A model generated the notes under the pieces. The model was not told the origin of the DNA. It was given only the letters and a program-made list of their open reading frames with translations, and ran no database searches. From an uncultured Myxococcales bacterium (GTDB lineage Bacteria > Myxococcota_A > Polyangia > Polyangiales > Polyangiaceae): a stretch of 58,077 bases of DNA. Location of the stretch: assembly GCA_937902985.1 (NCBI GenBank), contig CALFNG010000477.1:1-58077 (forward strand). Direction: 5' to 3'. The position numbers and the translations under genes are program-made. Positions 1 to 58,077 of the stretch are shown in pieces (positions within the stretch are counted from its first letter, which is position 1; every line of letters begins with the position of its first letter).

Positions 1-1
1 G

Positions 2-109
2 CCGATGACCCGCGCGACCACGATCCTCGTCCCGATGGCCGCCGGGGTCGGGCTCTCCGGGCTCCTCATCGCGATCGGGCTGCGCGTCCGCCCACGCTTG
101 CGCCGCTAG
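2..109 (+). CDS. C-terminal end of a membrane protein (5' end outside the window)
   Basis: Only the last 35 codons are visible. They encode a hydrophobic run (GVGLSGLLIAIGL) and an arginine-rich tail (RVRPRLRR) before TAG. This fits a final membrane helix with a positively charged cytoplasmic end, but no family can be named. It converges on the DUF58 gene, with only 15 bases between the two stop codons. The reading frame is open from the window edge, and because the piece is so short a chance frame cannot be excluded. Confidence 0.4.
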   Translation, partial: PMTRATTILVPMAAGVGLSGLLIAIGLRVRPRLRR

Positions 110-124
110 CTCGCGCTCGATCCG

Positions 125-1048
125 CTAGCGGACCGCGCGGATGATCTCGCGTACGACCTGAACCGGCGGATCGGCGCTCGTGGCGCGTACGAAGCGACCT
201 CCGCGTCGCACGACCGCCTCGCGCCAGCGCTCCGTCAGCGCGCCCAGAGCGGCCAGGTAGCCTTCACGCGCGGTCGCGGCGTCGGTCTCGACGACCGCGC
301 TGCCTTCGAGCGCGCGAAGGCGCACCGTGCCGGTGAACGGGAACGTCGCCTCGGCCGGGTCCAGCGTCTGCACGACCACGAGCACGCGACCGCTCGGCGC
401 CATCTCGGCGATGCGGTTCTCGGCGCCCGCCGGCAAGTCGAGCAGATCGCTGAAGACGACGACGATCGCGCCCCGGCGCGTCGCGCGGACCAGCGACTGC
501 ACGGCCCGCTCGAGCATGGACGGATCGCCGAGCGCATCGCCGCCCGGCTCGACGCGCTCGAGCGACGACACGATGCGCTCGAACTGGTCGCGCCCGCTGC
601 CGCGCGGCACCGTCAGCGACTCGAGGCCCCCCGCGAGGAACGTGAGGCTCACCGGCTCGCCGCCGGCCAGCGCGATGCGCGCGAGCGCCGCCGCGAGGAG
701 CGCCGCGAAGGCGACCTTGGCGCCCGGCGCGCCCTCTCCGCGATAGCCCATAGAGGCGGACGCATCGACGAGGAGCGAGAGCGTGCGATCGGTCTCGGTC
801 TCGAACTGACGGACGACGAGCCGGTCGTGACGGAGGAGCGAGCGCCGATCGAGCCAGCGCAGATCGTCGCCCGGGACGTACTCGCGGTACCCGCCGAACT
901 CGATGCCCGCGCCGCGGAGCGAACTCCGGTGGGCGCCCGCGTAGACGCCTTCGGCGACCTGGCGCGCCCGCAGGCGAAGGGGCGCGATCTCGCCCCAGTC
1001 GATCGCCGTGCGGATCGGGGACTTGCCGCCGGCCGGCGCTGCCGTCAC
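125..1048 (-). CDS. DUF58 domain protein with a vWA-like fold
   Basis: A protein of 307 residues. The N-terminal third carries the DUF58 hallmark GYREYVPGDDLRWLDRRS, followed by a von Willebrand A-type domain with a MIDAS-like DASASM and a later FSDLLD strand. In known genomes DUF58 proteins pair with MoxR AAA+ ATPases, apparently as chaperones for metal insertion or envelope assembly. No MoxR gene is visible here, so it may lie outside the window. The GTG start overlaps the upstream TPR gene stop by four bases (GTGA), so the two are probably co-translated. The open frame continues upstream through the TPR gene, but that extension is Arg/Pro-rich shadow sequence. Confidence 0.9.
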   Translation of the reverse strand: MTAAPAGGKSPIRTAIDWGEIAPLRLRARQVAEGVYAGAHRSSLRGAGIEFGGYREYVPGDDLRWLDRRSLLRHDRLVVRQFETETDRTLSLLVDASASMGYRGEGAPGAKVAFAALLAAALARIALAGGEPVSLTFLAGGLESLTVPRGSGRDQFERIVSSLERVEPGGDALGDPSMLERAVQSLVRATRRGAIVVVFSDLLDLPAGAENRIAEMAPSGRVLVVVQTLDPAEATFPFTGTVRLRALEGSAVVETDAATAREGYLAALGALTERWREAVVRRGGRFVRATSADPPVQVVREIIRAVR

Positions 1049-3372
1049 GGAATCTGGACGTCGGGCGGGAGTGGGCCGCCGATTTGCGTGTGCGTCGGGT
1101 CGAGGAGATCGCGCGCGAGGCTCACTTCGCTGAGCTCGAGGCCGGTGCCGGCCACCACCTGCCGGAGCAGATCGTCGCCGCCCTTGGTGTCGCCCGAGGC
1201 GCGGCGGTCCATGGCCGAGTAGAACAGCGCCTCGTATTTCTGGATCGGCGTCGCGGCGCGCGCGACGAGCTCGTCGCCCTTGAGTCGCCCCTCGCCGAAC
1301 CGGGCAAGCGTCGCCACCCAGGCTTGCCGGTCGGGCGGCTTCGCCTGCGCCTGCGTGGGCGCGGCCTTTCCCGGCGCGCCGTCTTCGGCGATCAAGGCGA
1401 ACACGCGGTCCGGCGCTCCGTCGGTGGTCACCCGCCCCTGGCGCTCGAGGAGGCGCACCCAGAGCGCGAAGTACACGAGGTCGTCGGCGTCGAGGTCGGT
1501 GCCGAGGGCGCGCTCGAGGCCGTCGCGCGCCGCGGGGAGATCGCCGCGAACGAAGGCGCGCCCGATCTGGAGCTCGATCGTCTGCGCCACCTGGTGACGG
1601 TCGCCGGGCGCGGCGGCGTAGGCCCTCTCGAGCGCGCGCTGCGCGGGCTGCGCCGCGCCGAAGCGATCGAGGACACGCGAGAGCACCCGCTCGACGCGCG
1701 CTCGCGAGTCGCTGTCTTGCGCAGCGCCGCCGCGAGACTGAACGAGCCCCTTGAGCGCCTCGGTCAGGGGCGTGCGCGCCGCGGCCACGTCGCCCTTGTC
1801 GCGCGCCACGTCGCTCATCAAGAGCAGGATCTCGCCGCGGAGCGCAGGGTCGTGCGCCACGTCGGGGGCGGACAGCGCGTCGGTCAGGTGACCGAGCGCC
1901 GGCTGCGTCTGGCCGTCGCGCCAATCGATGCGGGCGAGCGAGAGGAGCACGCTGCCCGACTTCTCTTCGTCGGCCGATTGCTTCAAGAGGCCGCGCGCGT
2001 CGTCGATGCGACCCTCGCGGAGGTCGATCTCGCCCATCGACGCGCGGAGGCGCGCCGCGCTCGGGTGGACCTTGCCGGCGAGCGACCGGTCGGAGGCCAC
2101 CACGAGCAGGGGCTGCGCCGCCTTGAACGTGCGGCGCGCCGCCTCAGGGTCGCCCGCGTCTTCCTCGTTCGCCATGGCGTCGAGGGTGAGCGCGAGGGCC
2201 TCGCTCGCCACGCGCGGGTCGAAGTGGGCTCGCACGGCATCGACGAGAACGGCCGGCGTCGCCTCGGCCATCCCGAGCTCTTCGAGCGCCACGCCGACGG
2301 TGAGCGCGACCTGCGGGACGCTCGGGTCGAGGCGGTAGCACTCCCCGGCCACGGCGAACGCGGCCGCGCCGAAGAGATCGCGATCGTCGACGAAGTCGTC
2401 TTCGTCGTGGCTCTGGTCGTGTCCGGCCAGCGGCCGCAGCTGCGTCAGCAGGTCGACGCAGCGCGCGGCGGTTTGCTCCTGGGCGGCCGCCTCGAGCGCC
2501 GCCGCGAAGGGAGGCCGCGAAGACTCGAGCAGCTCGCGGGCCTGCGCGTGGTCGAGCGCCGCGAGCGCGCCGGTCACGCTCGCGTCGCGGAGGAACACCG
2601 ACGTCAGCACGAGGGGGCCCGTCTCGAGCGCGCGCCACGCCTCGGCGCCCTCTTCGCGCGGCGGCTGCACCCGCGTCTTCCGGAACTTGTCGCGCAGCAC
2701 CATCGCGCCGGCGATCCAGTCGGTGGTGGCCTTGGCCGCGTCGGCGACCGCCGCGTCGCTCGGCTCGAGCAGCCGACGGCGCACCGCGACCCGCTCGAGG
2801 GCGCCGGCGATCTCGACCTCGCCGCCCGAAGAGACGGCGTCGTGCGTCCACGCGTCGAGGGCCGCGAGGTGAGCCTGGATGTCGGGGTCGGGTCCGAGCT
2901 GGAGGGCGAGGTTGTAGAGCGCTCGCGCCCGGCCCTCGTCGCCGCGGGCGGCCATCTCGCGCGCCGCCGTCTTGATCGCGTCGCTGCCCGCGGGACCGAA
3001 GATGCCCCGCACGGCCTCGCGCGTTCGAAGCAGGTAGAGGCCGCCGCTCACGGCCGCGAGCCCGCGCTCGGTCGCGTGCGCCTTGAACCGCTGATCGGCG
3101 CGCGCCATCTGGCGCCCCTCGACCGCGCCGAGGCGCATCGCGCGCTCCGGCGTTCCGGGCGCGGTCACGAGGAGATCGTGCACGGCGCCGGCGAAGTCGT
3201 CGTCGCTCACGGCGGCCGTGGCCGGGGCCAGCCGGTCGGGCCCCGTGACCGCCGCCTTGCCGCCGTGGACGGCGCAGCCCTCGAGGCCCTCGAGGGCGAT
3301 GAGCAGCGCCGCCATCCCGACGGTCGTCCCAAGCGGGCCGCCGCCAACCCGCGTCACCATCGATCGCAGCAT
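1045..3372 (-). CDS. TPR-rich putative lipoprotein
   Basis: About 775 residues. A short N-terminus leads to a hydrophobic segment (MAALLIALEGLEGC) that looks like a lipoprotein signal with the lipobox cysteine near residue 33. The rest is almost entirely alpha-helical and Ala/Leu-rich, in degenerate tetratricopeptide-like repeats (for example ARALYNLALQLGPDPDIQAHLAAL near residue 150 and RRTFKAAQPLLVV around 400). Such proteins usually scaffold envelope complexes. It overlaps the DUF58 gene by four bases. An ATG four codons further in (position 3360) is an equally good start. The exact family is not recognised. Confidence 0.75.
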   Translation of the reverse strand: MLRSMVTRVGGGPLGTTVGMAALLIALEGLEGCAVHGGKAAVTGPDRLAPATAAVSDDDFAGAVHDLLVTAPGTPERAMRLGAVEGRQMARADQRFKAHATERGLAAVSGGLYLLRTREAVRGIFGPAGSDAIKTAAREMAARGDEGRARALYNLALQLGPDPDIQAHLAALDAWTHDAVSSGGEVEIAGALERVAVRRRLLEPSDAAVADAAKATTDWIAGAMVLRDKFRKTRVQPPREEGAEAWRALETGPLVLTSVFLRDASVTGALAALDHAQARELLESSRPPFAAALEAAAQEQTAARCVDLLTQLRPLAGHDQSHDEDDFVDDRDLFGAAAFAVAGECYRLDPSVPQVALTVGVALEELGMAEATPAVLVDAVRAHFDPRVASEALALTLDAMANEEDAGDPEAARRTFKAAQPLLVVASDRSLAGKVHPSAARLRASMGEIDLREGRIDDARGLLKQSADEEKSGSVLLSLARIDWRDGQTQPALGHLTDALSAPDVAHDPALRGEILLLMSDVARDKGDVAAARTPLTEALKGLVQSRGGAAQDSDSRARVERVLSRVLDRFGAAQPAQRALERAYAAAPGDRHQVAQTIELQIGRAFVRGDLPAARDGLERALGTDLDADDLVYFALWVRLLERQGRVTTDGAPDRVFALIAEDGAPGKAAPTQAQAKPPDRQAWVATLARFGEGRLKGDELVARAATPIQKYEALFYSAMDRRASGDTKGGDDLLRQVVAGTGLELSEVSLARDLLDPTHTQIGGPLPPDVQIP

Positions 3373-3479
3373 GTCCGGTGGGGGAGTCTACACGGGGGGC
3401 CAGGTTGATCGAGGGGCGTGCGAGGGGCGTGGCGCGGCGCCGCGCGGGCACATGCCCGAAGCGCTACACTCGCCGTCCG

Positions 3480-4904
3480 ATGCCCCTGGCGCACCTGCTC
3501 GTCGTCGACGACGAACCCTCGATCCTGACGACGCTTCAAAAGGCGCTCACGCTCGAGGGGTACGCGGTCGACGTCGCCGGCGGCATGAAGGTCGCCGAAG
3601 ACAAGCTCAAGAAGCGTGTCTACGACCTCTGCCTCTTCGACGTCATGCTCCCCGACGGCGACGGTCTCGATCTCCTCGAGCGCCTGCGGGCGACGAAGAA
3701 CGACACGCCCGTCATCATGATGAGCGGCCACGCGACCATCGACACCGCCGTGCGCGCCGTGCGGGTCGGGGCGCTCAACTTCCTCGAGAAGCCCCTCAAC
3801 ACCGACGCGCTGCTCATCGCGATCGACACCGCCCTGCGCTTGATGCGCGCCGAGGCCGAGGCCCTCGACCTGCGGCGGGCGGCCGGCTCGACCGGCGACC
3901 TCGTCGGCGAGGGGGTCGCCATGAAGCGGCTCGTCGAGCAGATCGGTCGCGCCGCCAAGAGCGCCGCCAGCGTACTCGTCACCGGCGAGCGCGGCACGGG
4001 CAAGGAGCTCGTGGCGCGCGCGATCCACATGCTCAGCCCCCGCGCCAAGGGGCCGCTCGAGAAGCTCAACTGCGCCGCGCTGCCGAGCGAGTTGATCGAG
4101 TCCGAGCTCTTCGGCCACGAGGCCGGCGCGTTCACGGGCGCGACCAAGCAGCGCCGCGGCAAGTTCGAGCGCGCGTCGGGGGGAACGCTCTTCCTCGACG
4201 AGGTCGGCGACATGCCGCTGCCGATGCAGGCCAAGCTCCTGAGGGTACTCCAGGAGCGCGAGATCGAGCGGGTCGGCGGCAGCGAGACGCTCAAGATCGA
4301 CGTCCGCGTGGTCGCCGCGACCAACCGCGACCTCGTGGCCGCGTGCGACGGCGGTGCCTTCCGCGCCGACCTCTACGACCGCCTCAACGTCCTGCCGCTG
4401 ACGATCCCGCCCCTCCGGGCGCGCCGCGAAGACGTGCCCATGCTGGCGGCGCACTTCCTCCGCCTCGCCGCCACCGCGAACGATCGCCGCCGCGTGCGCC
4501 TCGAAGACGACGCCATCGCCGCCCTCTCGGCCTACGCATGGCCGGGCAACGTGCGCGAGCTTCGTAACGTCATCGAGCGCCTCGTCATCCTGACGCCCGA
4601 CGACGCCATCGGCGGCGACGACGTGAAGAACTGCCTGCCGGGCGGCAGCGCCAACAGCTCGAAGACCAGCGGCATCTACCGCCCCGGCGTGCCCATGCGC
4701 GTCCTCGTCGAAGAGGCGGAGCGCGTGATCCTTCAGGAGGCAATCGCCCACCACGGAGGACAGATGTCCAAGGCGGCCCGGGCCCTCGACCTCGAACGCA
4801 GTCACCTCTACAAGAAGGCTCGCGCGCTGGGCCTTCGGGGCGCGGCATCGAGTCGAGTCGACCCCGCCGAGGCGGGCGCCGAAGACGACGAAGACGACGT
4901 CTAG
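3480..4904 (+). CDS. NtrC-family sigma-54-dependent response regulator
   Basis: A protein of 474 residues with three modules. A receiver domain (residues about 5-115) has the acidic pair DDE and phospho-acceptor Asp54 in LFDVMLPDGDG. The AAA+ domain has Walker A GERGTGKE, the sigma-54 contact loop GAFTGA and Walker B GGTLFLDEV. A Fis-type helix-turn-helix lies near the end (KAARALDLERSHLYKKA). When phosphorylated, such proteins drive open-complex formation by sigma-54 RNA polymerase. No histidine kinase is adjacent. The ATG chosen puts the receiver motif at its usual distance from the N-terminus; earlier in-frame codons encode Arg-rich filler. The tail ends in an acidic run. Confidence 0.95.
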   Translation: MPLAHLLVVDDEPSILTTLQKALTLEGYAVDVAGGMKVAEDKLKKRVYDLCLFDVMLPDGDGLDLLERLRATKNDTPVIMMSGHATIDTAVRAVRVGALNFLEKPLNTDALLIAIDTALRLMRAEAEALDLRRAAGSTGDLVGEGVAMKRLVEQIGRAAKSAASVLVTGERGTGKELVARAIHMLSPRAKGPLEKLNCAALPSELIESELFGHEAGAFTGATKQRRGKFERASGGTLFLDEVGDMPLPMQAKLLRVLQEREIERVGGSETLKIDVRVVAATNRDLVAACDGGAFRADLYDRLNVLPLTIPPLRARREDVPMLAAHFLRLAATANDRRRVRLEDDAIAALSAYAWPGNVRELRNVIERLVILTPDDAIGGDDVKNCLPGGSANSSKTSGIYRPGVPMRVLVEEAERVILQEAIAHHGGQMSKAARALDLERSHLYKKARALGLRGAASSRVDPAEAGAEDDEDDV

Positions 4905-4944
4905 GAACCTGATACGGCACGTGTCATCATGGCCGTCAGCGCGC

Positions 4945-6294
4945 ATGAGGCTGAGCGACTCCATACGGTTCTACGCCGCAACAGACGTCGGCAAGGTGCG
5001 AGATCACAACGAGGACAACTTCCTCGTCGACAAGAAGCTCGGTCTATTCATCGTCGCCGACGGGATGGGCGGTCACGCCGCGGGCGAGGTCGCCAGCGCG
5101 ATCGCCGTGCGCACCGTGCACGACGAGATCAAGCGCGAGAAGGAGCTGCTCGACGACTACGAGTCGGGCGCCACCGGCGCCAGCAAGGTCACGACGAAAG
5201 ACATCGTCGCCCTCGTCGAGCACGCGGTGCAGCGCGCCTGCTCGAAGATCCACGAAGAGTCGAGCAACGACACCAACAAGCGCGGAATGGGCACCACGCT
5301 CTCCGCGATCGTGATCGTGGGGCACCAGGGCTTCATCGCGCACGTCGGCGACAGCCGCATTTATCTCGCGCGCAACGGGCATATCCAGCAGGTCACCGAA
5401 GACCACACGGTCTTCAATGAGCTCATCAAGCGCGGGAAGCTGAGTCGCGAACAGATCGAGAAGGTCCAGCAGAAGAACGCCATCACCCGCGCGGTGGGCG
5501 TCTACGAGCGGGTCGAGGTCGACACCCTCGTGGTCGAGCTCATCGCGGGCGACACGCTCGTTCTCGCGAGCGACGGCCTTCACGGCTACCTGGAGACGCC
5601 CGACGAGCTCGCGGGGCCGCTCGGGCTCGAGGGCGACGCGAGCGTCAAGTCGCTCGTCGAGCTCGCGAACGCGCGCGGCGGCAAAGACAACATCACCGCC
5701 CTCGTCGTGAAGGTAGGGGAAGAGGGCGCGGTCGACGCCGAGCGCGCCAAGCGGCTCGCGTTGAAGCGCGACACGCTCGCGCACATGCCGCTCTTCTCGA
5801 GGCTCACCGAGCGCGAGCTCCTTCGCGTGATGCAGTCGGTCGAGGTCCGGGAGTACAAGGACGGCGATCTCGTCATCCGCGAGGGCGACAAGGGCGACGA
5901 GCTCTTCATCGTGCTCGAGGGCAAGGTGCGCGTCTCGCGCGGCGAGCAGACCCTGCTCGACCTCGGGCCCGGCGAGCACGTCGGCGAGATGGCCCTCATC
6001 CGGAGCGTGCCGCGCTCGGCGAGCGTGCACGCCGTGGGCAACGCCGAGCTCATCGCCATCCGGCGCGCCGACTTCTTCGAGATCCTCCGCAAGGAGCACG
6101 AAGTCGCGGTCAAGATGCTGTGGCAGTTCCTCGGCGTCTTCGCCGATCGCCTCGACCAGACCTCGAGCGAGCTCCGGAACGCGAAGCGCGAGCTCGCGGC
6201 CGAAGACATGACCGACGAGATCTTCCCCGAGATCGAGGTCGATCCCGACGGCCCCACCATCCCGGTCCAGGCGCGATCGAGCTTCTCGCGGTGA
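4945..6294 (+). CDS. PP2C-type Ser/Thr phosphatase fused to a cyclic-nucleotide-binding domain
   Basis: About 450 residues. The N-terminal half has every PP2C/Stp1 metal-binding motif: DHNEDNF, VADGMGGHAAGE, GMGTTLSAI, HVGDSRIYL, SDGLHGYLE and GGKDNITALVVKV. The C-terminal half is a cNMP-binding beta-roll (LFSRLTERELLRVM, GDELFIVLEGKVRVS, GEHVGEMALIRSVPRSASV). The phosphatase presumably reverses Hanks-type kinase phosphorylation, with the effector domain tuning activity. The arginine in RSVPRSASV is at the position that contacts the cyclic phosphate in CAP-like domains. A GTG at 4921 is an alternative start. It begins 40 bases after the sigma-54 regulator, suggesting an operon. Confidence 0.93.
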   Translation: MRLSDSIRFYAATDVGKVRDHNEDNFLVDKKLGLFIVADGMGGHAAGEVASAIAVRTVHDEIKREKELLDDYESGATGASKVTTKDIVALVEHAVQRACSKIHEESSNDTNKRGMGTTLSAIVIVGHQGFIAHVGDSRIYLARNGHIQQVTEDHTVFNELIKRGKLSREQIEKVQQKNAITRAVGVYERVEVDTLVVELIAGDTLVLASDGLHGYLETPDELAGPLGLEGDASVKSLVELANARGGKDNITALVVKVGEEGAVDAERAKRLALKRDTLAHMPLFSRLTERELLRVMQSVEVREYKDGDLVIREGDKGDELFIVLEGKVRVSRGEQTLLDLGPGEHVGEMALIRSVPRSASVHAVGNAELIAIRRADFFEILRKEHEVAVKMLWQFLGVFADRLDQTSSELRNAKRELAAEDMTDEIFPEIEVDPDGPTIPVQARSSFSR

Positions 6295-6316
6295 GCGGCC
6301 GGTGAGGGGACGCGTG

Positions 6317-7396
6317 ATGAGGAGGGAGGCCTCTCTCGTCGTGTTCGCGTCGCTGGCCGCGGTCGCGGCATGCGATCGCTCACCCGACGCGGCCGCAGGC
6401 GCAGACGCTGGCGCGGGCGTAAACGCCGGCGCGAGCGCGGACGCCGGCGCGAGCGCGGACCCGGGCGCGGAGGCGCGCATGGCCGCGTGGGACAAGGCGC
6501 TCAAGGGCGCTCAGAGCCTCCCGTGCCGCGCGATCGCAGTCGACGGTCACGTCTCCGCCGAGATGCCGGCGCCCGCGTCCGCGCCAGAGTCCGCGCTCGA
6601 GCCCGTGCCTCTGCGCGGCGAGATCCCGACCGACACCTGGCTGTCGCTGGCGCCCGACTCGCGTCTCGTCGCCAAGGACCCGCGCACGACCCGCGAGACG
6701 GCGTTCGTGGGCCCCGCACGCGTCCAGCCTTGTGTTGCGCACCGGGAAGAGTCGTGGATCGCCTCCGGCCGGTTCGAGAGCTCGATCGGCGCCGGCGAGA
6801 CTCCAGGTGCGGAAGAGTGGGCAGTGACGCCGCTCGGCGTGGCCCGCTACATGGCCGCGCAGCTCCAACTCGACGTCCGCGGCCAGGACGCGACCGTGGG
6901 CGCGACCGTCACCCTCGGCACGGGCGTGGCCTTCCTGTGGCTCCCGGACGACACGCACGAAGGCCCCGCGCCCCGCGGAGCGGGAGACGGCGGGCCAGTC
7001 GCGGCCACGACTGCGCTCGACGACGACGGGTGGCGGCGCATGACGGGCGGGTCGCTCGCGCTCGCGCGAACCGGCGCGCGCGCCCCGGCCGACGCCGCCG
7101 CGTTCGCGGTCGACCAGTGCCTCGCGCTCACGAAGCAAGCGCGCGCCCTGGCCGACCAGCTGCTGGCCGGCGGGGTCACGCAGGACGCCGGGGCGGCCAA
7201 GGACCAGCTGCGGATCCGCCGCATCGCGCGCGCCGCGTGCGCGGTCGCAGCGCTGCGTGTCGAGATCCTGCCCGCCGCGAAGGCCAAGGCGACCCTGGCC
7301 GGGCGCCTGGTCGAAGCGCGGGGGGTGCGGGGGATGCCGTCGGGCGATCCGCCGGGAGGGCCCGGAACGTCGTCGGCGCCGGCCGCCCCGCCGTGA
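6317..7396 (+). CDS. FecR-like domain lipoprotein
   Basis: A protein of 359 residues with a lipoprotein signal (VVFASLAAVAAC, lipobox Cys at about residue 19). A low-complexity Ala/Gly/Asp linker (GADAGAGVNAGASADAGAS) follows. The middle (about 95-215) resembles FecR-like iron-dicitrate sensor domains common in myxobacteria: SRLVAKDPRTTRETAFVGP, a Cys-containing strand, and AVTPLGVARY. The C-terminus is helical and ends Pro/Gly/Ala-rich. ATG 6317 is preferred because GAGGGG lies 8 bases upstream, whereas the GTG at 6302 has no ribosome site. The gene follows the phosphatase by 22 bases. Its function is unknown; it may be an envelope sensor. Confidence 0.7.
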   Translation: MRREASLVVFASLAAVAACDRSPDAAAGADAGAGVNAGASADAGASADPGAEARMAAWDKALKGAQSLPCRAIAVDGHVSAEMPAPASAPESALEPVPLRGEIPTDTWLSLAPDSRLVAKDPRTTRETAFVGPARVQPCVAHREESWIASGRFESSIGAGETPGAEEWAVTPLGVARYMAAQLQLDVRGQDATVGATVTLGTGVAFLWLPDDTHEGPAPRGAGDGGPVAATTALDDDGWRRMTGGSLALARTGARAPADAAAFAVDQCLALTKQARALADQLLAGGVTQDAGAAKDQLRIRRIARAACAVAALRVEILPAAKAKATLAGRLVEARGVRGMPSGDPPGGPGTSSAPAAPP

Positions 7397-7402
7397 CCCT
7401 AG

Positions 7403-7431
7403 TTGACATGCTTCAGGCCGTCCCGTTAGCG
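7403..7431 (+). promoter_or_regulatory. Candidate sigma-70-type promoter
   Basis: A perfect -35 hexamer TTGACA is followed by a 17-base spacer and TTAGCG as a weak -10. It sits 15 bases upstream of the next ATG, in the only sizeable gap between the FecR-like lipoprotein and the downstream envelope genes. It may give that group its own transcript. The poor -10 keeps the call tentative. Confidence 0.35.
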
Positions 7432-7445
7432 TCGCTGAAAGGCGC

Positions 7446-8894
7446 ATGATTCGGCTCGAGCTGAGCATCGCGGGAGCGGCGTTGTTGTCTTGTTCCGCCC
7501 TCGGCGCCGCGATCTGCGTCGCGAGACGGGCCCAGGCCGACGAGCCGGTGGGCGCGCGCGAGCCGCACCTCATGAGCGAGACGGCGGAGGTCACGAGCGT
7601 GGTCGACGCGTTCGACGACGACGACCCCTTCGATCTGAACCTCGTCGTGGGCTTCAGGCAATCGTGGAAGCACGCGAAGATCCGCCGCGAGACCCAGCTC
7701 AACCAGCCCAGCCTCGCCTCGGGCGCGTTCATTCCGGCCACCGAGAACATCGCGAGCTACTCGTCGTCGACGTCAACGTTGCTGGTCGGCGCCGATGTGG
7801 GCCTCTACCACGACCTGGCCCTCATCTTCCGCGTGCCGTTGATCCTCGGGTGGGCGCAGTCGCTGGGCGATCTGAACGGGTCGGCCGCGGTCGACGGCCA
7901 GCTCCTGCAGGATCCGCTCGGCGGCAACCCGCTCTTCTCGGTCCCCTTCACCAGCCCGACCCGAAGCGGCATCGACTACGTGTCGGCCGGCCTCGACTGG
8001 GCGATCTACAACCAGCAGCGCGACGAGACGAAGCCGACCTGGGTCGTCGGCATCGAGGGGCGCTTCTCCGTGGGCGCGCCGCTCCATGCGTGCAACGCGA
8101 ACGCGCCCGCCGGCACGCCCCAGTGCCCCGACCCGAGCGATCCCACGAACCTCGCCAAGAACCGCGATCCCGGCATCAGCCCCGGTTACGATTCGATCGT
8201 CGCGCGGAGCGTCTGGTCGCGCCGCTTCGGGTACGTCGAGCCGTACATGGGCTTCTGGATGCAAGCGCAGTTCGCCCAGAGCCGCAGCGACTTCGGCGCT
8301 TACAACCCGCCCAACGACCTCGAACGGTCGCCGCCGCTCCTCGGCTCGTTCGCCGCGGGCGTCGAGGTGGTCCCCTACGAGAGGCGCGAGACCTACCAGC
8401 GCCTGAGCGCCGACTTTCGCTTCAAGGGCACGTACCAGTCGCCGGGCCGCGACTACTCCGAGCTCTTCGACGCCCTCGGCACCACCACCTCGCAGTCGCT
8501 TCGCATCCCGAACCCCGCCGCGTACATGGGCTCGGGCGGAACGAGCGTCGCCAAGTCGGGCACCGAGCAGGTCTACTTCACGGGCGTCACCGAGGAGCAA
8601 GCCTACGGCAGCTTCCTCCTTTCGGCCTCGGCCACGTGGCAGGCGGGCGAATACATCAAGTTCACCGCCGGCAGCTCGATCACCTACGCACAGCCGCACC
8701 TCGTCACGGCCGCGGACACGTGCACCCCGAACAACACGGATCGCAACGTGGCCGGTCCCTGCGCCAGCGCCGCGGGCGTTCTCGGCAGCCCCAACCCCGA
8801 TCACCACGACATCATCGATCTGCCGGGACATCGGTTCTCGGTCGACGACACGACGATCGTGGACCTCTGGGTCATGGGCGTCGTGATGTTCTGA
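7446..8894 (+). CDS. Secreted protein, probable outer-membrane beta-barrel
   Basis: A protein of 482 residues with an N-terminal signal peptide (LELSIAGAALLSCSALGAAI, cleavage probably after the following AQA). The body is rich in alternating polar/aromatic strands such as FDLNLVVGFRQSWKH, LLVGADVGLYHDLALIFRVP and YVSAGLDWAIYNQQRDETKP, and ends in a hydrophobic strand with a C-terminal Phe (LWVMGVVMF). That is typical of proteins inserted by the BAM machinery. No named family is recognised. AAAGG lies just before the ATG. It is followed after 11 bases by the next gene, so they are probably co-transcribed. Confidence 0.75.
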   Translation: MIRLELSIAGAALLSCSALGAAICVARRAQADEPVGAREPHLMSETAEVTSVVDAFDDDDPFDLNLVVGFRQSWKHAKIRRETQLNQPSLASGAFIPATENIASYSSSTSTLLVGADVGLYHDLALIFRVPLILGWAQSLGDLNGSAAVDGQLLQDPLGGNPLFSVPFTSPTRSGIDYVSAGLDWAIYNQQRDETKPTWVVGIEGRFSVGAPLHACNANAPAGTPQCPDPSDPTNLAKNRDPGISPGYDSIVARSVWSRRFGYVEPYMGFWMQAQFAQSRSDFGAYNPPNDLERSPPLLGSFAAGVEVVPYERRETYQRLSADFRFKGTYQSPGRDYSELFDALGTTTSQSLRIPNPAAYMGSGGTSVAKSGTEQVYFTGVTEEQAYGSFLLSASATWQAGEYIKFTAGSSITYAQPHLVTAADTCTPNNTDRNVAGPCASAAGVLGSPNPDHHDIIDLPGHRFSVDDTTIVDLWVMGVVMF

Positions 8895-8905
8895 GCGGGG
8901 GCCCG

Positions 8906-10345
8906 ATGCGTCGTCCCGCGCGTCGGCTTGCTTCCCGCGCGGTCGCTATCGTGGCGCTGAGCGCGGCGCTGGCGACGGCTCGCGACGGCCGCGCCGAGAC
9001 GAAGGCGCCCGTCGTCATCTGGCCGACGCTGACCCCGACGGGGGACGCGCCCGGCGGCGGCCCGCTGCACAAGCCGCAGCCCACGAGCGAGCGTGACGCG
9101 TTCGGCCGCGCCATGGAGCTCGACGCCACCCTCCGCGACGCGGTTCAAGACCTGGGGTTCGACCTCTACGTGGCCGACGCGGGACCGGCCACCGGTCACA
9201 CGCGCGACCAGGACCTCGTCGAGCGCGCCGCGGGCTCCGCGGCGAACGGCTCGCCCGAGGGCGGCACCTGGGTCGTCAGCCCGCGCATCGAGCCGGCCGG
9301 GGGCGGCGAGTACGTCGTGCGCATCATCGTCGTCGCGCCCGACGGGCACGAGCTTCGCGTGCGCGTCGAGACCGTTCAGGCCGACTCGGTGAGCGTGCGG
9401 GGTCTCGTGATGCTGCGCGATCTGCTGTCGCCGAACGCCGCCGCCCAGGCCGCGATCGAGCAGGAGCGCGAGCGAGCCGCGCGAGGCTCGGCGCAAGGGA
9501 TCATGCATCCGCCTCGATCGCAGGGGCGCGCGGTGCTGGCCGTTAACTCCGCGCTCTTCGGCGCCTTCACCGCGTACAGCCTGCAGCGGGCGAGCGGTTC
9601 CGACGATCCGCGCGTCCTCTATCCCCTGCTCGCCGTGGGCACCGGCATCGGCATCGGCGCGTCGCTCCTCGTGGCCGACGAGTGGAACATCACGCCCGGC
9701 GACGCATGGTTCCTGACCGCCGGCGGCTGGTGGGGCGCCGCCACCGGGTTCCTCATCGCGGCGGGCGCCAACGTGCAGCCAATCGACGATCGCTACACCT
9801 GGGGCGTCGGCGGAGGCCTCGTCGGGGTCAGCCTCGCGACGCTCGCGCTGACGCAGTCGACCATGGATGAGGGCGACGCGATGATCGCCCACTCCGGAGG
9901 CGCGCTCGGCCTGCTGCTCGGCGGCGCGACCGAGCTCCTGGGCAAGGGAAAGACGCCGGCCGACGCGACCCCGTACCGCGGCATGGGCTACGGGACCGCG
10001 ATCGGCGTCGTCGCGGCGGGCGCGCTGGCGACCCAGGTCACCGTGGCGCCGTCGCGCGTCTTGCTCATCGACGTCGGGGTCGGCGGAGGGGCGCTCATCG
10101 GAGCCGCCGCGGCGAGTCCGCTCATCTTCCAGAACCTGACCGAGAGCGCGACCCGGGGCTGGCTCTCGGCCACCATCGGAGGCAGCCTCGCGGGCGGCGT
10201 GCTCGCCTGGTACCTCACGCGCGACGCGGTGCCGTCGAAGAAGTCATGGCTGCCGTCGCTCCCGGTTCCGGGGATCCTCGGGACCAGCGCGAGCCCGACC
10301 GGCGCCAAGCCGATCTACGGCCTGTCGTGGGGAGGCGCGCTGTGA
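8906..10345 (+). CDS. Unknown envelope protein with signal peptide and multiple membrane segments
   Basis: A protein of 479 residues. The N-terminal signal (RAVAIVALSAALATA) is followed by a soluble domain of about 150 residues with a conserved-looking TWVVSPRIEPAGGGEYVVRIIVVAPDGHEL block. A second half of seven or more Gly/Ala-rich hydrophobic segments follows (LLAVGTGIGIGASLLVADEWNI, GALGLLLGGATELLG, VGGGALIGAAAASPLI). The architecture resembles myxobacterial proteins with a periplasmic sensory part and a glycine-zipper membrane part, but no family is recognised. A GGGGG ribosome site precedes the ATG. Its stop overlaps the next start as GTGA. Confidence 0.65.
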   Translation: MRRPARRLASRAVAIVALSAALATARDGRAETKAPVVIWPTLTPTGDAPGGGPLHKPQPTSERDAFGRAMELDATLRDAVQDLGFDLYVADAGPATGHTRDQDLVERAAGSAANGSPEGGTWVVSPRIEPAGGGEYVVRIIVVAPDGHELRVRVETVQADSVSVRGLVMLRDLLSPNAAAQAAIEQERERAARGSAQGIMHPPRSQGRAVLAVNSALFGAFTAYSLQRASGSDDPRVLYPLLAVGTGIGIGASLLVADEWNITPGDAWFLTAGGWWGAATGFLIAAGANVQPIDDRYTWGVGGGLVGVSLATLALTQSTMDEGDAMIAHSGGALGLLLGGATELLGKGKTPADATPYRGMGYGTAIGVVAAGALATQVTVAPSRVLLIDVGVGGGALIGAAAASPLIFQNLTESATRGWLSATIGGSLAGGVLAWYLTRDAVPSKKSWLPSLPVPGILGTSASPTGAKPIYGLSWGGAL

Positions 10346-10854
10346 TCTCGCGGCGCGATCGGCTGTACCTCTTCGGCAATTGCTGCGTCGGCGCGGCCAT
10401 CGCCAACGTTCTGATCAACGCCTTCCTCGGCTGGGCCACCTTTCGTAGCCTCGGTGTTCCGGCGCTGCCCGTGTGGCGCGTCCCCGGGGTCGCCGCCGAT
10501 CTCGCCGGCACCGCCTTCGGCGTCACCTTCGGCACCTGCCTGGGCATGGGGCTCCAGGTGCGGCGCGACATGCGGCGCGGCAAGATCGGCCACGTCGACC
10601 TGTCCCCCGGGATCGCGACTCTGCTCGCGCGGTTTCCGCTGGGTACGCTCCAGCGAAGCTTTGGCCTCGGCATGGTCGCCGTTCCCCTCTTCGCGCTCCC
10701 CGTGATCGCCGCGATCGTCGTGCTTGGCGTCGGCTCGATGGGCCGCGTCCCCTACGTCACGTTGAAGTCCGCCCTCGCGGCGGTCGAAGCGGCGGTCGTC
10801 ACGCCCTTCATCGTCCTCGCCGCGCTCGCCGACGTGAAGCGACGCGCCGATTAG
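10342..10854 (+). CDS. Small multi-pass membrane protein of unknown function
   Basis: A protein of 170 residues with four predicted membrane segments: around 10-30 (LYLFGNCCVGAAIANVLINAFLG), 50-70 (DLAGTAFGVTFGTCLGMGLQ), 105-135 (GMVAVPLFALPVIAAIVVLG) and 145-165. A basic loop RRDMRRGKI lies between the second and third. The GTG start is fixed by a four-base GTGA overlap with the preceding gene, so the two are translationally coupled and may form a complex. No homologous family is recognised. Confidence 0.7.
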   Translation: MISRRDRLYLFGNCCVGAAIANVLINAFLGWATFRSLGVPALPVWRVPGVAADLAGTAFGVTFGTCLGMGLQVRRDMRRGKIGHVDLSPGIATLLARFPLGTLQRSFGLGMVAVPLFALPVIAAIVVLGVGSMGRVPYVTLKSALAAVEAAVVTPFIVLAALADVKRRAD

Positions 10855-11056
10855 AGAGAGGGAGATTGGCCGCAGAGGCGCAGAGGGCGCAGAGGAAAGA
10901 GGGGGTTCGTAGCCTAGCGGCGCGCACGAGGTGGCGTTCGATTCGACGCTCGCGACGTACGGCGACGCCCGATGTCGGCGCGCGCGACGCATGTCTCGAA
11001 CCCCACTCTCTGCTCTGCGCCCTCTGCGCCTCTGCGGCTAATCTCCCTCTCGTCCG
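10855..11056. repeat. Palindromic repeat copy A (two arms of about 50 bp)
   Basis: Two inverted arms, the left one containing GATTGGCCGCAGAGGCGCAG and the right one its reverse complement with one substitution (TTAGCC for TTGGCC), flank about 100 bases of unrelated sequence. The left arm starts at the base after the stop of the membrane protein gene. The right arm ends about 20 bases before the stop of the convergent LEA14-like gene. In RNA from either strand it would fold into a very long GC-rich hairpin, so it may double as a bidirectional terminator. Further copies lie near 12.1, 27.5 (half), 49.86 (relic), 53.1 and 57.9 kb. Confidence 0.9.
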
Positions 11057-11078
11057 AGAGAGCGCGCCGGTGCCGTGA

Positions 11079-11558
11079 CTAACGGGTGATGCCGGGCAAC
11101 GAGTTGAGGGCGGCGCTGACGAGCTGGTCGTGCGACACCGTGCCCGCGATGTGAAATGGCACCGAGACCGCGATCAGGTCGCCGCCGAGATCGACGGTCC
11201 CGTCGACCGTGAACGGGATCGCGGCGCGGGTCGCGGCGAGCTGGGCGAGGGCGCTCATGTCGGTCCACTTCAGGGACATCGGCACATCGAGCTTCGTGGA
11301 CTTGCCGGCCGGGAGGGTCACCGCGTTCGGGATCGTGGCCGTGCCCAGATCGAAGTTCTGCCCCACGACGATCTTCGCCGTGACGTCGCGCACCGGGAGG
11401 TCGATGGCGTTCGGGTTCGTGGCCGTGAGCATGACGTCGAGATGAACGGCCAGCATATCCATCGACGTCACGGTCGCCTGTTCGGGGACGATCGTCGGCG
11501 GGGCCGGCTTCGAGCAGGCGACCACCGCGACGGCCGCGACGAGGGAGACGAAGCGCAC
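11079..11558 (-). CDS. LEA14-like (LEA type 2 / WHy domain) lipoprotein
   Basis: A protein of 159 residues. The lipoprotein signal LVAAVAVVAC places the acylated Cys at about residue 15. The rest matches the LEA_2/WHy fold: LDVMLTATNPNAIDLPVRDVTA, a hydrophobic core strand IVVGQNFDLGTATI, then LPAGKSTKLDVPMSL and IPFTVDGTVDLGG. Such proteins in bacteria are linked to desiccation or cell-envelope stress. The start is GTG. It is transcribed divergently from the zinc-finger regulator, sharing a 102-base promoter region that contains a marked inverted repeat. Confidence 0.85.
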   Translation of the reverse strand: MRFVSLVAAVAVVACSKPAPPTIVPEQATVTSMDMLAVHLDVMLTATNPNAIDLPVRDVTAKIVVGQNFDLGTATIPNAVTLPAGKSTKLDVPMSLKWTDMSALAQLAATRAAIPFTVDGTVDLGGDLIAVSVPFHIAGTVSHDQLVSAALNSLPGITR

Positions 11559-11611
11559 GAGCAGACGATAGCCGAAAGGCGGCGATCGGCGCGCGGATGC
11601 CGGTGCTCGAT

Positions 11612-11654
11612 GTCAGGGTGGCCTTGACGCCGGGGCCGTCAGGGCTACCCTGAC
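11612..11654. promoter_or_regulatory. Inverted-repeat operator with embedded promoter
   Basis: GTCAGGGTGGCC and GGCTACCCTGAC form 12-base inverted arms with one mismatch, 19 bases apart. The right arm also nests in a smaller perfect repeat, GTCAGGG-CTA-CCCTGAC. Between and within them lie TTGACG and, 16 bases on, TACCCT, a plausible -35/-10 pair for the zinc-finger gene, whose ATG is seven bases beyond the right arm. The layout is that of an autoregulated operator, and it could also control the divergent LEA14-like gene. Confidence 0.55.
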
Positions 11655-11660
11655 GGAAAG

Positions 11661-12038
11661 ATGGCCAGGAGGAAGCCCATGCAGGTCACGACCGCGCAGA
11701 AAGACGCCCTCTCATGCACGTTTTGCGGCAAGGACCGTCACCAGGTCGCGATGCTGGTCGCGGGTCCGGGTGTACACATCTGCGACGCGTGCGTCGCGAC
11801 CTGCGCGCGCCTCCTCACGGGGAAGCCGACGGCGGCGTTCGCCGGATGGAAGTCCCTGACGGACGAGGAGCTTCTCGCGGCTCTCCCGGCTTCGGCCGCC
11901 ACCGTGGACGTCGCCGCCGAGAAGGTGCACGAGCATGTCGACATGCTCCGACATCGGGGCATCAGCTGGGAGCGCATCGCGGTGACCCTGGGCGTGAGCC
12001 GACAGGCCGCGTGGGAGCGCTTCTCCAGCGAGAGCTGA
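11661..12038 (+). CDS. ClpX-type C4 zinc-finger protein with C-terminal HTH-like segment
   Basis: A protein of 125 residues. Residues about 18-50 form the ClpX N-terminal zinc-binding fold: [31 protein letters not shown], with CxxC pairs for one zinc. No AAA+ ATPase follows. Instead a linker with acidic helices leads to [22 protein letters not shown], a good helix-turn-helix, so this is probably a small DNA-binding regulator. The operator-like inverted repeat just upstream suggests autoregulation. Stand-alone ClpX-zinc-finger proteins are known in actinobacteria and myxobacteria but are poorly characterised. Confidence 0.8.
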
Positions 12039-12070
12039 GGCCGCGCGTTCCAACGCCGCTCACCTGGTTA

Positions 12071-12243
12071 GGAGAGAGAGATTGGCCGCGGAGGCGCAGA
12101 GGGCGCAGAGGGCGCAGAGCGGAGAGTCGGTCGAATACTGGCGACCTGAGCGGCGAATTCGATGTGCGCGTTATTTGTGCTCCAGCGCGCGCAAAACCCT
12201 CTATCCTCTGCGCTCTCTGCGGCTCTGCGGCCAATCTCTCATG
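12071..12243. repeat. Palindromic repeat copy B
   Basis: The left arm reads GAGAGAGATTGGCCGCGGAG and continues with tandem GGGCGCAGA units. The right arm ends GCGGCCAATCTCTC. About 75 bases of unique, relatively AT-rich sequence lie between them. It starts about 30 bases after the zinc-finger gene stop, and its right end directly meets the DUF1552 remnant. Confidence 0.88.
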
Positions 12244-12396
12244 CTCGACCAGCTGGGCATGTCGCAAGAGGTCGACGGCTCGACGATGCTCGACAACACC
12301 GTGCTCCTTTGGGGCAACGAGCTCGGGGTCGGCAACACGCACGACTACAAGAACATCCCCTGGGTCCTCGCCGGCGGCGCGGGCGGCTACCTGAAG
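12241..12396 (+). pseudogene. Remnant of a DUF1552 family gene
   Basis: About 52 codons encode MLDNTVLLWGNELGVGNTH followed by DYKNIPWVLAGGAGGY. This resembles the conserved near-C-terminal block of DUF1552 proteins, secreted proteins of about 450 residues frequent in myxobacteria and planctomycetes. The N-terminal 350 or so residues and the true C-terminus are absent. The left end coincides with the right arm of repeat B, and the right end runs into the stop of the convergent hydrolase. It is therefore a deletion relic; the repeat may have taken part in the rearrangement. Confidence 0.6.
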
Positions 12397-12403
12397 TCGC
12401 GGG

Positions 12404-13225
12404 CTACGAGCCGAGCTGCGCCGCGACGAAGGGCACGAGCGCGTCGTTCACGGCCGCGGGCTGCTCGAGAGTGCTGATGTGCCCCGCCTTCTCGATGAGC
12501 ACGAGCCTCGCGCCCGGTATCGCCGCGGCGATGCGCTCGGAGTGCACCGGCTCGGTCGCGCGATCTTCGCGGCCGCAGATCACGAGCGTGGGCGCGCGGA
12601 TCGACCCGAGCCGCGGCAAGACGCTCCTTCGCTGAACGACGACCGCCAGAGCCGCGCGCGCCATCCCGTTGCGCGGAGAGCCGTTGGCCGTGCGAATGAA
12701 GCGCTCGACCAGCTGCGGGTCGCGCGCCCGCGTGCTCTCCGAGAAGTAGATCGGCGCGAGCTGCGACTCGGCGAGCCCCTTCGGGAACCCGAAGCGGCGC
12801 CCGAACGACACGAAGAGGCGGTACTTCACCATGCGCGCGCGGTCCTCGGCCTCGGCGCTCGTGTCGAGCAGCGCCAGCGCGCGGACCCGAGACGGGTGCT
12901 TCAGAGCGAGCCGCATGCCCAGCATGCCGCCCCACGACAGACCTGCGAACACGGCCCGATCGATGCCGAGCTCGGCGAACGCGTCGGGGATCGCGTCGGT
13001 GTTGTCTTCGAGCGAGAACGGCGGCGGCACTTCGCTCTTGCCGTGCCCCGGCCCGTCGAACACGACGACGCGCCCGAGCGCCGCGAGCGGTTCGACCTGG
13101 GGCTTCCACATCCCACCGTCGAAGAGGAGGCTATGCCAGAGCACGATCGCGGGATCGCCGGGGCGCTTCGCGGCCCCGCGCTCCTCGTAGAACCAGCGAC
13201 CCAGACGCGTGCGGACGTAAGGCAT
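12404..13225 (-). CDS. Alpha/beta-fold hydrolase (3-oxoadipate enol-lactonase-like)
   Basis: A protein of 273 residues. The core shows the HSLL oxyanion-hole region (IVLWHSLLFDGGMWKPQ), the DGPGHGKSE block, the nucleophile elbow GLSWGGMLG, the acid in ICGREDRAT and the catalytic His in AGHISTLEQP. The set resembles PcaD/BioH-like carboxylic-ester hydrolases; the substrate is unknown. ATG 13225 was chosen because the motif spacing is then normal, and upstream in-frame codons add only basic filler. It converges on the DUF1552 remnant. Confidence 0.85.
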   Translation of the reverse strand: MPYVRTRLGRWFYEERGAAKRPGDPAIVLWHSLLFDGGMWKPQVEPLAALGRVVVFDGPGHGKSEVPPPFSLEDNTDAIPDAFAELGIDRAVFAGLSWGGMLGMRLALKHPSRVRALALLDTSAEAEDRARMVKYRLFVSFGRRFGFPKGLAESQLAPIYFSESTRARDPQLVERFIRTANGSPRNGMARAALAVVVQRRSVLPRLGSIRAPTLVICGREDRATEPVHSERIAAAIPGARLVLIEKAGHISTLEQPAAVNDALVPFVAAQLGS

Positions 13226-13356
13226 GGGGAGGGCCGAGAACTTACGCGGAGAGCCCCTTCGGCTCAAGAGCAGGGCGAGCGAGGAGGCCACGACTCTCGC
13301 TCTGGCGGGGTCATGCGCGGGCGGGATTTCCGCGCGATCGCGCACGTGACGCGAAG

Positions 13357-14154
13357 ATGAAGTGGTATGCGTACGCCATGGGGACCCGCCTGATCGTCGT
13401 CGTGGCGCCGTTCATCGCCGTCGTCGCGGCCGGAGCGCTCGCCTTGCTTCGTGCGGGCTCTCCTTCGTCGGCGGCCGAGGGGACCGTGAGTCCCGAGGTG
13501 AGGGCGACCCCCGAGGGCGTCGAGGCGGAGCGAGCGCTCGACCCTCAGGGCGGCGCGCTCCCGCCCGGCCACCCGCCCGTCGGCGCGATGAACGCGCAGC
13601 GCGGGTCGATGGGCAGCGAGGGGGCGCTCAACCCGCACGGCGGCGCGCTCCCGCCGGACCACCCGCCCATCGGCGGAATGAACGCGCAGCAGGGGCCGGC
13701 GAGCGCCGACGATGCGCCGGGGCTCCGCTGGACGATGCCGGCGGGCTGGCAAGCCGCCCCTAACCCGAGTCCGATGCGCCTCGCGACCTACCACGTCCCG
13801 GGCCCATCCGGCGGGGCCCTCGACGCGGAGATGAGCGTCGCGCGCGCGGGAGGCACGACGGAAGCCAACATCCAGCGGTGGGTAGGGCAATTCGACGACG
13901 CCGGGCCCGACGAGCAGACCGAGAAGACGGTGCGTGGGCTCCACGTGACGACCGTCGAGGTCACCGGCACGTACCTCGGGGCGGGCATGGGGCCCGGCGC
14001 TGCCTCGGCCCCGCGCCCCAAGTGGAGCTTGCTCGCCGCGATCGTCGAGACCCCGGGCTCGCCGTATTTCTTCAAGCTCGTGGGGCCGGCCGCCACGGTG
14101 CGCGCCGGGCGCGCCGCGTTCGACGGTCTCGTTGGCAGCTTCACGCCGTTGTGA
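13357..14154 (+). CDS. Secreted protein of unknown function with duplicated GHPP motif
   Basis: A protein of 265 residues. An N-terminal hydrophobic segment (LIVVVAPFIAVVAAGALALL) acts as signal or anchor. Residues about 60-115 hold two copies of a near-identical block, GGALPPGHPPVGAMNAQ and GGALPPDHPPIGGMNAQ. The C-terminal domain (about 120-260) contains WTMPAGWQAAPNPSPMRLATY and NIQRWVGQF, which recur in unnamed planctomycete and myxobacterial proteins. The PPGHPP-type block is often seen beside c-type cytochromes, and here the gene directly precedes the cytochrome island. An ATG at 13378 is an alternative start. Confidence 0.65.
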   Translation: MKWYAYAMGTRLIVVVAPFIAVVAAGALALLRAGSPSSAAEGTVSPEVRATPEGVEAERALDPQGGALPPGHPPVGAMNAQRGSMGSEGALNPHGGALPPDHPPIGGMNAQQGPASADDAPGLRWTMPAGWQAAPNPSPMRLATYHVPGPSGGALDAEMSVARAGGTTEANIQRWVGQFDDAGPDEQTEKTVRGLHVTTVEVTGTYLGAGMGPGAASAPRPKWSLLAAIVETPGSPYFFKLVGPAATVRAGRAAFDGLVGSFTPL

Positions 14155-14173
14155 CGCGCCTCCGGTCTCGGCA

Positions 14174-14422
14174 TCAGGGAGGCCGCGGCCTCGCCGATTC
14201 CCGCTCGGCCCGCGCGCGCACGTACCGCGAACGAAGGTCGGCGCCGACCGCGTAGAGGAAGGCCCCGAGCGATGCCGTCCCGAGGCCTTGACCGATCGAC
14301 ATCGCGGCGACCACGGGCACGGGCCGCGGGTCGAGCAGCGACCAGACCATCAGCCCGACGGCGGCGAGGGTGAGGACGCACGAAACGAGGACCAGGCGCG
14401 AAGTCGGAGGCGGCGGCTTCAC
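14174..14422 (-). CDS. Small two-helix membrane protein of the NapC operon
   Basis: A protein of 82 residues starting at a GTG that overlaps the NapC-like stop by four bases (GTGA), so it is translationally coupled. Two membrane helices are visible (LVLVSCVLTLAAVGLMVWSLL and VVAAMSIGQGLGTASLGAFLY), followed by a basic tail RSRYVRARAERE. The position suggests an accessory subunit of the quinol-oxidising cytochrome. The sequence is not recognised. It was found by the overlap rule, inside a longer spurious frame. Confidence 0.7.
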   Translation of the reverse strand: MKPPPPTSRLVLVSCVLTLAAVGLMVWSLLDPRPVPVVAAMSIGQGLGTASLGAFLYAVGADLRSRYVRARAERESARPRPP

Positions 14423-15144
14423 GGTGCACTTCCAGCGTCCGTCTTCGACGAGTCCGTCGGGGCCGGGTGGACTGCCGGCTCGGCGGGGGCCTCCCCCGGG
14501 GGTCGAAAATTGGGATGGGCGTATCCGTGGCAGCCGGCGCTCGCGCAGCTCACGCGACCCTGGCGCACGTCCCCGAGCGACGCCTTGTGGTCGGGGACCT
14601 CGAGCCAGAGCTTCCCTTCGGTCGAATGGCACTGCATGCAGTTGTCGTTGGGGTACGGCTTCAATAGGTGAATGGTCGTTTTTGCTTCCTCGATCGGTAC
14701 ATTTCTGTATTCCGTGTAGTAGAGCCAAACATGCCGCATACCGCCGAGCTTGGTGACGATGGTGCCGAACATCCCGTAATCCGCGTGGCACGAGTAGCAA
14801 TTTTCATTTCCGAAGAGCTTGTTACGGGCATGGCGCGATGACAGCGAAACGCTGGTGATGCTATTCGAGTCCGACGCGTGCGGTATCATCACGTGACACG
14901 AGCCGCAGAACTGCCGCTCCTTCGTCGCCTCGAAACCCTGAATGTTTCCAGCGAACGCGACGCCGATGGGAAACACACCTAGCCCGAAGAGGAGCCAGAT
15001 TCTCGACGACGGACCGAGCGGTGGCCGGAGGATCAGATATCCAACGATGATTGCGGCTGAAAGCGCAGCGCAGGCGAGCGCGACGACCGCGAGGGGAGAA
15101 GATTGGACAGTCAACAAGCGCCCTTCGCGCGAAGCGCTCCCCAC
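14419..15144 (-). CDS. NapC/NirT-family tetrahaem cytochrome c (quinol dehydrogenase)
   Basis: About 241 residues. Two N-terminal membrane segments (SPLAVVALACAALSAAIIVGYLIL and IWLLFGLGVFPIGVAFAGNI) precede a periplasmic domain with haem motifs CGSCH, CYSCH and CMQCH, and a last one spelled CASAGCH (CX4CH). NapC/NrfH proteins take electrons from quinol and pass them to periplasmic cytochromes. A soluble C-terminal extension is rich in Pro/Ala. The start is uncertain: GTG 15144 has GGAGG 13 bases upstream, while TTG codons at 15117 and 15114 follow GAAGGG more closely. It is divergent from the porin gene, so the two operons share a short promoter region. Confidence 0.88.
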   Translation of the reverse strand: MGSASREGRLLTVQSSPLAVVALACAALSAAIIVGYLILRPPLGPSSRIWLLFGLGVFPIGVAFAGNIQGFEATKERQFCGSCHVMIPHASDSNSITSVSLSSRHARNKLFGNENCYSCHADYGMFGTIVTKLGGMRHVWLYYTEYRNVPIEEAKTTIHLLKPYPNDNCMQCHSTEGKLWLEVPDHKASLGDVRQGRVSCASAGCHGYAHPNFRPPGEAPAEPAVHPAPTDSSKTDAGSAP

Positions 15145-15198
15145 ATGCGAGGAGGATCCTCCCAAGCCGGGGCAAATGGCAAGGTAGCCTTTTGCCGC

Positions 15199-16410
15199 GT
15201 GCGCCAGGCGCGTGCGGCGGCCTGGACGGTATTCGCGCTCACGGCCTCGTTCTGCGCCTTGTTCTGCGCCTCCTTCTGCCAGGTGGCCTCGGCGCAATCG
15301 ATTCGCCTCCGCGCCGACGCGCTCGCGCAGACGAGCTCCGACACCCAGACGCCCGCCGGGCTCCTCGTCTTGCAGGGGCAAGATCAGGTGCGGCCGTGGG
15401 TCGACGCCGAGGCGCTCGTCTGGACGGGGGCCAAACCGGACGCGACGGCAGACGTCCTCGTGCTCGCGGTCCGCGTGAAGGAACCTCACGGCTACGGGCA
15501 GCTGCGTGCCGGCCGCTTCGTGCTGGCGACCGGCGCCGTCCTCCCGGTGCAGCTCGACGGGATCGACGCCCTCGGCCGCACGCCCTGGGGCATGACGACG
15601 GAGGCCTTCGGAGGCGTGCCCGTCGTTCCGCGGTTCGGGGCGCGCGCCTACGACTGGCTCGTGGGAGGGCGCGTCGCCCAGAGGGTCGCCGACGCCGCGA
15701 CCGTCGGCCTCTCGTACGTGCAGCGGCGCGAGTACGGCGACGTCTCGAACGAGGAGCTCGGGGCCGACTTAGCGGCGGCCCCCGCGCGCTGGTGCGATCT
15801 GGCCGCGCGCGCCGCGTATGATCTGGTCTCGCCCGGCCTCGCCGACGCGCTGTTCTCGGCGGCCGTGCGCTCGCCCGAGTGGCGCTTCGAGGTGTTCGGG
15901 TCGCAGCGCTCGCCTTCGAGGCTGCTGCCGGCGACCTCGCTCTTCTCGGTGCTCGGAGACTTCCCGTCGCAGTCCCTCGGCGGCACGCTGCGCTGGCGGG
16001 CCGCCCCGCGCCTCGATCTGCTCGCGAGCGGCGCGGCCCAGTCCGTGGGCTCGGAGGTCGGCGGCAACGGGTGGGTGCGCTCGTCGCTGCGCCTCGACGA
16101 CCGCGGTGATGGCGCGCTCGGGCTCGAGCTGCGCCGGCAAGACGTGTCGACCGCACAGTGGAGCGGCGTGCGCGCGACCACGGCGGTCCCGCTCGGTCGC
16201 GGCTTTCGGTACGCGTCCGAAATCGAGATCGTCGTCCCCGATCACCCCGACGGCCGGGGGATCGCGTGGCCCTGGGGCCTCGTCTCCCTCGCCTGGCGGT
16301 CCGCCGCCGGGTGGGAGCTCGCCGGCGCCCTCGAGGCCTCGTCGACGCCCGAGCACCGCTACGAGACCGACGCGATCGTGCGCCTGTCGCGAGCCCTGAG
16401 CATGAAATGA
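15199..16410 (+). CDS. Outer-membrane beta-barrel of the cytochrome cluster (porin-like)
   Basis: About 403 residues. A classical signal peptide (RAAAWTVFALTASFCALFCASFCQVASAQ) is followed by strands with alternating residues, for example GQLRAGRFVLATGAVLPVQLDG, WRFEVFGSQRS and GALGLELRRQDVSTAQWSG, and ends in a strand IVRLSRALSMK. In porin-cytochrome conduits (MtrB, OmbB) such a barrel surrounds a multihaem cytochrome. This one is smaller than MtrB (about 670 residues), so the comparison rests mainly on context. The GTG at 15199 gives the best signal peptide; ATG at 15145 or 15103 would extend it. Its stop overlaps the next gene as ATGA. Confidence 0.7.
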   Translation: MRQARAAAWTVFALTASFCALFCASFCQVASAQSIRLRADALAQTSSDTQTPAGLLVLQGQDQVRPWVDAEALVWTGAKPDATADVLVLAVRVKEPHGYGQLRAGRFVLATGAVLPVQLDGIDALGRTPWGMTTEAFGGVPVVPRFGARAYDWLVGGRVAQRVADAATVGLSYVQRREYGDVSNEELGADLAAAPARWCDLAARAAYDLVSPGLADALFSAAVRSPEWRFEVFGSQRSPSRLLPATSLFSVLGDFPSQSLGGTLRWRAAPRLDLLASGAAQSVGSEVGGNGWVRSSLRLDDRGDGALGLELRRQDVSTAQWSGVRATTAVPLGRGFRYASEIEIVVPDHPDGRGIAWPWGLVSLAWRSAAGWELAGALEASSTPEHRYETDAIVRLSRALSMK

Positions 16411-17468
16411 GGGCGCACTTCTCGGTGCTCGCCGTCCTCGCGCTCGCGTTCGCGCTCGGGGCGTGCGCGGGCGTGCTCGGGTTGCGACGCGAGCCGGCGA
16501 CGCACCGCTTCGAGCACCGCGCGCACGTGCTGAAGGGGATCAACTGCGTCGAGTGCCATGTCGGGGTCGTCGGCGCCGACACCACCGGCGCCGCGCACTT
16601 CCCGCCCGACGCGACGTGCCGGCGCTGCCACGCGAAGCCGCACGACGAGCGCGCCTGCAACGGCTGTCATGGGGAGCTCTACGTGCGCGAGGGCGTCGAG
16701 CTCGCCCGGGAGCACCTGCGGTTCGAACATCGGAAGCACATGGCGGCGACCCATGGCGACTGCGTCCGCTGCCACATCGAAGTGACCGAGGACCGCCCCG
16801 AGGCGATCCTCCCCAAGATGGCCGGCTGCTTCGGCTGCCACGAGCACCGCGATCAGTGGGCTCTGCGCGACTGCGCCGCCTGCCACGTCGATCTGGGCGA
16901 CGAGGGAACACCCCCGGCGGACCACCTCGTGCACGAGGGAGACTTCGTACGCGAGCACGGCGTCCGCGCCGCGAGCGCTCGGGACCTCTGCGCGAGTTGC
17001 CACACCGAGCGCGAGTGCGCGGGCTGCCACGGCGTCGGCACCGTGCCCGTGCTCCCGGCGCAGCTCGCGTTCGACGACGTGCGCCTCTCGGGGCTCCATC
17101 GAGCCGGCTTCCGCGCCAGGCACGCGGAGGAAGCGCGCGCCGACCCGGGCCTCTGCACGACGTGCCACAGCGAGAGCTCGTGCAACGATTGCCACACGGC
17201 AGAGCGCGTGTCGCCCGCGTCCGGCGCGCGCAGCCCGCATCCGCCGGGGTGGATCACGACCGGGCTCGGGGGCGGCGAGCATGGTCTGCAAGCGCGCATC
17301 GATCCGGCGTCGTGCGCCGCGTGCCACGGCGGCGCGGGCGAGCAGCTGTGCGTCGGCTGTCACCGCGTCGGAGGGCCCGGGGGCAACCCGCACCCCGCCG
17401 GCTTCTCGAGCACCAAGGCCAAGACGCACGATCTGCCGTGTCGGCTCTGCCACGGAGTCGGCCCGTGA
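16407..17468 (+). CDS. Thirteen-haem c-type cytochrome lipoprotein
   Basis: A protein of 353 residues with lipoprotein signal FSVLAVLALAFALGAC. I count 13 CXXCH haem motifs (CVECH, CRRCH, CNGCH, CVRCH, CFGCH, CAACH, CASCH, CAGCH, CTTCH, CNDCH, CAACH, CVGCH, CRLCH), many with the distal-His lead-in typical of cytochrome c3/MtrA-type folds (HRFEHRAHVL, RFEHRKHM). It probably carries electrons across the periplasm or through the adjacent barrel. It is translationally coupled on both sides: ATGA with the barrel and GTGA with the next cytochrome. Confidence 0.92.
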   Translation: MRAHFSVLAVLALAFALGACAGVLGLRREPATHRFEHRAHVLKGINCVECHVGVVGADTTGAAHFPPDATCRRCHAKPHDERACNGCHGELYVREGVELAREHLRFEHRKHMAATHGDCVRCHIEVTEDRPEAILPKMAGCFGCHEHRDQWALRDCAACHVDLGDEGTPPADHLVHEGDFVREHGVRAASARDLCASCHTERECAGCHGVGTVPVLPAQLAFDDVRLSGLHRAGFRARHAEEARADPGLCTTCHSESSCNDCHTAERVSPASGARSPHPPGWITTGLGGGEHGLQARIDPASCAACHGGAGEQLCVGCHRVGGPGGNPHPAGFSSTKAKTHDLPCRLCHGVGP

Positions 17469-19021
17469 AGCGGCCCCGCACGCTGGCCGCCGCCCTGGTG
17501 ATCGCCCTGTTGCTGATCGCGGCGGGCATCGCCACGACGGTCGTCGTCTCGCGCGGGAGGACGAAGGGTGTGCCGCCCGAACTCGTGCCCCCTTCGTGGG
17601 CCGAATACCGGACGAGCCCGGGCCACGCGTTCCACGTCGGAGGCGGGAAGGCCGAGTGCAAGGACTGTCACGACTTCCAGCGCGAAGGCTTCAAGAACCC
17701 GGGCGTCGCCCCTTGCCTGCGGTGCCACGAGACGCAGGCCAAGCGCGCGCACACCGGGAACGCCGAGAAGCCCACGACCTGCCTGACGTGCCACGCCTTC
17801 GCGCCGGACATCGCGCCTCCGAAATGCGTGTCGTGCCACGCCCAGCCCGAGGGTCACTTCGCCGCCATCGGGGTCCACGCGACGACCGAATGCACGCAGT
17901 GCCACCGCATGCACGAGGAGCCGTCGGTCGTCGTGAAGGATTGCACGACGTGCCACAAGCAGCGGGCGCTCCGGCACGCCGAGCACGTCGACTCGAAGGG
18001 GTGCAGCGACTGCCACCTGCCGCACACGCCCGCGCTCGCGGCCTTGACGATGTGCTCCACCTGCCACACGCAGCCGGCGGGTCCGCGGCCCGCCGACCAC
18101 GACTCGTGCATCGGGTGCCACAAGCCGCACGACTTCTTCGCGAACGGCGCCGCAGCCTGCATCGGCTGCCATGGTCTCAAGCCGACGCTCATGGCCGACG
18201 TCGTCCCCAAGCACGCGGTCTGTACGAGCTGCCACACGCCGCACGCTCCGATGCTGGCCGCGCAGTCATGCGTCGGCTGCCACGCCACGGTCCAGCCGCT
18301 TCACGACGGCAAGACGGCGTGCGTCGGGTGCCATGAGCCGCACGCTGGCGACGTGAACACGAAGGTCGACCGGTGCACGAGCTGCCACGCGAAGGTCGCC
18401 CTCGCGGACACGGCGGCTCACGCGGGCGGGATCGCCTGCGTCGGCTGCCACAAGCCCCACGACTTCGCGCCGCCCGCCGACCGGCGGGCGCTCTGTGCGA
18501 CGTGCCACGCGCGCGAGGCGACCCTGTCGAGCACGAACAAGGGCCACCTCGATTGCGCCTCCTGTCACGGGGCCTCGGCGCACACCCCGACCAAGGTTCC
18601 CATCTGCGGAACCTGTCACGCCGCCGAGCTGGCGAGCGCGCCCCCCGGACACCAGGCGTGCCTCGGGTGCCACGATCCGCACGGCGGCGCGCGCCCTCCG
18701 GCAAACGCCTGCCGGACCTGCCACGAGGACAAGTTCGGCGGCAATCACGCGCCCGTGGCGGGCGGGTGCCAGACTTGCCATCGCCCGCACGGCCCTTCGG
18801 GGCCCGCCGCGCCGCCGGCGTGCTTGACGTGCCACGTGCGCGAGAAGCTCCCGGCCCTCCACGCGATGTCCGGGCACGTGACGTGCCTCGAGTGCCACAC
18901 GTCACACGGTCCCCCGCGCGCCGACCGCGCGACATGCACGGCGGGGAGCTGCCACACGGACCGGCGCGAGCACCAGCCGCAGGCGCTGGTCTGCGACGGC
19001 TGCCACGTCTTCCAGAAGTAG
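17465..19021 (+). CDS. 25-haem c-type cytochrome with N-terminal membrane anchor
   Basis: A protein of 518 residues starting at GTG. Residues 5-30 form one hydrophobic helix (LAAALVIALLLIAAGIATTVVV) without a clear cleavage site, so it may stay anchored in the inner membrane. The rest holds 24 CXXCH motifs plus one CTAGSCH (CX4CH), about one haem per 20 residues, many as CXGCHKPH or CXXCHTPH as in doubled-CXXCH domains. The density and even spacing imply an extended haem wire spanning the periplasm. It is the last gene of the barrel operon and ends 17 bases from the convergent cytochrome gene. Confidence 0.92.
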   Translation: MKRPRTLAAALVIALLLIAAGIATTVVVSRGRTKGVPPELVPPSWAEYRTSPGHAFHVGGGKAECKDCHDFQREGFKNPGVAPCLRCHETQAKRAHTGNAEKPTTCLTCHAFAPDIAPPKCVSCHAQPEGHFAAIGVHATTECTQCHRMHEEPSVVVKDCTTCHKQRALRHAEHVDSKGCSDCHLPHTPALAALTMCSTCHTQPAGPRPADHDSCIGCHKPHDFFANGAAACIGCHGLKPTLMADVVPKHAVCTSCHTPHAPMLAAQSCVGCHATVQPLHDGKTACVGCHEPHAGDVNTKVDRCTSCHAKVALADTAAHAGGIACVGCHKPHDFAPPADRRALCATCHAREATLSSTNKGHLDCASCHGASAHTPTKVPICGTCHAAELASAPPGHQACLGCHDPHGGARPPANACRTCHEDKFGGNHAPVAGGCQTCHRPHGPSGPAAPPACLTCHVREKLPALHAMSGHVTCLECHTSHGPPRADRATCTAGSCHTDRREHQPQALVCDGCHVFQK

Positions 19022-19038
19022 GGGCCCCGAGGCCGAGG

Positions 19039-20622
19039 CTACTGGCCGAGTTCGACCAGGCCGTCCACGTGGAGCGCCTTGCCGCTGGCCGCGATGAGGG
19101 GCACGCCCGCCGGATCGAGCATGACCTCGCTCCCGTGACACGAGGGCCGGTTGCACCCCGTCGACGACGTGTGCTCGCTCGGAGGAATGCCGTGGCACGT
19201 CCCGCAGGCGGCGGCCTTCCCCGACGCGTCGTTCCACGCGGGGGTCGCCGCCGGGTCGGGCAAGTTCGCGCCGTGGCAGGCGACGGCGCTGCACGTCGTC
19301 CCGTTCCACGAGGGCGAGGCGCCGCGGGCGAGCGCCAGACCGGAGAACGCGACATGGACGACCCCGTCGAGGTGGACGGGGTCGATCACGGTCGACGGGA
19401 CGACGTGGCACGTGGCGCACGCGATGGCCGCCGCGATGGAGGGGTTCTCGTGCGCCGGGTGCGCGCCCGCGGCCGGCCAGGGATCGTCGTCGGTCCGCCC
19501 GTGGCACGCGCCGCACTTGCCGCTGCCGTCGCCGAGGTCGACGACTCCGTTGAGGTGCAGCGGACCGCCCCGCAGCGCGGTTCCGGTCGCGTCGGGCTCG
19601 GCGTGGCAGTTCGTGCAGGGTCCGGGGAAGTGATTCGCGGGCGGGGAGCGATGGCAATCGTTGCAGCCCATCGGCGTCGTCTCGCCCCATTTCGGGCGCG
19701 TGCGCGCGCCGCCCTGATCGTGGCAGGAGACCGCGCAGGCGCCGGTCGTCGCGTCGTACGCCCCCCCGGACGCGACGACGGCGGGGTCGAAGACGACGTC
19801 GACGACCCCGTTTCCGTGGCGCCCGCTGACGACGTCGGCGGCGTCGGGGACGGGATGGCACGTCGTGCAGGCGAGACCGGACGCGCGCGCCGCCGAGGGC
19901 TGCACGTGCGCGGCGTGTGCGCCCGCGAGCGGCGCGTCGCCCGGAAAGAAGCACGGATCGCGCGGCGGGTACGCGCGCGCTCCCGCTCCGTGGCAGGTGC
20001 CGCACGCGAGCACGCCGCCGGGCTGGTCGTGGCAGCTGGTGCAGGCTGGAGCCGCCGGCGCCGGGAGGGACACGCCCGAGGGGCGCGCGGGCGTGCCCTC
20101 GTGGCAGCGACCGCATGCGGTGGGGTCGTGGGCGTTCAGCATCGGGGCCCAGCGGGCGGCCCGCAAGACGGTGGCGTGGAAGGCGCTCGATCGCGGATCG
20201 ATGATGCCGGGGGCGTGGACGGTGCCGGCGAACGCCGGCGCGCCGGCGGCCACCCACGCCGCGACGACGCCGTGCTCGGCGGCGGTGAGCAGGCCGACGT
20301 GCGGTGGCACGTCGAGGGCGGCGAGGATCGGCGCCCGCCCGTCGGCGGGCAGCGTCGCCGCCGCGCCCGAGGGCGACACGCAGGCGATGACGCCGAGGAA
20401 CGTGGTCGCGCTCCACCCGCCAGATGGCGAATCGCCCTGGTGGCAGGCGGCGCACCGCTGCAGGATTGGCGCGACGTCCGCCACGTAGGCGGGGGGCTGC
20501 GGGGCGGTCGGGCGGTCCTCCGAGCAGGAAGTGAAGAGCGACGCGGCCGCGAGCGCGCACGCCGCCTTGCACCTCCACCCTGAGGACGCGGGCGGCGGCC
20601 TGAGCGCGCCCCCCCCGCGCAT
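19039..20622 (-). CDS. Multihaem cytochrome lipoprotein (CxxxxCH/CXXCH type), 13 haem motifs
   Basis: A protein of 527 residues with signal CALAAASLFTSC (lipobox Cys near 34). It has ten CXXCH motifs, one CAVSCH (CX3CH) and two CX4CH (CSAVACH, CNRPSCH). The alternation of CX4CH and CXXCH with intervening LHLDGxVxV-like strands (PLHLNGVVDLG, PVHLDGVVHVAF, ALHVDGLVELG) matches the CxxxxCH/CxxCH domain of extracellular Geobacter cytochromes. Residues about 45-130 resemble a planctomycete-type cytochrome C domain (VADVAPILQRCAACHQGDSP). The start is fixed by a one-base TGATG overlap with the hexahaem gene. It is probably surface-exposed. Confidence 0.88.
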   Translation of the reverse strand: MRGGGALRPPPASSGWRCKAACALAAASLFTSCSEDRPTAPQPPAYVADVAPILQRCAACHQGDSPSGGWSATTFLGVIACVSPSGAAATLPADGRAPILAALDVPPHVGLLTAAEHGVVAAWVAAGAPAFAGTVHAPGIIDPRSSAFHATVLRAARWAPMLNAHDPTACGRCHEGTPARPSGVSLPAPAAPACTSCHDQPGGVLACGTCHGAGARAYPPRDPCFFPGDAPLAGAHAAHVQPSAARASGLACTTCHPVPDAADVVSGRHGNGVVDVVFDPAVVASGGAYDATTGACAVSCHDQGGARTRPKWGETTPMGCNDCHRSPPANHFPGPCTNCHAEPDATGTALRGGPLHLNGVVDLGDGSGKCGACHGRTDDDPWPAAGAHPAHENPSIAAAIACATCHVVPSTVIDPVHLDGVVHVAFSGLALARGASPSWNGTTCSAVACHGANLPDPAATPAWNDASGKAAACGTCHGIPPSEHTSSTGCNRPSCHGSEVMLDPAGVPLIAASGKALHVDGLVELGQ

Positions 20623-21998
20623 CACTGCGGTCGAAGGGCGATCGCGACGGGAGACGCGCCCATCGCGACGATCGAGTCGTAGACGATCTGCTGCGTGTAC
20701 TTGGTGTTGTGGACGCCCATGGCGCCGCCTCGGGCGATGAGGAAGTAGTTGTAGAGCGCGCCCGCCTGGTCGGCGGCGAGCACCGTTGCGCCGCCGTCGG
20801 CCGCGCCGTTCGGGCGAGCCTTGTCGAGGGTCATATCCGCCGCCGGATCCGCGATGACGGACGCCGGGAGCGCGAGGTACGGCGCCGTCGCCGTCTGGGT
20901 GAGGGCCCCGGCGTTGTTGAGCACCGTTCGCAGCTCGGTCAACGAGGCGCGCACGAGCGACTGGCCGCCGTTCACGTCGAAGTTCACCGCCGTCGCGTGG
21001 CAGCCGATGCACGCGCTGAGCCGCGGGGCGAACGAGTGATCCGGGACCTTCGAGTTATTGGCGACGGGAGGCATGTGACAGTCGATGCACTGGAGCTTCG
21101 CCTGGTGGGCCGACTGCCCGTAGGTCTTGCCGGCGTACGAGTAGCCGCCCATCCCCGAGAACACGTCCGCTTGCGGCCCCTCGTGAGGCCCCCAGTTCAG
21201 GCTGGTGATCTTGTTGCTCGCCGTGACGTACGTCGTCACGTCCTTGCGCGACTTGTGGCAGAAGACGCACGCATTGCCGGGCCCCTGAGAGCCCGTCGTG
21301 TTGAGGAGGCCCGGGACGACGGTCCCCGTCGTGGTGCTGCCCGGCTGGGTCTTCTCGATGTACGAGACATCGGTTGCGCCCGACGGCACGACGAACGGGA
21401 ACGACCCGTCCGTCCACGGGATGCCCGTCTTGTGCGGGTCGTTCGCGTTCGTCACCGCGTGGCACGTGGTGCAGTCGACCTTCGCGACGAGAGCGCCGCC
21501 CGCGTAGGTCGACTCGGTGGAGACCCCGGCGTCCGGCGGATTGCGGTAGAGGATCTGGCCGTTGCCGAGGTGCTCCACCACGCCGCCGTCGGTCGTCCCG
21601 ACCTTGCCGGCCACGCGAAGCGCCACGCCGTCGATCGCGTGGCAGTTGCCGCAGACCGAGCCGGGGGTGGTCCAAGCCGTCGCCTCGTCGCCGCCGACGT
21701 TCGTGATGAACGTCGAGTAGTGCACGCTGCTCTGGTACTGCGTGATGACCCCGTTGAAGCCGTGACAAGGCGAGAGGCACCCGACCGGGAGAACGACGCC
21801 GGCGTCGCCGCCCGCGACGCCCGTCCCCGGCGGACCTTGCGGGCCTGTGATCCCCGGCAGACCCATCGCCCCGGTGACCGCGCCTGCCTCAGCGGATTCG
21901 CCGGCGGGACCTGCGGGTCCGGTCGGACCGGTGCAACTCAACGTGCCGATCGCGAGAACGACGGCAACGAGGACGCCTGCGAGTACCTTCTGGAACAT
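20622..21998 (-). CDS. Hexahaem cytochrome lipoprotein with collagen-like N-terminus
   Basis: A protein of 458 residues. The lipoprotein signal VAVVLAIGTLSC is followed at once by about ten Gly-X-Y collagen-like triplets (GPTGPAGPAGES, then GLPGITGPQGPPGTG). Beyond lie five CXXCH motifs (CGNCH, CTTCH, CVFCH, CIDCH, CIGCH) and one CLSPCH (CX3CH). Several segments recall the NrfA/octahaem cytochrome style (CHKSRKDVTTY, CIDCHMPPVANNS). A ribosome site GGGAGAAG precedes the ATG. It leads the two-gene minus-strand operon. The collagen-like part may trimerise the protein or act as a stalk at the cell surface. Confidence 0.88.
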   Translation of the reverse strand: MFQKVLAGVLVAVVLAIGTLSCTGPTGPAGPAGESAEAGAVTGAMGLPGITGPQGPPGTGVAGGDAGVVLPVGCLSPCHGFNGVITQYQSSVHYSTFITNVGGDEATAWTTPGSVCGNCHAIDGVALRVAGKVGTTDGGVVEHLGNGQILYRNPPDAGVSTESTYAGGALVAKVDCTTCHAVTNANDPHKTGIPWTDGSFPFVVPSGATDVSYIEKTQPGSTTTGTVVPGLLNTTGSQGPGNACVFCHKSRKDVTTYVTASNKITSLNWGPHEGPQADVFSGMGGYSYAGKTYGQSAHQAKLQCIDCHMPPVANNSKVPDHSFAPRLSACIGCHATAVNFDVNGGQSLVRASLTELRTVLNNAGALTQTATAPYLALPASVIADPAADMTLDKARPNGAADGGATVLAADQAGALYNYFLIARGGAMGVHNTKYTQQIVYDSIVAMGASPVAIALRPQ

Positions 21999-22268
21999 GA
22001 TCTTCTCCCGGTCGCGAAATGAGGCCGCACGGCTCCGTTGGTTCGCGGCGAGCGGGAAGCGTGATCCCTCACGCGACGACTCGTCGCCTGCTCGGCCCTG
22101 AACAACGGACCATATTCCGTCACGCCTCCCAGCAGGGCAAGGGGGCGTGACGCAATAAGAAGCAGCCTCTACACGCGCGGCGCGCGCGCCGAGGGAGCAG
22201 AAGCTGGCTCTTCTTGTCGTGACTTTCCCAGGACGCGGACGGCTGCGCCGCCGCTAGCCGCCTCTCGG
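21999..22268. other. Intergenic region upstream of the cytochrome lipoprotein operon
   Basis: This stretch of 270 bases separates the glutamate dehydrogenase stop from the hexahaem cytochrome start, both on the minus strand, and should hold the promoter of the cytochrome pair. I see no convincing -35/-10 or -24/-12 pair. It contains a GC-only palindromic run (GCGCGGCGCGCGCGCC) about 170 bases upstream of the start. No RNA gene or reading frame stands out. Confidence 0.4.
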
Positions 22269-23585
22269 CTACGGGAAGATCTCCCGCTCCTTGTAGACCG
22301 CCTCGATGCGCTGCAGCGCGATCGAGTACGCGGCGAGCCGGAGGTCGCATTTCCTGGCGCGGGCCTGCTCGCTGACTTCGCGGTACGCGCGCTTCATCGC
22401 GACTTCGAGGCGGGCGTCGACCTCTTCTTCGCTCCACGTCTCGGAGCGCTTGTTCTGCACCCACTCGTAGTAGCTGACCGTCACGCCGCCCGCGTTGGCG
22501 AGCACGTCGGGCAAGATGTCGATGCCCTTCTCGAGCGCGAGGCGCTCGCCCGTCGGGTTGCAGGGGCCGTTGGCGCCCTCGGCGATGAGCTTCACGTCGA
22601 GCGACTTGGCCTCGGCCTCGCCGATCTGGTTCTCGAGCGCGCAGGGAGCGAAGATGTCGGCCTTGGTCGAGAAGAACTCTTCGCGCGTGATGGCCTTGCC
22701 GCCCGGGTAGCCGGCGATGCTGCCGTGGATCTCGACGTAGTCTTGCAGCTTGTGCGCGTTCAGGCCTTCGGGGTTGTAGAGGTACCCCGTGTGATCGCCG
22801 ACCGCGACCATGGACACGCCGAGCTTCGACAGGATGACCGCCGTGTTCGAGCCGACGTTGCCGAACCCCTGCACGAGCATGGTCGAGCCTTCGAGGTTGA
22901 AGGCCTTCTCTTCGGCCCACTCGAGGATGCAGTAGACGAGGCCCTGCCCCGTGGCCTTCTGGCGGCCCAGGGTTCCGCCGCTCGCGACCGGCTTGCCGGT
23001 GACGACGCCCTTCACCATCTGCTTCTGGTTCGAACCGACCATGTTCGAGTACGTGTCCATCATCCAGGCCATGGTCTGGCCGTTGGTGCCGACGTCGGGC
23101 GCGGGGATGTCGTATTCGGGGCCGATGTTCTCGCCGAGGGCGTGCGTGAACCGGCGCGTGATGCGCTGGAGCTCGTGCCGCGAGACCGAGTGCGGGTCGA
23201 ACTTGATGCCGCCCTTGCCACCACCGAACGGAAGGCGAAGGAGCGCGGACTTCCACGTCATCATGGCCGCGAGGGCCTTCACGTCGTCGAGCGCGACCTG
23301 CGGGTGGTAGCGCATGCCCCCCTTGAACGGCCCCAGCAGGTTGTTGTGCTGGACGCGGTAGCCCTTGAAGAGACGGATCTCGCCCGTGTCCATCCGGACC
23401 GGGAAGTTGACGATGATCTCGTTCTTCGGCTGGCTGAGGATGGTCGAGACGTAGGGCTCGACCTTCGCGATCTTGGCCGCGCGATCGAGGTAATCCTGGA
23501 TGACCTTGTAGAAGTCGTACTCCCTGAGGCCGGACCCGGGCCGGAGCGACGGTGGGGGGGCGGAGGACATCTGTCGGTCGCTCAT
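22269..23585 (-). CDS. gdhA: Glutamate dehydrogenase (Glu/Leu/Phe/Val dehydrogenase family)
   Basis: A protein of 438 residues that interconverts glutamate with 2-oxoglutarate and ammonia, in the cytoplasm. The substrate domain shows FKGGMRYHP, the catalytic-lysine motif LPFGGGKGGI and PAPDVGTNGQTMAW with the catalytic Asp. The dinucleotide domain has VQGFGNVGSNTA and VAVGDHTGYLYNP. The motifs NEIIVNFPVRMDTGEI and AEGANGPCNPTGE are typical of the hexameric bacterial/archaeal class of about 420 residues. The coenzyme choice cannot be read reliably. It sits 50 bases downstream of cdsA on the same strand. Confidence 0.95.
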   Translation of the reverse strand: MSDRQMSSAPPPSLRPGSGLREYDFYKVIQDYLDRAAKIAKVEPYVSTILSQPKNEIIVNFPVRMDTGEIRLFKGYRVQHNNLLGPFKGGMRYHPQVALDDVKALAAMMTWKSALLRLPFGGGKGGIKFDPHSVSRHELQRITRRFTHALGENIGPEYDIPAPDVGTNGQTMAWMMDTYSNMVGSNQKQMVKGVVTGKPVASGGTLGRQKATGQGLVYCILEWAEEKAFNLEGSTMLVQGFGNVGSNTAVILSKLGVSMVAVGDHTGYLYNPEGLNAHKLQDYVEIHGSIAGYPGGKAITREEFFSTKADIFAPCALENQIGEAEAKSLDVKLIAEGANGPCNPTGERLALEKGIDILPDVLANAGGVTVSYYEWVQNKRSETWSEEEVDARLEVAMKRAYREVSEQARARKCDLRLAAYSIALQRIEAVYKEREIFP

Positions 23586-23634
23586 GTGGTTTCTTCTCGA
23601 CCTCGAAAGTTTGGGGGGAATCTCGACGGGAGGC

Positions 23635-24480
23635 TCACGTGAGGCCTATCCACTGCGTGTATAAGAATACCACGACCGCCGTGACAAGCAGGGCGTCCAC
23701 GCGGTCGAGGATGCCCCCGTGGCCGGGCACGATGTCGCCCGAGTCCTTGATGCCGATCGATCGCTTGAGGAGCGACTCGGCGAGGTCGCCCGCCTGCCCC
23801 AGCGCGCCCCCGACCAACGCGAGCGGAATGGCGTGGGCCACCGGCAGGTTCCCGCGGAGGAAGAAGAACGAGCCGAGCAGCGCGAAGACGACGCTGCCGA
23901 GCAGGCCGCCGATCGCGCCCTCGACGGTCTTCTTGGGCGAGACGGCCTCGTAGAGCTTGTGCTTCCCGAGGAACCGCCCGGCGAAATAGGCGCAGGTGTC
24001 GGCGAACCACGAGAGGCCGAGGCAAAGGAGCACCACGTTCGACCCCACGTCGCCGAGCGTCCGGCGCATGAGCGCGAGCAGCGTCAGCGGAACGACGATG
24101 TAGAGCGGCCCGAAGCCGAGCGCGCACGCGCGGAACGCCGCGGTCTCGATCGCCCCCAGCCGCGCCAGGGTGAAGAGGGGCCCGAACAGCGGCACCGCGA
24201 CCAGTACCGTCGCGACGACGCGCGGGTCCTCGCCGTACAGGTAGATCGCGACCGACGCGGCCGCGGAGACCGCCACGCCCACCCCCTGCGACGTCTTGTC
24301 GCCCGGGTGGGTCATGCCGAAGAGCTCGCGCATGCCCACCAGCGCGACGGCGACCACGAGCAGATAGAAGGCCCACGGCGGCGCCAGGTAGAGCAGGCCC
24401 AGGATGACGGGCACCATGACCGCCGCCGTCGCGAGGCGGATGGCGAGGTTCGACGGCGGCCGGTCGAGTGCCGGGACCAT
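23635..24480 (-). CDS. cdsA: Phosphatidate cytidylyltransferase
   Basis: A protein of 281 residues that makes CDP-diacylglycerol from phosphatidate and CTP, the branch point to phosphatidylglycerol and phosphatidylethanolamine, in the inner membrane. There are about eight membrane helices. The C-terminal CDP-DAG synthase signature is intact (LLKRSIGIKDSGD then PGHGGILDRVD). It starts one base after the uppS stop, the usual uppS-cdsA order that in many bacteria continues to dxr; here dxr is not next, and glutamate dehydrogenase follows instead. Confidence 0.95.
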   Translation of the reverse strand: MVPALDRPPSNLAIRLATAAVMVPVILGLLYLAPPWAFYLLVVAVALVGMRELFGMTHPGDKTSQGVGVAVSAAASVAIYLYGEDPRVVATVLVAVPLFGPLFTLARLGAIETAAFRACALGFGPLYIVVPLTLLALMRRTLGDVGSNVVLLCLGLSWFADTCAYFAGRFLGKHKLYEAVSPKKTVEGAIGGLLGSVVFALLGSFFFLRGNLPVAHAIPLALVGGALGQAGDLAESLLKRSIGIKDSGDIVPGHGGILDRVDALLVTAVVVFLYTQWIGLT

Positions 24481-24481
24481 C

Positions 24482-25297
24482 CTAGATCGCGATGCGGGTG
24501 ATGGCGCCCGTTACCGCGGCGAGGGCCGACTCGATGGGGGACGAGACCGCCGCCGCCGCTGCATCCGCCGCCGCCGCCGCGCCGACGAGCCCGAAGCGTC
24601 GCTCGCGACGCTGGTAGCTGCCGATGGCGGCGAAGAGGTCGCTCTCGGAGAAGTCGGGCCAGAGCACGTCGGCGAAGTGCAGCTCGGCGTAGGCGAGGCC
24701 GTAGAGGAGGAAGTTCGAGATGCGCCGCTCGCCCCCCGTGCGAATCACGAGATCGGGGTCGCCGACCGAAAGGCTCGGCATGTGCGAGCGGAGCGAGTCG
24801 GTGGTCACGTCGTCGAGCTTGATGCGACCGGCGGCCACGGCCTTCGCAAGCTCGCGCGCCGCGTAGGCGATCTCTTCGCGGCCGCCGTAAGACAGCGCGA
24901 GCGTGAGCACCATGTCACCGTTGTTCTCGCTGTCGCGGCGGAGCGGGTCGAGCACGGCACGAACGAGCGCCGGCAGGCGGCCGAGGTTGCCGATGGCGTT
25001 GAGGCGGATGCCGTTGTCGAGGATCTCCTCGCGCTCGCCGAGGAGGAAGTCGCGTAGGAGCTGCATGAGCGCGTCGACCTCCTCTTCGGGTCGCGACCAG
25101 TTTTGCTCGCTGAAGGCGTAGAGGGTCAGCGCTCGCAAGCCCAGACGCCGCGCGAGACGGACAGTTCGCCGCACAGCCGCGGCGCCTTCGCGATGCCCCG
25201 CCGCCCGCGGTTGGCCGCGCGACTGTGCCCAGCGGCCATTCCCATCCATGATGATACCGACGTGCCCGGGGAGGTTCCGGGCTTCGACGAAGTCCAT
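24482..25297 (-). CDS. uppS: Di-trans,poly-cis-decaprenylcistransferase (isoprenyl transferase)
   Basis: A protein of 271 residues. Undecaprenyl diphosphate synthase condenses isopentenyl diphosphate units to make the lipid carrier of peptidoglycan and O-antigen. Clear motifs are HVGIIMDGNGRWAQSRG with the catalytic Asp, the RAAGHREGA block, LTLYAFSEQNWSRP, and the RTGGERRISNFLLY and DVLWPDF region. The C-terminus has an extra Ala-rich tail (AAAAADAAAAA) beyond the usual 240-250 residues. The start ATG gives the normal distance to the DGNGRWA motif. Confidence 0.95.
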   Translation of the reverse strand: MDFVEARNLPGHVGIIMDGNGRWAQSRGQPRAAGHREGAAAVRRTVRLARRLGLRALTLYAFSEQNWSRPEEEVDALMQLLRDFLLGEREEILDNGIRLNAIGNLGRLPALVRAVLDPLRRDSENNGDMVLTLALSYGGREEIAYAARELAKAVAAGRIKLDDVTTDSLRSHMPSLSVGDPDLVIRTGGERRISNFLLYGLAYAELHFADVLWPDFSESDLFAAIGSYQRRERRFGLVGAAAAADAAAAAVSSPIESALAAVTGAITRIAI

Positions 25298-25341
25298 GCT
25301 CGAGTTAGAGGCGAGGTAACACGAGGGCAAGGGACGGGCAA

Positions 25342-25836
25342 TCACGGCGGCGGCGACTCGAGCGGGAATAAAAGCACGAAGCTCGCCGGATGTTCGCGAG
25401 ACAGCCGAAAGAGGGTCGCTTTGTTGCTCAGACGAGCTTGTTGCGCAAGCTTGCGCAAGCTGTCGTAAGCGGGCCACCAGGCAAGCTTCTGCCAGACCGC
25501 GCCCGTGCCGACGAATTCGGGCACGATGAGGTCGATCGCGACGAAGCGCCCTTTCACCTCGGCCGCGAGCGCCGGCGCGTAGCTCCAGCGAGCGGCATCG
25601 TTCGAGGGGGCGAGGTCGTTGTGCAAGGTGCCGCCGTAGAGAACGACCATCTTGCCATGGTCGGGACCGTTGGCGTCGCGGGCGACCATTCGCGACGCCT
25701 GCTCGTGGGAGAGGCGCGCGATCGTGGTCAGCGAGACGTCGACCTGGTCGTCGCCTGCGTGCTGGAGCGCGTCGAGGTCGGCGCACGACGGGCGCAGCAT
25801 GTCGGGAACGATGCGCCTCCCTGTCTTCGTGTTCAT
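25342..25836 (-). CDS. Truncated ChaN-like (haem-binding uptake) protein, C-terminal part only
   Basis: A protein of 164 residues. The stretch GKMVVLYGGTLHNDL and the following FVAIDLIVPEFVG resemble, from memory, the C-terminal half of ChaN-like lipoproteins, which are roughly 300 residues long. An in-frame TAG lies just nine bases upstream of the ATG, and there is no signal peptide, so the N-terminal half is missing. AGGAGAGA directly precedes the ATG, so the fragment could still be translated. A direct repeat of TTGCGCAAGC lies within the gene. The family assignment is tentative; it may be a relic or a stand-alone small protein. Confidence 0.45.
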   Translation of the reverse strand: MNTKTGRRIVPDMLRPSCADLDALQHAGDDQVDVSLTTIARLSHEQASRMVARDANGPDHGKMVVLYGGTLHNDLAPSNDAARWSYAPALAAEVKGRFVAIDLIVPEFVGTGAVWQKLAWWPAYDSLRKLAQQARLSNKATLFRLSREHPASFVLLFPLESPPP

Positions 25837-25907
25837 TCTCTCCTAGCGCCGGACGGGTGCCGCGACCGTAACTTGCGGCGAGGCGCGCGGGCCGTATCCT
25901 GGCGGTC

Positions 25908-27356
25908 ATGACCGCTGTCGCCCAATCGAGTGAGGCCGCGAAGCCCGCGACCGCGAACGACCTGAACGCCGTCTTGACGCGGCTTCGCGAGGCGGGGCGA
26001 GCGGCGGGCGCGCCCACGTACGAGGCGCGCATCGAGGTGCTCGACGCGCTCGAGCGCGCGATTCACAAGCGCAAAGACGGCATGGTCACGGCGATCGCGC
26101 GCGACTTCGGCAACCGGTCGAAGCACGAGACGCTCGCGGCCGAGGTGTTCGTATTGCTCGCCGAGATTGCCCACGCCAAGCAGAACCTGCGCGACTGGAT
26201 GGAACCCGAGGACCGGCAGACCGGGTGGCAGTTCATGCCGGCCACGTGCCAGGTCGTCTACCAGCCGCTCGGCGTCGTCGGGATCATCTCGCCGTGGAAC
26301 TACCCGGTGAGCCTCGCGCTCGGGCCCCTCATCGCGGCGCTCGCTGCGGGCAACCGCGCGATGCTCAAGCCGAGCGAGCTCGTGCCCGAGACGGCCGAGC
26401 TGCTGCGCGACCTCGTGGCCGAGACGTTCCCTGAAGACCAGGTGACGGTCGTGACGGGCGGCTCCGAAGTAGGCGAGGCGTTCTCGAAGCTGCCGTTCGA
26501 TCACCTCGTCTTCACGGGGTCGACGCGCGTCGGCAAGATCGTGATGCGCGCCGCGAGCGACAACCTCGTGCCCGTGACCCTCGAGCTCGGGGGCAAGTCG
26601 CCGACGATCGTCGGCACCGACTTCGACGTCAAGGTCGCGGCCGAGCGGGTCATGAGCGGCAAGACGTTCAACGCCGGGCAGACGTGCATCGCGCCCGACT
26701 ACGCGCTCGTGCCGGCCGCGTCGCGCGAGGCCTTCGTCGACGCGTGCAAGGGGGCCGTGACGAAGATGTTCCCCACGCTCGAGAGGAACCCGGACTACAC
26801 GAGCGTCGTCAACGACAAGCACTTCGCGCGCGTCCGGTCGTACGTCGACGACGCGAAGACCCGCGGCGCCACCGTGGTCGAGCTCAATCCCGCGAACGAG
26901 ACCCTCGACCCGGCCTCGCGCAAGATGCCGCCGACGCTCGTGCTCGACCCGACCGACGAGATGCTCTGCATGCAGGAAGAGATCTTCGGTCCGGTCCTGC
27001 CGATCCTGACGTACACGCGCCTCGACGAGGCGATCGCCTACGTGAACGCCCATCCGCGACCGCTCGCGCTCTACTACTTCGGCCACGGGCGCGCGGCGAT
27101 CGACCGCGTGCTCGCCGACACCACGTCGGGCGGGGTGAGCATCAACGACACGATGCTGCACTTCGCTCAAGAAGACCTGCCCTTCGGCGGCGTCGGAGCG
27201 AGCGGAATGGGCGCCTACCACGCGCGCGAAGGGTTCCGGTCGCTGTCGATGCCGAAGCCCGTGTTCCGCCAGGCGCGCCTCAACACGGCCGGCCTCCTCC
27301 GACCGCCCTACGGCAAGCTCGCGGATCGGCTGCTGGGGTTCCTTATCGGTCGCTGA
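25908..27356 (+). CDS. Aldehyde dehydrogenase (coniferyl-aldehyde dehydrogenase-like)
   Basis: A protein of 482 residues of the NAD(P)-dependent aldehyde dehydrogenase superfamily, oxidising aldehydes to acids. Visible are GIISPWNYPVSLALGPLIAA, the cofactor-binding FTGSTRVGKIV, the general base in LELGGKSP, the catalytic Cys in NAGQTCIAPDY and the C-terminal QEEIFGPVLPI. The N-terminus and the C-terminal PFGGVGASGMGAYHAREGF are closest to the coniferyl-aldehyde/fatty-aldehyde group with a C-terminal hydrophobic tail (LADRLLGFLIG). It is divergent from the ChaN-like fragment. Confidence 0.92.
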   Translation: MTAVAQSSEAAKPATANDLNAVLTRLREAGRAAGAPTYEARIEVLDALERAIHKRKDGMVTAIARDFGNRSKHETLAAEVFVLLAEIAHAKQNLRDWMEPEDRQTGWQFMPATCQVVYQPLGVVGIISPWNYPVSLALGPLIAALAAGNRAMLKPSELVPETAELLRDLVAETFPEDQVTVVTGGSEVGEAFSKLPFDHLVFTGSTRVGKIVMRAASDNLVPVTLELGGKSPTIVGTDFDVKVAAERVMSGKTFNAGQTCIAPDYALVPAASREAFVDACKGAVTKMFPTLERNPDYTSVVNDKHFARVRSYVDDAKTRGATVVELNPANETLDPASRKMPPTLVLDPTDEMLCMQEEIFGPVLPILTYTRLDEAIAYVNAHPRPLALYYFGHGRAAIDRVLADTTSGGVSINDTMLHFAQEDLPFGGVGASGMGAYHAREGFRSLSMPKPVFRQARLNTAGLLRPPYGKLADRLLGFLIGR

Positions 27357-27390
27357 CGTAGAACCGGTGTTCGACGAGGGACCACGTCGA

Positions 27391-27780
27391 TTAGTTAGGC
27401 AGCGCTGGCGACAGGCAGAACCAGACTTCGCGGCGGGCGCCACATTGCGAGCAGCGGAGCCTCGCGACGCGAAGAATGTCCGTCGCTCTCTGCGTCCTCC
27501 GCGCCTCTGCGCCCGATCTCGTCTCGTCTCGGGGCGCCGTCGCCTCGCGGGGGACCGGGACCGCCGCGTGCTCGTCGAGCCGGTAGGGCGAACCGCAGCG
27601 CAGGCAGGTGAGCGCCAGGGCGTGGGGTTCGACCTGCGAGGCCGACTCGAGCGCGATGGGCCGGGACCGATCGCCGCCGGCCTCGAGCCGAGCGAGGCGC
27701 TCGAGGCCCTCGCCGAGCTTGTTCGCCGCCCGCTCGAAAGACCGGCGCTCCGCGCGCGGCGATAGCTTCTTTTTGGCCAC
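27391..27780 (-). CDS. Small zinc-ribbon protein carrying an in-frame repeat arm
   Basis: A protein of 129 residues with a GTG start. The N-terminus is a basic helix (MAKKKLSPRAERRSFERAANKLGE). Two CxxC knuckles, CLRCGSPYRLDEH and CSQCGARREVWFC, would bind one zinc. The roughly 45 residues between them are unusually long for a zinc ribbon, and part of that loop (SGAEARRTQRA) is encoded by a half copy of the window's palindromic repeat. The function is unknown. It is divergent from the oxidoreductase gene, with 24 bases between the starts. Confidence 0.65.
   Translation of the reverse strand: MAKKKLSPRAERRSFERAANKLGEGLERLARLEAGGDRSRPIALESASQVEPHALALTCLRCGSPYRLDEHAAVPVPREATAPRDETRSGAEARRTQRATDILRVARLRCSQCGARREVWFCLSPALPN
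27483..27530. repeat. Palindromic repeat relic C (single arm, within a gene)
   Basis: CTCTGCGTCCTCCGCGCCTC followed by TGCGCCCGATCTCG matches the right arm of the dispersed repeat, with substitutions (CCGATCTC for CCAATCTC). No matching left arm is visible nearby. It lies in frame inside the zinc-ribbon gene and contributes part of the loop between the two CxxC pairs. Confidence 0.75.
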
Positions 27781-27804
27781 GGCTCCATTCTAGTCGGCGC
27801 CGCC

Positions 27805-29445
27805 ATGACCCACGACGTCCTCGTCCTCGGTGCGGGCCACAACGGGCTCGTCGCCGCCGTCTTTCTCGCGCGGGCCGGCCTCCGGGTGATCGTCCTCGAA
27901 GAGAAGCCGACAGTCGGCGGCGCGTGCAAGACCGAGCGCCCCTTCGCGCGCGCGCCCGACCTGAAGGCGTCGACGGGAGCGTACTTGCTCGGCCTCATGC
28001 CGCCCGAGCTCATCGCCAAGCTCGGGATCGACGTGCCCGTCGTGCGCCGCGATCCCCACTACTTCTTGCCCACGATGCCGGGCGCCGGCGGCAAGTACCT
28101 CCTCTTCGGCTCCGACCGCGACGCGATGAAGCGCGGGTTCGCGCGCTTCTTCTCCGACCGCGACTGGAGAGCGAACGAGGCGCTACAGGCCGAGCTCGCC
28201 GCCATCCGAGCCGACGTGGCGGCCACGTGGCTCGCCGAACCGCTGTCGATCGAAGAGACAGCGGAGCGACACGTGCGCGCCGAGCTACGGAGCGCGTTCG
28301 TCGATCTGTGCCGCAAGCCGATCGCCGATTACCTCGCGCGCTTCGACTTCGAGAGCGATCTGCTCCGCGCGATGTACGCGGTGACCGACGGGTTCTCGGG
28401 CAGCACGGGCACGTGGAACACCCCCGGCACCGGCATGAACTTCCTCATCCACAACATGTGCCGCCTCCCCGGCTCCGACGGGACCTGGGCCCTCGTCCGC
28501 GGCGGAATGGGCACAGTCACCGCGCGCCTCGCCGACGCGGCCCGCGCCGCCGGCGCGACGATCGAGACCGGCGCCCGCGTCGAGCGCATTCTGGTCGAGC
28601 GAAACGGGTCGAGCGCGGCCGGAGGCGCCGTGCGAGGGGTCGTGCTCGACGACGGGTGCGAAGTGCGGGCGAGCACCGTCGTATGCAACGCCGACCCGTT
28701 CCGCATGCGCGAGCTCGTCGGGCGCACGCTCCTGCCCGGCGCGTACAACGCCCGCCTCGACGGGTACGCGCGCGACGGCACGACGATGAAGGTGAACCTC
28801 GCGCTCGCGGGCCTGCCGAAGTTCTGGTGCCTCGCGGCCGACGGAAACTACGAGGCGGCCTACGGACCGACGATTCATCTCCTGCCCGACGAGCGCGACG
28901 TGCTCGCGTCGCTCGAGCGCTCGTTCACCGACGTAAAGGCCGGGCGCCTCCCCGAGTTCCCGACCATCGAGTGGTACATTCACACGACGCTCGACCCGAC
29001 GATGAAAGACGAGCAAGGCCACCACAACAGCGCCCTCTTCGTGCAGTGGGTCCCCTACGCCCTCGGCGAGGGCAAGCACTGGGAGACCGAAGAAGCCAGT
29101 TACGTGAAGCACCTCCTGTCGATCTGCGATCGCTTCGCGCCGGGCACGAGCGAGCTCGTGGTCGACGCGATGGCGCTGACCCCGCCGAAGATCGAGCAGC
29201 ACTTCGGCATCACGCGGGGTCACATCCATCACGTCGACAACCAGTTCGGGTTCGCCGATCGCCTGCCCTACGCGACCCCGATCGCGGGCCTCTACTCGTG
29301 CAGCGCCGGGACGCACCCCGCGGGCAGCGTCATCGGCTGCGCCGGTCACAACGCGGCGATGCGCGTCCTCGCCGACCGCGGGTCGGCCGGCCGCTCCGTG
29401 GGCCGACCGGCCGGCCTCCCCCCGCCCAGCGGTCCACGCGGCTGA
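27805..29445 (+). CDS. FAD-dependent oxidoreductase, PYROXD2 / phytoene-desaturase-like
   Basis: A protein of 546 residues. The N-terminal Rossmann motif is VLVLGAGHNGLVAAVFLARAG, with the second-strand Glu in VIVLEEKPTVGGACKTE. The C-terminal FAD signature is PIAGLYSCSAGTHPAGSVIGCAGHNAA. The overall pattern (NTPGTGMNFLIHNMCR, LVRGGMGTVTARLADAARAAGATIETGARV) fits the NAD(P)/FAD-dependent group with bacterial CrtI/CrtO-like and PYROXD2-like enzymes. No carotenoid genes are near, so carotenoid desaturation is not supported and the substrate is unknown. It is coupled to aat by a one-base TGATG overlap. Confidence 0.9.
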   Translation: MTHDVLVLGAGHNGLVAAVFLARAGLRVIVLEEKPTVGGACKTERPFARAPDLKASTGAYLLGLMPPELIAKLGIDVPVVRRDPHYFLPTMPGAGGKYLLFGSDRDAMKRGFARFFSDRDWRANEALQAELAAIRADVAATWLAEPLSIEETAERHVRAELRSAFVDLCRKPIADYLARFDFESDLLRAMYAVTDGFSGSTGTWNTPGTGMNFLIHNMCRLPGSDGTWALVRGGMGTVTARLADAARAAGATIETGARVERILVERNGSSAAGGAVRGVVLDDGCEVRASTVVCNADPFRMRELVGRTLLPGAYNARLDGYARDGTTMKVNLALAGLPKFWCLAADGNYEAAYGPTIHLLPDERDVLASLERSFTDVKAGRLPEFPTIEWYIHTTLDPTMKDEQGHHNSALFVQWVPYALGEGKHWETEEASYVKHLLSICDRFAPGTSELVVDAMALTPPKIEQHFGITRGHIHHVDNQFGFADRLPYATPIAGLYSCSAGTHPAGSVIGCAGHNAAMRVLADRGSAGRSVGRPAGLPPPSGPRG

Positions 29446-30143
29446 TGCCCGTGCGCCGGCTCGGCCGCGCGCTCGCGTTCCCTCCGGTCGACGACGCGGA
29501 GGAGGGACTGCTCGCGATCGGCGGCGACCTCTCGCCCGAGCGCCTGCTCCTCGCGTACCGATCGGGCATCTTCCCCTGGTACGACGACCGCATGCCGATC
29601 CTCTGGCACTCGCCGGATCCGCGATGCGTGCTGCCCGTCGATCGCCTGCACGTCGGCCGCACGCTCCGGCGCGTGCTCGCGAAGGGCACTTACGAGATCC
29701 GCTACGACTCGGCCTTCGAGCGCGTGATCCGCGCCTGCCAGAAGACGGCGCGGCCCGGCCAGGACGGCACGTGGATCACCGACGCCATGGCGGACGCGTA
29801 CCTCCTCTTGAACCGCCTGGGCTACGCGCACTCGGTCGAGACCTGGCTCGACGGCAAGCTCGCCGGCGGCCTCTACGGGGTGTCGATCGGCCGCATGTTC
29901 TTCGGGGAGTCGATGTTCTCGTGGGCGCCGAACGCGTCGAAGATCGCCCTCGTGCGCCTCGCCGAGCGCCTGGCCGGCTGGGGGTTTCCGCTCATCGACG
30001 CGCAGGTGGCGACCGAACACACCCTCTCGATGGGCGCCGAAGAGTGGCCCCGCCGCGAGTTCATCGAGGCCCTCGGCCGCGAGCTCGCTCACCCGACGCG
30101 CCAGGGCTCATGGGCAAACGACGAGCCAGACCCCCTCCGCTGA
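29445..30143 (+). CDS. aat: Leucyl/phenylalanyl-tRNA--protein transferase
   Basis: A protein of 232 residues. It adds Leu or Phe from tRNA to N-terminal Arg/Lys, marking proteins for ClpS/ClpAP degradation. Diagnostic motifs are LLAIGGDLSPERLLLAYRSG, GIFPWY, LWHSPDPRCVL, GGLYGVSIGRMFFGESMFS and PLIDAQVATEHTLSMGAEEWPR. The length is normal. The start overlaps the stop of the oxidoreductase gene by one base, so they share a transcript although no functional link is known. Confidence 0.96.
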   Translation: MPVRRLGRALAFPPVDDAEEGLLAIGGDLSPERLLLAYRSGIFPWYDDRMPILWHSPDPRCVLPVDRLHVGRTLRRVLAKGTYEIRYDSAFERVIRACQKTARPGQDGTWITDAMADAYLLLNRLGYAHSVETWLDGKLAGGLYGVSIGRMFFGESMFSWAPNASKIALVRLAERLAGWGFPLIDAQVATEHTLSMGAEEWPRREFIEALGRELAHPTRQGSWANDEPDPLR

Positions 30144-30190
30144 GGCTCTATTCGACTGTCTTCCCGTCTTCTTGTTCAACCCCTCTCGTC

Positions 30191-30760
30191 TCAGCGAGCC
30201 AAGACGAGATAGACGATGGGCACCGCGGCCCCGGCGGCGACGAAGAACGCGCCGCGGCCGACGAGGCCTTTCTTGCCGGCGATCATGAACAGGCCGGAGA
30301 CGGCGAGAAAGAGCAGGCCCACGGCGTAGGCGTCGGCGAAGTACTTCCAGGCCTTCTTGCCGCGGTTCAGGTGGAGCCAGTTGGCGGCCCTCAAGAAGAA
30401 GCGCGGCTTCTGGCCTTCGTCGACCACGTGACCGGTGGCCACCGCGACGTGCAGCGTGCGGTGCTCGAAGAGCACTTCGAACTCGTCGCCCTCGCGGTAC
30501 GCCTCGCGCGGCGCCTCGGCGATGCCGAGCCTGGCGAGAACGAGCGCCTTCGCCGCGTCGTCGTCGTCGGGCAAGGGCGCGCCGAGCTCGTGGGTCGACG
30601 ACGACGCGGTGAAGTTCGGGTCCCAGTCGGCCACGTGATTCACCGCGAGGCCGCTGAGCGCGTAGACGACCGTCAAGCCGACGGCCGCATAGCCCACGTC
30701 GCGGTGAAAGGCGCGAAGCCACGCCCGCCAGTGAAAGCGTCTCCTGCCGGCGTCTGCCAT
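30191..30760 (-). CDS. PepSY-associated membrane protein, partner of the molybdoenzyme
   Basis: A protein of 189 residues. The first helix is AWLRAFHRDVGYAAVGLTVVYALSGLAVNH, with a His (FHRDVGY) at the usual place for haem-binding PepSY-TM proteins. A periplasmic domain with EVLFEHRTLHVAVATGHV and a WLHLNRGKKAWKYFADAY block then leads to two C-terminal helices (AVGLLFLAVSGLFMIAG and GRGAFFVAAGAAVPIVYLVL). It starts five bases after the molybdoenzyme stop, so it probably anchors that enzyme or feeds it electrons, as MsrQ does for MsrP. It is not MsrQ itself. Confidence 0.85.
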   Translation of the reverse strand: MADAGRRRFHWRAWLRAFHRDVGYAAVGLTVVYALSGLAVNHVADWDPNFTASSSTHELGAPLPDDDDAAKALVLARLGIAEAPREAYREGDEFEVLFEHRTLHVAVATGHVVDEGQKPRFFLRAANWLHLNRGKKAWKYFADAYAVGLLFLAVSGLFMIAGKKGLVGRGAFFVAAGAAVPIVYLVLAR

Positions 30761-30765
30761 GCCCG

Positions 30766-31503
30766 TCAGCTGTACCGCTCTTCGCGCCAGGGGTCCGCGT
30801 GGTTGTGGTAGCCGCGCGTCTCCCAGAAGCCCGGCGCGTCGGCCGAGACGAAGCGAATTCCCGTGAGCCACTTGGCGCTCTTCCAGAAGTACAGATCCGG
30901 AACGAGGGCGCGCACCGGGGCGCCGTGCGCGCGGGCGAGGGGCGTCCCCTCGAGGCGGTGCGCGATGAGCACGTTGGGGGCGAGGGCCTCGCGGAGCGGC
31001 ACGTTCGACGTGTAGCCCCCCGCCGCCTCGAAGACGACGTGATGCGCGCTCGGCTTCACCTTCGCGGCGGCCGCGAGGTCGGCGACGCGCACCCCCGTGA
31101 AGCGGGCGTCGAGCACGGTCCACTTGGTCACGCAGTGAACGTCGCACGCCTGGTCGACCTGCGGCATCGCGAGCATTCCGGCGAAATCGAGCTTGAACGG
31201 CGCGTCGACCTCGCCGTGCACGTCGAGCCGCCAGCCGCCGGGGCTGGGGTCGCCCTCGTCGCCCCCCATGGGCCGCAGGCGCTTCAGGAGGTACTGATTA
31301 GGCGGCAGGCGGGGGCGCCCGTCGGGCCGCAAGGTCGCGCGCGCCTTGCGCTCTTCGTTCTCGTCGGCGAGCGCGTAGGCCCCCCCTCCGAGAACGAGCG
31401 CGACGGTCCCGGCGCCGGCCAGCGCGGCGCTCACGAAGGCGCGGCGCCGCATCGAGGGCACGAAGAGCTCGTAGCCGAGCTCGGACTGTCGGCCGGACTT
31501 CAC
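30766..31503 (-). CDS. Sulfite-oxidase-fold molybdopterin oxidoreductase (MsrP-like)
   Basis: A protein of 245 residues. A twin-arginine-like N-terminus (MRRRAFVSAALAGAG) suggests folded export by Tat. The oxidoreductase domain has the Mo-ligand Cys in CDVHCVTKWTV, then GVRVADLAAAAKVKP, VVFEAAGGYTSNVPL, LAHRLEGTPL-like APNVLIAHRLEG, and GAPVRALVPDLYFWKSAKW. The substrate (methionine sulfoxide, sulfite or other) is open. The GTG start has AGAGG eight bases upstream; ATG 31452 is an alternative. Its cofactor could be made by the molybdopterin genes at 55-58 kb. Confidence 0.9.
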   Translation of the reverse strand: MKSGRQSELGYELFVPSMRRRAFVSAALAGAGTVALVLGGGAYALADENEERKARATLRPDGRPRLPPNQYLLKRLRPMGGDEGDPSPGGWRLDVHGEVDAPFKLDFAGMLAMPQVDQACDVHCVTKWTVLDARFTGVRVADLAAAAKVKPSAHHVVFEAAGGYTSNVPLREALAPNVLIAHRLEGTPLARAHGAPVRALVPDLYFWKSAKWLTGIRFVSADAPGFWETRGYHNHADPWREERYS

Positions 31504-31533
31504 GTTTTCGCCTCTCTCTCCCGCCCGGCGCCT

Positions 31534-31562
31534 CTGTCACGTTCACGTTCGCTGTCACGTTC
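31534..31562. promoter_or_regulatory. Direct repeats between the molybdoenzyme and sensor kinase genes
   Basis: CTGTCACGTTC occurs twice with an 18-base period, and the shorter unit CACGTTC occurs three times. They lie 31-59 bases upstream of the molybdoenzyme start in a divergent 256-base region shared with the histidine kinase gene. They could be a tandem regulator-binding site. No other gene or RNA is evident in that region. Confidence 0.35.
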
Positions 31563-31759
31563 GCCCGAACCGCGCATGCCACCGATTACGCGCGTCCGCG
31601 CCGCAGGTTACACGCGCCTCGGCGCCCACACCGGCGCTGGCGAGTCCTGCGGGTCCTGGCGACCCAGCCGGCCCGGCGACCTGTGCGCGCGGGAGTCGGG
31701 GGAGCGAGCACTCCCTCAGCTTGACGCACTCGGGGTGCGGCGGCGAATCTGACGCGAAT

Positions 31760-33694
31760 ATGGTCGAACGAAAGTTGCCGGCGAACGTCGACGTCGGCGC
31801 CCTCGGTCAGGCCATTCTCGAAGCGGCGCACGGCGCCCGCATCGGCGTCACCGTCACGCTGGTCGACGGCCCGCGGCCCCGCTGCGTCTACATCAACGAG
31901 GCGGCCGCCGAGATTCTCGGCTGGCCCGTCGAGGCGCTGCTCGAGCGCGATCCGCTCAGCCACATCGTGGCCGAAGACGCCGGACGCATCCAGGAGCGCT
32001 TCGCGCGCCGTTCGGCCGGCGAGCTCGGCGAGCGCTCGTACGAGCTCACCGTGCTCCGCCGCGACGGCGGGCGGGCCGTCATCGAGGTGTCGGCGAGCTC
32101 GGCGATGCTGGAGGGCCACCCGGTGGTCTTCGCCCTGGTGGTCGACGTGACCGCCCGCGTCGAGGCCGAGCGGGCCCGCCGCCGCACCGAAGCGCAGTTC
32201 CGCGACGTGATGGAGATCGCCCCGGAGCCCTTCGGCATCATCCGCGAGGGAAAGTTCGTGTTCGCGAACGCGGCGTACGCGAAGGTGCTCGGCTTCGCCA
32301 AGGCCGAAGACCTTTACGGCTTCCCCGTCACGTGCCGCCTCGACCCCGGCGAGGCCGACACGGTGCGCTCGCGGGAGAAGTTCATTCTCGAGGGCGGGCG
32401 CCTGGCGCCGATGATCTACCACGCGCGGCGGGTCGACGGGACGATCGTCGAGCTCGAGTCGAGCAGCGGTCCGTGCGACTTCGAGGGGCAGCCCGCCGTC
32501 ATCACGATGGTCCGCGACGCCAGCGCGCGAAAGGCGCTCGAGGCCCAGCTCGTTCAGGCCGACCGCCTCGCGGCGATCGGCACGATGGCCGCGGGCGTCG
32601 CCCACGAGATCAACAATCCCCTCGCCTACCTGATGCTGAATCTCGACTGGATCGCCCGGAAGCTCGCCGAGGGCGCGCGGGATCCCGCGAGCGTCGACGC
32701 GCTCATCGAGCTGCTGCGCGAGGCCCACCGCGGCGCCGAGCGCGTCGCCACCATCGTGCGCGAGCTTCGAGCGTTCTCGCGCGCCGACGGCGAGACACGG
32801 CGGCGCGTCGATCTGGCGGTCGTCGCCCGCTCCGCCATCAAGATCGCCGGTCATGAGATCCGCCACCGCGCGCGCGTGTCGACGTCGTTCGAAGCGGCGG
32901 GCCCCGTATGGGCGAACGAGTCGCGCCTCGAGCAGGTCGTCCTCAACCTGCTGCTCAACGCGGCCCACGCCATGCCCGAGACCCGCGTGGCCAGCAACGA
33001 GATCCGCGTCCAGGTGCGGCCCGACGGAGACGACAGCGCCGTCCTCGAGGTCGCCGACAACGGGGAAGGGATACCCCAGGAGATCCTCTCGCGCATCTTC
33101 GATCCTTTCTTCACCACCAAACCGCGCGGCGTTGGAATGGGCCTCGGCCTCTCCATCTGCCACGGCATCGTGACCGCGCTCGGCGGGCGCATCACGGTGC
33201 ACAGCGCGCCCGGCGAGGGCACGACCTTCCGCGTCGCCCTGCCCACGACCGACCGCGAATCGATCGAGGCCGAGGCGCCGCCGAGCCAGGCGCCCCCGTC
33301 GGGGCAACGGCCCCGCGCGCGCGTGCTCGTGGTCGACGACGAGATCTCGATCGCCCACACGCTGCGGGAGCTGCTCGGCGCGAATCACGACGTCACGGCG
33401 ACGACGAACGTTCGCGACGCGGTCGCCGCGGTGCAGGCCGGGGGCGACTTCGACGTCATCTTCTGCGACCTCATGATGCCGGGAAAGAGCGGCATCGAGC
33501 TCTACGAAGAGCTCCTCGCGAGGGTGCCTGCGCTCGCCAAGCGCGTCGTCTTCATGACGGGCGGCGCCTTCACCGCGAGGGCCGCCGAGTTCCTGACGAC
33601 CATCGGCAACCGGCGCATCGAAAAGCCCTTCAGCCTCGGTCTCATCGAACGAATCGTTCGTGAGATGGCCGCCTTGAAAAGCGGTGTAGAGTAG
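31760..33694 (+). CDS. PAS-PAS hybrid histidine kinase with C-terminal receiver
   Basis: A protein of 644 residues with no membrane segment, so it is a soluble sensor. Two PAS domains (about 15-135, with VYINEAAAEILGWPVEALLERD, and 145-265, with FVFANAAYAKVLGFAKAEDL) precede a HisKA domain with the phospho-acceptor in GVAHEINNPLAYL. The HATPase domain has LLLNAAHAMPE, DNGEGIPQEIL and GMGLGLSICHG. The terminal receiver has LVVDDEISIAHTL and the acceptor Asp in IFCDLMMPGKSG. No output domain or neighbouring regulator is present. ATG 31760 was chosen over a TTG 39 bases upstream. Confidence 0.93.
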   Translation: MVERKLPANVDVGALGQAILEAAHGARIGVTVTLVDGPRPRCVYINEAAAEILGWPVEALLERDPLSHIVAEDAGRIQERFARRSAGELGERSYELTVLRRDGGRAVIEVSASSAMLEGHPVVFALVVDVTARVEAERARRRTEAQFRDVMEIAPEPFGIIREGKFVFANAAYAKVLGFAKAEDLYGFPVTCRLDPGEADTVRSREKFILEGGRLAPMIYHARRVDGTIVELESSSGPCDFEGQPAVITMVRDASARKALEAQLVQADRLAAIGTMAAGVAHEINNPLAYLMLNLDWIARKLAEGARDPASVDALIELLREAHRGAERVATIVRELRAFSRADGETRRRVDLAVVARSAIKIAGHEIRHRARVSTSFEAAGPVWANESRLEQVVLNLLLNAAHAMPETRVASNEIRVQVRPDGDDSAVLEVADNGEGIPQEILSRIFDPFFTTKPRGVGMGLGLSICHGIVTALGGRITVHSAPGEGTTFRVALPTTDRESIEAEAPPSQAPPSGQRPRARVLVVDDEISIAHTLRELLGANHDVTATTNVRDAVAAVQAGGDFDVIFCDLMMPGKSGIELYEELLARVPALAKRVVFMTGGAFTARAAEFLTTIGNRRIEKPFSLGLIERIVREMAALKSGVE

Positions 33695-33705
33695 TCGTTA
33701 CTTCG

Positions 33706-35064
33706 ATGCCCACACTCTCGCTCACGCCCACGCCCGAGCGGCAGTCCCCCATCCGTCAAGAATCCCTGACCGTTCTGGCCAGGGTCGACCGCGAGGCGCC
33801 CCTTCGAGCGACCCTCGACGCGCTCGGCGCGTCGGCTCCGAGCGTCTTCGCCGACCCTGAGCTGGGCATTCACTTCGCCCGCCTCGTGGTCATTCCGAAA
33901 GACGGCGACCAGGCGGACTCTTCGGTGTGGCTCGCCTTCGAATCCAACTTCGACACGCCGTTTTCCGGCGAGGTCGAAGCGCAAGCCGCCCACCTCGACG
34001 CACTCTCGGCGCGAGCGCGCGACACCCTCGCCGAGATCTTCGGGTGTTGCTCGGGCTTCCCGGCGGCCGGCTCCCCCGAGCCCGCCGGCCGCCTCGCCGC
34101 CTATCTCAAGGCGGGGCTCGTCCCGTCGACGGCCTCGTACCAGGGGCACTCCCACCGGAGCATCGCGCGGATCCGGCTCGAGCGGGACCTGCGAGAGATC
34201 ATCCTCACGTACCTCGAGACGGCCAACGGGTGCGGGCCCGAGCAACTCTTCGAGCGCGTTCGAGACCACGTTCGCGCGCTGTCGAAGACCGACCCGCGGC
34301 TCGCCGGGCTCGACGTCGATCAGCCGGCGCCGCCGCTGCCCGACCCGGTGGTCCGCAGCCAGCACCTGAGCGAAGGCTGGGCCCCCTGGATCGAGGCCGG
34401 CAAGCTCAAAGACACGCTGCCCATCTTGCTCAACCTGCCCAAGGCGCTCCTCGAGTGGCAGAAGCACGACGCCGTCTTCGACGTGCGCGAGCACCAGGAG
34501 CGGTGGACCGACGCCGACCGCGAGGCGTTCTCGGCGATCGCCCGCTCCGAGGACCACGGGACGCAGAACGCGTTGACCCACGTCGTTCCGCTCCGCGAGG
34601 GCAGCGGCCGCCTCACGGTGCTCAAGCACGCGCACGCGACCGTCAACCGCATATCGCAGAATCACTTCCAGTACATCGGCCAGCTGGGGACCATCCCGTC
34701 GATCCACTTCGCCAAGTGGCTCCTCTTCGAGTCGGACCGGCGCCTCCTCTTCTTCAGCAACTACGACAAGAGCTGGGAGAGCTATCTCGGAGACTTCGTC
34801 GACCGGGCGCCCGAGGGCCTGAACCTCGCCTGGTCGTGCACCAGGGAATACCCGCGAACGGTGGCCTTCGCCTTCGAGGGCGCGAAAGACGAGGAGACGT
34901 TCAAGTCGTGGACGCGCGCCTACCAGGTGCCGACGCAGTTCTTCTACAGCGCCTACACCGACCTCACGATCGAGACCATCAACAACAACACGTGGATCCG
35001 GACTCGGCTCCACGACGCGCCGAGCGCCGGCGGCCTCGACGCCTGGCTCCGGAGATTGACTTGA
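33706..35064 (+). CDS. Conserved protein of unknown function paired with the DyP peroxidase
   Basis: A protein of 452 residues with no signal peptide. Two regions look like a duplicated ferredoxin-like fold as in DyP peroxidases themselves: IHFARLVVIPKDGD with VWLAFESNFDTPFSGEVEAQ near 60-100, and SIHFAKWLLFESDRRLLFFSNYDKSWESYLGDF near 325-360. No GXXDG haem motif is present. It ends eight bases before the peroxidase start, so the two are surely co-expressed. It may be a partner or a haemless relative of the peroxidase. No named family is recognised. Confidence 0.75.
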   Translation: MPTLSLTPTPERQSPIRQESLTVLARVDREAPLRATLDALGASAPSVFADPELGIHFARLVVIPKDGDQADSSVWLAFESNFDTPFSGEVEAQAAHLDALSARARDTLAEIFGCCSGFPAAGSPEPAGRLAAYLKAGLVPSTASYQGHSHRSIARIRLERDLREIILTYLETANGCGPEQLFERVRDHVRALSKTDPRLAGLDVDQPAPPLPDPVVRSQHLSEGWAPWIEAGKLKDTLPILLNLPKALLEWQKHDAVFDVREHQERWTDADREAFSAIARSEDHGTQNALTHVVPLREGSGRLTVLKHAHATVNRISQNHFQYIGQLGTIPSIHFAKWLLFESDRRLLFFSNYDKSWESYLGDFVDRAPEGLNLAWSCTREYPRTVAFAFEGAKDEETFKSWTRAYQVPTQFFYSAYTDLTIETINNNTWIRTRLHDAPSAGGLDAWLRRLT

Positions 35065-35071
35065 GGTTCAT

Positions 35072-36604
35072 GTGAACACGCAACCGGGAAGCTCGCTCGA
35101 GCTCGACGAGATCCAGGGTCTCGTCTTGAACGGCTACCGCCACCACACGGCGGCGCGCTACGTCATGTTCGAGATCGTCGACGCGGCGCGCGCCCGCGCC
35201 TGGCTCGGCTCGGTCGTGAATCACCTGCAGTTCGGCGACTACCGGAAGACGCCGCGCGAGCAGCCGCCCTTCATTCGCGACGTGTGCTGTAACCTCGCCT
35301 TCACCCATCCCGGGTTCGCGGCGCTGGGGCTGCCCACGATCGCGCTCAACGGCTTCAGCCAGCCTTTTCAAGAGGGCCTGGCCGATCCGAACCGCGCGCG
35401 GCGCCTGGGCGACGACGGGGCGAGCGACCCGACGAAGTGGGCGTGGGGCGGGCCGGGCCGACCCGTGCACGGGCTGCTGGCAGTGTTCGGAATGCACTGC
35501 ACTCCGGAGGGGTACGCGGCGCTCAAGGCGGTCATCGACGCGACCCTGGTCGAGGCCAACGGCGTGCGCGAGACCGCCGTTCTCGACACGGTGCCGACCG
35601 ATCCGGTCCTTCGCAAAGAGCACTTCGGCTTCCGCGACGGCATCACGAACCCCCAGATTGCGAGCCTCGCCCAGCCCGGCAAGGGCGACATCATCGCCGA
35701 CGGCGAAGTGCTGCTCGGCTACGAGAACGGCTATGGCCACTTGCCGATGGCGCCGCACGTCCCGGCCGAGACCGACCGCGCAGGCGTGCTCGCCCCGGCC
35801 GTGGCCCGACCGGGCTTCAACGACTTCGGGCGCAACGGCAGCTATCTCGTCTTCCGCCAGCTCCAGCAAGACGTGCGGGCGTTCTGGGAATACGTCTACA
35901 AGGCCAAGGACGCGATCCCCGGGCTGCCGGCCGGGCGCGAAGGCGCCGAGTGGCTCGCGTCGCGCCTCGTCGGCCGCTGGCCGAACGGCACGCCGATCAC
36001 GCGGTATCCGGAGCGACCCGGGCCCGACGCCGAAGACAAGCTGAACGACTTTCTCTACTACGAGACGGGCGACGGGTTCGGCGCGCGCTGCCCCATTGGC
36101 GCGCACATCCGGCGCACCAACCCGCGCGACACGACGCTCCCCGTGCCGCACGACGTCGAACTCAGCGGCTCGCCCGACGATGCCGAGAAGCGAAAGGCGG
36201 TGCTCGCGCTCACCGCCCTTCATCGCATCGTGCGCCGCGGCCGCATGTACGGCGACCCGGCCGACCCCGTGTACGACCTCGAACGCCTGCGCCAGTGCGA
36301 CGACAAGGACCGCGGCCTCCACTTTCTCTGCTTCAACGCCAACCTGAATCGGCAGTTCGAGTTCGTGCAGTCGAACTGGGCGGTCAACCCCACGTTCGCC
36401 GGCCTGAGCCGCGACCCCGATCCGCTGCTCGGCGCTCGGCGAACCGTTCCCTTCCCGGCGGCCGACTTCACGATGCCGGGTGGACCGGGTTGCCCGACGC
36501 GCCGCGTCCACGACCTGCCGCGCGTCGTCGAAGTGCGCGGCGGCGCTTACTTCTTCATGCCGAGCCGCGGGGCGCTGCGATACCTGGCGGCATGCGGCGC
36601 GTAG
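35072..36604 (+). CDS. DyP-type haem peroxidase (long, class C/D-like)
   Basis: A protein of 510 residues starting at GTG with GAGG nearby. Dye-decolourising peroxidases use peroxide to oxidise bulky phenolics and dyes. The distal GXXDG motif is [10 protein letters not shown], with its catalytic Asp. The proximal haem His is most likely in [31 protein letters not shown] is the usual family block after the motif. No Tat or Sec signal and no encapsulin-targeting tail is visible, so it appears cytoplasmic. The length fits the long classes rather than the roughly 350-residue A and B types. Confidence 0.93.
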
Positions 36605-36674
36605 ACTCGGGCTCCCCGGCTCCGCGCACGGCGCCTCGACGCCCGTCGGAACCTCCCCTACAGGACGCTCGCCC

Positions 36675-37272
36675 ATGAAGCTCTATTTCGCGCCCGGCAC
36701 CTGCTCGCTGCACCCCCACATCGCCCTCGTCGAGACCGGGCTGCCGTTCGAGCTCGTTCGGGTCGACACGCGCTCGCACAAGACGAGCGACGGCCGGGAC
36801 TTCTACGCGATCAACCCCAAGGGCTACGTGCCGGCCCTCGAGCTCGACGACGGGAGCCTACTCACCGAGGGGGCGGTCATCACCTAGTACATCGCCGACC
36901 AGCGGCCCGAGGCGAACATCATCCCCGCGGCGGGCACGCTCGAGCGGTACCACGTGTAAGAGTGGCTGAACTTCATCGCGACCGAGATCCACGAGGCCTT
37001 CGCGCCCCTCCTTTGGCGGCTCCGACGAGGCCAAGGAGCTGGCGCGCACGAAGATCGCCAAGCGCTTCGACTTCGTCGCGAAACGTCTCGACGAGCATCC
37101 CCACCTGGTGGGCGACACCTTCTCCGTGGCCGACGGGTACCTCTTCAACATGCTGACGTGGACCCAGTACACCGGCATCGACCTGGCGAAGTGGCCGTCG
37201 CTGCAGGCGTTCTCCGCCCGCGTGCAGCAGCGCCCGTCAGTGCAGGCCGCGCTCGCGGCCGAGAGACCCTGA
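36675..37272 (+). pseudogene. Glutathione S-transferase pseudogene (two nonsense codons and one frameshift)
   Basis: The first 70 codons encode a good beta-class GST thioredoxin domain ([43 protein letters not shown]). TAG then occurs where YIADQRPEANIIPA resumes in frame, and a TAA sits before EWLNFIATEIHE; both positions would be Gln in intact relatives. A one-base insertion near 37010 shifts the frame, after which FGGSDEAKELARTKIAKRF and VADGYLFNMLTWTQYTGIDL run to a proper TGA. The whole gene is thus present but broken at three points, implying recent decay. Confidence 0.88.
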
Positions 37273-37437
37273 ACGTTCGGCTCTACCGCAAAAAATGCTG
37301 GGCAAGAAAGCTGGCTCACTGCGTCACGGACCGCTTGCGTCGGCGGGGCCTTGCGCGCAATTCTTCGCGCCGCCGCGAACCGCTCACGGCCACGCGGCCG
37401 CGGCAGCGGCATCTGACCGTCAAGGAGTCCTCGTCTC

Positions 37438-39810
37438 ATGCGCAAACCGATCCGCCGCGCCGCCGTCATCGGAGCGGGCGTCATGGGGAGCGGCATCGCC
37501 GCCCACCTCGCCAACGCCGGCATCCAGGTCCTCTTGATGGACATCGTGCCGCCGAACCTGACCGACGCCGAGAAGAAAGACCGCGCCGCGCGCAACCGCT
37601 TCGCGGGCGGCGGCCTCGAGAAGGCCATCAAGAGCCGCCCCGCCGCGTTCTTTCACAAGGACCGCGCGCGCCTCGTCTCGGTGGGTAACGTCGAAGACGA
37701 TCTCGCCAAGCTGGGCGACGTCGACCTCGTCGTCGAGGCCATCATCGAGCAGGTCGCGCCGAAGCAAGCGCTCTTCGCGAAGCTCGAGAAGATCGTCCAC
37801 GGCGACTGCATCGTGGCCTCGAACACGAGCGGCCTGCGCATCACCGAGATGATGGAGGGGCGCAGCGCGTCGTTCAAATCGCGCTTCCTCGTGATGCACT
37901 TCTTCAACCCGGTCCGCTACATGAAGCTCCTCGAGCTCGTGGCCGGGCCCGAGACGTCGGCCGAGTCGCTCGACCGCATCCGCGGCGCCGGCGAAGACCT
38001 CCTCGGGAAGGGCGTCGTCATCGGCAAAGATACGCCGAACTTCGTGGGCAACCGCATCGGTTGTCACGCCATGCTCACCACGATCCACCTGATGCTCGAA
38101 GAGGGCCTCGCCCCCGAAGACGTCGACGGGATCACCGGCGAGCCCATCGGCCACCCGAAGAGCGCGTCGTTCCGCACGGCCGACCTCGTCGGCGTCGACA
38201 CCTTCGTTCACGTGGCCGACAACTGCTACGCGTCGCTCGTCGGCGACGAAGACCGCGAGGTCTTCAAGATCCCGCCCTTCATTCGCGCGATGGTCGAGAA
38301 GAAGCTCCTCGGCGACAAGACCAAAGGAGGCTTCTACAAGAAGGGCAAGGAGGGCGTCGACACCCTCGACCCGAAGACGCTCGAGTACCGGCCGCGCGGC
38401 GGAGACAAGGAGATCCGCGCCAAGGTGAAGGAGCTCGCGCAGATCGAAGACGTGGGCGCTCGCATGCGCAAGCTCTTCGCCGACGAGGGCAAGGCCGGAA
38501 AGTTCGCGTGGAAGGTGCTCTCGCGATCGCTCGCCTACTCGGCGCGTCGCATCGGCGAGATCGCCGACGACATCACCGCCATCGATGAGGCAATGCGCTG
38601 GGGTTACAACTGGGAGCTCGGGCCCTTCGAGTCGTGGGACGCGATCGGCTTCGAAGCCGTTCTCGACCGCATGAAGAAAGACGGCGTGTCGCTCCCCCCG
38701 TCGATCGAGAAGATGCGCGGCTCGGGCGCGAAGAGCTTTTACACGGCCGACGGCAAGGTCTTCGACCTGCTCAAGAACGCGTACGTCGCGAAGCCGGCGG
38801 ACCCGCGCACGGCCCCGCTGCCGGCGCTGCGCAAGGGCGCCGCGCCCGTGCTCAAGAACGACGGCGCCGAGGCGTGGGACCTGGGCGACGGCGTCCTCGG
38901 CCTCACGTTCAAGACGAAGGCCAACAGCATCGACGCCGACGTCATCAAGCTCATGGACGACGCGGTGTCGAAGGCCGAGACCGACTTTCGCGCCCTCGTG
39001 GTCGCCAACCAGGGCGAGAACTTCTGCGTCGGCGCCAACCTGATGGCCGTGGTGATGGCCGCGGGCAACAAGGACTGGGACGAGCTCCGCACGATGGTCA
39101 AGGGCTTCCAGTACGCCTGCCAGCGCATGAAGTACGCGATGGTCCCGGTGGTGGCGGCGCCCTACGGCATGACGCTCGGCGGCGGCCTCGAGATCGCGCT
39201 CGGCGCAGGCAACGTGCAGGCCGCGGCCGAGACGTACGCGGGCCTCGTCGAGGTCGGCGTCGGCCTCGTGCCCGGCGGCGGCGGCACGATGAACCTCTTG
39301 TGGCGCGCCTTCGACGGCGTGCAAGACGGCGCGACGGTCGACTCGTACGCCCTCGTCACGCAGGTGTTCAAGAACATCGCCATGGTCCGCGTCGCGACCA
39401 GCGCCGAAGAGGCCAAGGCGTTCGGGTACTTCAAGCGCACCTCGGGCGTGAGCTTCGACAAGGCGCGCCTCGTCGCCGACGCGAAGGCCCGCGCCCTCGG
39501 GCTCGCGCAGAGCGGCTGGCACCCGCCGGCGTCGCGCGCGCACGTGCTACCGGGCGAGAGCGGAATGGCTACGTTGTCGATGATGATCGGCACGCTCGTC
39601 GACGCCGGCCAGGCGAGCCCCTACGACGCGAAGATCGCCGGCAAGCTCGCCGAGATTCTCTGCGGCGGCGTGTCGGGCGGCGCCCACGAAGTGACCGAAG
39701 ACGAGATGCTCGAGCTCGAGCGCGAGGCCTTCTTGAGCCTCTGCGGCGAGCAAAAGAGCCAGGAACGGATGCAGTACATGCTGATGAACAACAAGCCGCT
39801 GAGGAACTAG
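37438..39810 (+). CDS. fadN: 3-hydroxyacyl-CoA dehydrogenase / enoyl-CoA hydratase fusion (FadN type)
   Basis: A protein of 790 residues catalysing the hydration and second oxidation of beta-oxidation. The dehydrogenase comes first: RAAVIGAGVMGSGIAAHLANAG binds NAD, and the catalytic His is in VMHFFNPVRYMKLLELV. The crotonase domain is C-terminal (FRALVVANQGENFCVGANL, GMTLGGGLEIALGAG, VGVGLVPGGGGTMNL). This order is that of Bacillus FadN and the reverse of FadB/FadJ. AAGGAG lies upstream. The thiolase follows after two bases, so the pair forms a degradative unit like fadNA. Confidence 0.93.
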   Translation: MRKPIRRAAVIGAGVMGSGIAAHLANAGIQVLLMDIVPPNLTDAEKKDRAARNRFAGGGLEKAIKSRPAAFFHKDRARLVSVGNVEDDLAKLGDVDLVVEAIIEQVAPKQALFAKLEKIVHGDCIVASNTSGLRITEMMEGRSASFKSRFLVMHFFNPVRYMKLLELVAGPETSAESLDRIRGAGEDLLGKGVVIGKDTPNFVGNRIGCHAMLTTIHLMLEEGLAPEDVDGITGEPIGHPKSASFRTADLVGVDTFVHVADNCYASLVGDEDREVFKIPPFIRAMVEKKLLGDKTKGGFYKKGKEGVDTLDPKTLEYRPRGGDKEIRAKVKELAQIEDVGARMRKLFADEGKAGKFAWKVLSRSLAYSARRIGEIADDITAIDEAMRWGYNWELGPFESWDAIGFEAVLDRMKKDGVSLPPSIEKMRGSGAKSFYTADGKVFDLLKNAYVAKPADPRTAPLPALRKGAAPVLKNDGAEAWDLGDGVLGLTFKTKANSIDADVIKLMDDAVSKAETDFRALVVANQGENFCVGANLMAVVMAAGNKDWDELRTMVKGFQYACQRMKYAMVPVVAAPYGMTLGGGLEIALGAGNVQAAAETYAGLVEVGVGLVPGGGGTMNLLWRAFDGVQDGATVDSYALVTQVFKNIAMVRVATSAEEAKAFGYFKRTSGVSFDKARLVADAKARALGLAQSGWHPPASRAHVLPGESGMATLSMMIGTLVDAGQASPYDAKIAGKLAEILCGGVSGGAHEVTEDEMLELEREAFLSLCGEQKSQERMQYMLMNNKPLRN

Positions 39811-39812
39811 CC

Positions 39813-40982
<1,170 letters not shown>

Positions 40983-40986
40983 AGAA

Positions 40987-41313
40987 GTGAGCGAGATAGA
41001 CATCACGTCGGTCGCGTCGAAGATCGGCGGCATCGTCGGGCCGCACTACGCGGCGTCCAAGGCCGGCGTCGAAGGGATGATGCACGCGTATGCAGCTCTC
41101 CTCGCCAGGGACGGCATCACCGCCAACGCCATCTCGCCGGCCCTCGTGAAGACCGACATGATCGCCGGGGTGGCCGCGGCCTCGCCCGAGCGCTTGCCCG
41201 TGGGCCGCCTTGGGAAAGCGAGCGAGGTCGCCGACCTGACGGTCGCCATCGCCTCCAACGGCTTCGTCACCGGCCAGACCGTCCAGATCAACGGCGGCGT
41301 CTACATGACCTAG
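40987..41313 (+). pseudogene. C-terminal fragment of a short-chain dehydrogenase/reductase
   Basis: About 108 codons hold the SDR catalytic region SVASKIGGIVG then the YxxxK motif YAASKAGVEGM, NAISPALVKTDMIAGV, and the usual C-terminal end VTGQTVQINGGVYM. The first 140 or so residues, including the NAD-binding GxxxGxG, are missing; the fadA stop lies only four bases upstream of the GTG. It cannot bind cofactor and is best read as a deletion remnant, perhaps still translated from the fad transcript. Confidence 0.8.
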
Positions 41314-41374
41314 CGCAAGGGAGCGCGGTTTTAGGAGCTTGACGCATCGCGGCGTACGACGGATTAAGGGTCGC

Positions 41375-42241
41375 GTGAGTACCCCTATCGTTCCCAAGAG
41401 CTCGTTCGCGCGCGTCGGTGAGGTCGATCTGCACTGGGCAGAGCTCGGCAGCGGGCCTCCCCTCGTCCTTTTGCATGGGCTCTGCGATTCGCATCGCACG
41501 TGGTTCCCCGTGGCCCCCGCCCTCGCGCGGCGCCGCCGCGTGCTGATGCTCGACCTCGCGGGCCACGGCGAGTCGTCGCGGCCGGACGCGAGCTACGCGC
41601 TCGAGTGGCACGCGAACCTCGTGGGCGCTTGGCTCACCCAGCTCGGTCTCGACCAGGTCGATCTCGTTGGCCACTCTTACGGCGGCGGCGTCGCCATGTG
41701 GATGCTCCTCGAGCACCGCGGGCGCGTCCGCCGCCTCGGCCTCGAGTCGTCGGGCGGTCTCGGTCGCGAAGTGGGGCCCGCGCTACGGTGGGCGTCGTTC
41801 CCGTTCTTCGTCGAACGCTTCGGCCAGCCCTTCATGTCGTTCGGCACCACGCGCGCGCTCAACGCGGCGGGGGCGGCGTTCACGAAGGAGGAGATCGCGA
41901 TCCTCGCCGCGTACAACGCTCGCCCCGGCACGGCGCGCGCGTTTTCGCGCAGCGTCCGCGACGTCATCAACGGCTGGGGACAGCACCGGCACTTCCTCGA
42001 CGGCGCGAGTCGCGTGTCCACGCTGCCGCCCGTCGCGATCTTCTGGGGCGAGAGCGACATGCTCATTCCCATCAAGCACGGCATCGCGGCCGGAGCGCTC
42101 ATGGGCGCCACACTGACGCGTTTTCCCGGCGTGGGGCACTTCCCGCACCGGCAAGCGCCGGAGCGGTACGTCGAGGCGCTCGAGGCGTTCCTCGATCCGC
42201 CGTATGTCGCGAATGCGCGATTGCGGGTCGAGGCGGGGTGA
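41375..42241 (+). CDS. Alpha/beta-fold hydrolase
   Basis: A protein of 288 residues. The fold is clear: PPLVLLHGLCDSHRTWFPVAP (oxyanion hole), LDLAGHGESSRPD, the nucleophile elbow VGHSYGGGVAM, the acid in FWGESDMLIP and the catalytic His in FPGVGHFPHRQ. It resembles the MhpC/epoxide-hydrolase-like group; the substrate is unknown. The GTG at 41375 follows AAGGG; a TTG at 41339 would add 12 residues but sits only one base from its AGGAG. It is the last intact gene before a degenerate stretch. Confidence 0.85.
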   Translation: MSTPIVPKSSFARVGEVDLHWAELGSGPPLVLLHGLCDSHRTWFPVAPALARRRRVLMLDLAGHGESSRPDASYALEWHANLVGAWLTQLGLDQVDLVGHSYGGGVAMWMLLEHRGRVRRLGLESSGGLGREVGPALRWASFPFFVERFGQPFMSFGTTRALNAAGAAFTKEEIAILAAYNARPGTARAFSRSVRDVINGWGQHRHFLDGASRVSTLPPVAIFWGESDMLIPIKHGIAAGALMGATLTRFPGVGHFPHRQAPERYVEALEAFLDPPYVANARLRVEAG

Positions 42242-42392
42242 GGGTAGGCGAGGGCGCGCTCAGCGACGCCCCGGCGTCACCCCCCGTGCCAATACAATGT
42301 CCCCTGAGACAGTCCCCTCTGCAGGACGCGCGGGATGGGTCGGATCCTGCACCGTGTAGAACGTGGAGCCGAAGTCGAGACCCGTTCGCGCA

Positions 42393-42539
42393 TCAGTTCT
42401 TGCCGATGCCCCAGATCCCATCCGTCCCGTGCCAGTACACGTTGGACGGGTCGAGCACGACGGGGCCGTCCCAGCCGAATTGGCCGGATGCAAGGGTAGC
42501 AATCCGTTCCGCTCGTGCTGGAACGCCGACCCACGTTGG
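42393..42539 (-). pseudogene. Remnant of a beta-propeller-like secreted protein
   Basis: This frame encodes TWVGVPARAERIATLASGQF followed by GWDGPVVLDPSNVYWHGTDG and IWGIGK, then stops. The VVLDPSNVYWHGTDGI part matches the repeating blade pattern (ALDATHVYW-like) of TolB/NHL-type propeller proteins common in myxobacteria. Only one blade and an end are left. Upstream on the same strand a different frame (42540-42732) reads as a weak signal peptide, RWPLAYAVCAGIGVAATVTP. The two may be the ends of one gene joined by a deletion and frameshift. Confidence 0.4.
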
Positions 42540-43090
42540 CGAAGTTCGTCGTAACGCCCGTTACCACGTCGCCCGTTTCGACGCCCGTCGAGGCTCCCGC
42601 GCCGGCCACGAGCACGGCCACGCCCTCGCCGGCGACAACGGCTGCACCGACCGGCAACGCGCCGGCCGGCGTGACCGTCGCCGCGACGCCGATGCCCGCG
42701 CACACCGCGTAGGCGAGGGGCCACCGCAACAAAGGAAGCGGGGAGCGCCGTCGGAATGGGCGTCACTCCCCGCTCCCGCTCTGGTTTCGCCTCCCTGGGG
42801 CGCGCGGCCCTGTCCACGGCGCTCTTACGATCACTTCGTCACGGAGCACGTCAGCGGTCACCGCCGGCTGCACCGTGAGTTGGCCCGCGAACGGCGTAGC
42901 GATGCGCGTGAACAAATGACTAGACGGACGCCGATGAACGAGATGGCAAACGTAGAGAAACGGTCCGGACACCGAGCGATAAAGCTTAGTCGGCAAATTG
43001 CCGGCCTCGAATCGCGCCCCTGGCGTGCAGGGATAAGCCCTGGGCCTCGGGGCATTCGATAGGTCGTGACTCGCGCACCTCACTCTGAGG

Positions 43091-43130
43091 CGTCGATCTC
43101 TATCGACGTCCGCTCGAACGTGCTAGCACG
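43091..43130. promoter_or_regulatory. Two small palindromes directly upstream of the kinase gene
   Basis: CGTCGAT-CTCT-ATCGACG is a perfect inverted repeat with 7-base arms. Ten bases further on, CGTGCTAGCACG is a perfect 12-base palindrome that ends five bases before the kinase ATG. Together they could be operator sites or short mRNA hairpins near the ribosome-binding region, where no Shine-Dalgarno sequence is evident. Confidence 0.4.
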
Positions 43131-43135
43131 GACTC

Positions 43136-44854
43136 ATGGCGGAGGAGGTGGGCGGCTCGACGTCTCATGGTCTCGTGGGACAGATCATCGTCGGCAAGTT
43201 CCGAGTCGATCGGATCTTGGCAGAGGGCGGGATGGGGGTCGTGGTGGCGGCGACTCATCTTCACCTCGATCAAACCGTCGCGCTCAAGCTCCCTCGCGGA
43301 GAGATCTGCGCGAACCGCGAAGCCTTGGAGCGCTTCACGCGCGAGGGCAAGGCGGCGGCGCAGATGAAGAGCGAGCACGTCGCACGCGTCCTCGACGCCG
43401 GTGTGGCCGACGACGGAAGCCCGTACATGGTCATGGAGTACCTCGAGGGTCAGAGCCTCGCAAAGCTCCTCGAAATGCTGGGCCGGTTGGACGTCGAGAG
43501 CGCCGCGGAATATTCGATTCAGGTGTGCGAGGGTCTCGCCGAGGCGCACGCCCGCGGGATCGTGCATCGCGACGTCAAACCCGACAACCTCTTCCTCGTC
43601 GAGCGAGCTCCGGGCCGGCAGATCATCAAGCTGCTCGACTTCGGTATTTCGAAGCTCTCGTTCGTCGAGAAGGGAGCCCTCCAGACGACGATCATCATGG
43701 GCTCGCCTTGCTACATGTCTCCCGAGCAGCTCCGGTCGACCGCCACGGTCGATCACCGAACGGACCTGTGGTCACTCGGGGTCACGCTGTTCGAGCTTCT
43801 TGCGGGACGAGGCCCGTTCGACGCGACGCAGCCCTTGGCCGATCTGGTCGTCTCGATCCTCGAGCGACCTGCGGCGGACCTCCGCACGCTACGACCCGAG
43901 ATTCCCGAGGCCCTCGCGGCCATCGTGGCGCGGTGCCTTGCGAGGGACCGCGACGCGCGTTTCCGGACCGCTGCGGAGGTCGCGAAGGCGCTCCTTCCGT
44001 TCGCGCCCGAACGTGCGCGCGAGACCGTGGAGCGCGCCGAGTCGATGGCGACTTTGTTCCGTCGCTCGCTGGCGAACGTAGATCTGACTCCGGACGGAAA
44101 CGTGGGGGCTCCGGCGTCGGTCACCCGGGCCTCTCGCGAGTCGCTGGCGGTGAAGGCACCGACGCCCGAGCCGCCACGGGTCTCCGAACCTCCGCGCGGG
44201 GACGGGAGCACGCCCGCGATGAGCGTGCCGCCCGCAGGGGGCCTGAGCAGCGCCTTCAAACCATTGCGGTCGCCGCTCGCGGTCATCGCGGCGATCAGCG
44301 CCGCCGTCGTGTTGATCGTCGCGCTCGCCGCGCGGCGGCACCCGCCGGGTGCCGTGCAGGTGAGCGCGAACGTCGCGGCGGCTTCCCGATCACCCGCTCC
44401 GGCGGCGGCCGAAGTGCAAGGCACCGCAGAGACGCACCCCACGACGGGCCTCTTCGTGCGCGCGACCCCCGCCTCGGCGAGGATCACCATCGATGGGGTT
44501 CCGGTCCCGGGAAATCCCTACCACGGGCAGTACCCACGGAACGAGGTTCACGTCGTCGAGGTCCTGGCCCCCGGTTACGATTCCAAATCCGAACAAGTCT
44601 TCCTGGCGAACGACGTCTTCATCGACGTCAGCCTCGACTGGCACGTCATGACGAGCCGGCGGAGCGCGTCGCCGCCGGCGATCGCCCTCCTGCACCGCGC
44701 GGGCCGCCCCGGCCTCGGATCCGATCCCGCCGCGGGTGCAGTCGCCGGGGGCTCGGACTCCGAAACGTCGCCCGGTGGGCTCGAGGTCGACCCGACCGGG
44801 GGTCACGTGGTCGTTCACCCAATCGAGTCGAGCAATCCTTACGGAGCTCCATAG
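43136..44854 (+). CDS. Hanks-type Ser/Thr protein kinase with membrane segment and PEGA domain
   Basis: A protein of 572 residues. The kinase domain (about 20-290) is complete: Gly loop ILAEGGMGVVVAA, VALKLP Lys, HRD loop GIVHRDVKPDNLF, DFG in LLDFGISKL and YMSPEQL. A Pro/Ser-rich linker leads to one membrane helix near 380-400 (LAVIAAISAAVVLIVALAA). Outside lies a PEGA domain (LFVRATPASARITIDGVPVPG, HVVEVLAPGYDS), expected to bind envelope components. The combination fits a transmembrane sensor kinase. Its gene end overlaps the convergent TSUP gene by 16 bases. Confidence 0.95.
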   Translation: MAEEVGGSTSHGLVGQIIVGKFRVDRILAEGGMGVVVAATHLHLDQTVALKLPRGEICANREALERFTREGKAAAQMKSEHVARVLDAGVADDGSPYMVMEYLEGQSLAKLLEMLGRLDVESAAEYSIQVCEGLAEAHARGIVHRDVKPDNLFLVERAPGRQIIKLLDFGISKLSFVEKGALQTTIIMGSPCYMSPEQLRSTATVDHRTDLWSLGVTLFELLAGRGPFDATQPLADLVVSILERPAADLRTLRPEIPEALAAIVARCLARDRDARFRTAAEVAKALLPFAPERARETVERAESMATLFRRSLANVDLTPDGNVGAPASVTRASRESLAVKAPTPEPPRVSEPPRGDGSTPAMSVPPAGGLSSAFKPLRSPLAVIAAISAAVVLIVALAARRHPPGAVQVSANVAAASRSPAPAAAEVQGTAETHPTTGLFVRATPASARITIDGVPVPGNPYHGQYPRNEVHVVEVLAPGYDSKSEQVFLANDVFIDVSLDWHVMTSRRSASPPAIALLHRAGRPGLGSDPAAGAVAGGSDSETSPGGLEVDPTGGHVVVHPIESSNPYGAP

Positions 44855-45615
44855 CGACGATAAAAGAAGTACACCGTCATCGCCGAGCCGACGCCGATCA
44901 CGAACACGCGGAGGAATCTTGGATTCAGGCGGCGGCCGTATGCGGCCCCCGCGTAACCGCCGACGGTCGCGCCGATCGTCATCGCGATGGCCGACGGCCA
45001 GTGGACCAAACCACCCAGCGCAAAGAGAACGACGGCGGCGCCATTGATGCAGGCCACAAGAAGTGTCTTGAGGGCGTTCATCCTGTGAAGGTCGTGCATC
45101 CCGAAGAGCGAAAACAGCGCGAGCATCATGATCCCGATGCCGCCACCGAAGAAGCCGCCGTAGAGCGCGATGGCGAACTGCGCGACCAGCACGCCCGCGA
45201 GGCCGGACGGAGACGGCTCGATGGACCGGCGCGGCGCGAGCTGGAAGAGAGCGCTCATCGACCGGCCGAAGGCGAAGAGCAGCGTCGCTGCCAGCATCAA
45301 CCACGGAAGCAGGCGCCCGAAGACCGGCTGGGGCGTGCGCAAGAGGATGGCAGCGCCGCTCACGCTGCCGACCACGCTTACCGCGGCCAGGAGGCCCGCA
45401 TTGCGCTGCGCCGTCAGCTCTCTGCGATAGGCGCCGATGCTCAGGAGAGACCCAGGCCACAGCGCCACCGTGCTCGTCGCGTTCGCCGGGATCGGGTCCA
45501 TGCCCGTCAGGATCAGCGCGGGGAAAGCCAGAAACAGCCCCCCACCCGCCACGGCGTTGAGCGCCCCGCCGAGCGTTGCGGCAGCGACCGGGATCGCTGC
45601 TTGCCATGTGCTCAT
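44839..45615 (-). CDS. TSUP-family (TauE/SafE) membrane transporter
   Basis: A protein of 258 residues with about eight membrane helices. The two half-repeats with the family's Gly/Asn-rich signature are visible: LGGALNAVAGGGLFLAFPALILTG with NATSTVALWPG, and YGGFFGGGIGIMMLALFSLFG with NALKTLLVACINGAAV. TSUP proteins move sulfur-containing or organic anions such as sulfite and sulfoacetate; the substrate here is unknown. It is third in a minus-strand operon after the BKACE and gamma-carbonic-anhydrase-like genes, 15 bases from the latter. Confidence 0.9.
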   Translation of the reverse strand: MSTWQAAIPVAAATLGGALNAVAGGGLFLAFPALILTGMDPIPANATSTVALWPGSLLSIGAYRRELTAQRNAGLLAAVSVVGSVSGAAILLRTPQPVFGRLLPWLMLAATLLFAFGRSMSALFQLAPRRSIEPSPSGLAGVLVAQFAIALYGGFFGGGIGIMMLALFSLFGMHDLHRMNALKTLLVACINGAAVVLFALGGLVHWPSAIAMTIGATVGGYAGAAYGRRLNPRFLRVFVIGVGSAMTVYFFYRRYGAP

Positions 45616-45630
45616 TTCGAGCGACAGGCT

Positions 45631-46140
45631 CTACTTCTCGCTCGCGTACATGGCGGCCGCGCGAATGTACTTCTGCACTCGCCGTTCATTTCTTTCGATC
45701 TCTTCGGGGGTCACCGAGCGGACACGCTTCGCCGGACGGCCCATGATCACCGACTCGTCCTCGAAGCGAGCGCCGGCCGTGACCAGACTGCCCGCAGCGA
45801 CAAGGCAGCGCCGCCCGATCAGGGCGCCGTCCATGACGATGCTGCCCATTCCGACCAGCGTTCCCCCGCCAATCTCGCATCCGTGAAGGATCACCATGTG
45901 GCCCACGCTGACGCCATCCGCGATCCGGAGGGCACTCTGGCTTCCCGTGTGAAGGACGCACGCGTCTTGCACATTGACCTCGCGCCCAATCCGGATGGCC
46001 GACTCGTCGCCCCGGACCACCGACTGGAACCAGATCGACGAGTCTTCCCCCACCTGCACATCGCCCGTGACGACGGCGGTGGGAGCGATCCAGACGCCTC
46101 GGGCGAGCAGAGGTTCCCTGCGATCGAATGCGATGAGCAT
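45631..46140 (-). CDS. Gamma-carbonic-anhydrase-like hexapeptide-repeat protein
   Basis: A protein of 169 residues forming a left-handed beta-helix from hexapeptide repeats (VVTGDVQVGEDSSIWFQSVVRGD, IRIGREVNVQDACVLHT, VSVGHMVILHGCEIGGGTLVGMGSIVMDGALIG). The two metal-binding positions GHMVILHGC and the VLHT region are conserved as in the YrdA/PaaY/CaiE group. Such proteins may be carbonic anhydrases, thioesterases (PaaY) or of unknown role. The place beside a BKACE enzyme favours an acyl-CoA-related role, which is inference. Confidence 0.88.
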   Translation of the reverse strand: MLIAFDRREPLLARGVWIAPTAVVTGDVQVGEDSSIWFQSVVRGDESAIRIGREVNVQDACVLHTGSQSALRIADGVSVGHMVILHGCEIGGGTLVGMGSIVMDGALIGRRCLVAAGSLVTAGARFEDESVIMGRPAKRVRSVTPEEIERNERRVQKYIRAAAMYASEK

Positions 46141-46188
46141 CGTGCCTCGTTGCGGGTGGCGGCGGCTCCGGAGAAGACCTCTCGTCCA

Positions 46189-47061
46189 TTAGGCTTCGGT
46201 CGGGCCTGCGACCGCGCTGGAGCGTCGTCGGACGTTCAGCTGGAGGATGTCACGGGCCTGCGCGGGTGTCGCCGCCTCGCGCCCCAGCTCGCGGGCCAAC
46301 CGGACGACTCGCTCGACGAGCTGCGCGTTCGAGCGCGCCACTTCGCCCCTTCGAAAGTACGCCGTGTCTTCGAGCCCGACCCGGACGTTGCCGCCCATGA
46401 TGAGCGCCTGAACGGCGACCGTCAGCTGGAACCGGCCGATTCCCACCGCGGACCAGTGGGCCCCAGGGGGCAGACGCGAAACCATATGGACCAGGTTGCC
46501 CGGATCGGCCGTGATCCCGCCGTTGATTCCGAGCACGAGCAGCGCCCGCAGGGGATCTCGCAAGATGCCGCGCTTGCGCAGCTCGACGAGGCTCTCGAGA
46601 TGGCCGAGGTCAAAACAGTCGAGTTCGGGCTCGATCCCCAGCTCGTAAATGCGCGCCGCGAGCTTGCGCACGTCGGGCGGACTGTTGAGGAATACTTCGT
46701 TGCCGATATTGATCGAGCCGACGTTCAGCGAGCACATTTCCGTTCGGAGCTCGAGGCAATTCCCGCGATAGTCGATCCCTTCGCCGGCGGCAGCCCGGGT
46801 AGAGACCTCGATGATAGCCTCGGGCGCGCGGCTCCGAATCTCCCCAACCGCCTCGGCAAACCGCTCAAGAGTATGGCACTCCGCCCCGTTGCTCTCGCGC
46901 ACATGCAGATGAATGATCGACGCGCCCGCCGCCACCGCCTCCGAGGCGGCGATGCCCTGCTCCTTCGGCGTCAAAGGAAGATCGGGATTCATCTCCCGAG
47001 TCGTCTTATTTCCGGTGATCGCGCACGTGATGATCACCGGCTCACTGGAAGGTTCAAACAT
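46189..47061 (-). CDS. BKACE-family beta-keto acid cleavage enzyme (DUF849)
   Basis: A protein of 290 residues. The family, founded by 3-keto-5-aminohexanoate cleavage enzyme, condenses a beta-keto acid with acetyl-CoA to give acetoacetate and a new CoA ester, using zinc. Hallmarks seen are VIITCAITGNKTT, PLTPKEQGIAASEAVAAGAS, the zinc His pair IIHLHVRE, the catalytic-region GINGGITADPGNLVHMV and GGNVRVGLEDTAYFRRGE. GGGAGG precedes the ATG. Upstream, AGGACA and TATGCT with an 18-base spacer form a weak possible promoter. The local GC is visibly lower than in neighbouring genes. Confidence 0.93.
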   Translation of the reverse strand: MFEPSSEPVIITCAITGNKTTREMNPDLPLTPKEQGIAASEAVAAGASIIHLHVRESNGAECHTLERFAEAVGEIRSRAPEAIIEVSTRAAAGEGIDYRGNCLELRTEMCSLNVGSINIGNEVFLNSPPDVRKLAARIYELGIEPELDCFDLGHLESLVELRKRGILRDPLRALLVLGINGGITADPGNLVHMVSRLPPGAHWSAVGIGRFQLTVAVQALIMGGNVRVGLEDTAYFRRGEVARSNAQLVERVVRLARELGREAATPAQARDILQLNVRRRSSAVAGPTEA

Positions 47062-47269
47062 TCACCCGTACCTCCCGCCCGTCGCTCTGAAGATGCACCA
47101 CCGTAACAACATCTTGCCGCTCTAGCATACAATACGCGCGAGGCTATTGTCCTTGCGAAGGCAGGCGTGAACGCTAGAGTGCCGCATCGGGGGCCGCACG
47201 AGAGGCCATTTCGTGAATCGCTGACGGATGTCGTGAAGAGCCGAGACAAGAAACATCTATGAAACGGTC

Positions 47270-48229
47270 ATGAAGGTGCAGTGGCACGTCTCGCCAAAAG
47301 GGCTGAGCGCCTTGTCAGTGTTCATGTTGACGGCGGCTCTCGCGCGCCGCGCGAACGCGGCGGACAGCGACGCGGGCGTCCGTGAGGCGGCGAGCCATTT
47401 CCAGCGCGGCGTGGGCCTCTACCGCGAGGCCGACTACCGAGGCGCGCTGGTCGAGTTTCACCGCGCGAGCGAGCTCGTGCCCGCCCCAGTTACCTTCTAC
47501 AACATCGGTGAAACCGAGTTCCAATTGCGGGAATACGCTGAAGCTTTGGCCGCGTTCGAGCGCTATCTCGCGGAGTCCGCGCCGGACGAGCGCCACCGCG
47601 CCGAGGTGGAGGCCAGCGCCGGCGTCCTGCGGACGCGGATCGGTCTCTTGCTCGTCACGACGGTGCCGGCGGCCGCCGACATCACGGTCGATGACCGTCC
47701 CGTCGGCAAGACGCCTTTCGAGAAGCCCCTTCGGGTCAGCATCGGTCATCACCGGGTGGTCGCGTCGCTGGCGGGGTGGCCCGCGGTCGAGCGCTACGTC
47801 GACGTTGCGGCAGAGGACAACGTCTCGGTGCAGGTGTCGCTTGCGGCCCCCGATCCCGCGGCTCCGGCGTCCCCGGGCTCCGCGAGTCTTGCGCCGCGTC
47901 ACGTGGACGGTTCGTCTCGCCGGCTCTCGCCCCTGCGCGTAGCGGGCTGGGTGACCGCCGGCACCTTCGCCGCGGGCGGTGTCGCCTTCGCGCTCCTCGC
48001 CAGGGCGCGTGCGAGCGACCTTCAGGACGCCCGCGCACAGTATCCGGTCACCCGAGAGACGCTGGACCATGACGGGGCGGTCACGACGACGTACGCCGTC
48101 CTGGCCGACTCGCTGTTCGCCGCGGCGGTGGTCATTGGCACCATCACGCTATTTTCGACGCTGTCCTCCTCGTCGAGCGCCCGGGTCACCGTGGGCGTCT
48201 CGTCGCTCCGCTTCGATACGACGTTCTGA
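47270..48229 (+). CDS. TPR and PEGA domain envelope protein
   Basis: A protein of 319 residues. After a signal peptide ending ARRANAA, two or three TPR units cover about 40-120 (AASHFQRGVGLYREADYRGALVEFHRAS, FYNIGETEFQLREYAEALAAFERYL). A PEGA domain follows (LLVTTVPAAADITVDDRPVGKTPFEKPLRVSIGHHRVV, about 130-185). Two membrane-like segments complete it (VAGWVTAGTFAAGGVAFALLA and LADSLFAAAVVIGTITLFS). This arrangement accompanies Pkn kinases in many myxobacteria. It is followed after 39 bases by the substrate-binding lipoprotein. Confidence 0.88.
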   Translation: MKVQWHVSPKGLSALSVFMLTAALARRANAADSDAGVREAASHFQRGVGLYREADYRGALVEFHRASELVPAPVTFYNIGETEFQLREYAEALAAFERYLAESAPDERHRAEVEASAGVLRTRIGLLLVTTVPAAADITVDDRPVGKTPFEKPLRVSIGHHRVVASLAGWPAVERYVDVAAEDNVSVQVSLAAPDPAAPASPGSASLAPRHVDGSSRRLSPLRVAGWVTAGTFAAGGVAFALLARARASDLQDARAQYPVTRETLDHDGAVTTTYAVLADSLFAAAVVIGTITLFSTLSSSSSARVTVGVSSLRFDTTF

Positions 48230-48268
48230 TTCGCGAGCGCCCGGCCGAATGCTCTGGAATTTTCATCG

Positions 48269-49816
48269 ATGAAGGAACTCGGGAAGCGGGGCTGGGCCAC
48301 GATCGTCCTCGTCGTCGCGTGCGCGGCCTGTACGTTGATCGTCGATCGAAGCACGGTCCAGTGCACGTCGGACACCGATTGCGAGCCGTTCGGCAGCCAC
48401 CCTTTTTGCAGCAACGGCGTGTGCGTGCCATCGGGTCTGGGGCCACTGGCCTGCTTCTTCGGAACGCCCGAGGAGCCGCAAGACTTCCTCAACCAGTGCG
48501 GCTCGGCCGAGTGCCAGGCGTTCGACGACTGCCAGCGGCTCGGCCTTTGTGACGGCGGAGTCACGGCGGACGTAGCCCTCATCGCCCCGCCCGCGATGGC
48601 TTCGGCACCGGCGGACGCCGCGGCGCCGATGGACGTCGCGGCACCGGCGACGGATACCGTGGTGCTTCCGAGTTGCGCGGACGCGACGGAGCGCCCTCAC
48701 GTGCTCTACATGACGGGCTCGAGTTATTTCCCTGCGCTGATGGCGAAGCTCGCTCCGCTCATCTTCATCGCGACCGGTTACACGCCCGTGTATAAGGTCT
48801 CGAATTCGTGCACCGGCGTGAAGTCGGTTCTTGGCCCGCAGCCCGGCGATCACGTCATGTCGGATCCGCCGCCAGGCTCGACGTCACCGAGCGCGATGTA
48901 CTTCACGGCCGCTGGCGCCTCGGCCCCTTGCAGCCTCGGCGGCAACGGCGCCGTCGTCGACGTGGGGGAGTCGGACATCTTCTCGACCACGTGCGCGGGC
49001 TTCGGCGCGCCGGACAACGGCATCTTCGAGTACCTCGGCCCGGTGCAGTCGATGGTCTTCGTCGTGCCGGGGTCCTCGAATCAGATGACCATCAGCGCGG
49101 CGGCCGCGCGCGAGGTCTTCGGAATGGGCGGCGATCACGACGCCGCGGCCCCCTGGACCGAGCCCTCTCTCTACTTCGTGCGCAACGCCAACGCAGGCAC
49201 GCAACAGATCATCGCGCACGCGATCGGGGTCCCCGCGAGCGCATTCTGGGGAGTCGACCAGGGATCTCCGACGAACATCGATCTTCGAATGCGCGTCATC
49301 GAAGACCCGGTCAAGGCCAATCAGGCAATCGGGATCATGGCGAGCGACACGTTCGACACCGACCGATCCAACCTTCGCGCCCTTGGCTTCAAGGCCTCCG
49401 GCCAGGATTGCGCGTACCTGCCGGATTCGACCGCGTCCCGAACGGACAAGGCGAACGTGCGGGACGGGCATTACCCGATCTGGGGTCCGCTGCATTTCTT
49501 CACGAACGTCTCGGGGGGCGATCCGGTGTCGCCGGCGGCCCAGGCCTTCATCCAGACCGTCGTGGTGCCCAAACCGCCCCAGCAGCTGGTCGACGCCTTC
49601 ATCACGTCGCACCTGGTGCCGGACTGCGCGATGGAGGTGAAGCGCACGACCGAGCTCGGGCCTCTCTCGGCGTACTCGCCTCCCTTTCAGTGCACGTGCT
49701 ACTTCGAGAAGTCCGCGGGCGGCTCGGCGCCCGGGTGCACGACGTGCACGACCCCGAGCGACTGCAATGATCCAAGGCGGCCTTCTTGCAACTTCGGGTT
49801 CTGCGAAGTGAGGTAA
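48269..49816 (+). CDS. Cysteine-rich lipoprotein with PstS-like substrate-binding domain
   Basis: A protein of 515 residues. Lipobox VVACAAC places the lipid-bearing Cys at about residue 20. A Cys-rich module follows (CTSDTDCEPFGSHPFCSNGVCVP), and a second ends the protein (CTTPSDCNDPRRPSCNFGFC). Between them, residues about 145-470 resemble a periplasmic binding protein of the phosphate/PstS type (HVLYMTGSSYFPALMAKLAPLI, VDVGESDIFSTTC, VFVVPGSSNQMTISAAAAREVFG). No ABC transporter genes are near, so it probably acts as a sensor or surface-binding protein rather than in uptake. Confidence 0.82.
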   Translation: MKELGKRGWATIVLVVACAACTLIVDRSTVQCTSDTDCEPFGSHPFCSNGVCVPSGLGPLACFFGTPEEPQDFLNQCGSAECQAFDDCQRLGLCDGGVTADVALIAPPAMASAPADAAAPMDVAAPATDTVVLPSCADATERPHVLYMTGSSYFPALMAKLAPLIFIATGYTPVYKVSNSCTGVKSVLGPQPGDHVMSDPPPGSTSPSAMYFTAAGASAPCSLGGNGAVVDVGESDIFSTTCAGFGAPDNGIFEYLGPVQSMVFVVPGSSNQMTISAAAAREVFGMGGDHDAAAPWTEPSLYFVRNANAGTQQIIAHAIGVPASAFWGVDQGSPTNIDLRMRVIEDPVKANQAIGIMASDTFDTDRSNLRALGFKASGQDCAYLPDSTASRTDKANVRDGHYPIWGPLHFFTNVSGGDPVSPAAQAFIQTVVVPKPPQQLVDAFITSHLVPDCAMEVKRTTELGPLSAYSPPFQCTCYFEKSAGGSAPGCTTCTTPSDCNDPRRPSCNFGFCEVR

Positions 49817-49850
49817 GCAACGTTTGTGCCGTTGGAACTGCCCTGAGCGA

Positions 49851-49880
49851 TGCTCTGCGCCTCTGCGGCAGCATCTCGAG
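49851..49880. repeat. Palindromic repeat relic D
   Basis: TGCTCTGCGCCTCTGCGGCA followed by GCATCTCGAG resembles the right arm of the dispersed repeat but has lost the CCAATCTC end. It lies in the 83-base gap between the binding-protein and desaturase stops. No left arm is seen. Confidence 0.5.
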
Positions 49881-49899
49881 CGCGACCCGACCGGGAAGT

Positions 49900-50907
49900 C
49901 TACGCCATCGACGCGTTGACGCCCGCTTCGACTGCGGACACGCCGGCAGTCTCGAGCTTCACTTCGCCCCCGCCCGGGGGATCGTAGGGCGCGCGGCCGA
50001 CCTGCTTCGTGCGGAACTTGTCGCTCAGGGCGCCGAGGACGTACGCCCGCATCACGAAGCCGAAGATGCTCGGCTGGTTGAGCGCGGGGTCGATGAGGTG
50101 CGCGATCTTCGCGTGCGCCGCGGGGAGCTTGCTCCAGTGCAGGCCCGCGCTCTCGTGGTGCGCGGTGTGGAGGCCGTTATTGAAGACGAGCCAGTTGCCG
50201 AGCCCGGAGACGAAGTTACGCGAGTGGTTGTGCTCCGACCACGGATCGCAGTGCACGTGCTGGATGTAGTTGATGAAGATCATCGACCACGCCGCGAAGA
50301 GCGCGGGGATCGCGAAGCCGAACGCCCACACGAGCGTGCCGCGCCCCCACCCGTGCGTCAGCCAGCCGATCGCGAGGAGCGAGAACTGCACGCCCACTAG
50401 CGTGGCCCACTGGGTCGCGATCTGGCGGTAGAGCGCGGGGTTACCGCTCTTCGCCTTCGCGATGTACTCCTTGAGCGGGCCGGCCTGCCAGTACGCCGAG
50501 ACGAAGTAGTACGTGCTCGCGACGAGCCACGTGTTCCGCTTCGAGTAGCGCCAGGTGATCGTCGCGTCGCCGGCCTTGTTCACGAACTTGTGGTGGTTGA
50601 GGTTGTGCGTCGGGATCCAGGCGAAGGTCGGGTAGCCGTAGAAGACGCTGAGCCACGCCGAGTAGAACGCGTTCGTTCGCCGGCTCTTGAACATCGGCGA
50701 ATGGTTGTGGTTGTGGCTGAAGACGCCCGCGCAGAACCCGAAGTAGAGGCTCAGAGGCAGGATCCAGGGAATGACCCGCGGCTCGACGTACGGCGCGAAG
50801 CCGATCGCGGGAAAAAAGACGAAGGCCCAGAGGGCGGTTCGGCGATCGGACGTGTGACGGAGCATTGGCAAAAACCCCGACGGGAGCGTAGTCGCGAGGC
50901 GGGACAC
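49900..50907 (-). CDS. Fatty acid desaturase
   Basis: A protein of 335 residues, membrane-bound and di-iron. The three histidine boxes are present: SHNHNHS, HNLNHHK and HTAHHES, and an internal HNHSRNF is a further His-rich patch. About four membrane helices surround them (LWAFVFFPAIGFAPYV, WILPLSLYFGFCAGVFS, ATLVGVQFSLLAIGWLTHGW, AFGFAIPALFAAWSMIFINYI). It introduces a double bond in acyl chains; the position and the acyl carrier are unknown. The GTG at 50907 has GAGG five bases upstream. Confidence 0.92.
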   Translation of the reverse strand: MSRLATTLPSGFLPMLRHTSDRRTALWAFVFFPAIGFAPYVEPRVIPWILPLSLYFGFCAGVFSHNHNHSPMFKSRRTNAFYSAWLSVFYGYPTFAWIPTHNLNHHKFVNKAGDATITWRYSKRNTWLVASTYYFVSAYWQAGPLKEYIAKAKSGNPALYRQIATQWATLVGVQFSLLAIGWLTHGWGRGTLVWAFGFAIPALFAAWSMIFINYIQHVHCDPWSEHNHSRNFVSGLGNWLVFNNGLHTAHHESAGLHWSKLPAAHAKIAHLIDPALNQPSIFGFVMRAYVLGALSDKFRTKQVGRAPYDPPGGGEVKLETAGVSAVEAGVNASMA

Positions 50908-51015
50908 GGGCACCTCTTTTCCGCCGGGCCGGGCGATGCACACCCCGATGCGCACCGGCCTTCGCAGCGAAGGTCGCCACGCACCGCGAGACGCACCACT
51001 CGACGCACCACGAGG

Positions 51016-51896
<881 letters not shown>

Positions 51897-51897
<1 letters not shown>

Positions 51898-52946
51898 CAC
51901 GGTCCTTCGCGCGCTGGTTGCTGTTGCGTGATGCAGTGGAACGCGCCGCCGCCCGAGAGGATCGCGCGCGCGTCGACGCCGAGGGCGCGCCGCCCGGGGA
52001 AGAGCGCGCCGATGCGCTCGACGGCCTCGTCGTCGAAGGGCGACCCGTAGGTGGGGACCACGACCGCGGCGTTGGCCACGTAGAAGTTCACGTAGCTCGC
52101 CGGCATCACGCGGCCCGCGTCGTCGACGACACGACCCGGCGACGGGACGGTCACGACGTCGAGGCGACGGCCGCGCGCGTCGACGGCGGCGCCGAGGTCA
52201 CGCACGAGGGCGTGGAGCGCGTCGCGGTTCGGGTCGCCGGCCGCGCGCGGCTCCATGGCCACGACCCGACCCGGCGCCACGAAGCGGGCGACGGTGTCGA
52301 CGTGCCCGTCGGTGTGGTCGTTGAGCAGCCCGTCGCCGAGCCACACGACCTTCTCGCACCCGACGGCGTCGGCCACGGCCGACTCGACGTCGGCCGGGCT
52401 CATCGACGAGTTCCGATTCGGGTTGAGGAGGCACTGCCGGGTCGTCAGCAGCGTGCCCTCGCCGTCGACGTCGATCGCGCCCCCCTCGAGGACGAACGGC
52501 CTCGCGAAGGCCTGGCCGCCGGCCACCAGCCTCGCGATGCGCTCGGCGACGCGGTCGTCGTGCTCGAGCACGTACTTGCCGCCCCACCCGTTGAACACGA
52601 ACCGCACCGTGGCCGGCTCGCCGCCAGGCCCCTGGAGGAAGATCGGCGCCGTGTCGCGGAGCCAGATGTCGCCGAACGGGACGCGATGGAAGCGAAGAAC
52701 GTTACGCAGCTGCGCCGCGGGCTCACGCGGCAGCGCGGCGCGCGCGAGGCGCTCCTGGGCTTCGTCGGGCACCAGCACCTCGACAGTCTCGCCCTCGGCG
52801 ATCGCCTCGACGAGGCGGACGAACGCCTCCCGCGCCGAAGCGAGGTGGTCTTGCCAGAGGCCTTCGTGACTCGGCCACGCGACCCAGGTCGCGTCGTGCC
52901 GGGCCCACTCGGCGGGCATCCGAAAGCCGGCTCGGCGCGGAGTCAT
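51897..52946 (-). CDS. aguA: Agmatine deiminase
   Basis: A protein of 349 residues that converts agmatine to N-carbamoylputrescine and ammonia. Motifs: FRMPAEWARHDATWVAWP, FGDIWLRDTAPIF, EGGAIDVDGEGTLLTT, LNPNRNSSMS, WLGDGLLNDHTDGHVD, and the catalytic Cys in GGGAFHCITQQQP. The length is normal for the bacterial/plant type. The ATG was chosen at the conserved N-terminus; upstream in-frame sequence runs into repeat E. It is coupled to aguB. Confidence 0.96.
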
Positions 52947-52999
52947 CGCGCGGGCGGTATAGCCGCTCCGCGCGCGAGGCTCCAGGAGCGCGCAAGCGC

Positions 53000-53158
53000 C
53001 CGGAGAGAGATTGGGCCGCCGAGGCGCAGAGGGCGCAAAGGAGAGAGGGGCGAAGATTGCCCGCTGGACGCGCTCGGGTCGCGGGGGCGTGGGCACCAAT
53101 CCCATCGAAGTCCTTTTGCGTCCTCTGCGCCTCTGCGGCCAATCTCGCTCTCTCCCGA
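53000..53158. repeat. Palindromic repeat copy E
   Basis: Inverted arms start CGGAGAGAGATTGGGCCGCC and end CTCTGCGGCCAATCTCGCTC, enclosing about 60 bases of unique sequence. The right arm ends 24 bases from the stop of the methyltransferase gene, and the left arm lies about 50 bases upstream of the aguA start, so it sits between two minus-strand genes where it could end transcription before aguAB. Confidence 0.9.
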
Positions 53159-53181
53159 GCGCAGCTGCGCCCAGAGCACCG

Positions 53182-53961
53182 CTACCGCATCGAGCGGTTC
53201 TTCACGTAACGAACGGCGCCGTGGTCGGTCTCGAGCAGGACACCTCGCCGCCTCTCGATGAGCACGAGCCGCTGCTCGGTCTTGCCCACCGGCGCCACGA
53301 TGCGCCCCCCCTCGGGGAGCGCCCGGAGCCAGGCCGGAGGCAGCGCTTCGATCGCGAACGTCACGACGACCTTTTGCGCGTCACGCCAGAACGGCGTGCT
53401 CGTCACCGCGTCGCCGTCGACGACGATCACGTTCGCCTCGTCGCGCAGCGTGCTCCTGGCCCAGCGCGATAGGGCGGGGTCGATCTCGATCGTGAGCACC
53501 CGCCCCTTCGGTCCCACGATGGCCGCCGCGAGCGCCGCGCCGTACCCCGATCCGGTCCCGAGCTCGACGAGAGAGTCGCCCGGCTCGAGCCGCAGGACCC
53601 GGAACGACAGGAGATACGCGTGCGGCGCGCTGATGGTCGCCTGCCCGGTCGCGTCGAGGGAAAGCGGCGTGTCGTCGGCGCTGAGCGGCACGTCCTCGGG
53701 CCGAACGAATCGCTCGCGAGGGACCTCGAGGAGCGCGTTCAAGTGGCGCTCGTCGAGCGGGCCGAGCTGCTTCGCGACGGCCTCGACAAGCGACAGCCGA
53801 CAGCCCCGCGCCACCTCGCGGAGCTCAAGGGGCTCCCCCGCCCGATCGTTCTGCGCCATCTGCGAGGCGAGCGCGCTCAACCACTCCTGCCGCTGGGCCG
53901 GCGGCAGGCGAGCCATCTCTCTGCGGAACGCGACGGTGAAGAGAACGGGGGGCGAGGCCAC
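53182..53961 (-). CDS. Protein-L-isoaspartate O-methyltransferase-like protein
   Basis: A protein of 259 residues. The PCMT domain spans about 80-230: LLEVPRERFVRPEDVPLSADD, the substrate-site block ATISAPHAYLL, SAM-binding VELGTGSGYGAALAAAIVG, LTIEIDPALSRWAR, and GGRIVAPVGKTEQRLVLIER. About 80 extra N-terminal residues form a helical extension (VAFRREMARLPPAQRQEWLSAL) absent in plain Pcm. It may repair isoaspartate or methylate another target. The Ser replacing the usual Thr in the TISAPH motif is tolerated in the family. Confidence 0.87.
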   Translation of the reverse strand: MASPPVLFTVAFRREMARLPPAQRQEWLSALASQMAQNDRAGEPLELREVARGCRLSLVEAVAKQLGPLDERHLNALLEVPRERFVRPEDVPLSADDTPLSLDATGQATISAPHAYLLSFRVLRLEPGDSLVELGTGSGYGAALAAAIVGPKGRVLTIEIDPALSRWARSTLRDEANVIVVDGDAVTSTPFWRDAQKVVVTFAIEALPPAWLRALPEGGRIVAPVGKTEQRLVLIERRRGVLLETDHGAVRYVKNRSMR

Positions 53962-54174
53962 GTGGGGACCTCCGGCGGGGCGAGCACGCGGCCTCGTCGC
54001 CGCGGCATCGAGATGGACTTAAGGCGCGGCGCGCGGCTTGTCGACCGTCCGACCCATGCGTGCCGCCAGCCAGCACAGAGCCCGCCAGCGCGGTCGCGCC
54101 CGCAAGTCGGGCCGTCGTTTGCGCCTCGTTTGCTTTGACGGACGCCTGCCGCCCATGGTGGGCTCGAAGGCGAA

Positions 54175-55191
54175 GTGAGGCCGCAGCCGCCGCGCGCCCT
54201 CCGCGCCGATCAGAAGTTTCCCGAACGCGCGTTTCGCATCGGCCGGCGCTTCGTTCGCGGCCTGATGGACCACGACGCCTTCGGAGCCGCGGCGTCGATC
54301 GCCTTCTGGATCTTCCTGAGCTTCGTCCCGCTGCTCGTCCTCCTCGGTTTCCTCGTCGGTCAGGTCGCTCGGGTGCGGGGCGTCGATGCACTCATCGGTC
54401 CGATCCTCGAGATCGTCCCGGGCACCGCCGAAGGCCTCGTCGGCAAGGAGCTCCAGCGCCTGGCGGGCGCCAACGCGTCGGTCGCTCCGGTCGGCGTCGC
54501 CGGCTTCCTCTGGACGGCGTCGTCGGGCCTGCACAACCTGATGGACGTCTTCGAGACGGCCATGAAAGTCACGCGAAGGCCCTGGTGGAAGCAGCGCGTG
54601 ATCGCGCTCGGATGGGTGCTGCTCGGCCTGGCGACCGCCTGCGCGCTCGCCTGGATCCTCGTCCGCACCGACGCCCTGCTGAACGCCTACGATCCGCCGG
54701 CGAGCGCGACGACCACGGCGAGCGCGGCGCCCTCGCTTTCGCCTTCACCCCCGCCGCTTCCGCCGGCCCCGCGCGCCGCTCCGCACGCGCCTTCGAGCCG
54801 CGCCGCCGCCGCCGAGATCGCGCGCGCGCGCAGCAGCTTCCGGCGACGGGTGAACAAGGCGCTGAACACGCCGGTCGAGAGGCTCATCGCCGGCGCCCTC
54901 ATGCTCGTGACCGGGGCCGCGTTTCTGGCGGGTTTCTACCGGTATGCGGTCGAGCACCCTGCGGGCGTGCGACGGCGCGTCTGGCCTGGCGCCGTGGCGG
55001 CCATCGTCTCGTGGTTGATCGTCTCGTCGGCTTTCGGAAACTACGCGGTGTCGATCGCGGACTACGCGCTCTATTACGGCAGCCTGGCGGCCGTCGCGGT
55101 CTTGCTGATCTGGCTCTATCTCACGAGCCTGACGCTGGTCGTCGGCGCCGAGGTCAACGCTCAGCTCGAAGGGCTGAGAGACGAGCCCTGA
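54175..55191 (+). CDS. YihY/BrkB-family inner-membrane protein
   Basis: A protein of 338 residues with about six helices. The family pattern is clear: AFGAAASIAFWIFLSFVPLLVLLGFLVG, VGVAGFLWTASSGLHNLMDVFETAM, VTRRPWWKQRVIALGWVLLGLA and the C-terminal YYGSLAAVAVLLIWLYLTSLTLVVGAEVNA. Unusually, a Pro/Ala/Ser-rich insert (residues about 178-215, SLSPSPPPLPPAPRAAPHAP) sits between the helices around 150-170 and 240-260. The function of the family is unsettled. The start is GTG. The gene is followed by hairpins and then moaD. Confidence 0.9.
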   Translation: MRPQPPRALRADQKFPERAFRIGRRFVRGLMDHDAFGAAASIAFWIFLSFVPLLVLLGFLVGQVARVRGVDALIGPILEIVPGTAEGLVGKELQRLAGANASVAPVGVAGFLWTASSGLHNLMDVFETAMKVTRRPWWKQRVIALGWVLLGLATACALAWILVRTDALLNAYDPPASATTTASAAPSLSPSPPPLPPAPRAAPHAPSSRAAAAEIARARSSFRRRVNKALNTPVERLIAGALMLVTGAAFLAGFYRYAVEHPAGVRRRVWPGAVAAIVSWLIVSSAFGNYAVSIADYALYYGSLAAVAVLLIWLYLTSLTLVVGAEVNAQLEGLRDEP

Positions 55192-55210
55192 ACCCGCGCG
55201 AGGTCAAAAA

Positions 55211-55277
55211 CGTTAGCAAGCTAACGATCCGGTCGCTGGCCACGCCGCAGGCCGGCGGCGAGGTCTGCCCGGCCTGC
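55211..55277. promoter_or_regulatory. Two hairpins between yihY-like gene and moaD
   Basis: CGTTAGC-AA-GCTAACG is a perfect 16-base inverted repeat. 20 bases on, GCAGGCCGG and CCGGCCTGC form 9-base perfect arms around a 13-base loop, ending 22 bases before the moaD ATG. The first is preceded by AAAAA, so on the minus strand it would look like a terminator with a T-run. On the plus strand both lie in the moaD leader and could regulate the molybdenum-cofactor genes. The full Moco-riboswitch consensus cannot be confirmed by eye. Confidence 0.45.
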
Positions 55278-55299
55278 TAGGCTCGCCGGCACCCGACCG

Positions 55300-55557
55300 A
55301 TGGCGTCCCTCCGCGTCTCCGTCCTCTACTTCGCGGGCCTCCGCGACGCGATCGGCGTCTCGGAGGAGGCCCTCGAGCTGCCGGTGCGCGTCCAGACCGT
55401 CGGCGAGCTGTGCGAGCACCTCGCCCTCCGCCACCGGGGCTACGCGGACCGCCGGGCGAGCGTCCGCGTCGCCCGCAACGAGGCCTTCGCGGCTGACGAC
55501 GAGCGCCTCGGCGACGGCGACGTCATCGCGCTCATTCCGCCCGTGGCGGGGGGGTGA
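55300..55557 (+). CDS. moaD: Molybdopterin synthase small subunit (sulfur carrier)
   Basis: A protein of 85 residues with a ubiquitin-like fold. SVLYFAGLRDAIGVSEEALELP and LCEHLALRH match MoaD. VRVARNEAFAADDERLGDGDVIALIPPVAGG ends with the Gly-Gly that is thiocarboxylated by MoeB and donates sulfur to make molybdopterin with MoaE. MoaE is not in the window. It is coupled to the next gene by a TGATG overlap. Confidence 0.95.
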   Translation: MASLRVSVLYFAGLRDAIGVSEEALELPVRVQTVGELCEHLALRHRGYADRRASVRVARNEAFAADDERLGDGDVIALIPPVAGG

Positions 55558-56072
55558 TGAGCTCGCCAAAGGCTCCCGTTCGCGTCGCCGCGGTGACCGT
55601 CAGCGACACCCGCACGGCGCGAGACGACGAGGGGGGCGCCCGCCTTCGAGAGCGGCTCGAGGCGGCCGGCTTCGTGGTGACGCTCGCCGCGATCGTGCGC
55701 GACGAGCCCGACGAGCTGCGCGCGATCGTCGCGCGCGTGTGCGACGGTGACCTGGCCGACGCGATCGTCACGACCGGCGGCACCGGCATCGCACCGCGCG
55801 ACACCACCTACGAGGCCGTCGACGCGCTCCTCGAGAAGAAGCTCGACGGCTTCGGCGAGGCCTTCCGGCGCCTGTCGTGGGACGAGATCGGCCCCCGCGC
55901 CGTGCTGTCGCGCGCCGTGGCCGGCGTGCACCGCGGGCGGATCGTGGCGGCCCTCCCTGGGAGCCCGAAGGCCGTGGCCCTCGGCGTCGACCGGGTCCTC
56001 GCGCCGATCCTCGCGCACGCCGTCGCCCTTGTGCGGGGCGACCGGAAAGACGGAAACCACGCGCACGACTAG
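55557..56072 (+). CDS. moaB: Molybdenum cofactor biosynthesis protein, MogA/MoaB type
   Basis: A protein of 171 residues. Molybdopterin adenylyltransferase-type domain: VAAVTVSDTRTARDDEGG, the nucleotide-binding IVTTGGTGIAPRDTTYEA and the [18 protein letters not shown] end. MogA activates molybdopterin as MPT-AMP before molybdenum insertion by MoeA; MoaB is its close homologue, and in organisms without MogA it does the same job. The ATG overlaps the moaD stop by one base. The choice between moaB and mog cannot be made from sequence alone. Confidence 0.93.
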   Translation: MSSPKAPVRVAAVTVSDTRTARDDEGGARLRERLEAAGFVVTLAAIVRDEPDELRAIVARVCDGDLADAIVTTGGTGIAPRDTTYEAVDALLEKKLDGFGEAFRRLSWDEIGPRAVLSRAVAGVHRGRIVAALPGSPKAVALGVDRVLAPILAHAVALVRGDRKDGNHAHD

Positions 56073-56082
56073 CATCGTGACC

Positions 56083-57285
56083 ATGCTTTCGTTCGACGAG
56101 GCTCGCCGCCAGCTCCTCTCGCGCGCCTTCGCCGTCGCGAGCGAGCGCGTCTCGCTCGGCAGCGCCGCGGGGCGCGTCATCGCGGGCGACGTGGTCGCGC
56201 GCCACCCGCTCCCGGGGTTCGACTACAGCGCGATGGACGGGTACGCCGTGGCGACCGCCGACTTCGGGCCGGAGCCGCCCTGGTCGCTGCCGGTGATCAG
56301 CGAGAGCGCTGCCGGCCGGGGCCTCGAGGCGCTCGCGCCGGGGAGCGCGTGCCGGATCTTCACCGGCGCCCCGATGCCGTCGAACGCCGACGCCGTCGTC
56401 ATGCAGGAGCACGTGCGCCGGGAGGGGGCCGTGATCGCGACCGACGCGCGACCGAGGCCCGGGCAGCACGTGAGACGCGCGGGCGAAGACCTGGCCCGGG
56501 GCGCGATCGCGCTCGCCTCGGGCACCCGACTCTCCTCGGGCGCCATCGCGCTGGCGGCGATGCTCGATCGCGCCGAGCTCACCGTGGCGCGACGTCCGCG
56601 GGTGACGATCCTGTGCACGGGAGAGGAGCTGCGCGCGCCGGGAGACGAGCCGCGCCCGGGTTCGGTGAGCGAATCGAACAGCGCGGCGATCGCGGCGCTC
56701 GCGCGGCAAGCGGGCGCCCGGGTCAGGATCGCGCCCATCGCGGGCGACGAGCTCGGGGCCACCCAGCGCGCGATCGAAGACGCGCTCGACGCGACCGACG
56801 TCCTCTTGACGATCGGCGGCGTGAGCGTGGGCGACCACGACGTCGTGCGCCCGGCCCTCGAGCGCGCCGGGGTCACGCTCGACTTCTGGAAGGTGGCCAT
56901 CAAGCCTGGCAAACCCCTGGCCGTGGGCACGCGCGACAAGATCGTCGTGCTCGGCCTGCCCGGCAACCCGGCGAGCGCGATCGTGACCTTCACCCTCTTC
57001 GGGGCGCCGCTCGTGCGCGCGCTCCAGGGCGATCGGCAGCCGCTTCCTCTTGCCCTCCCGGTGCGCCTCGATTCGACGCGCGCCCGTTCGCCCGACCGCC
57101 TCGAGCTCGTACGCGCCCGGCTCGGCGTCGAGGGACGCGCCCTCGTGGCCCGCCCGCACGACAATCAGTCGTCCGGGGCGACCACGAGCCTCGCCAGCTC
57201 CGACGGCCTCGCCTTCGTTCCGCCCGGCGAGGGTCCGCTCGCACCCGATGCGCTCGTCGACTTCGTGCGCTGGAGCGACGTGTGA
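56083..57285 (+). CDS. moeA: Molybdopterin molybdenumtransferase
   Basis: A protein of 400 residues that inserts molybdate into adenylated molybdopterin. All four domains can be followed: LPGFDYSAMDGYAV, CRIFTGAPMPSNADAVVMQE, VRRAGEDLARG, PRVTILCTGEEL, SVSESNSAAIAAL, LTIGGVSVGDHDVVRPAL, and VVLGLPGNPASAIVTF. The C-terminal domain IV is present. Starting 11 bases after the moaB-type gene and overlapping mobA by four bases (GTGA), it is the centre of the cofactor operon. Confidence 0.96.
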   Translation: MLSFDEARRQLLSRAFAVASERVSLGSAAGRVIAGDVVARHPLPGFDYSAMDGYAVATADFGPEPPWSLPVISESAAGRGLEALAPGSACRIFTGAPMPSNADAVVMQEHVRREGAVIATDARPRPGQHVRRAGEDLARGAIALASGTRLSSGAIALAAMLDRAELTVARRPRVTILCTGEELRAPGDEPRPGSVSESNSAAIAALARQAGARVRIAPIAGDELGATQRAIEDALDATDVLLTIGGVSVGDHDVVRPALERAGVTLDFWKVAIKPGKPLAVGTRDKIVVLGLPGNPASAIVTFTLFGAPLVRALQGDRQPLPLALPVRLDSTRARSPDRLELVRARLGVEGRALVARPHDNQSSGATTSLASSDGLAFVPPGEGPLAPDALVDFVRWSDV

Positions 57286-57851
57286 GCCGCGGCGCCGCGC
57301 CGGGCCTGATCGCCGGCGTCTTCGTGGGCGGCCGCGGCACCCGCATGGCCGGAGCCGCCAAGGGCCAGCTGGCCGCGCCCGGCGGCGGAACGCTGGTCGA
57401 TCGATGGCGGGCCTTGCTTCGCGACGCGGGGGTCGAGGTCGTGCTCGTGGGGCGCCACGAGGGCTACGCATCCCTCGATCTCGAGGTGCTCGACGACGAG
57501 CCCCGCGGGGTGGGGCCGCTCGGCGGGCTGATCGCGCTCCTCAGGCGAGCCCGAGGCGGTCGAGCCCTGGCGCTCGCGTGCGACATGCCGTTCGTCTCCA
57601 GCGCGCTTCTGGGGCGGCTCATCGCGGCGCCTCCCGCGGTCGTGGTCGCGCCGCGAAGAGACGGCCACTGGGAGCCTCTATGCGCCCGGTACGACGCGCC
57701 TGGCGCGCTGCCGCACGCGCTTCGCCGGCTGGCCGCCGGAGCCCATTCGCTGCAGCTGCTCCTCGACGAGGCGGGAACCATGGGCCTGCCGATCGACCCG
57801 GCCGAGGCCGCCGAGCTGCACGACTGGGACGAGCCGGCCGATCTGCGTTGA
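57282..57851 (+). CDS. mobA: Molybdenum cofactor guanylyltransferase
   Basis: A protein of 189 residues that links GMP to molybdenum cofactor, giving the guanine-dinucleotide form used by DMSO-reductase-family enzymes. The nucleotide-binding start VFVGGRGTRMAGAAKGQL deviates from the usual GGxSxRMGxDK but keeps the Lys. ALACDMPFVSSALLGRLI holds the metal-binding Asp, and WEPLCARYD is typical. The sulfite-oxidase-fold enzyme at 31 kb does not need GMP, so further molybdoenzymes probably exist elsewhere. The GTG start is set by the GTGA overlap. Confidence 0.9.
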   Translation: MSRGAAPGLIAGVFVGGRGTRMAGAAKGQLAAPGGGTLVDRWRALLRDAGVEVVLVGRHEGYASLDLEVLDDEPRGVGPLGGLIALLRRARGGRALALACDMPFVSSALLGRLIAAPPAVVVAPRRDGHWEPLCARYDAPGALPHALRRLAAGAHSLQLLLDEAGTMGLPIDPAEAAELHDWDEPADLR

Positions 57852-57874
57852 GCGAGGGTGCCAGCCGTCGAGAA

Positions 57875-58019
57875 CGAGATTGGCCGCAGAGGCGCAGAGG
57901 GCGCAGAGGAAAAAGGGGGGTTGTGCGCGCTGCAGTCTCGTGAGAGCGGTGGGGTTCTGCCTTGCAACGAGCGTCCTGATCGGACGGCTTCGACCCTCAT
58001 CTCTGCGCCCTCTGCGGTC
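57875..58019. repeat. Palindromic repeat copy F (right arm interrupted)
   Basis: The left arm is complete (GAGATTGGCCGCAGAGGCGC, then AGAGGGCGCAGAGGA) and begins 23 bases after the mobA stop. The right arm reads CTCTGCGCCCTCTGCGG and then changes to TCCCGATCGGGTGG instead of the expected continuation ending CCAATCTC. The break coincides with the presumed 3' end of a group II intron on the minus strand. The roughly 80 bases between the arms are unique. Confidence 0.88.
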
Positions 58020-58022
58020 CCG

Positions 58023-58077
58023 ATCGGGTGGCCGGGGACCGTTGCCGGTCCCCAGCCCCCACACCACCGGACGTGCC
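58023..58077 (-). mobile_element. Probable 3' end of a group II intron (window edge)
   Basis: Read on the minus strand the last 55 bases give GCACGTCCGGTGGTGTGGGG, then the hairpin GGGGACCG-GCAA-CGGTCCCC, then GGCCACCCGAT. This resembles the 3' half of domain V, the domain V-VI joiner and domain VI of bacterial group II introns, which commonly end in a CTACCCGAC/T-like sequence. The body of the intron and any reverse transcriptase would lie beyond the window. The exact splice site is uncertain by a few bases. Confidence 0.55.

Follow-up and report, generated by a model that had tools for sequence, protein, structure and literature searches.

Seven tightly packed genes at positions 14174-21998 of the window (the whole stretch of 58,077 nucleotides analyzed here, from an uncultured Myxococcales bacterium of the Polyangiaceae) probably encode a complete extracellular electron transfer system of the porin-cytochrome kind, which leads from quinol to the cell surface. 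The quinol dehydrogenase A, which is of the NrfH/NapC type, would together with its partner G oxidize menaquinol at the inner membrane. The electrons would cross the periplasm by way of the 25-haem cytochrome D and then the outer membrane by way of the lipoprotein C, which would sit inside the 22-strand barrel B. Delivery at the surface would fall to E, probably to F on its collagen-like stalk, and to an OmcA/MtrC-type decahaem protein from another contig. The acceptor would lie outside the cell; Fe(III) or Mn(IV) minerals, humics and other cells are examples, and the system would most likely serve when oxygen is limiting. The gene anatomy, the haem motifs, their conservation and linkage, the barrel fold and the family assignments were computed directly; from these we infer the membrane locations, the insertion of C in B, the direction of the electrons and their acceptor. 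The first-pass annotation, which had recognized the logic of a porin-cytochrome conduit in this multihaem island, was largely right in its interpretation. That logic is borne out by the 22-strand model, by the invariant pairing of the barrel with the 13-haem protein and by the lipobox and distal histidines of C, and it gains further support from the linked NrfH-like quinol dehydrogenase and from the OmcA/MtrC-family genes that stand beside the cluster in many relatives.

The genes, strands and coordinates of the island are as they had been annotated. Genes A and G are divergent from the operon B-C-D, and E and F are convergent to it; because E and F lie on the opposite strand here, their co-expression with B-C-D is not guaranteed. 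The couplings that had been described are real overlaps, namely ATGA between B and C (16407-16410), GTGA between C and D (17465-17468) and GTGA between A and G (14419-14422), and F and E are joined by TGATG around 20620-20624. A recount of the haem-binding motifs likewise arrived at 61, six of which are not of the CxxCH form: A contains three CxxCH and one Cx4CH, C 13 CxxCH, D 24 CxxCH and one Cx4CH, E ten CxxCH, one Cx3CH and two Cx4CH, and F five CxxCH and one Cx3CH. The six Cx3CH and Cx4CH motifs are kept at 90% or more across the relatives and were for this reason counted as haem sites; judged by their sequence, they probably bind haem. An artefact of the high GC content can be ruled out, since shuffling leads one to expect 1.4 +/- 1.3 matches to the strict DNA pattern TGY-N6-TGYCAY whereas the window has 56, of which 55 fall inside the locus, and since the ligands are conserved in relatives. 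An assembly artefact is ruled out as well, because many assemblies made independently of one another, among them the complete genome of an isolate, repeat the gene order.

The barrel and its 13-haem partner

The product of B (15145-16410, plus strand) has a signal peptide and no CxxCH motif and corresponds to the haem-free outer-membrane barrel of porin-cytochrome conduits. AlphaFold2, run with 21 sequences, predicts 22 strands between residues 53 and 420 at a mean pLDDT of 83, with half of the residues above 90, so that the barrel claimed for this protein is indeed what the model contains. The leading Foldseek matches are FimD/PapC ushers, AlgE and OprD-type porins, and VIA aligned the model with TonB-receptor barrels at a Z of about 20 over about 330 residues. 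No family match was found for B in Pfam, NCBIfam or PDB sequences, and the typical C-terminal aromatic residue is absent. An alternative upstream TTG start at 15103 would overlap the divergent NapC-type gene, which makes the ATG at 15145 the likelier start. By general barrel geometry, 22 strands give a backbone diameter of about 40 Å, so that the pore is a little narrower than that of the 26-strand MtrB; as modelled, B itself has no room for a plug domain. C would fit inside this lumen.

C (16407-17468, plus strand, 353 aa) is a lipoprotein and the candidate for the wire that spans the barrel. Its lipobox Cys20 is invariant in 47 of 47 aligned sequences, and the same alignment is invariant at almost every CxxCH position and at about ten additional, distal histidines. 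Because the distal histidines are so strictly kept, we read C as a bis-histidine electron wire rather than as a carrier of a catalytic haem. Its homologues contain 11-13 CxxCH motifs throughout the relatives. According to Pfam, C is made of cytochrome c7/c3-like repeats, as is D, and both profile and structure comparison characterize its N-terminal half as c7/ActA-like. The model of C is of moderate confidence (pLDDT 74, pTM 0.48) and remained without a structural match in Foldseek. VIA returned ActA-like N-terminal halves only, at a Z of about 5 and with no full-length match; that MtrA is missing from these matches proves nothing about a likeness to MtrA. The profile of C could be aligned with the MtrA structure 6r2q_A (E 8e-4) over about 100 residues only.

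Conservation across the Myxococcota

When 84,980 species genomes were scanned for the C family, 97 relatives emerged, of which 80 were kept. All 80 are apparently Myxococcota, mostly metagenome-assembled genomes along with the isolate Minicystis rosea DSM 24000, and their titles read Myxococcales, Polyangiaceae, Kofleriaceae, Sandaracinaceae, Archangium, Deltaproteobacteria or the like, a few being vague or odd. Within the collections searched, the system is found only in Myxococcota-type genomes, and a plasmid search with C gave no matches. A B-type gene is located directly upstream of C and on the same strand in all 80 relatives, so that the coupling of a barrel gene to the gene of a long multihaem cytochrome, as in porin-cytochrome systems, is without exception, and the two genes overlap by exactly 4 nt in 55 of the 77 relatives in which this could be measured. 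Most of these relatives also have A, D and a surface-type multihaem lipoprotein: among the 42 loci whose sequence extends 7 kb or more to each side of C, 38 have an E-type gene near B-C, 36 have D, 33 A, 32 G and 7 F. The E-type gene stands directly upstream of the barrel gene in many relatives. Elsewhere in the phylum, in other families as well as other classes, a compact E-B-C triad forms the core that stays constant. A phylum-wide sample contained C-family matches in 152 of 379 genomes; about 69 genomes, by a hand count, have strong matches (E below 1e-60), and the weaker matches are largely of a second type.

The two ends of the proposed chain and the direction of electron flow

A (14419-15108, minus strand, 229 aa) is assigned to the NapC/NirT family PF03264 with 41.5 bits (cut-off 24.1) and contains four haems, three at CxxCH motifs and one at the conserved Cx4CH. 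This assignment and haem number are shared with CymA, NrfH and NapC, and so is the first-haem motif CxxCHxM. Of 57 sequences, 90% or more retain this motif, and likewise the Cx4CH; among solved structures A is closest to NrfH (2j7a_C, E 4e-4). In contrast to these proteins, A has a Cx4CH at its last haem, a coupled 2-TM protein and an extra N-terminal hydrophobic segment, as the window and most relatives show two such segments before the first haem in place of the single N-terminal TM helix of the NapC/NirT/NrfH type. The coupled protein is G (14174-14422, minus strand, 82 aa), a small membrane protein with two hydrophobic segments, whose translation is coupled to that of A by the GTGA overlap and a homologue of which adjoins A in most relatives. 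It has no match in Pfam and no meaningful match in NCBIfam.

At the other end of the chain, the OmcA/MtrC family (TIGR03507) is of interest. The window contains no gene of this family; the source genome has one elsewhere, on contig C153, that scores 334 bits and whose product shows at its N-terminus a collagen-like stretch similar to the stalk of F. Neighbours of the cluster with 8 to 11 haems were found to match OmcA/MtrC in 29 of 46 cases among the relatives, with a best E of 5e-142. In Minicystis rosea, where the OmcA/MtrC gene reaches 440 bits (cut-off 209), the genes form a same-strand run of OmcA/MtrC, E-type, B, C, D, A and G. The barrel is present in 21 of 58 relatives from the same genus, family and order, and in eight of the 11 OmcA/MtrC-positive genomes among these 58, a difference with a p of about 0.008 when kinship is ignored.

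As far as the sequence can tell, nothing fixes a direction of the electrons. The surface cytochromes could draw electrons from outside the cell (Fe(II), Mn(II), reduced humics, neighbouring cells) and pass them inward, in which case A would run in reverse as a quinone reductase, a scheme put forward for Pio and Mto systems. The hardware is direction-neutral, and Pio and Mto conduits are used inward. Moreover, mtr clusters for Fe(II) oxidation are described without an outer cytochrome (PMC4245776), and some relatives (L093, on a short contig, and L102) have little near the pair beyond B-C or B-C-E. We nevertheless think that inward use is unlikely, as an NrfH-type A and neighbours of the OmcA/MtrC family are typical of outward respiration, and as most loci keep their surface cytochromes, unlike typical Fe(II)-oxidation clusters.

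If electrons are exported, as we prefer to think, E and F would come into play as surface proteins. E (19039-20622, minus strand), a 13-haem lipoprotein and the candidate outer-surface cytochrome, is recognized by TIGR01904 (GSu CxxxxCH/CxxCH domain; 86 bits, cut-off 27) and also by PF09698. F (20622-21998, minus strand), a 6-haem lipoprotein, has a collagen-like Gly-x-y stalk, which gave matches in NCBIfam and in the PDB profile search. Apart from collagens, the search of its profile against the PDB returned only weak similarity to cytochrome c552, and distant relatives may escape such a sequence search; the c552 matches in Pfam are below the cut-off. A role of F as a filament cytochrome of the OmcS/OmcE type was considered, and no sequence support for it was found among solved filament cytochromes. 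Many non-haem residues of F are invariant, and an NrfA-like motif is present. These invariant residues, the similarity to cytochrome c552 and the closeness of A to NrfH would all suit a soluble acceptor, in which case the locus would encode an envelope respiratory or detoxification chain with F or E as terminal surface reductase and B as a channel or support. We regard such a chain as rather improbable, because F is confined to a subset of the relatives while B-C-E persist, because its c552 matches stay below the cut-off, and because DmsEFA-like systems are conduits too, so that trans-membrane transfer would still be needed.

D (17465-19021, plus strand, 518 aa) is the candidate periplasmic relay. 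Pfam finds Cytochrome c3/c7 and doubled-CXXCH domains in it, 19 non-CXXCH histidine positions are conserved, one of which is the haem histidine of the Cx4CH site, and haem-rich homologues of a similar kind occur in the relatives. D had been described as a 25-haem anchored cytochrome, of which the 25 haem sites stand, whereas the TM anchor is uncertain: the N-terminal hydrophobic segment is TM-like in the window, and the 78 relatives compared are split between TM-like N-termini (about 34) and lipoboxes (about 27). Among the relatives, varied +2 residues stand beside TM-only forms, so that the Asp+2 rule gives no placement of D in the inner membrane. That the roughly 60 haems form a periplasmic or outer-membrane capacitor across oxic-anoxic shifts, with no true export, would fit the very high haem count of D and its homologues and the capacitor roles that are discussed for high-haem proteins of activated-sludge bacteria (PMC11495043), but it is very improbable, as it leaves the invariant barrel coupled to C and the OmcA/MtrC neighbours unexplained.

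Known conduits and the myxobacterial locus

Because myxobacteria are described as aerobes, with Anaeromyxobacter and Pajaroellobacter as exceptions (PMC8436480), a phylum-wide conduit is unexpected. In the open literature searched, no account of the gene set from Polyangia or Myxococcota came to light. A large multihaem survey passes over Myxococcota in its main text (PMC11475568), and a genome survey of activated sludge notes secreted multihaem proteins in Myxococcota, with no gene clusters described in the parts that deal with them (PMC11495043). Extracellular electron transfer of Myxococcota is represented in the literature searched by Anaeromyxobacter and by unspecific mentions of secreted multihaem proteins (PMC4245776, PMC11495043). 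Were export real, minerals, humics, electrodes or other cells could serve in respiration for a sizeable part of a phylum that is known for aerobic predators, with consequences for the iron cycle of peat, sediment and activated sludge. The question is directly testable in Minicystis rosea DSM 24000, which is cultured, has a complete genome and carries the locus beside an OmcA/MtrC gene.

A more far-reaching proposal, which we regard as a serious possibility that falls somewhat short of being probable, is that of a separately evolved class of trans-outer-membrane conduits across much of the Myxococcota. In it, a 13-haem outer-membrane lipoprotein would run through a 22-strand barrel and be served by a dedicated periplasmic wire of about 25 haems. 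A single locus would thus encode the full chain from quinone to mineral, its surface ends could be exchanged, and predatory 'aerobic' myxobacteria would gain an anaerobic or interspecies outlet for electrons. The surface ends in question are GSu-type, OmcA/MtrC-type and collagen-stalked hexahaem proteins. A barrel of 22 strands with a partner of 13 haems would in itself add to MtrAB and OmbB-OmaB a further structural way of passing electrons across an outer membrane.

Among known proteins outside the conduits, ActA of alternative complex III and the cytochrome c7 repeats of GSU1996 have folds with which the N-terminal half of C aligns, but C differs from both as a 13-haem lipoprotein that is paired with a barrel, and ActB-F partners are absent here. 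With MtrCAB of Shewanella, PioAB and MtoAB, the locus would share the working principle; relatives have OmcA/MtrC-family genes next to the cluster, and the source genome has one on another contig. Membership in the MtrB/MtrA families is nevertheless ruled out, since B is not recognized by MtrB_PioB (PF11854), for which the source genome has no match at all, and has 22 rather than 26 strands, and since C, with 13 haems, has no match to the MtrA/DmsE decahaem family (TIGR03508) in NCBIfam. The systems OmbB-OmaB-OmcB (Pcc) and Ext of Geobacter combine a barrel with a multihaem protein on the periplasmic side and a surface lipoprotein, to which B, C and the candidate surface protein E would correspond, and the domain type of E (TIGR01904) is named after Geobacter. 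OmaB has eight haems (PMC4245776) as compared to 13 in C, the gene order of OmbB-OmaB-OmcB is another one, and the 25-haem protein and the linked quinol dehydrogenase are additional here; it is thus haem number and gene set that set the two apart. The view of the first-pass annotation that the locus is neither MtrCAB nor OmbB-OmaB-OmcB therefore stands on profile tests in the case of Mtr, and by haem number only in the case of Geobacter.

The nearest description, by size and haem number, is that of the pcc pair of Anaeromyxobacter (group IV, for example Adeh_3392), in which two genes encode a porin-like protein and a periplasmic 12- or 14-haem cytochrome of 338-344 aa and for which no outer cytochrome is reported (PMC4245776). 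In view of these pairs, the earlier remark that myxobacteria are not a standard model of extracellular electron transfer needs to be qualified. One set of genomes (f29) that had been considered as possible Anaeromyxobacter has a G+C content of only about 55-67% at the loci examined and probably does not belong to that genus. C comes from the same phylum, has nearly the same length, 13 haems and an adjacent barrel gene, and is likened to the Anaeromyxobacter cytochrome by description only. Instead of a two-gene cluster that lacks an outer cytochrome, however, the present locus has C in one operon with D, has E and F directly next to this operon, and has a quinol dehydrogenase together with 25-haem, 13-haem and 6-haem proteins linked to the pair, and in other classes of the phylum the barrel and its cytochrome are still joined by E.

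The partner of the NapC-like protein

The NapC-like gene of the cluster is regularly paired with a gene for a protein with two transmembrane segments, which in the window is G (82 aa, 14174-14422). G matched no known family, and its conserved residues are W27, P36, G44-Q45 and D62-L63. It may represent a novel quinol dehydrogenase subunit.

Further barrel and cytochrome genes

A second, distant pair of a barrel and a 13-haem cytochrome is encoded on another contig of the source genome (C400, locus L141, 9370-12839), and pairs of this type also occur at loci L149, L150 and L151. The 13-haem cytochrome lacks a lipobox. It matches the profile of the C family, the barrel-coupled 13-haem lipoproteins of the cluster, with 143.6 bits. 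The barrels of these pairs are related to each other and weakly related to the cluster barrel B. This second type is widespread in the phylum Myxococcota, and it is also found in large genomes of one or two contigs that do not possess the B-C pair.

Surface cytochromes of the E type are enlarged in some families: homologues with up to 36 haem motifs and a length of about 1,300 residues are encoded directly upstream of the barrel (L156, L161, L162).

Oxygen respiration and the OmcA/MtrC family

The organism seems to be equipped for oxygen respiration as well, because its contigs C98 and C500 carry two genes for 5-haem ActA-like proteins (L152, L153) in the neighbourhood of what look like genes for alternative complex III and cytochrome oxidase.

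No match to the Mtr-type barrel family MtrB_PioB was obtained in the source genome. Its contig C153 encodes a decahaem lipoprotein of the OmcA/MtrC family (L181, 1074-3554; TIGR03507, 334 bits), the N-terminal stretch of which is a collagen-like Gly-x-y sequence as in the 6-haem lipoprotein F (20622-21998). In these bacteria, multihaem lipoproteins of the surface type seem to bear such collagen-like stalks repeatedly, and the stalks may serve as spacers that keep the haem domain off the membrane.
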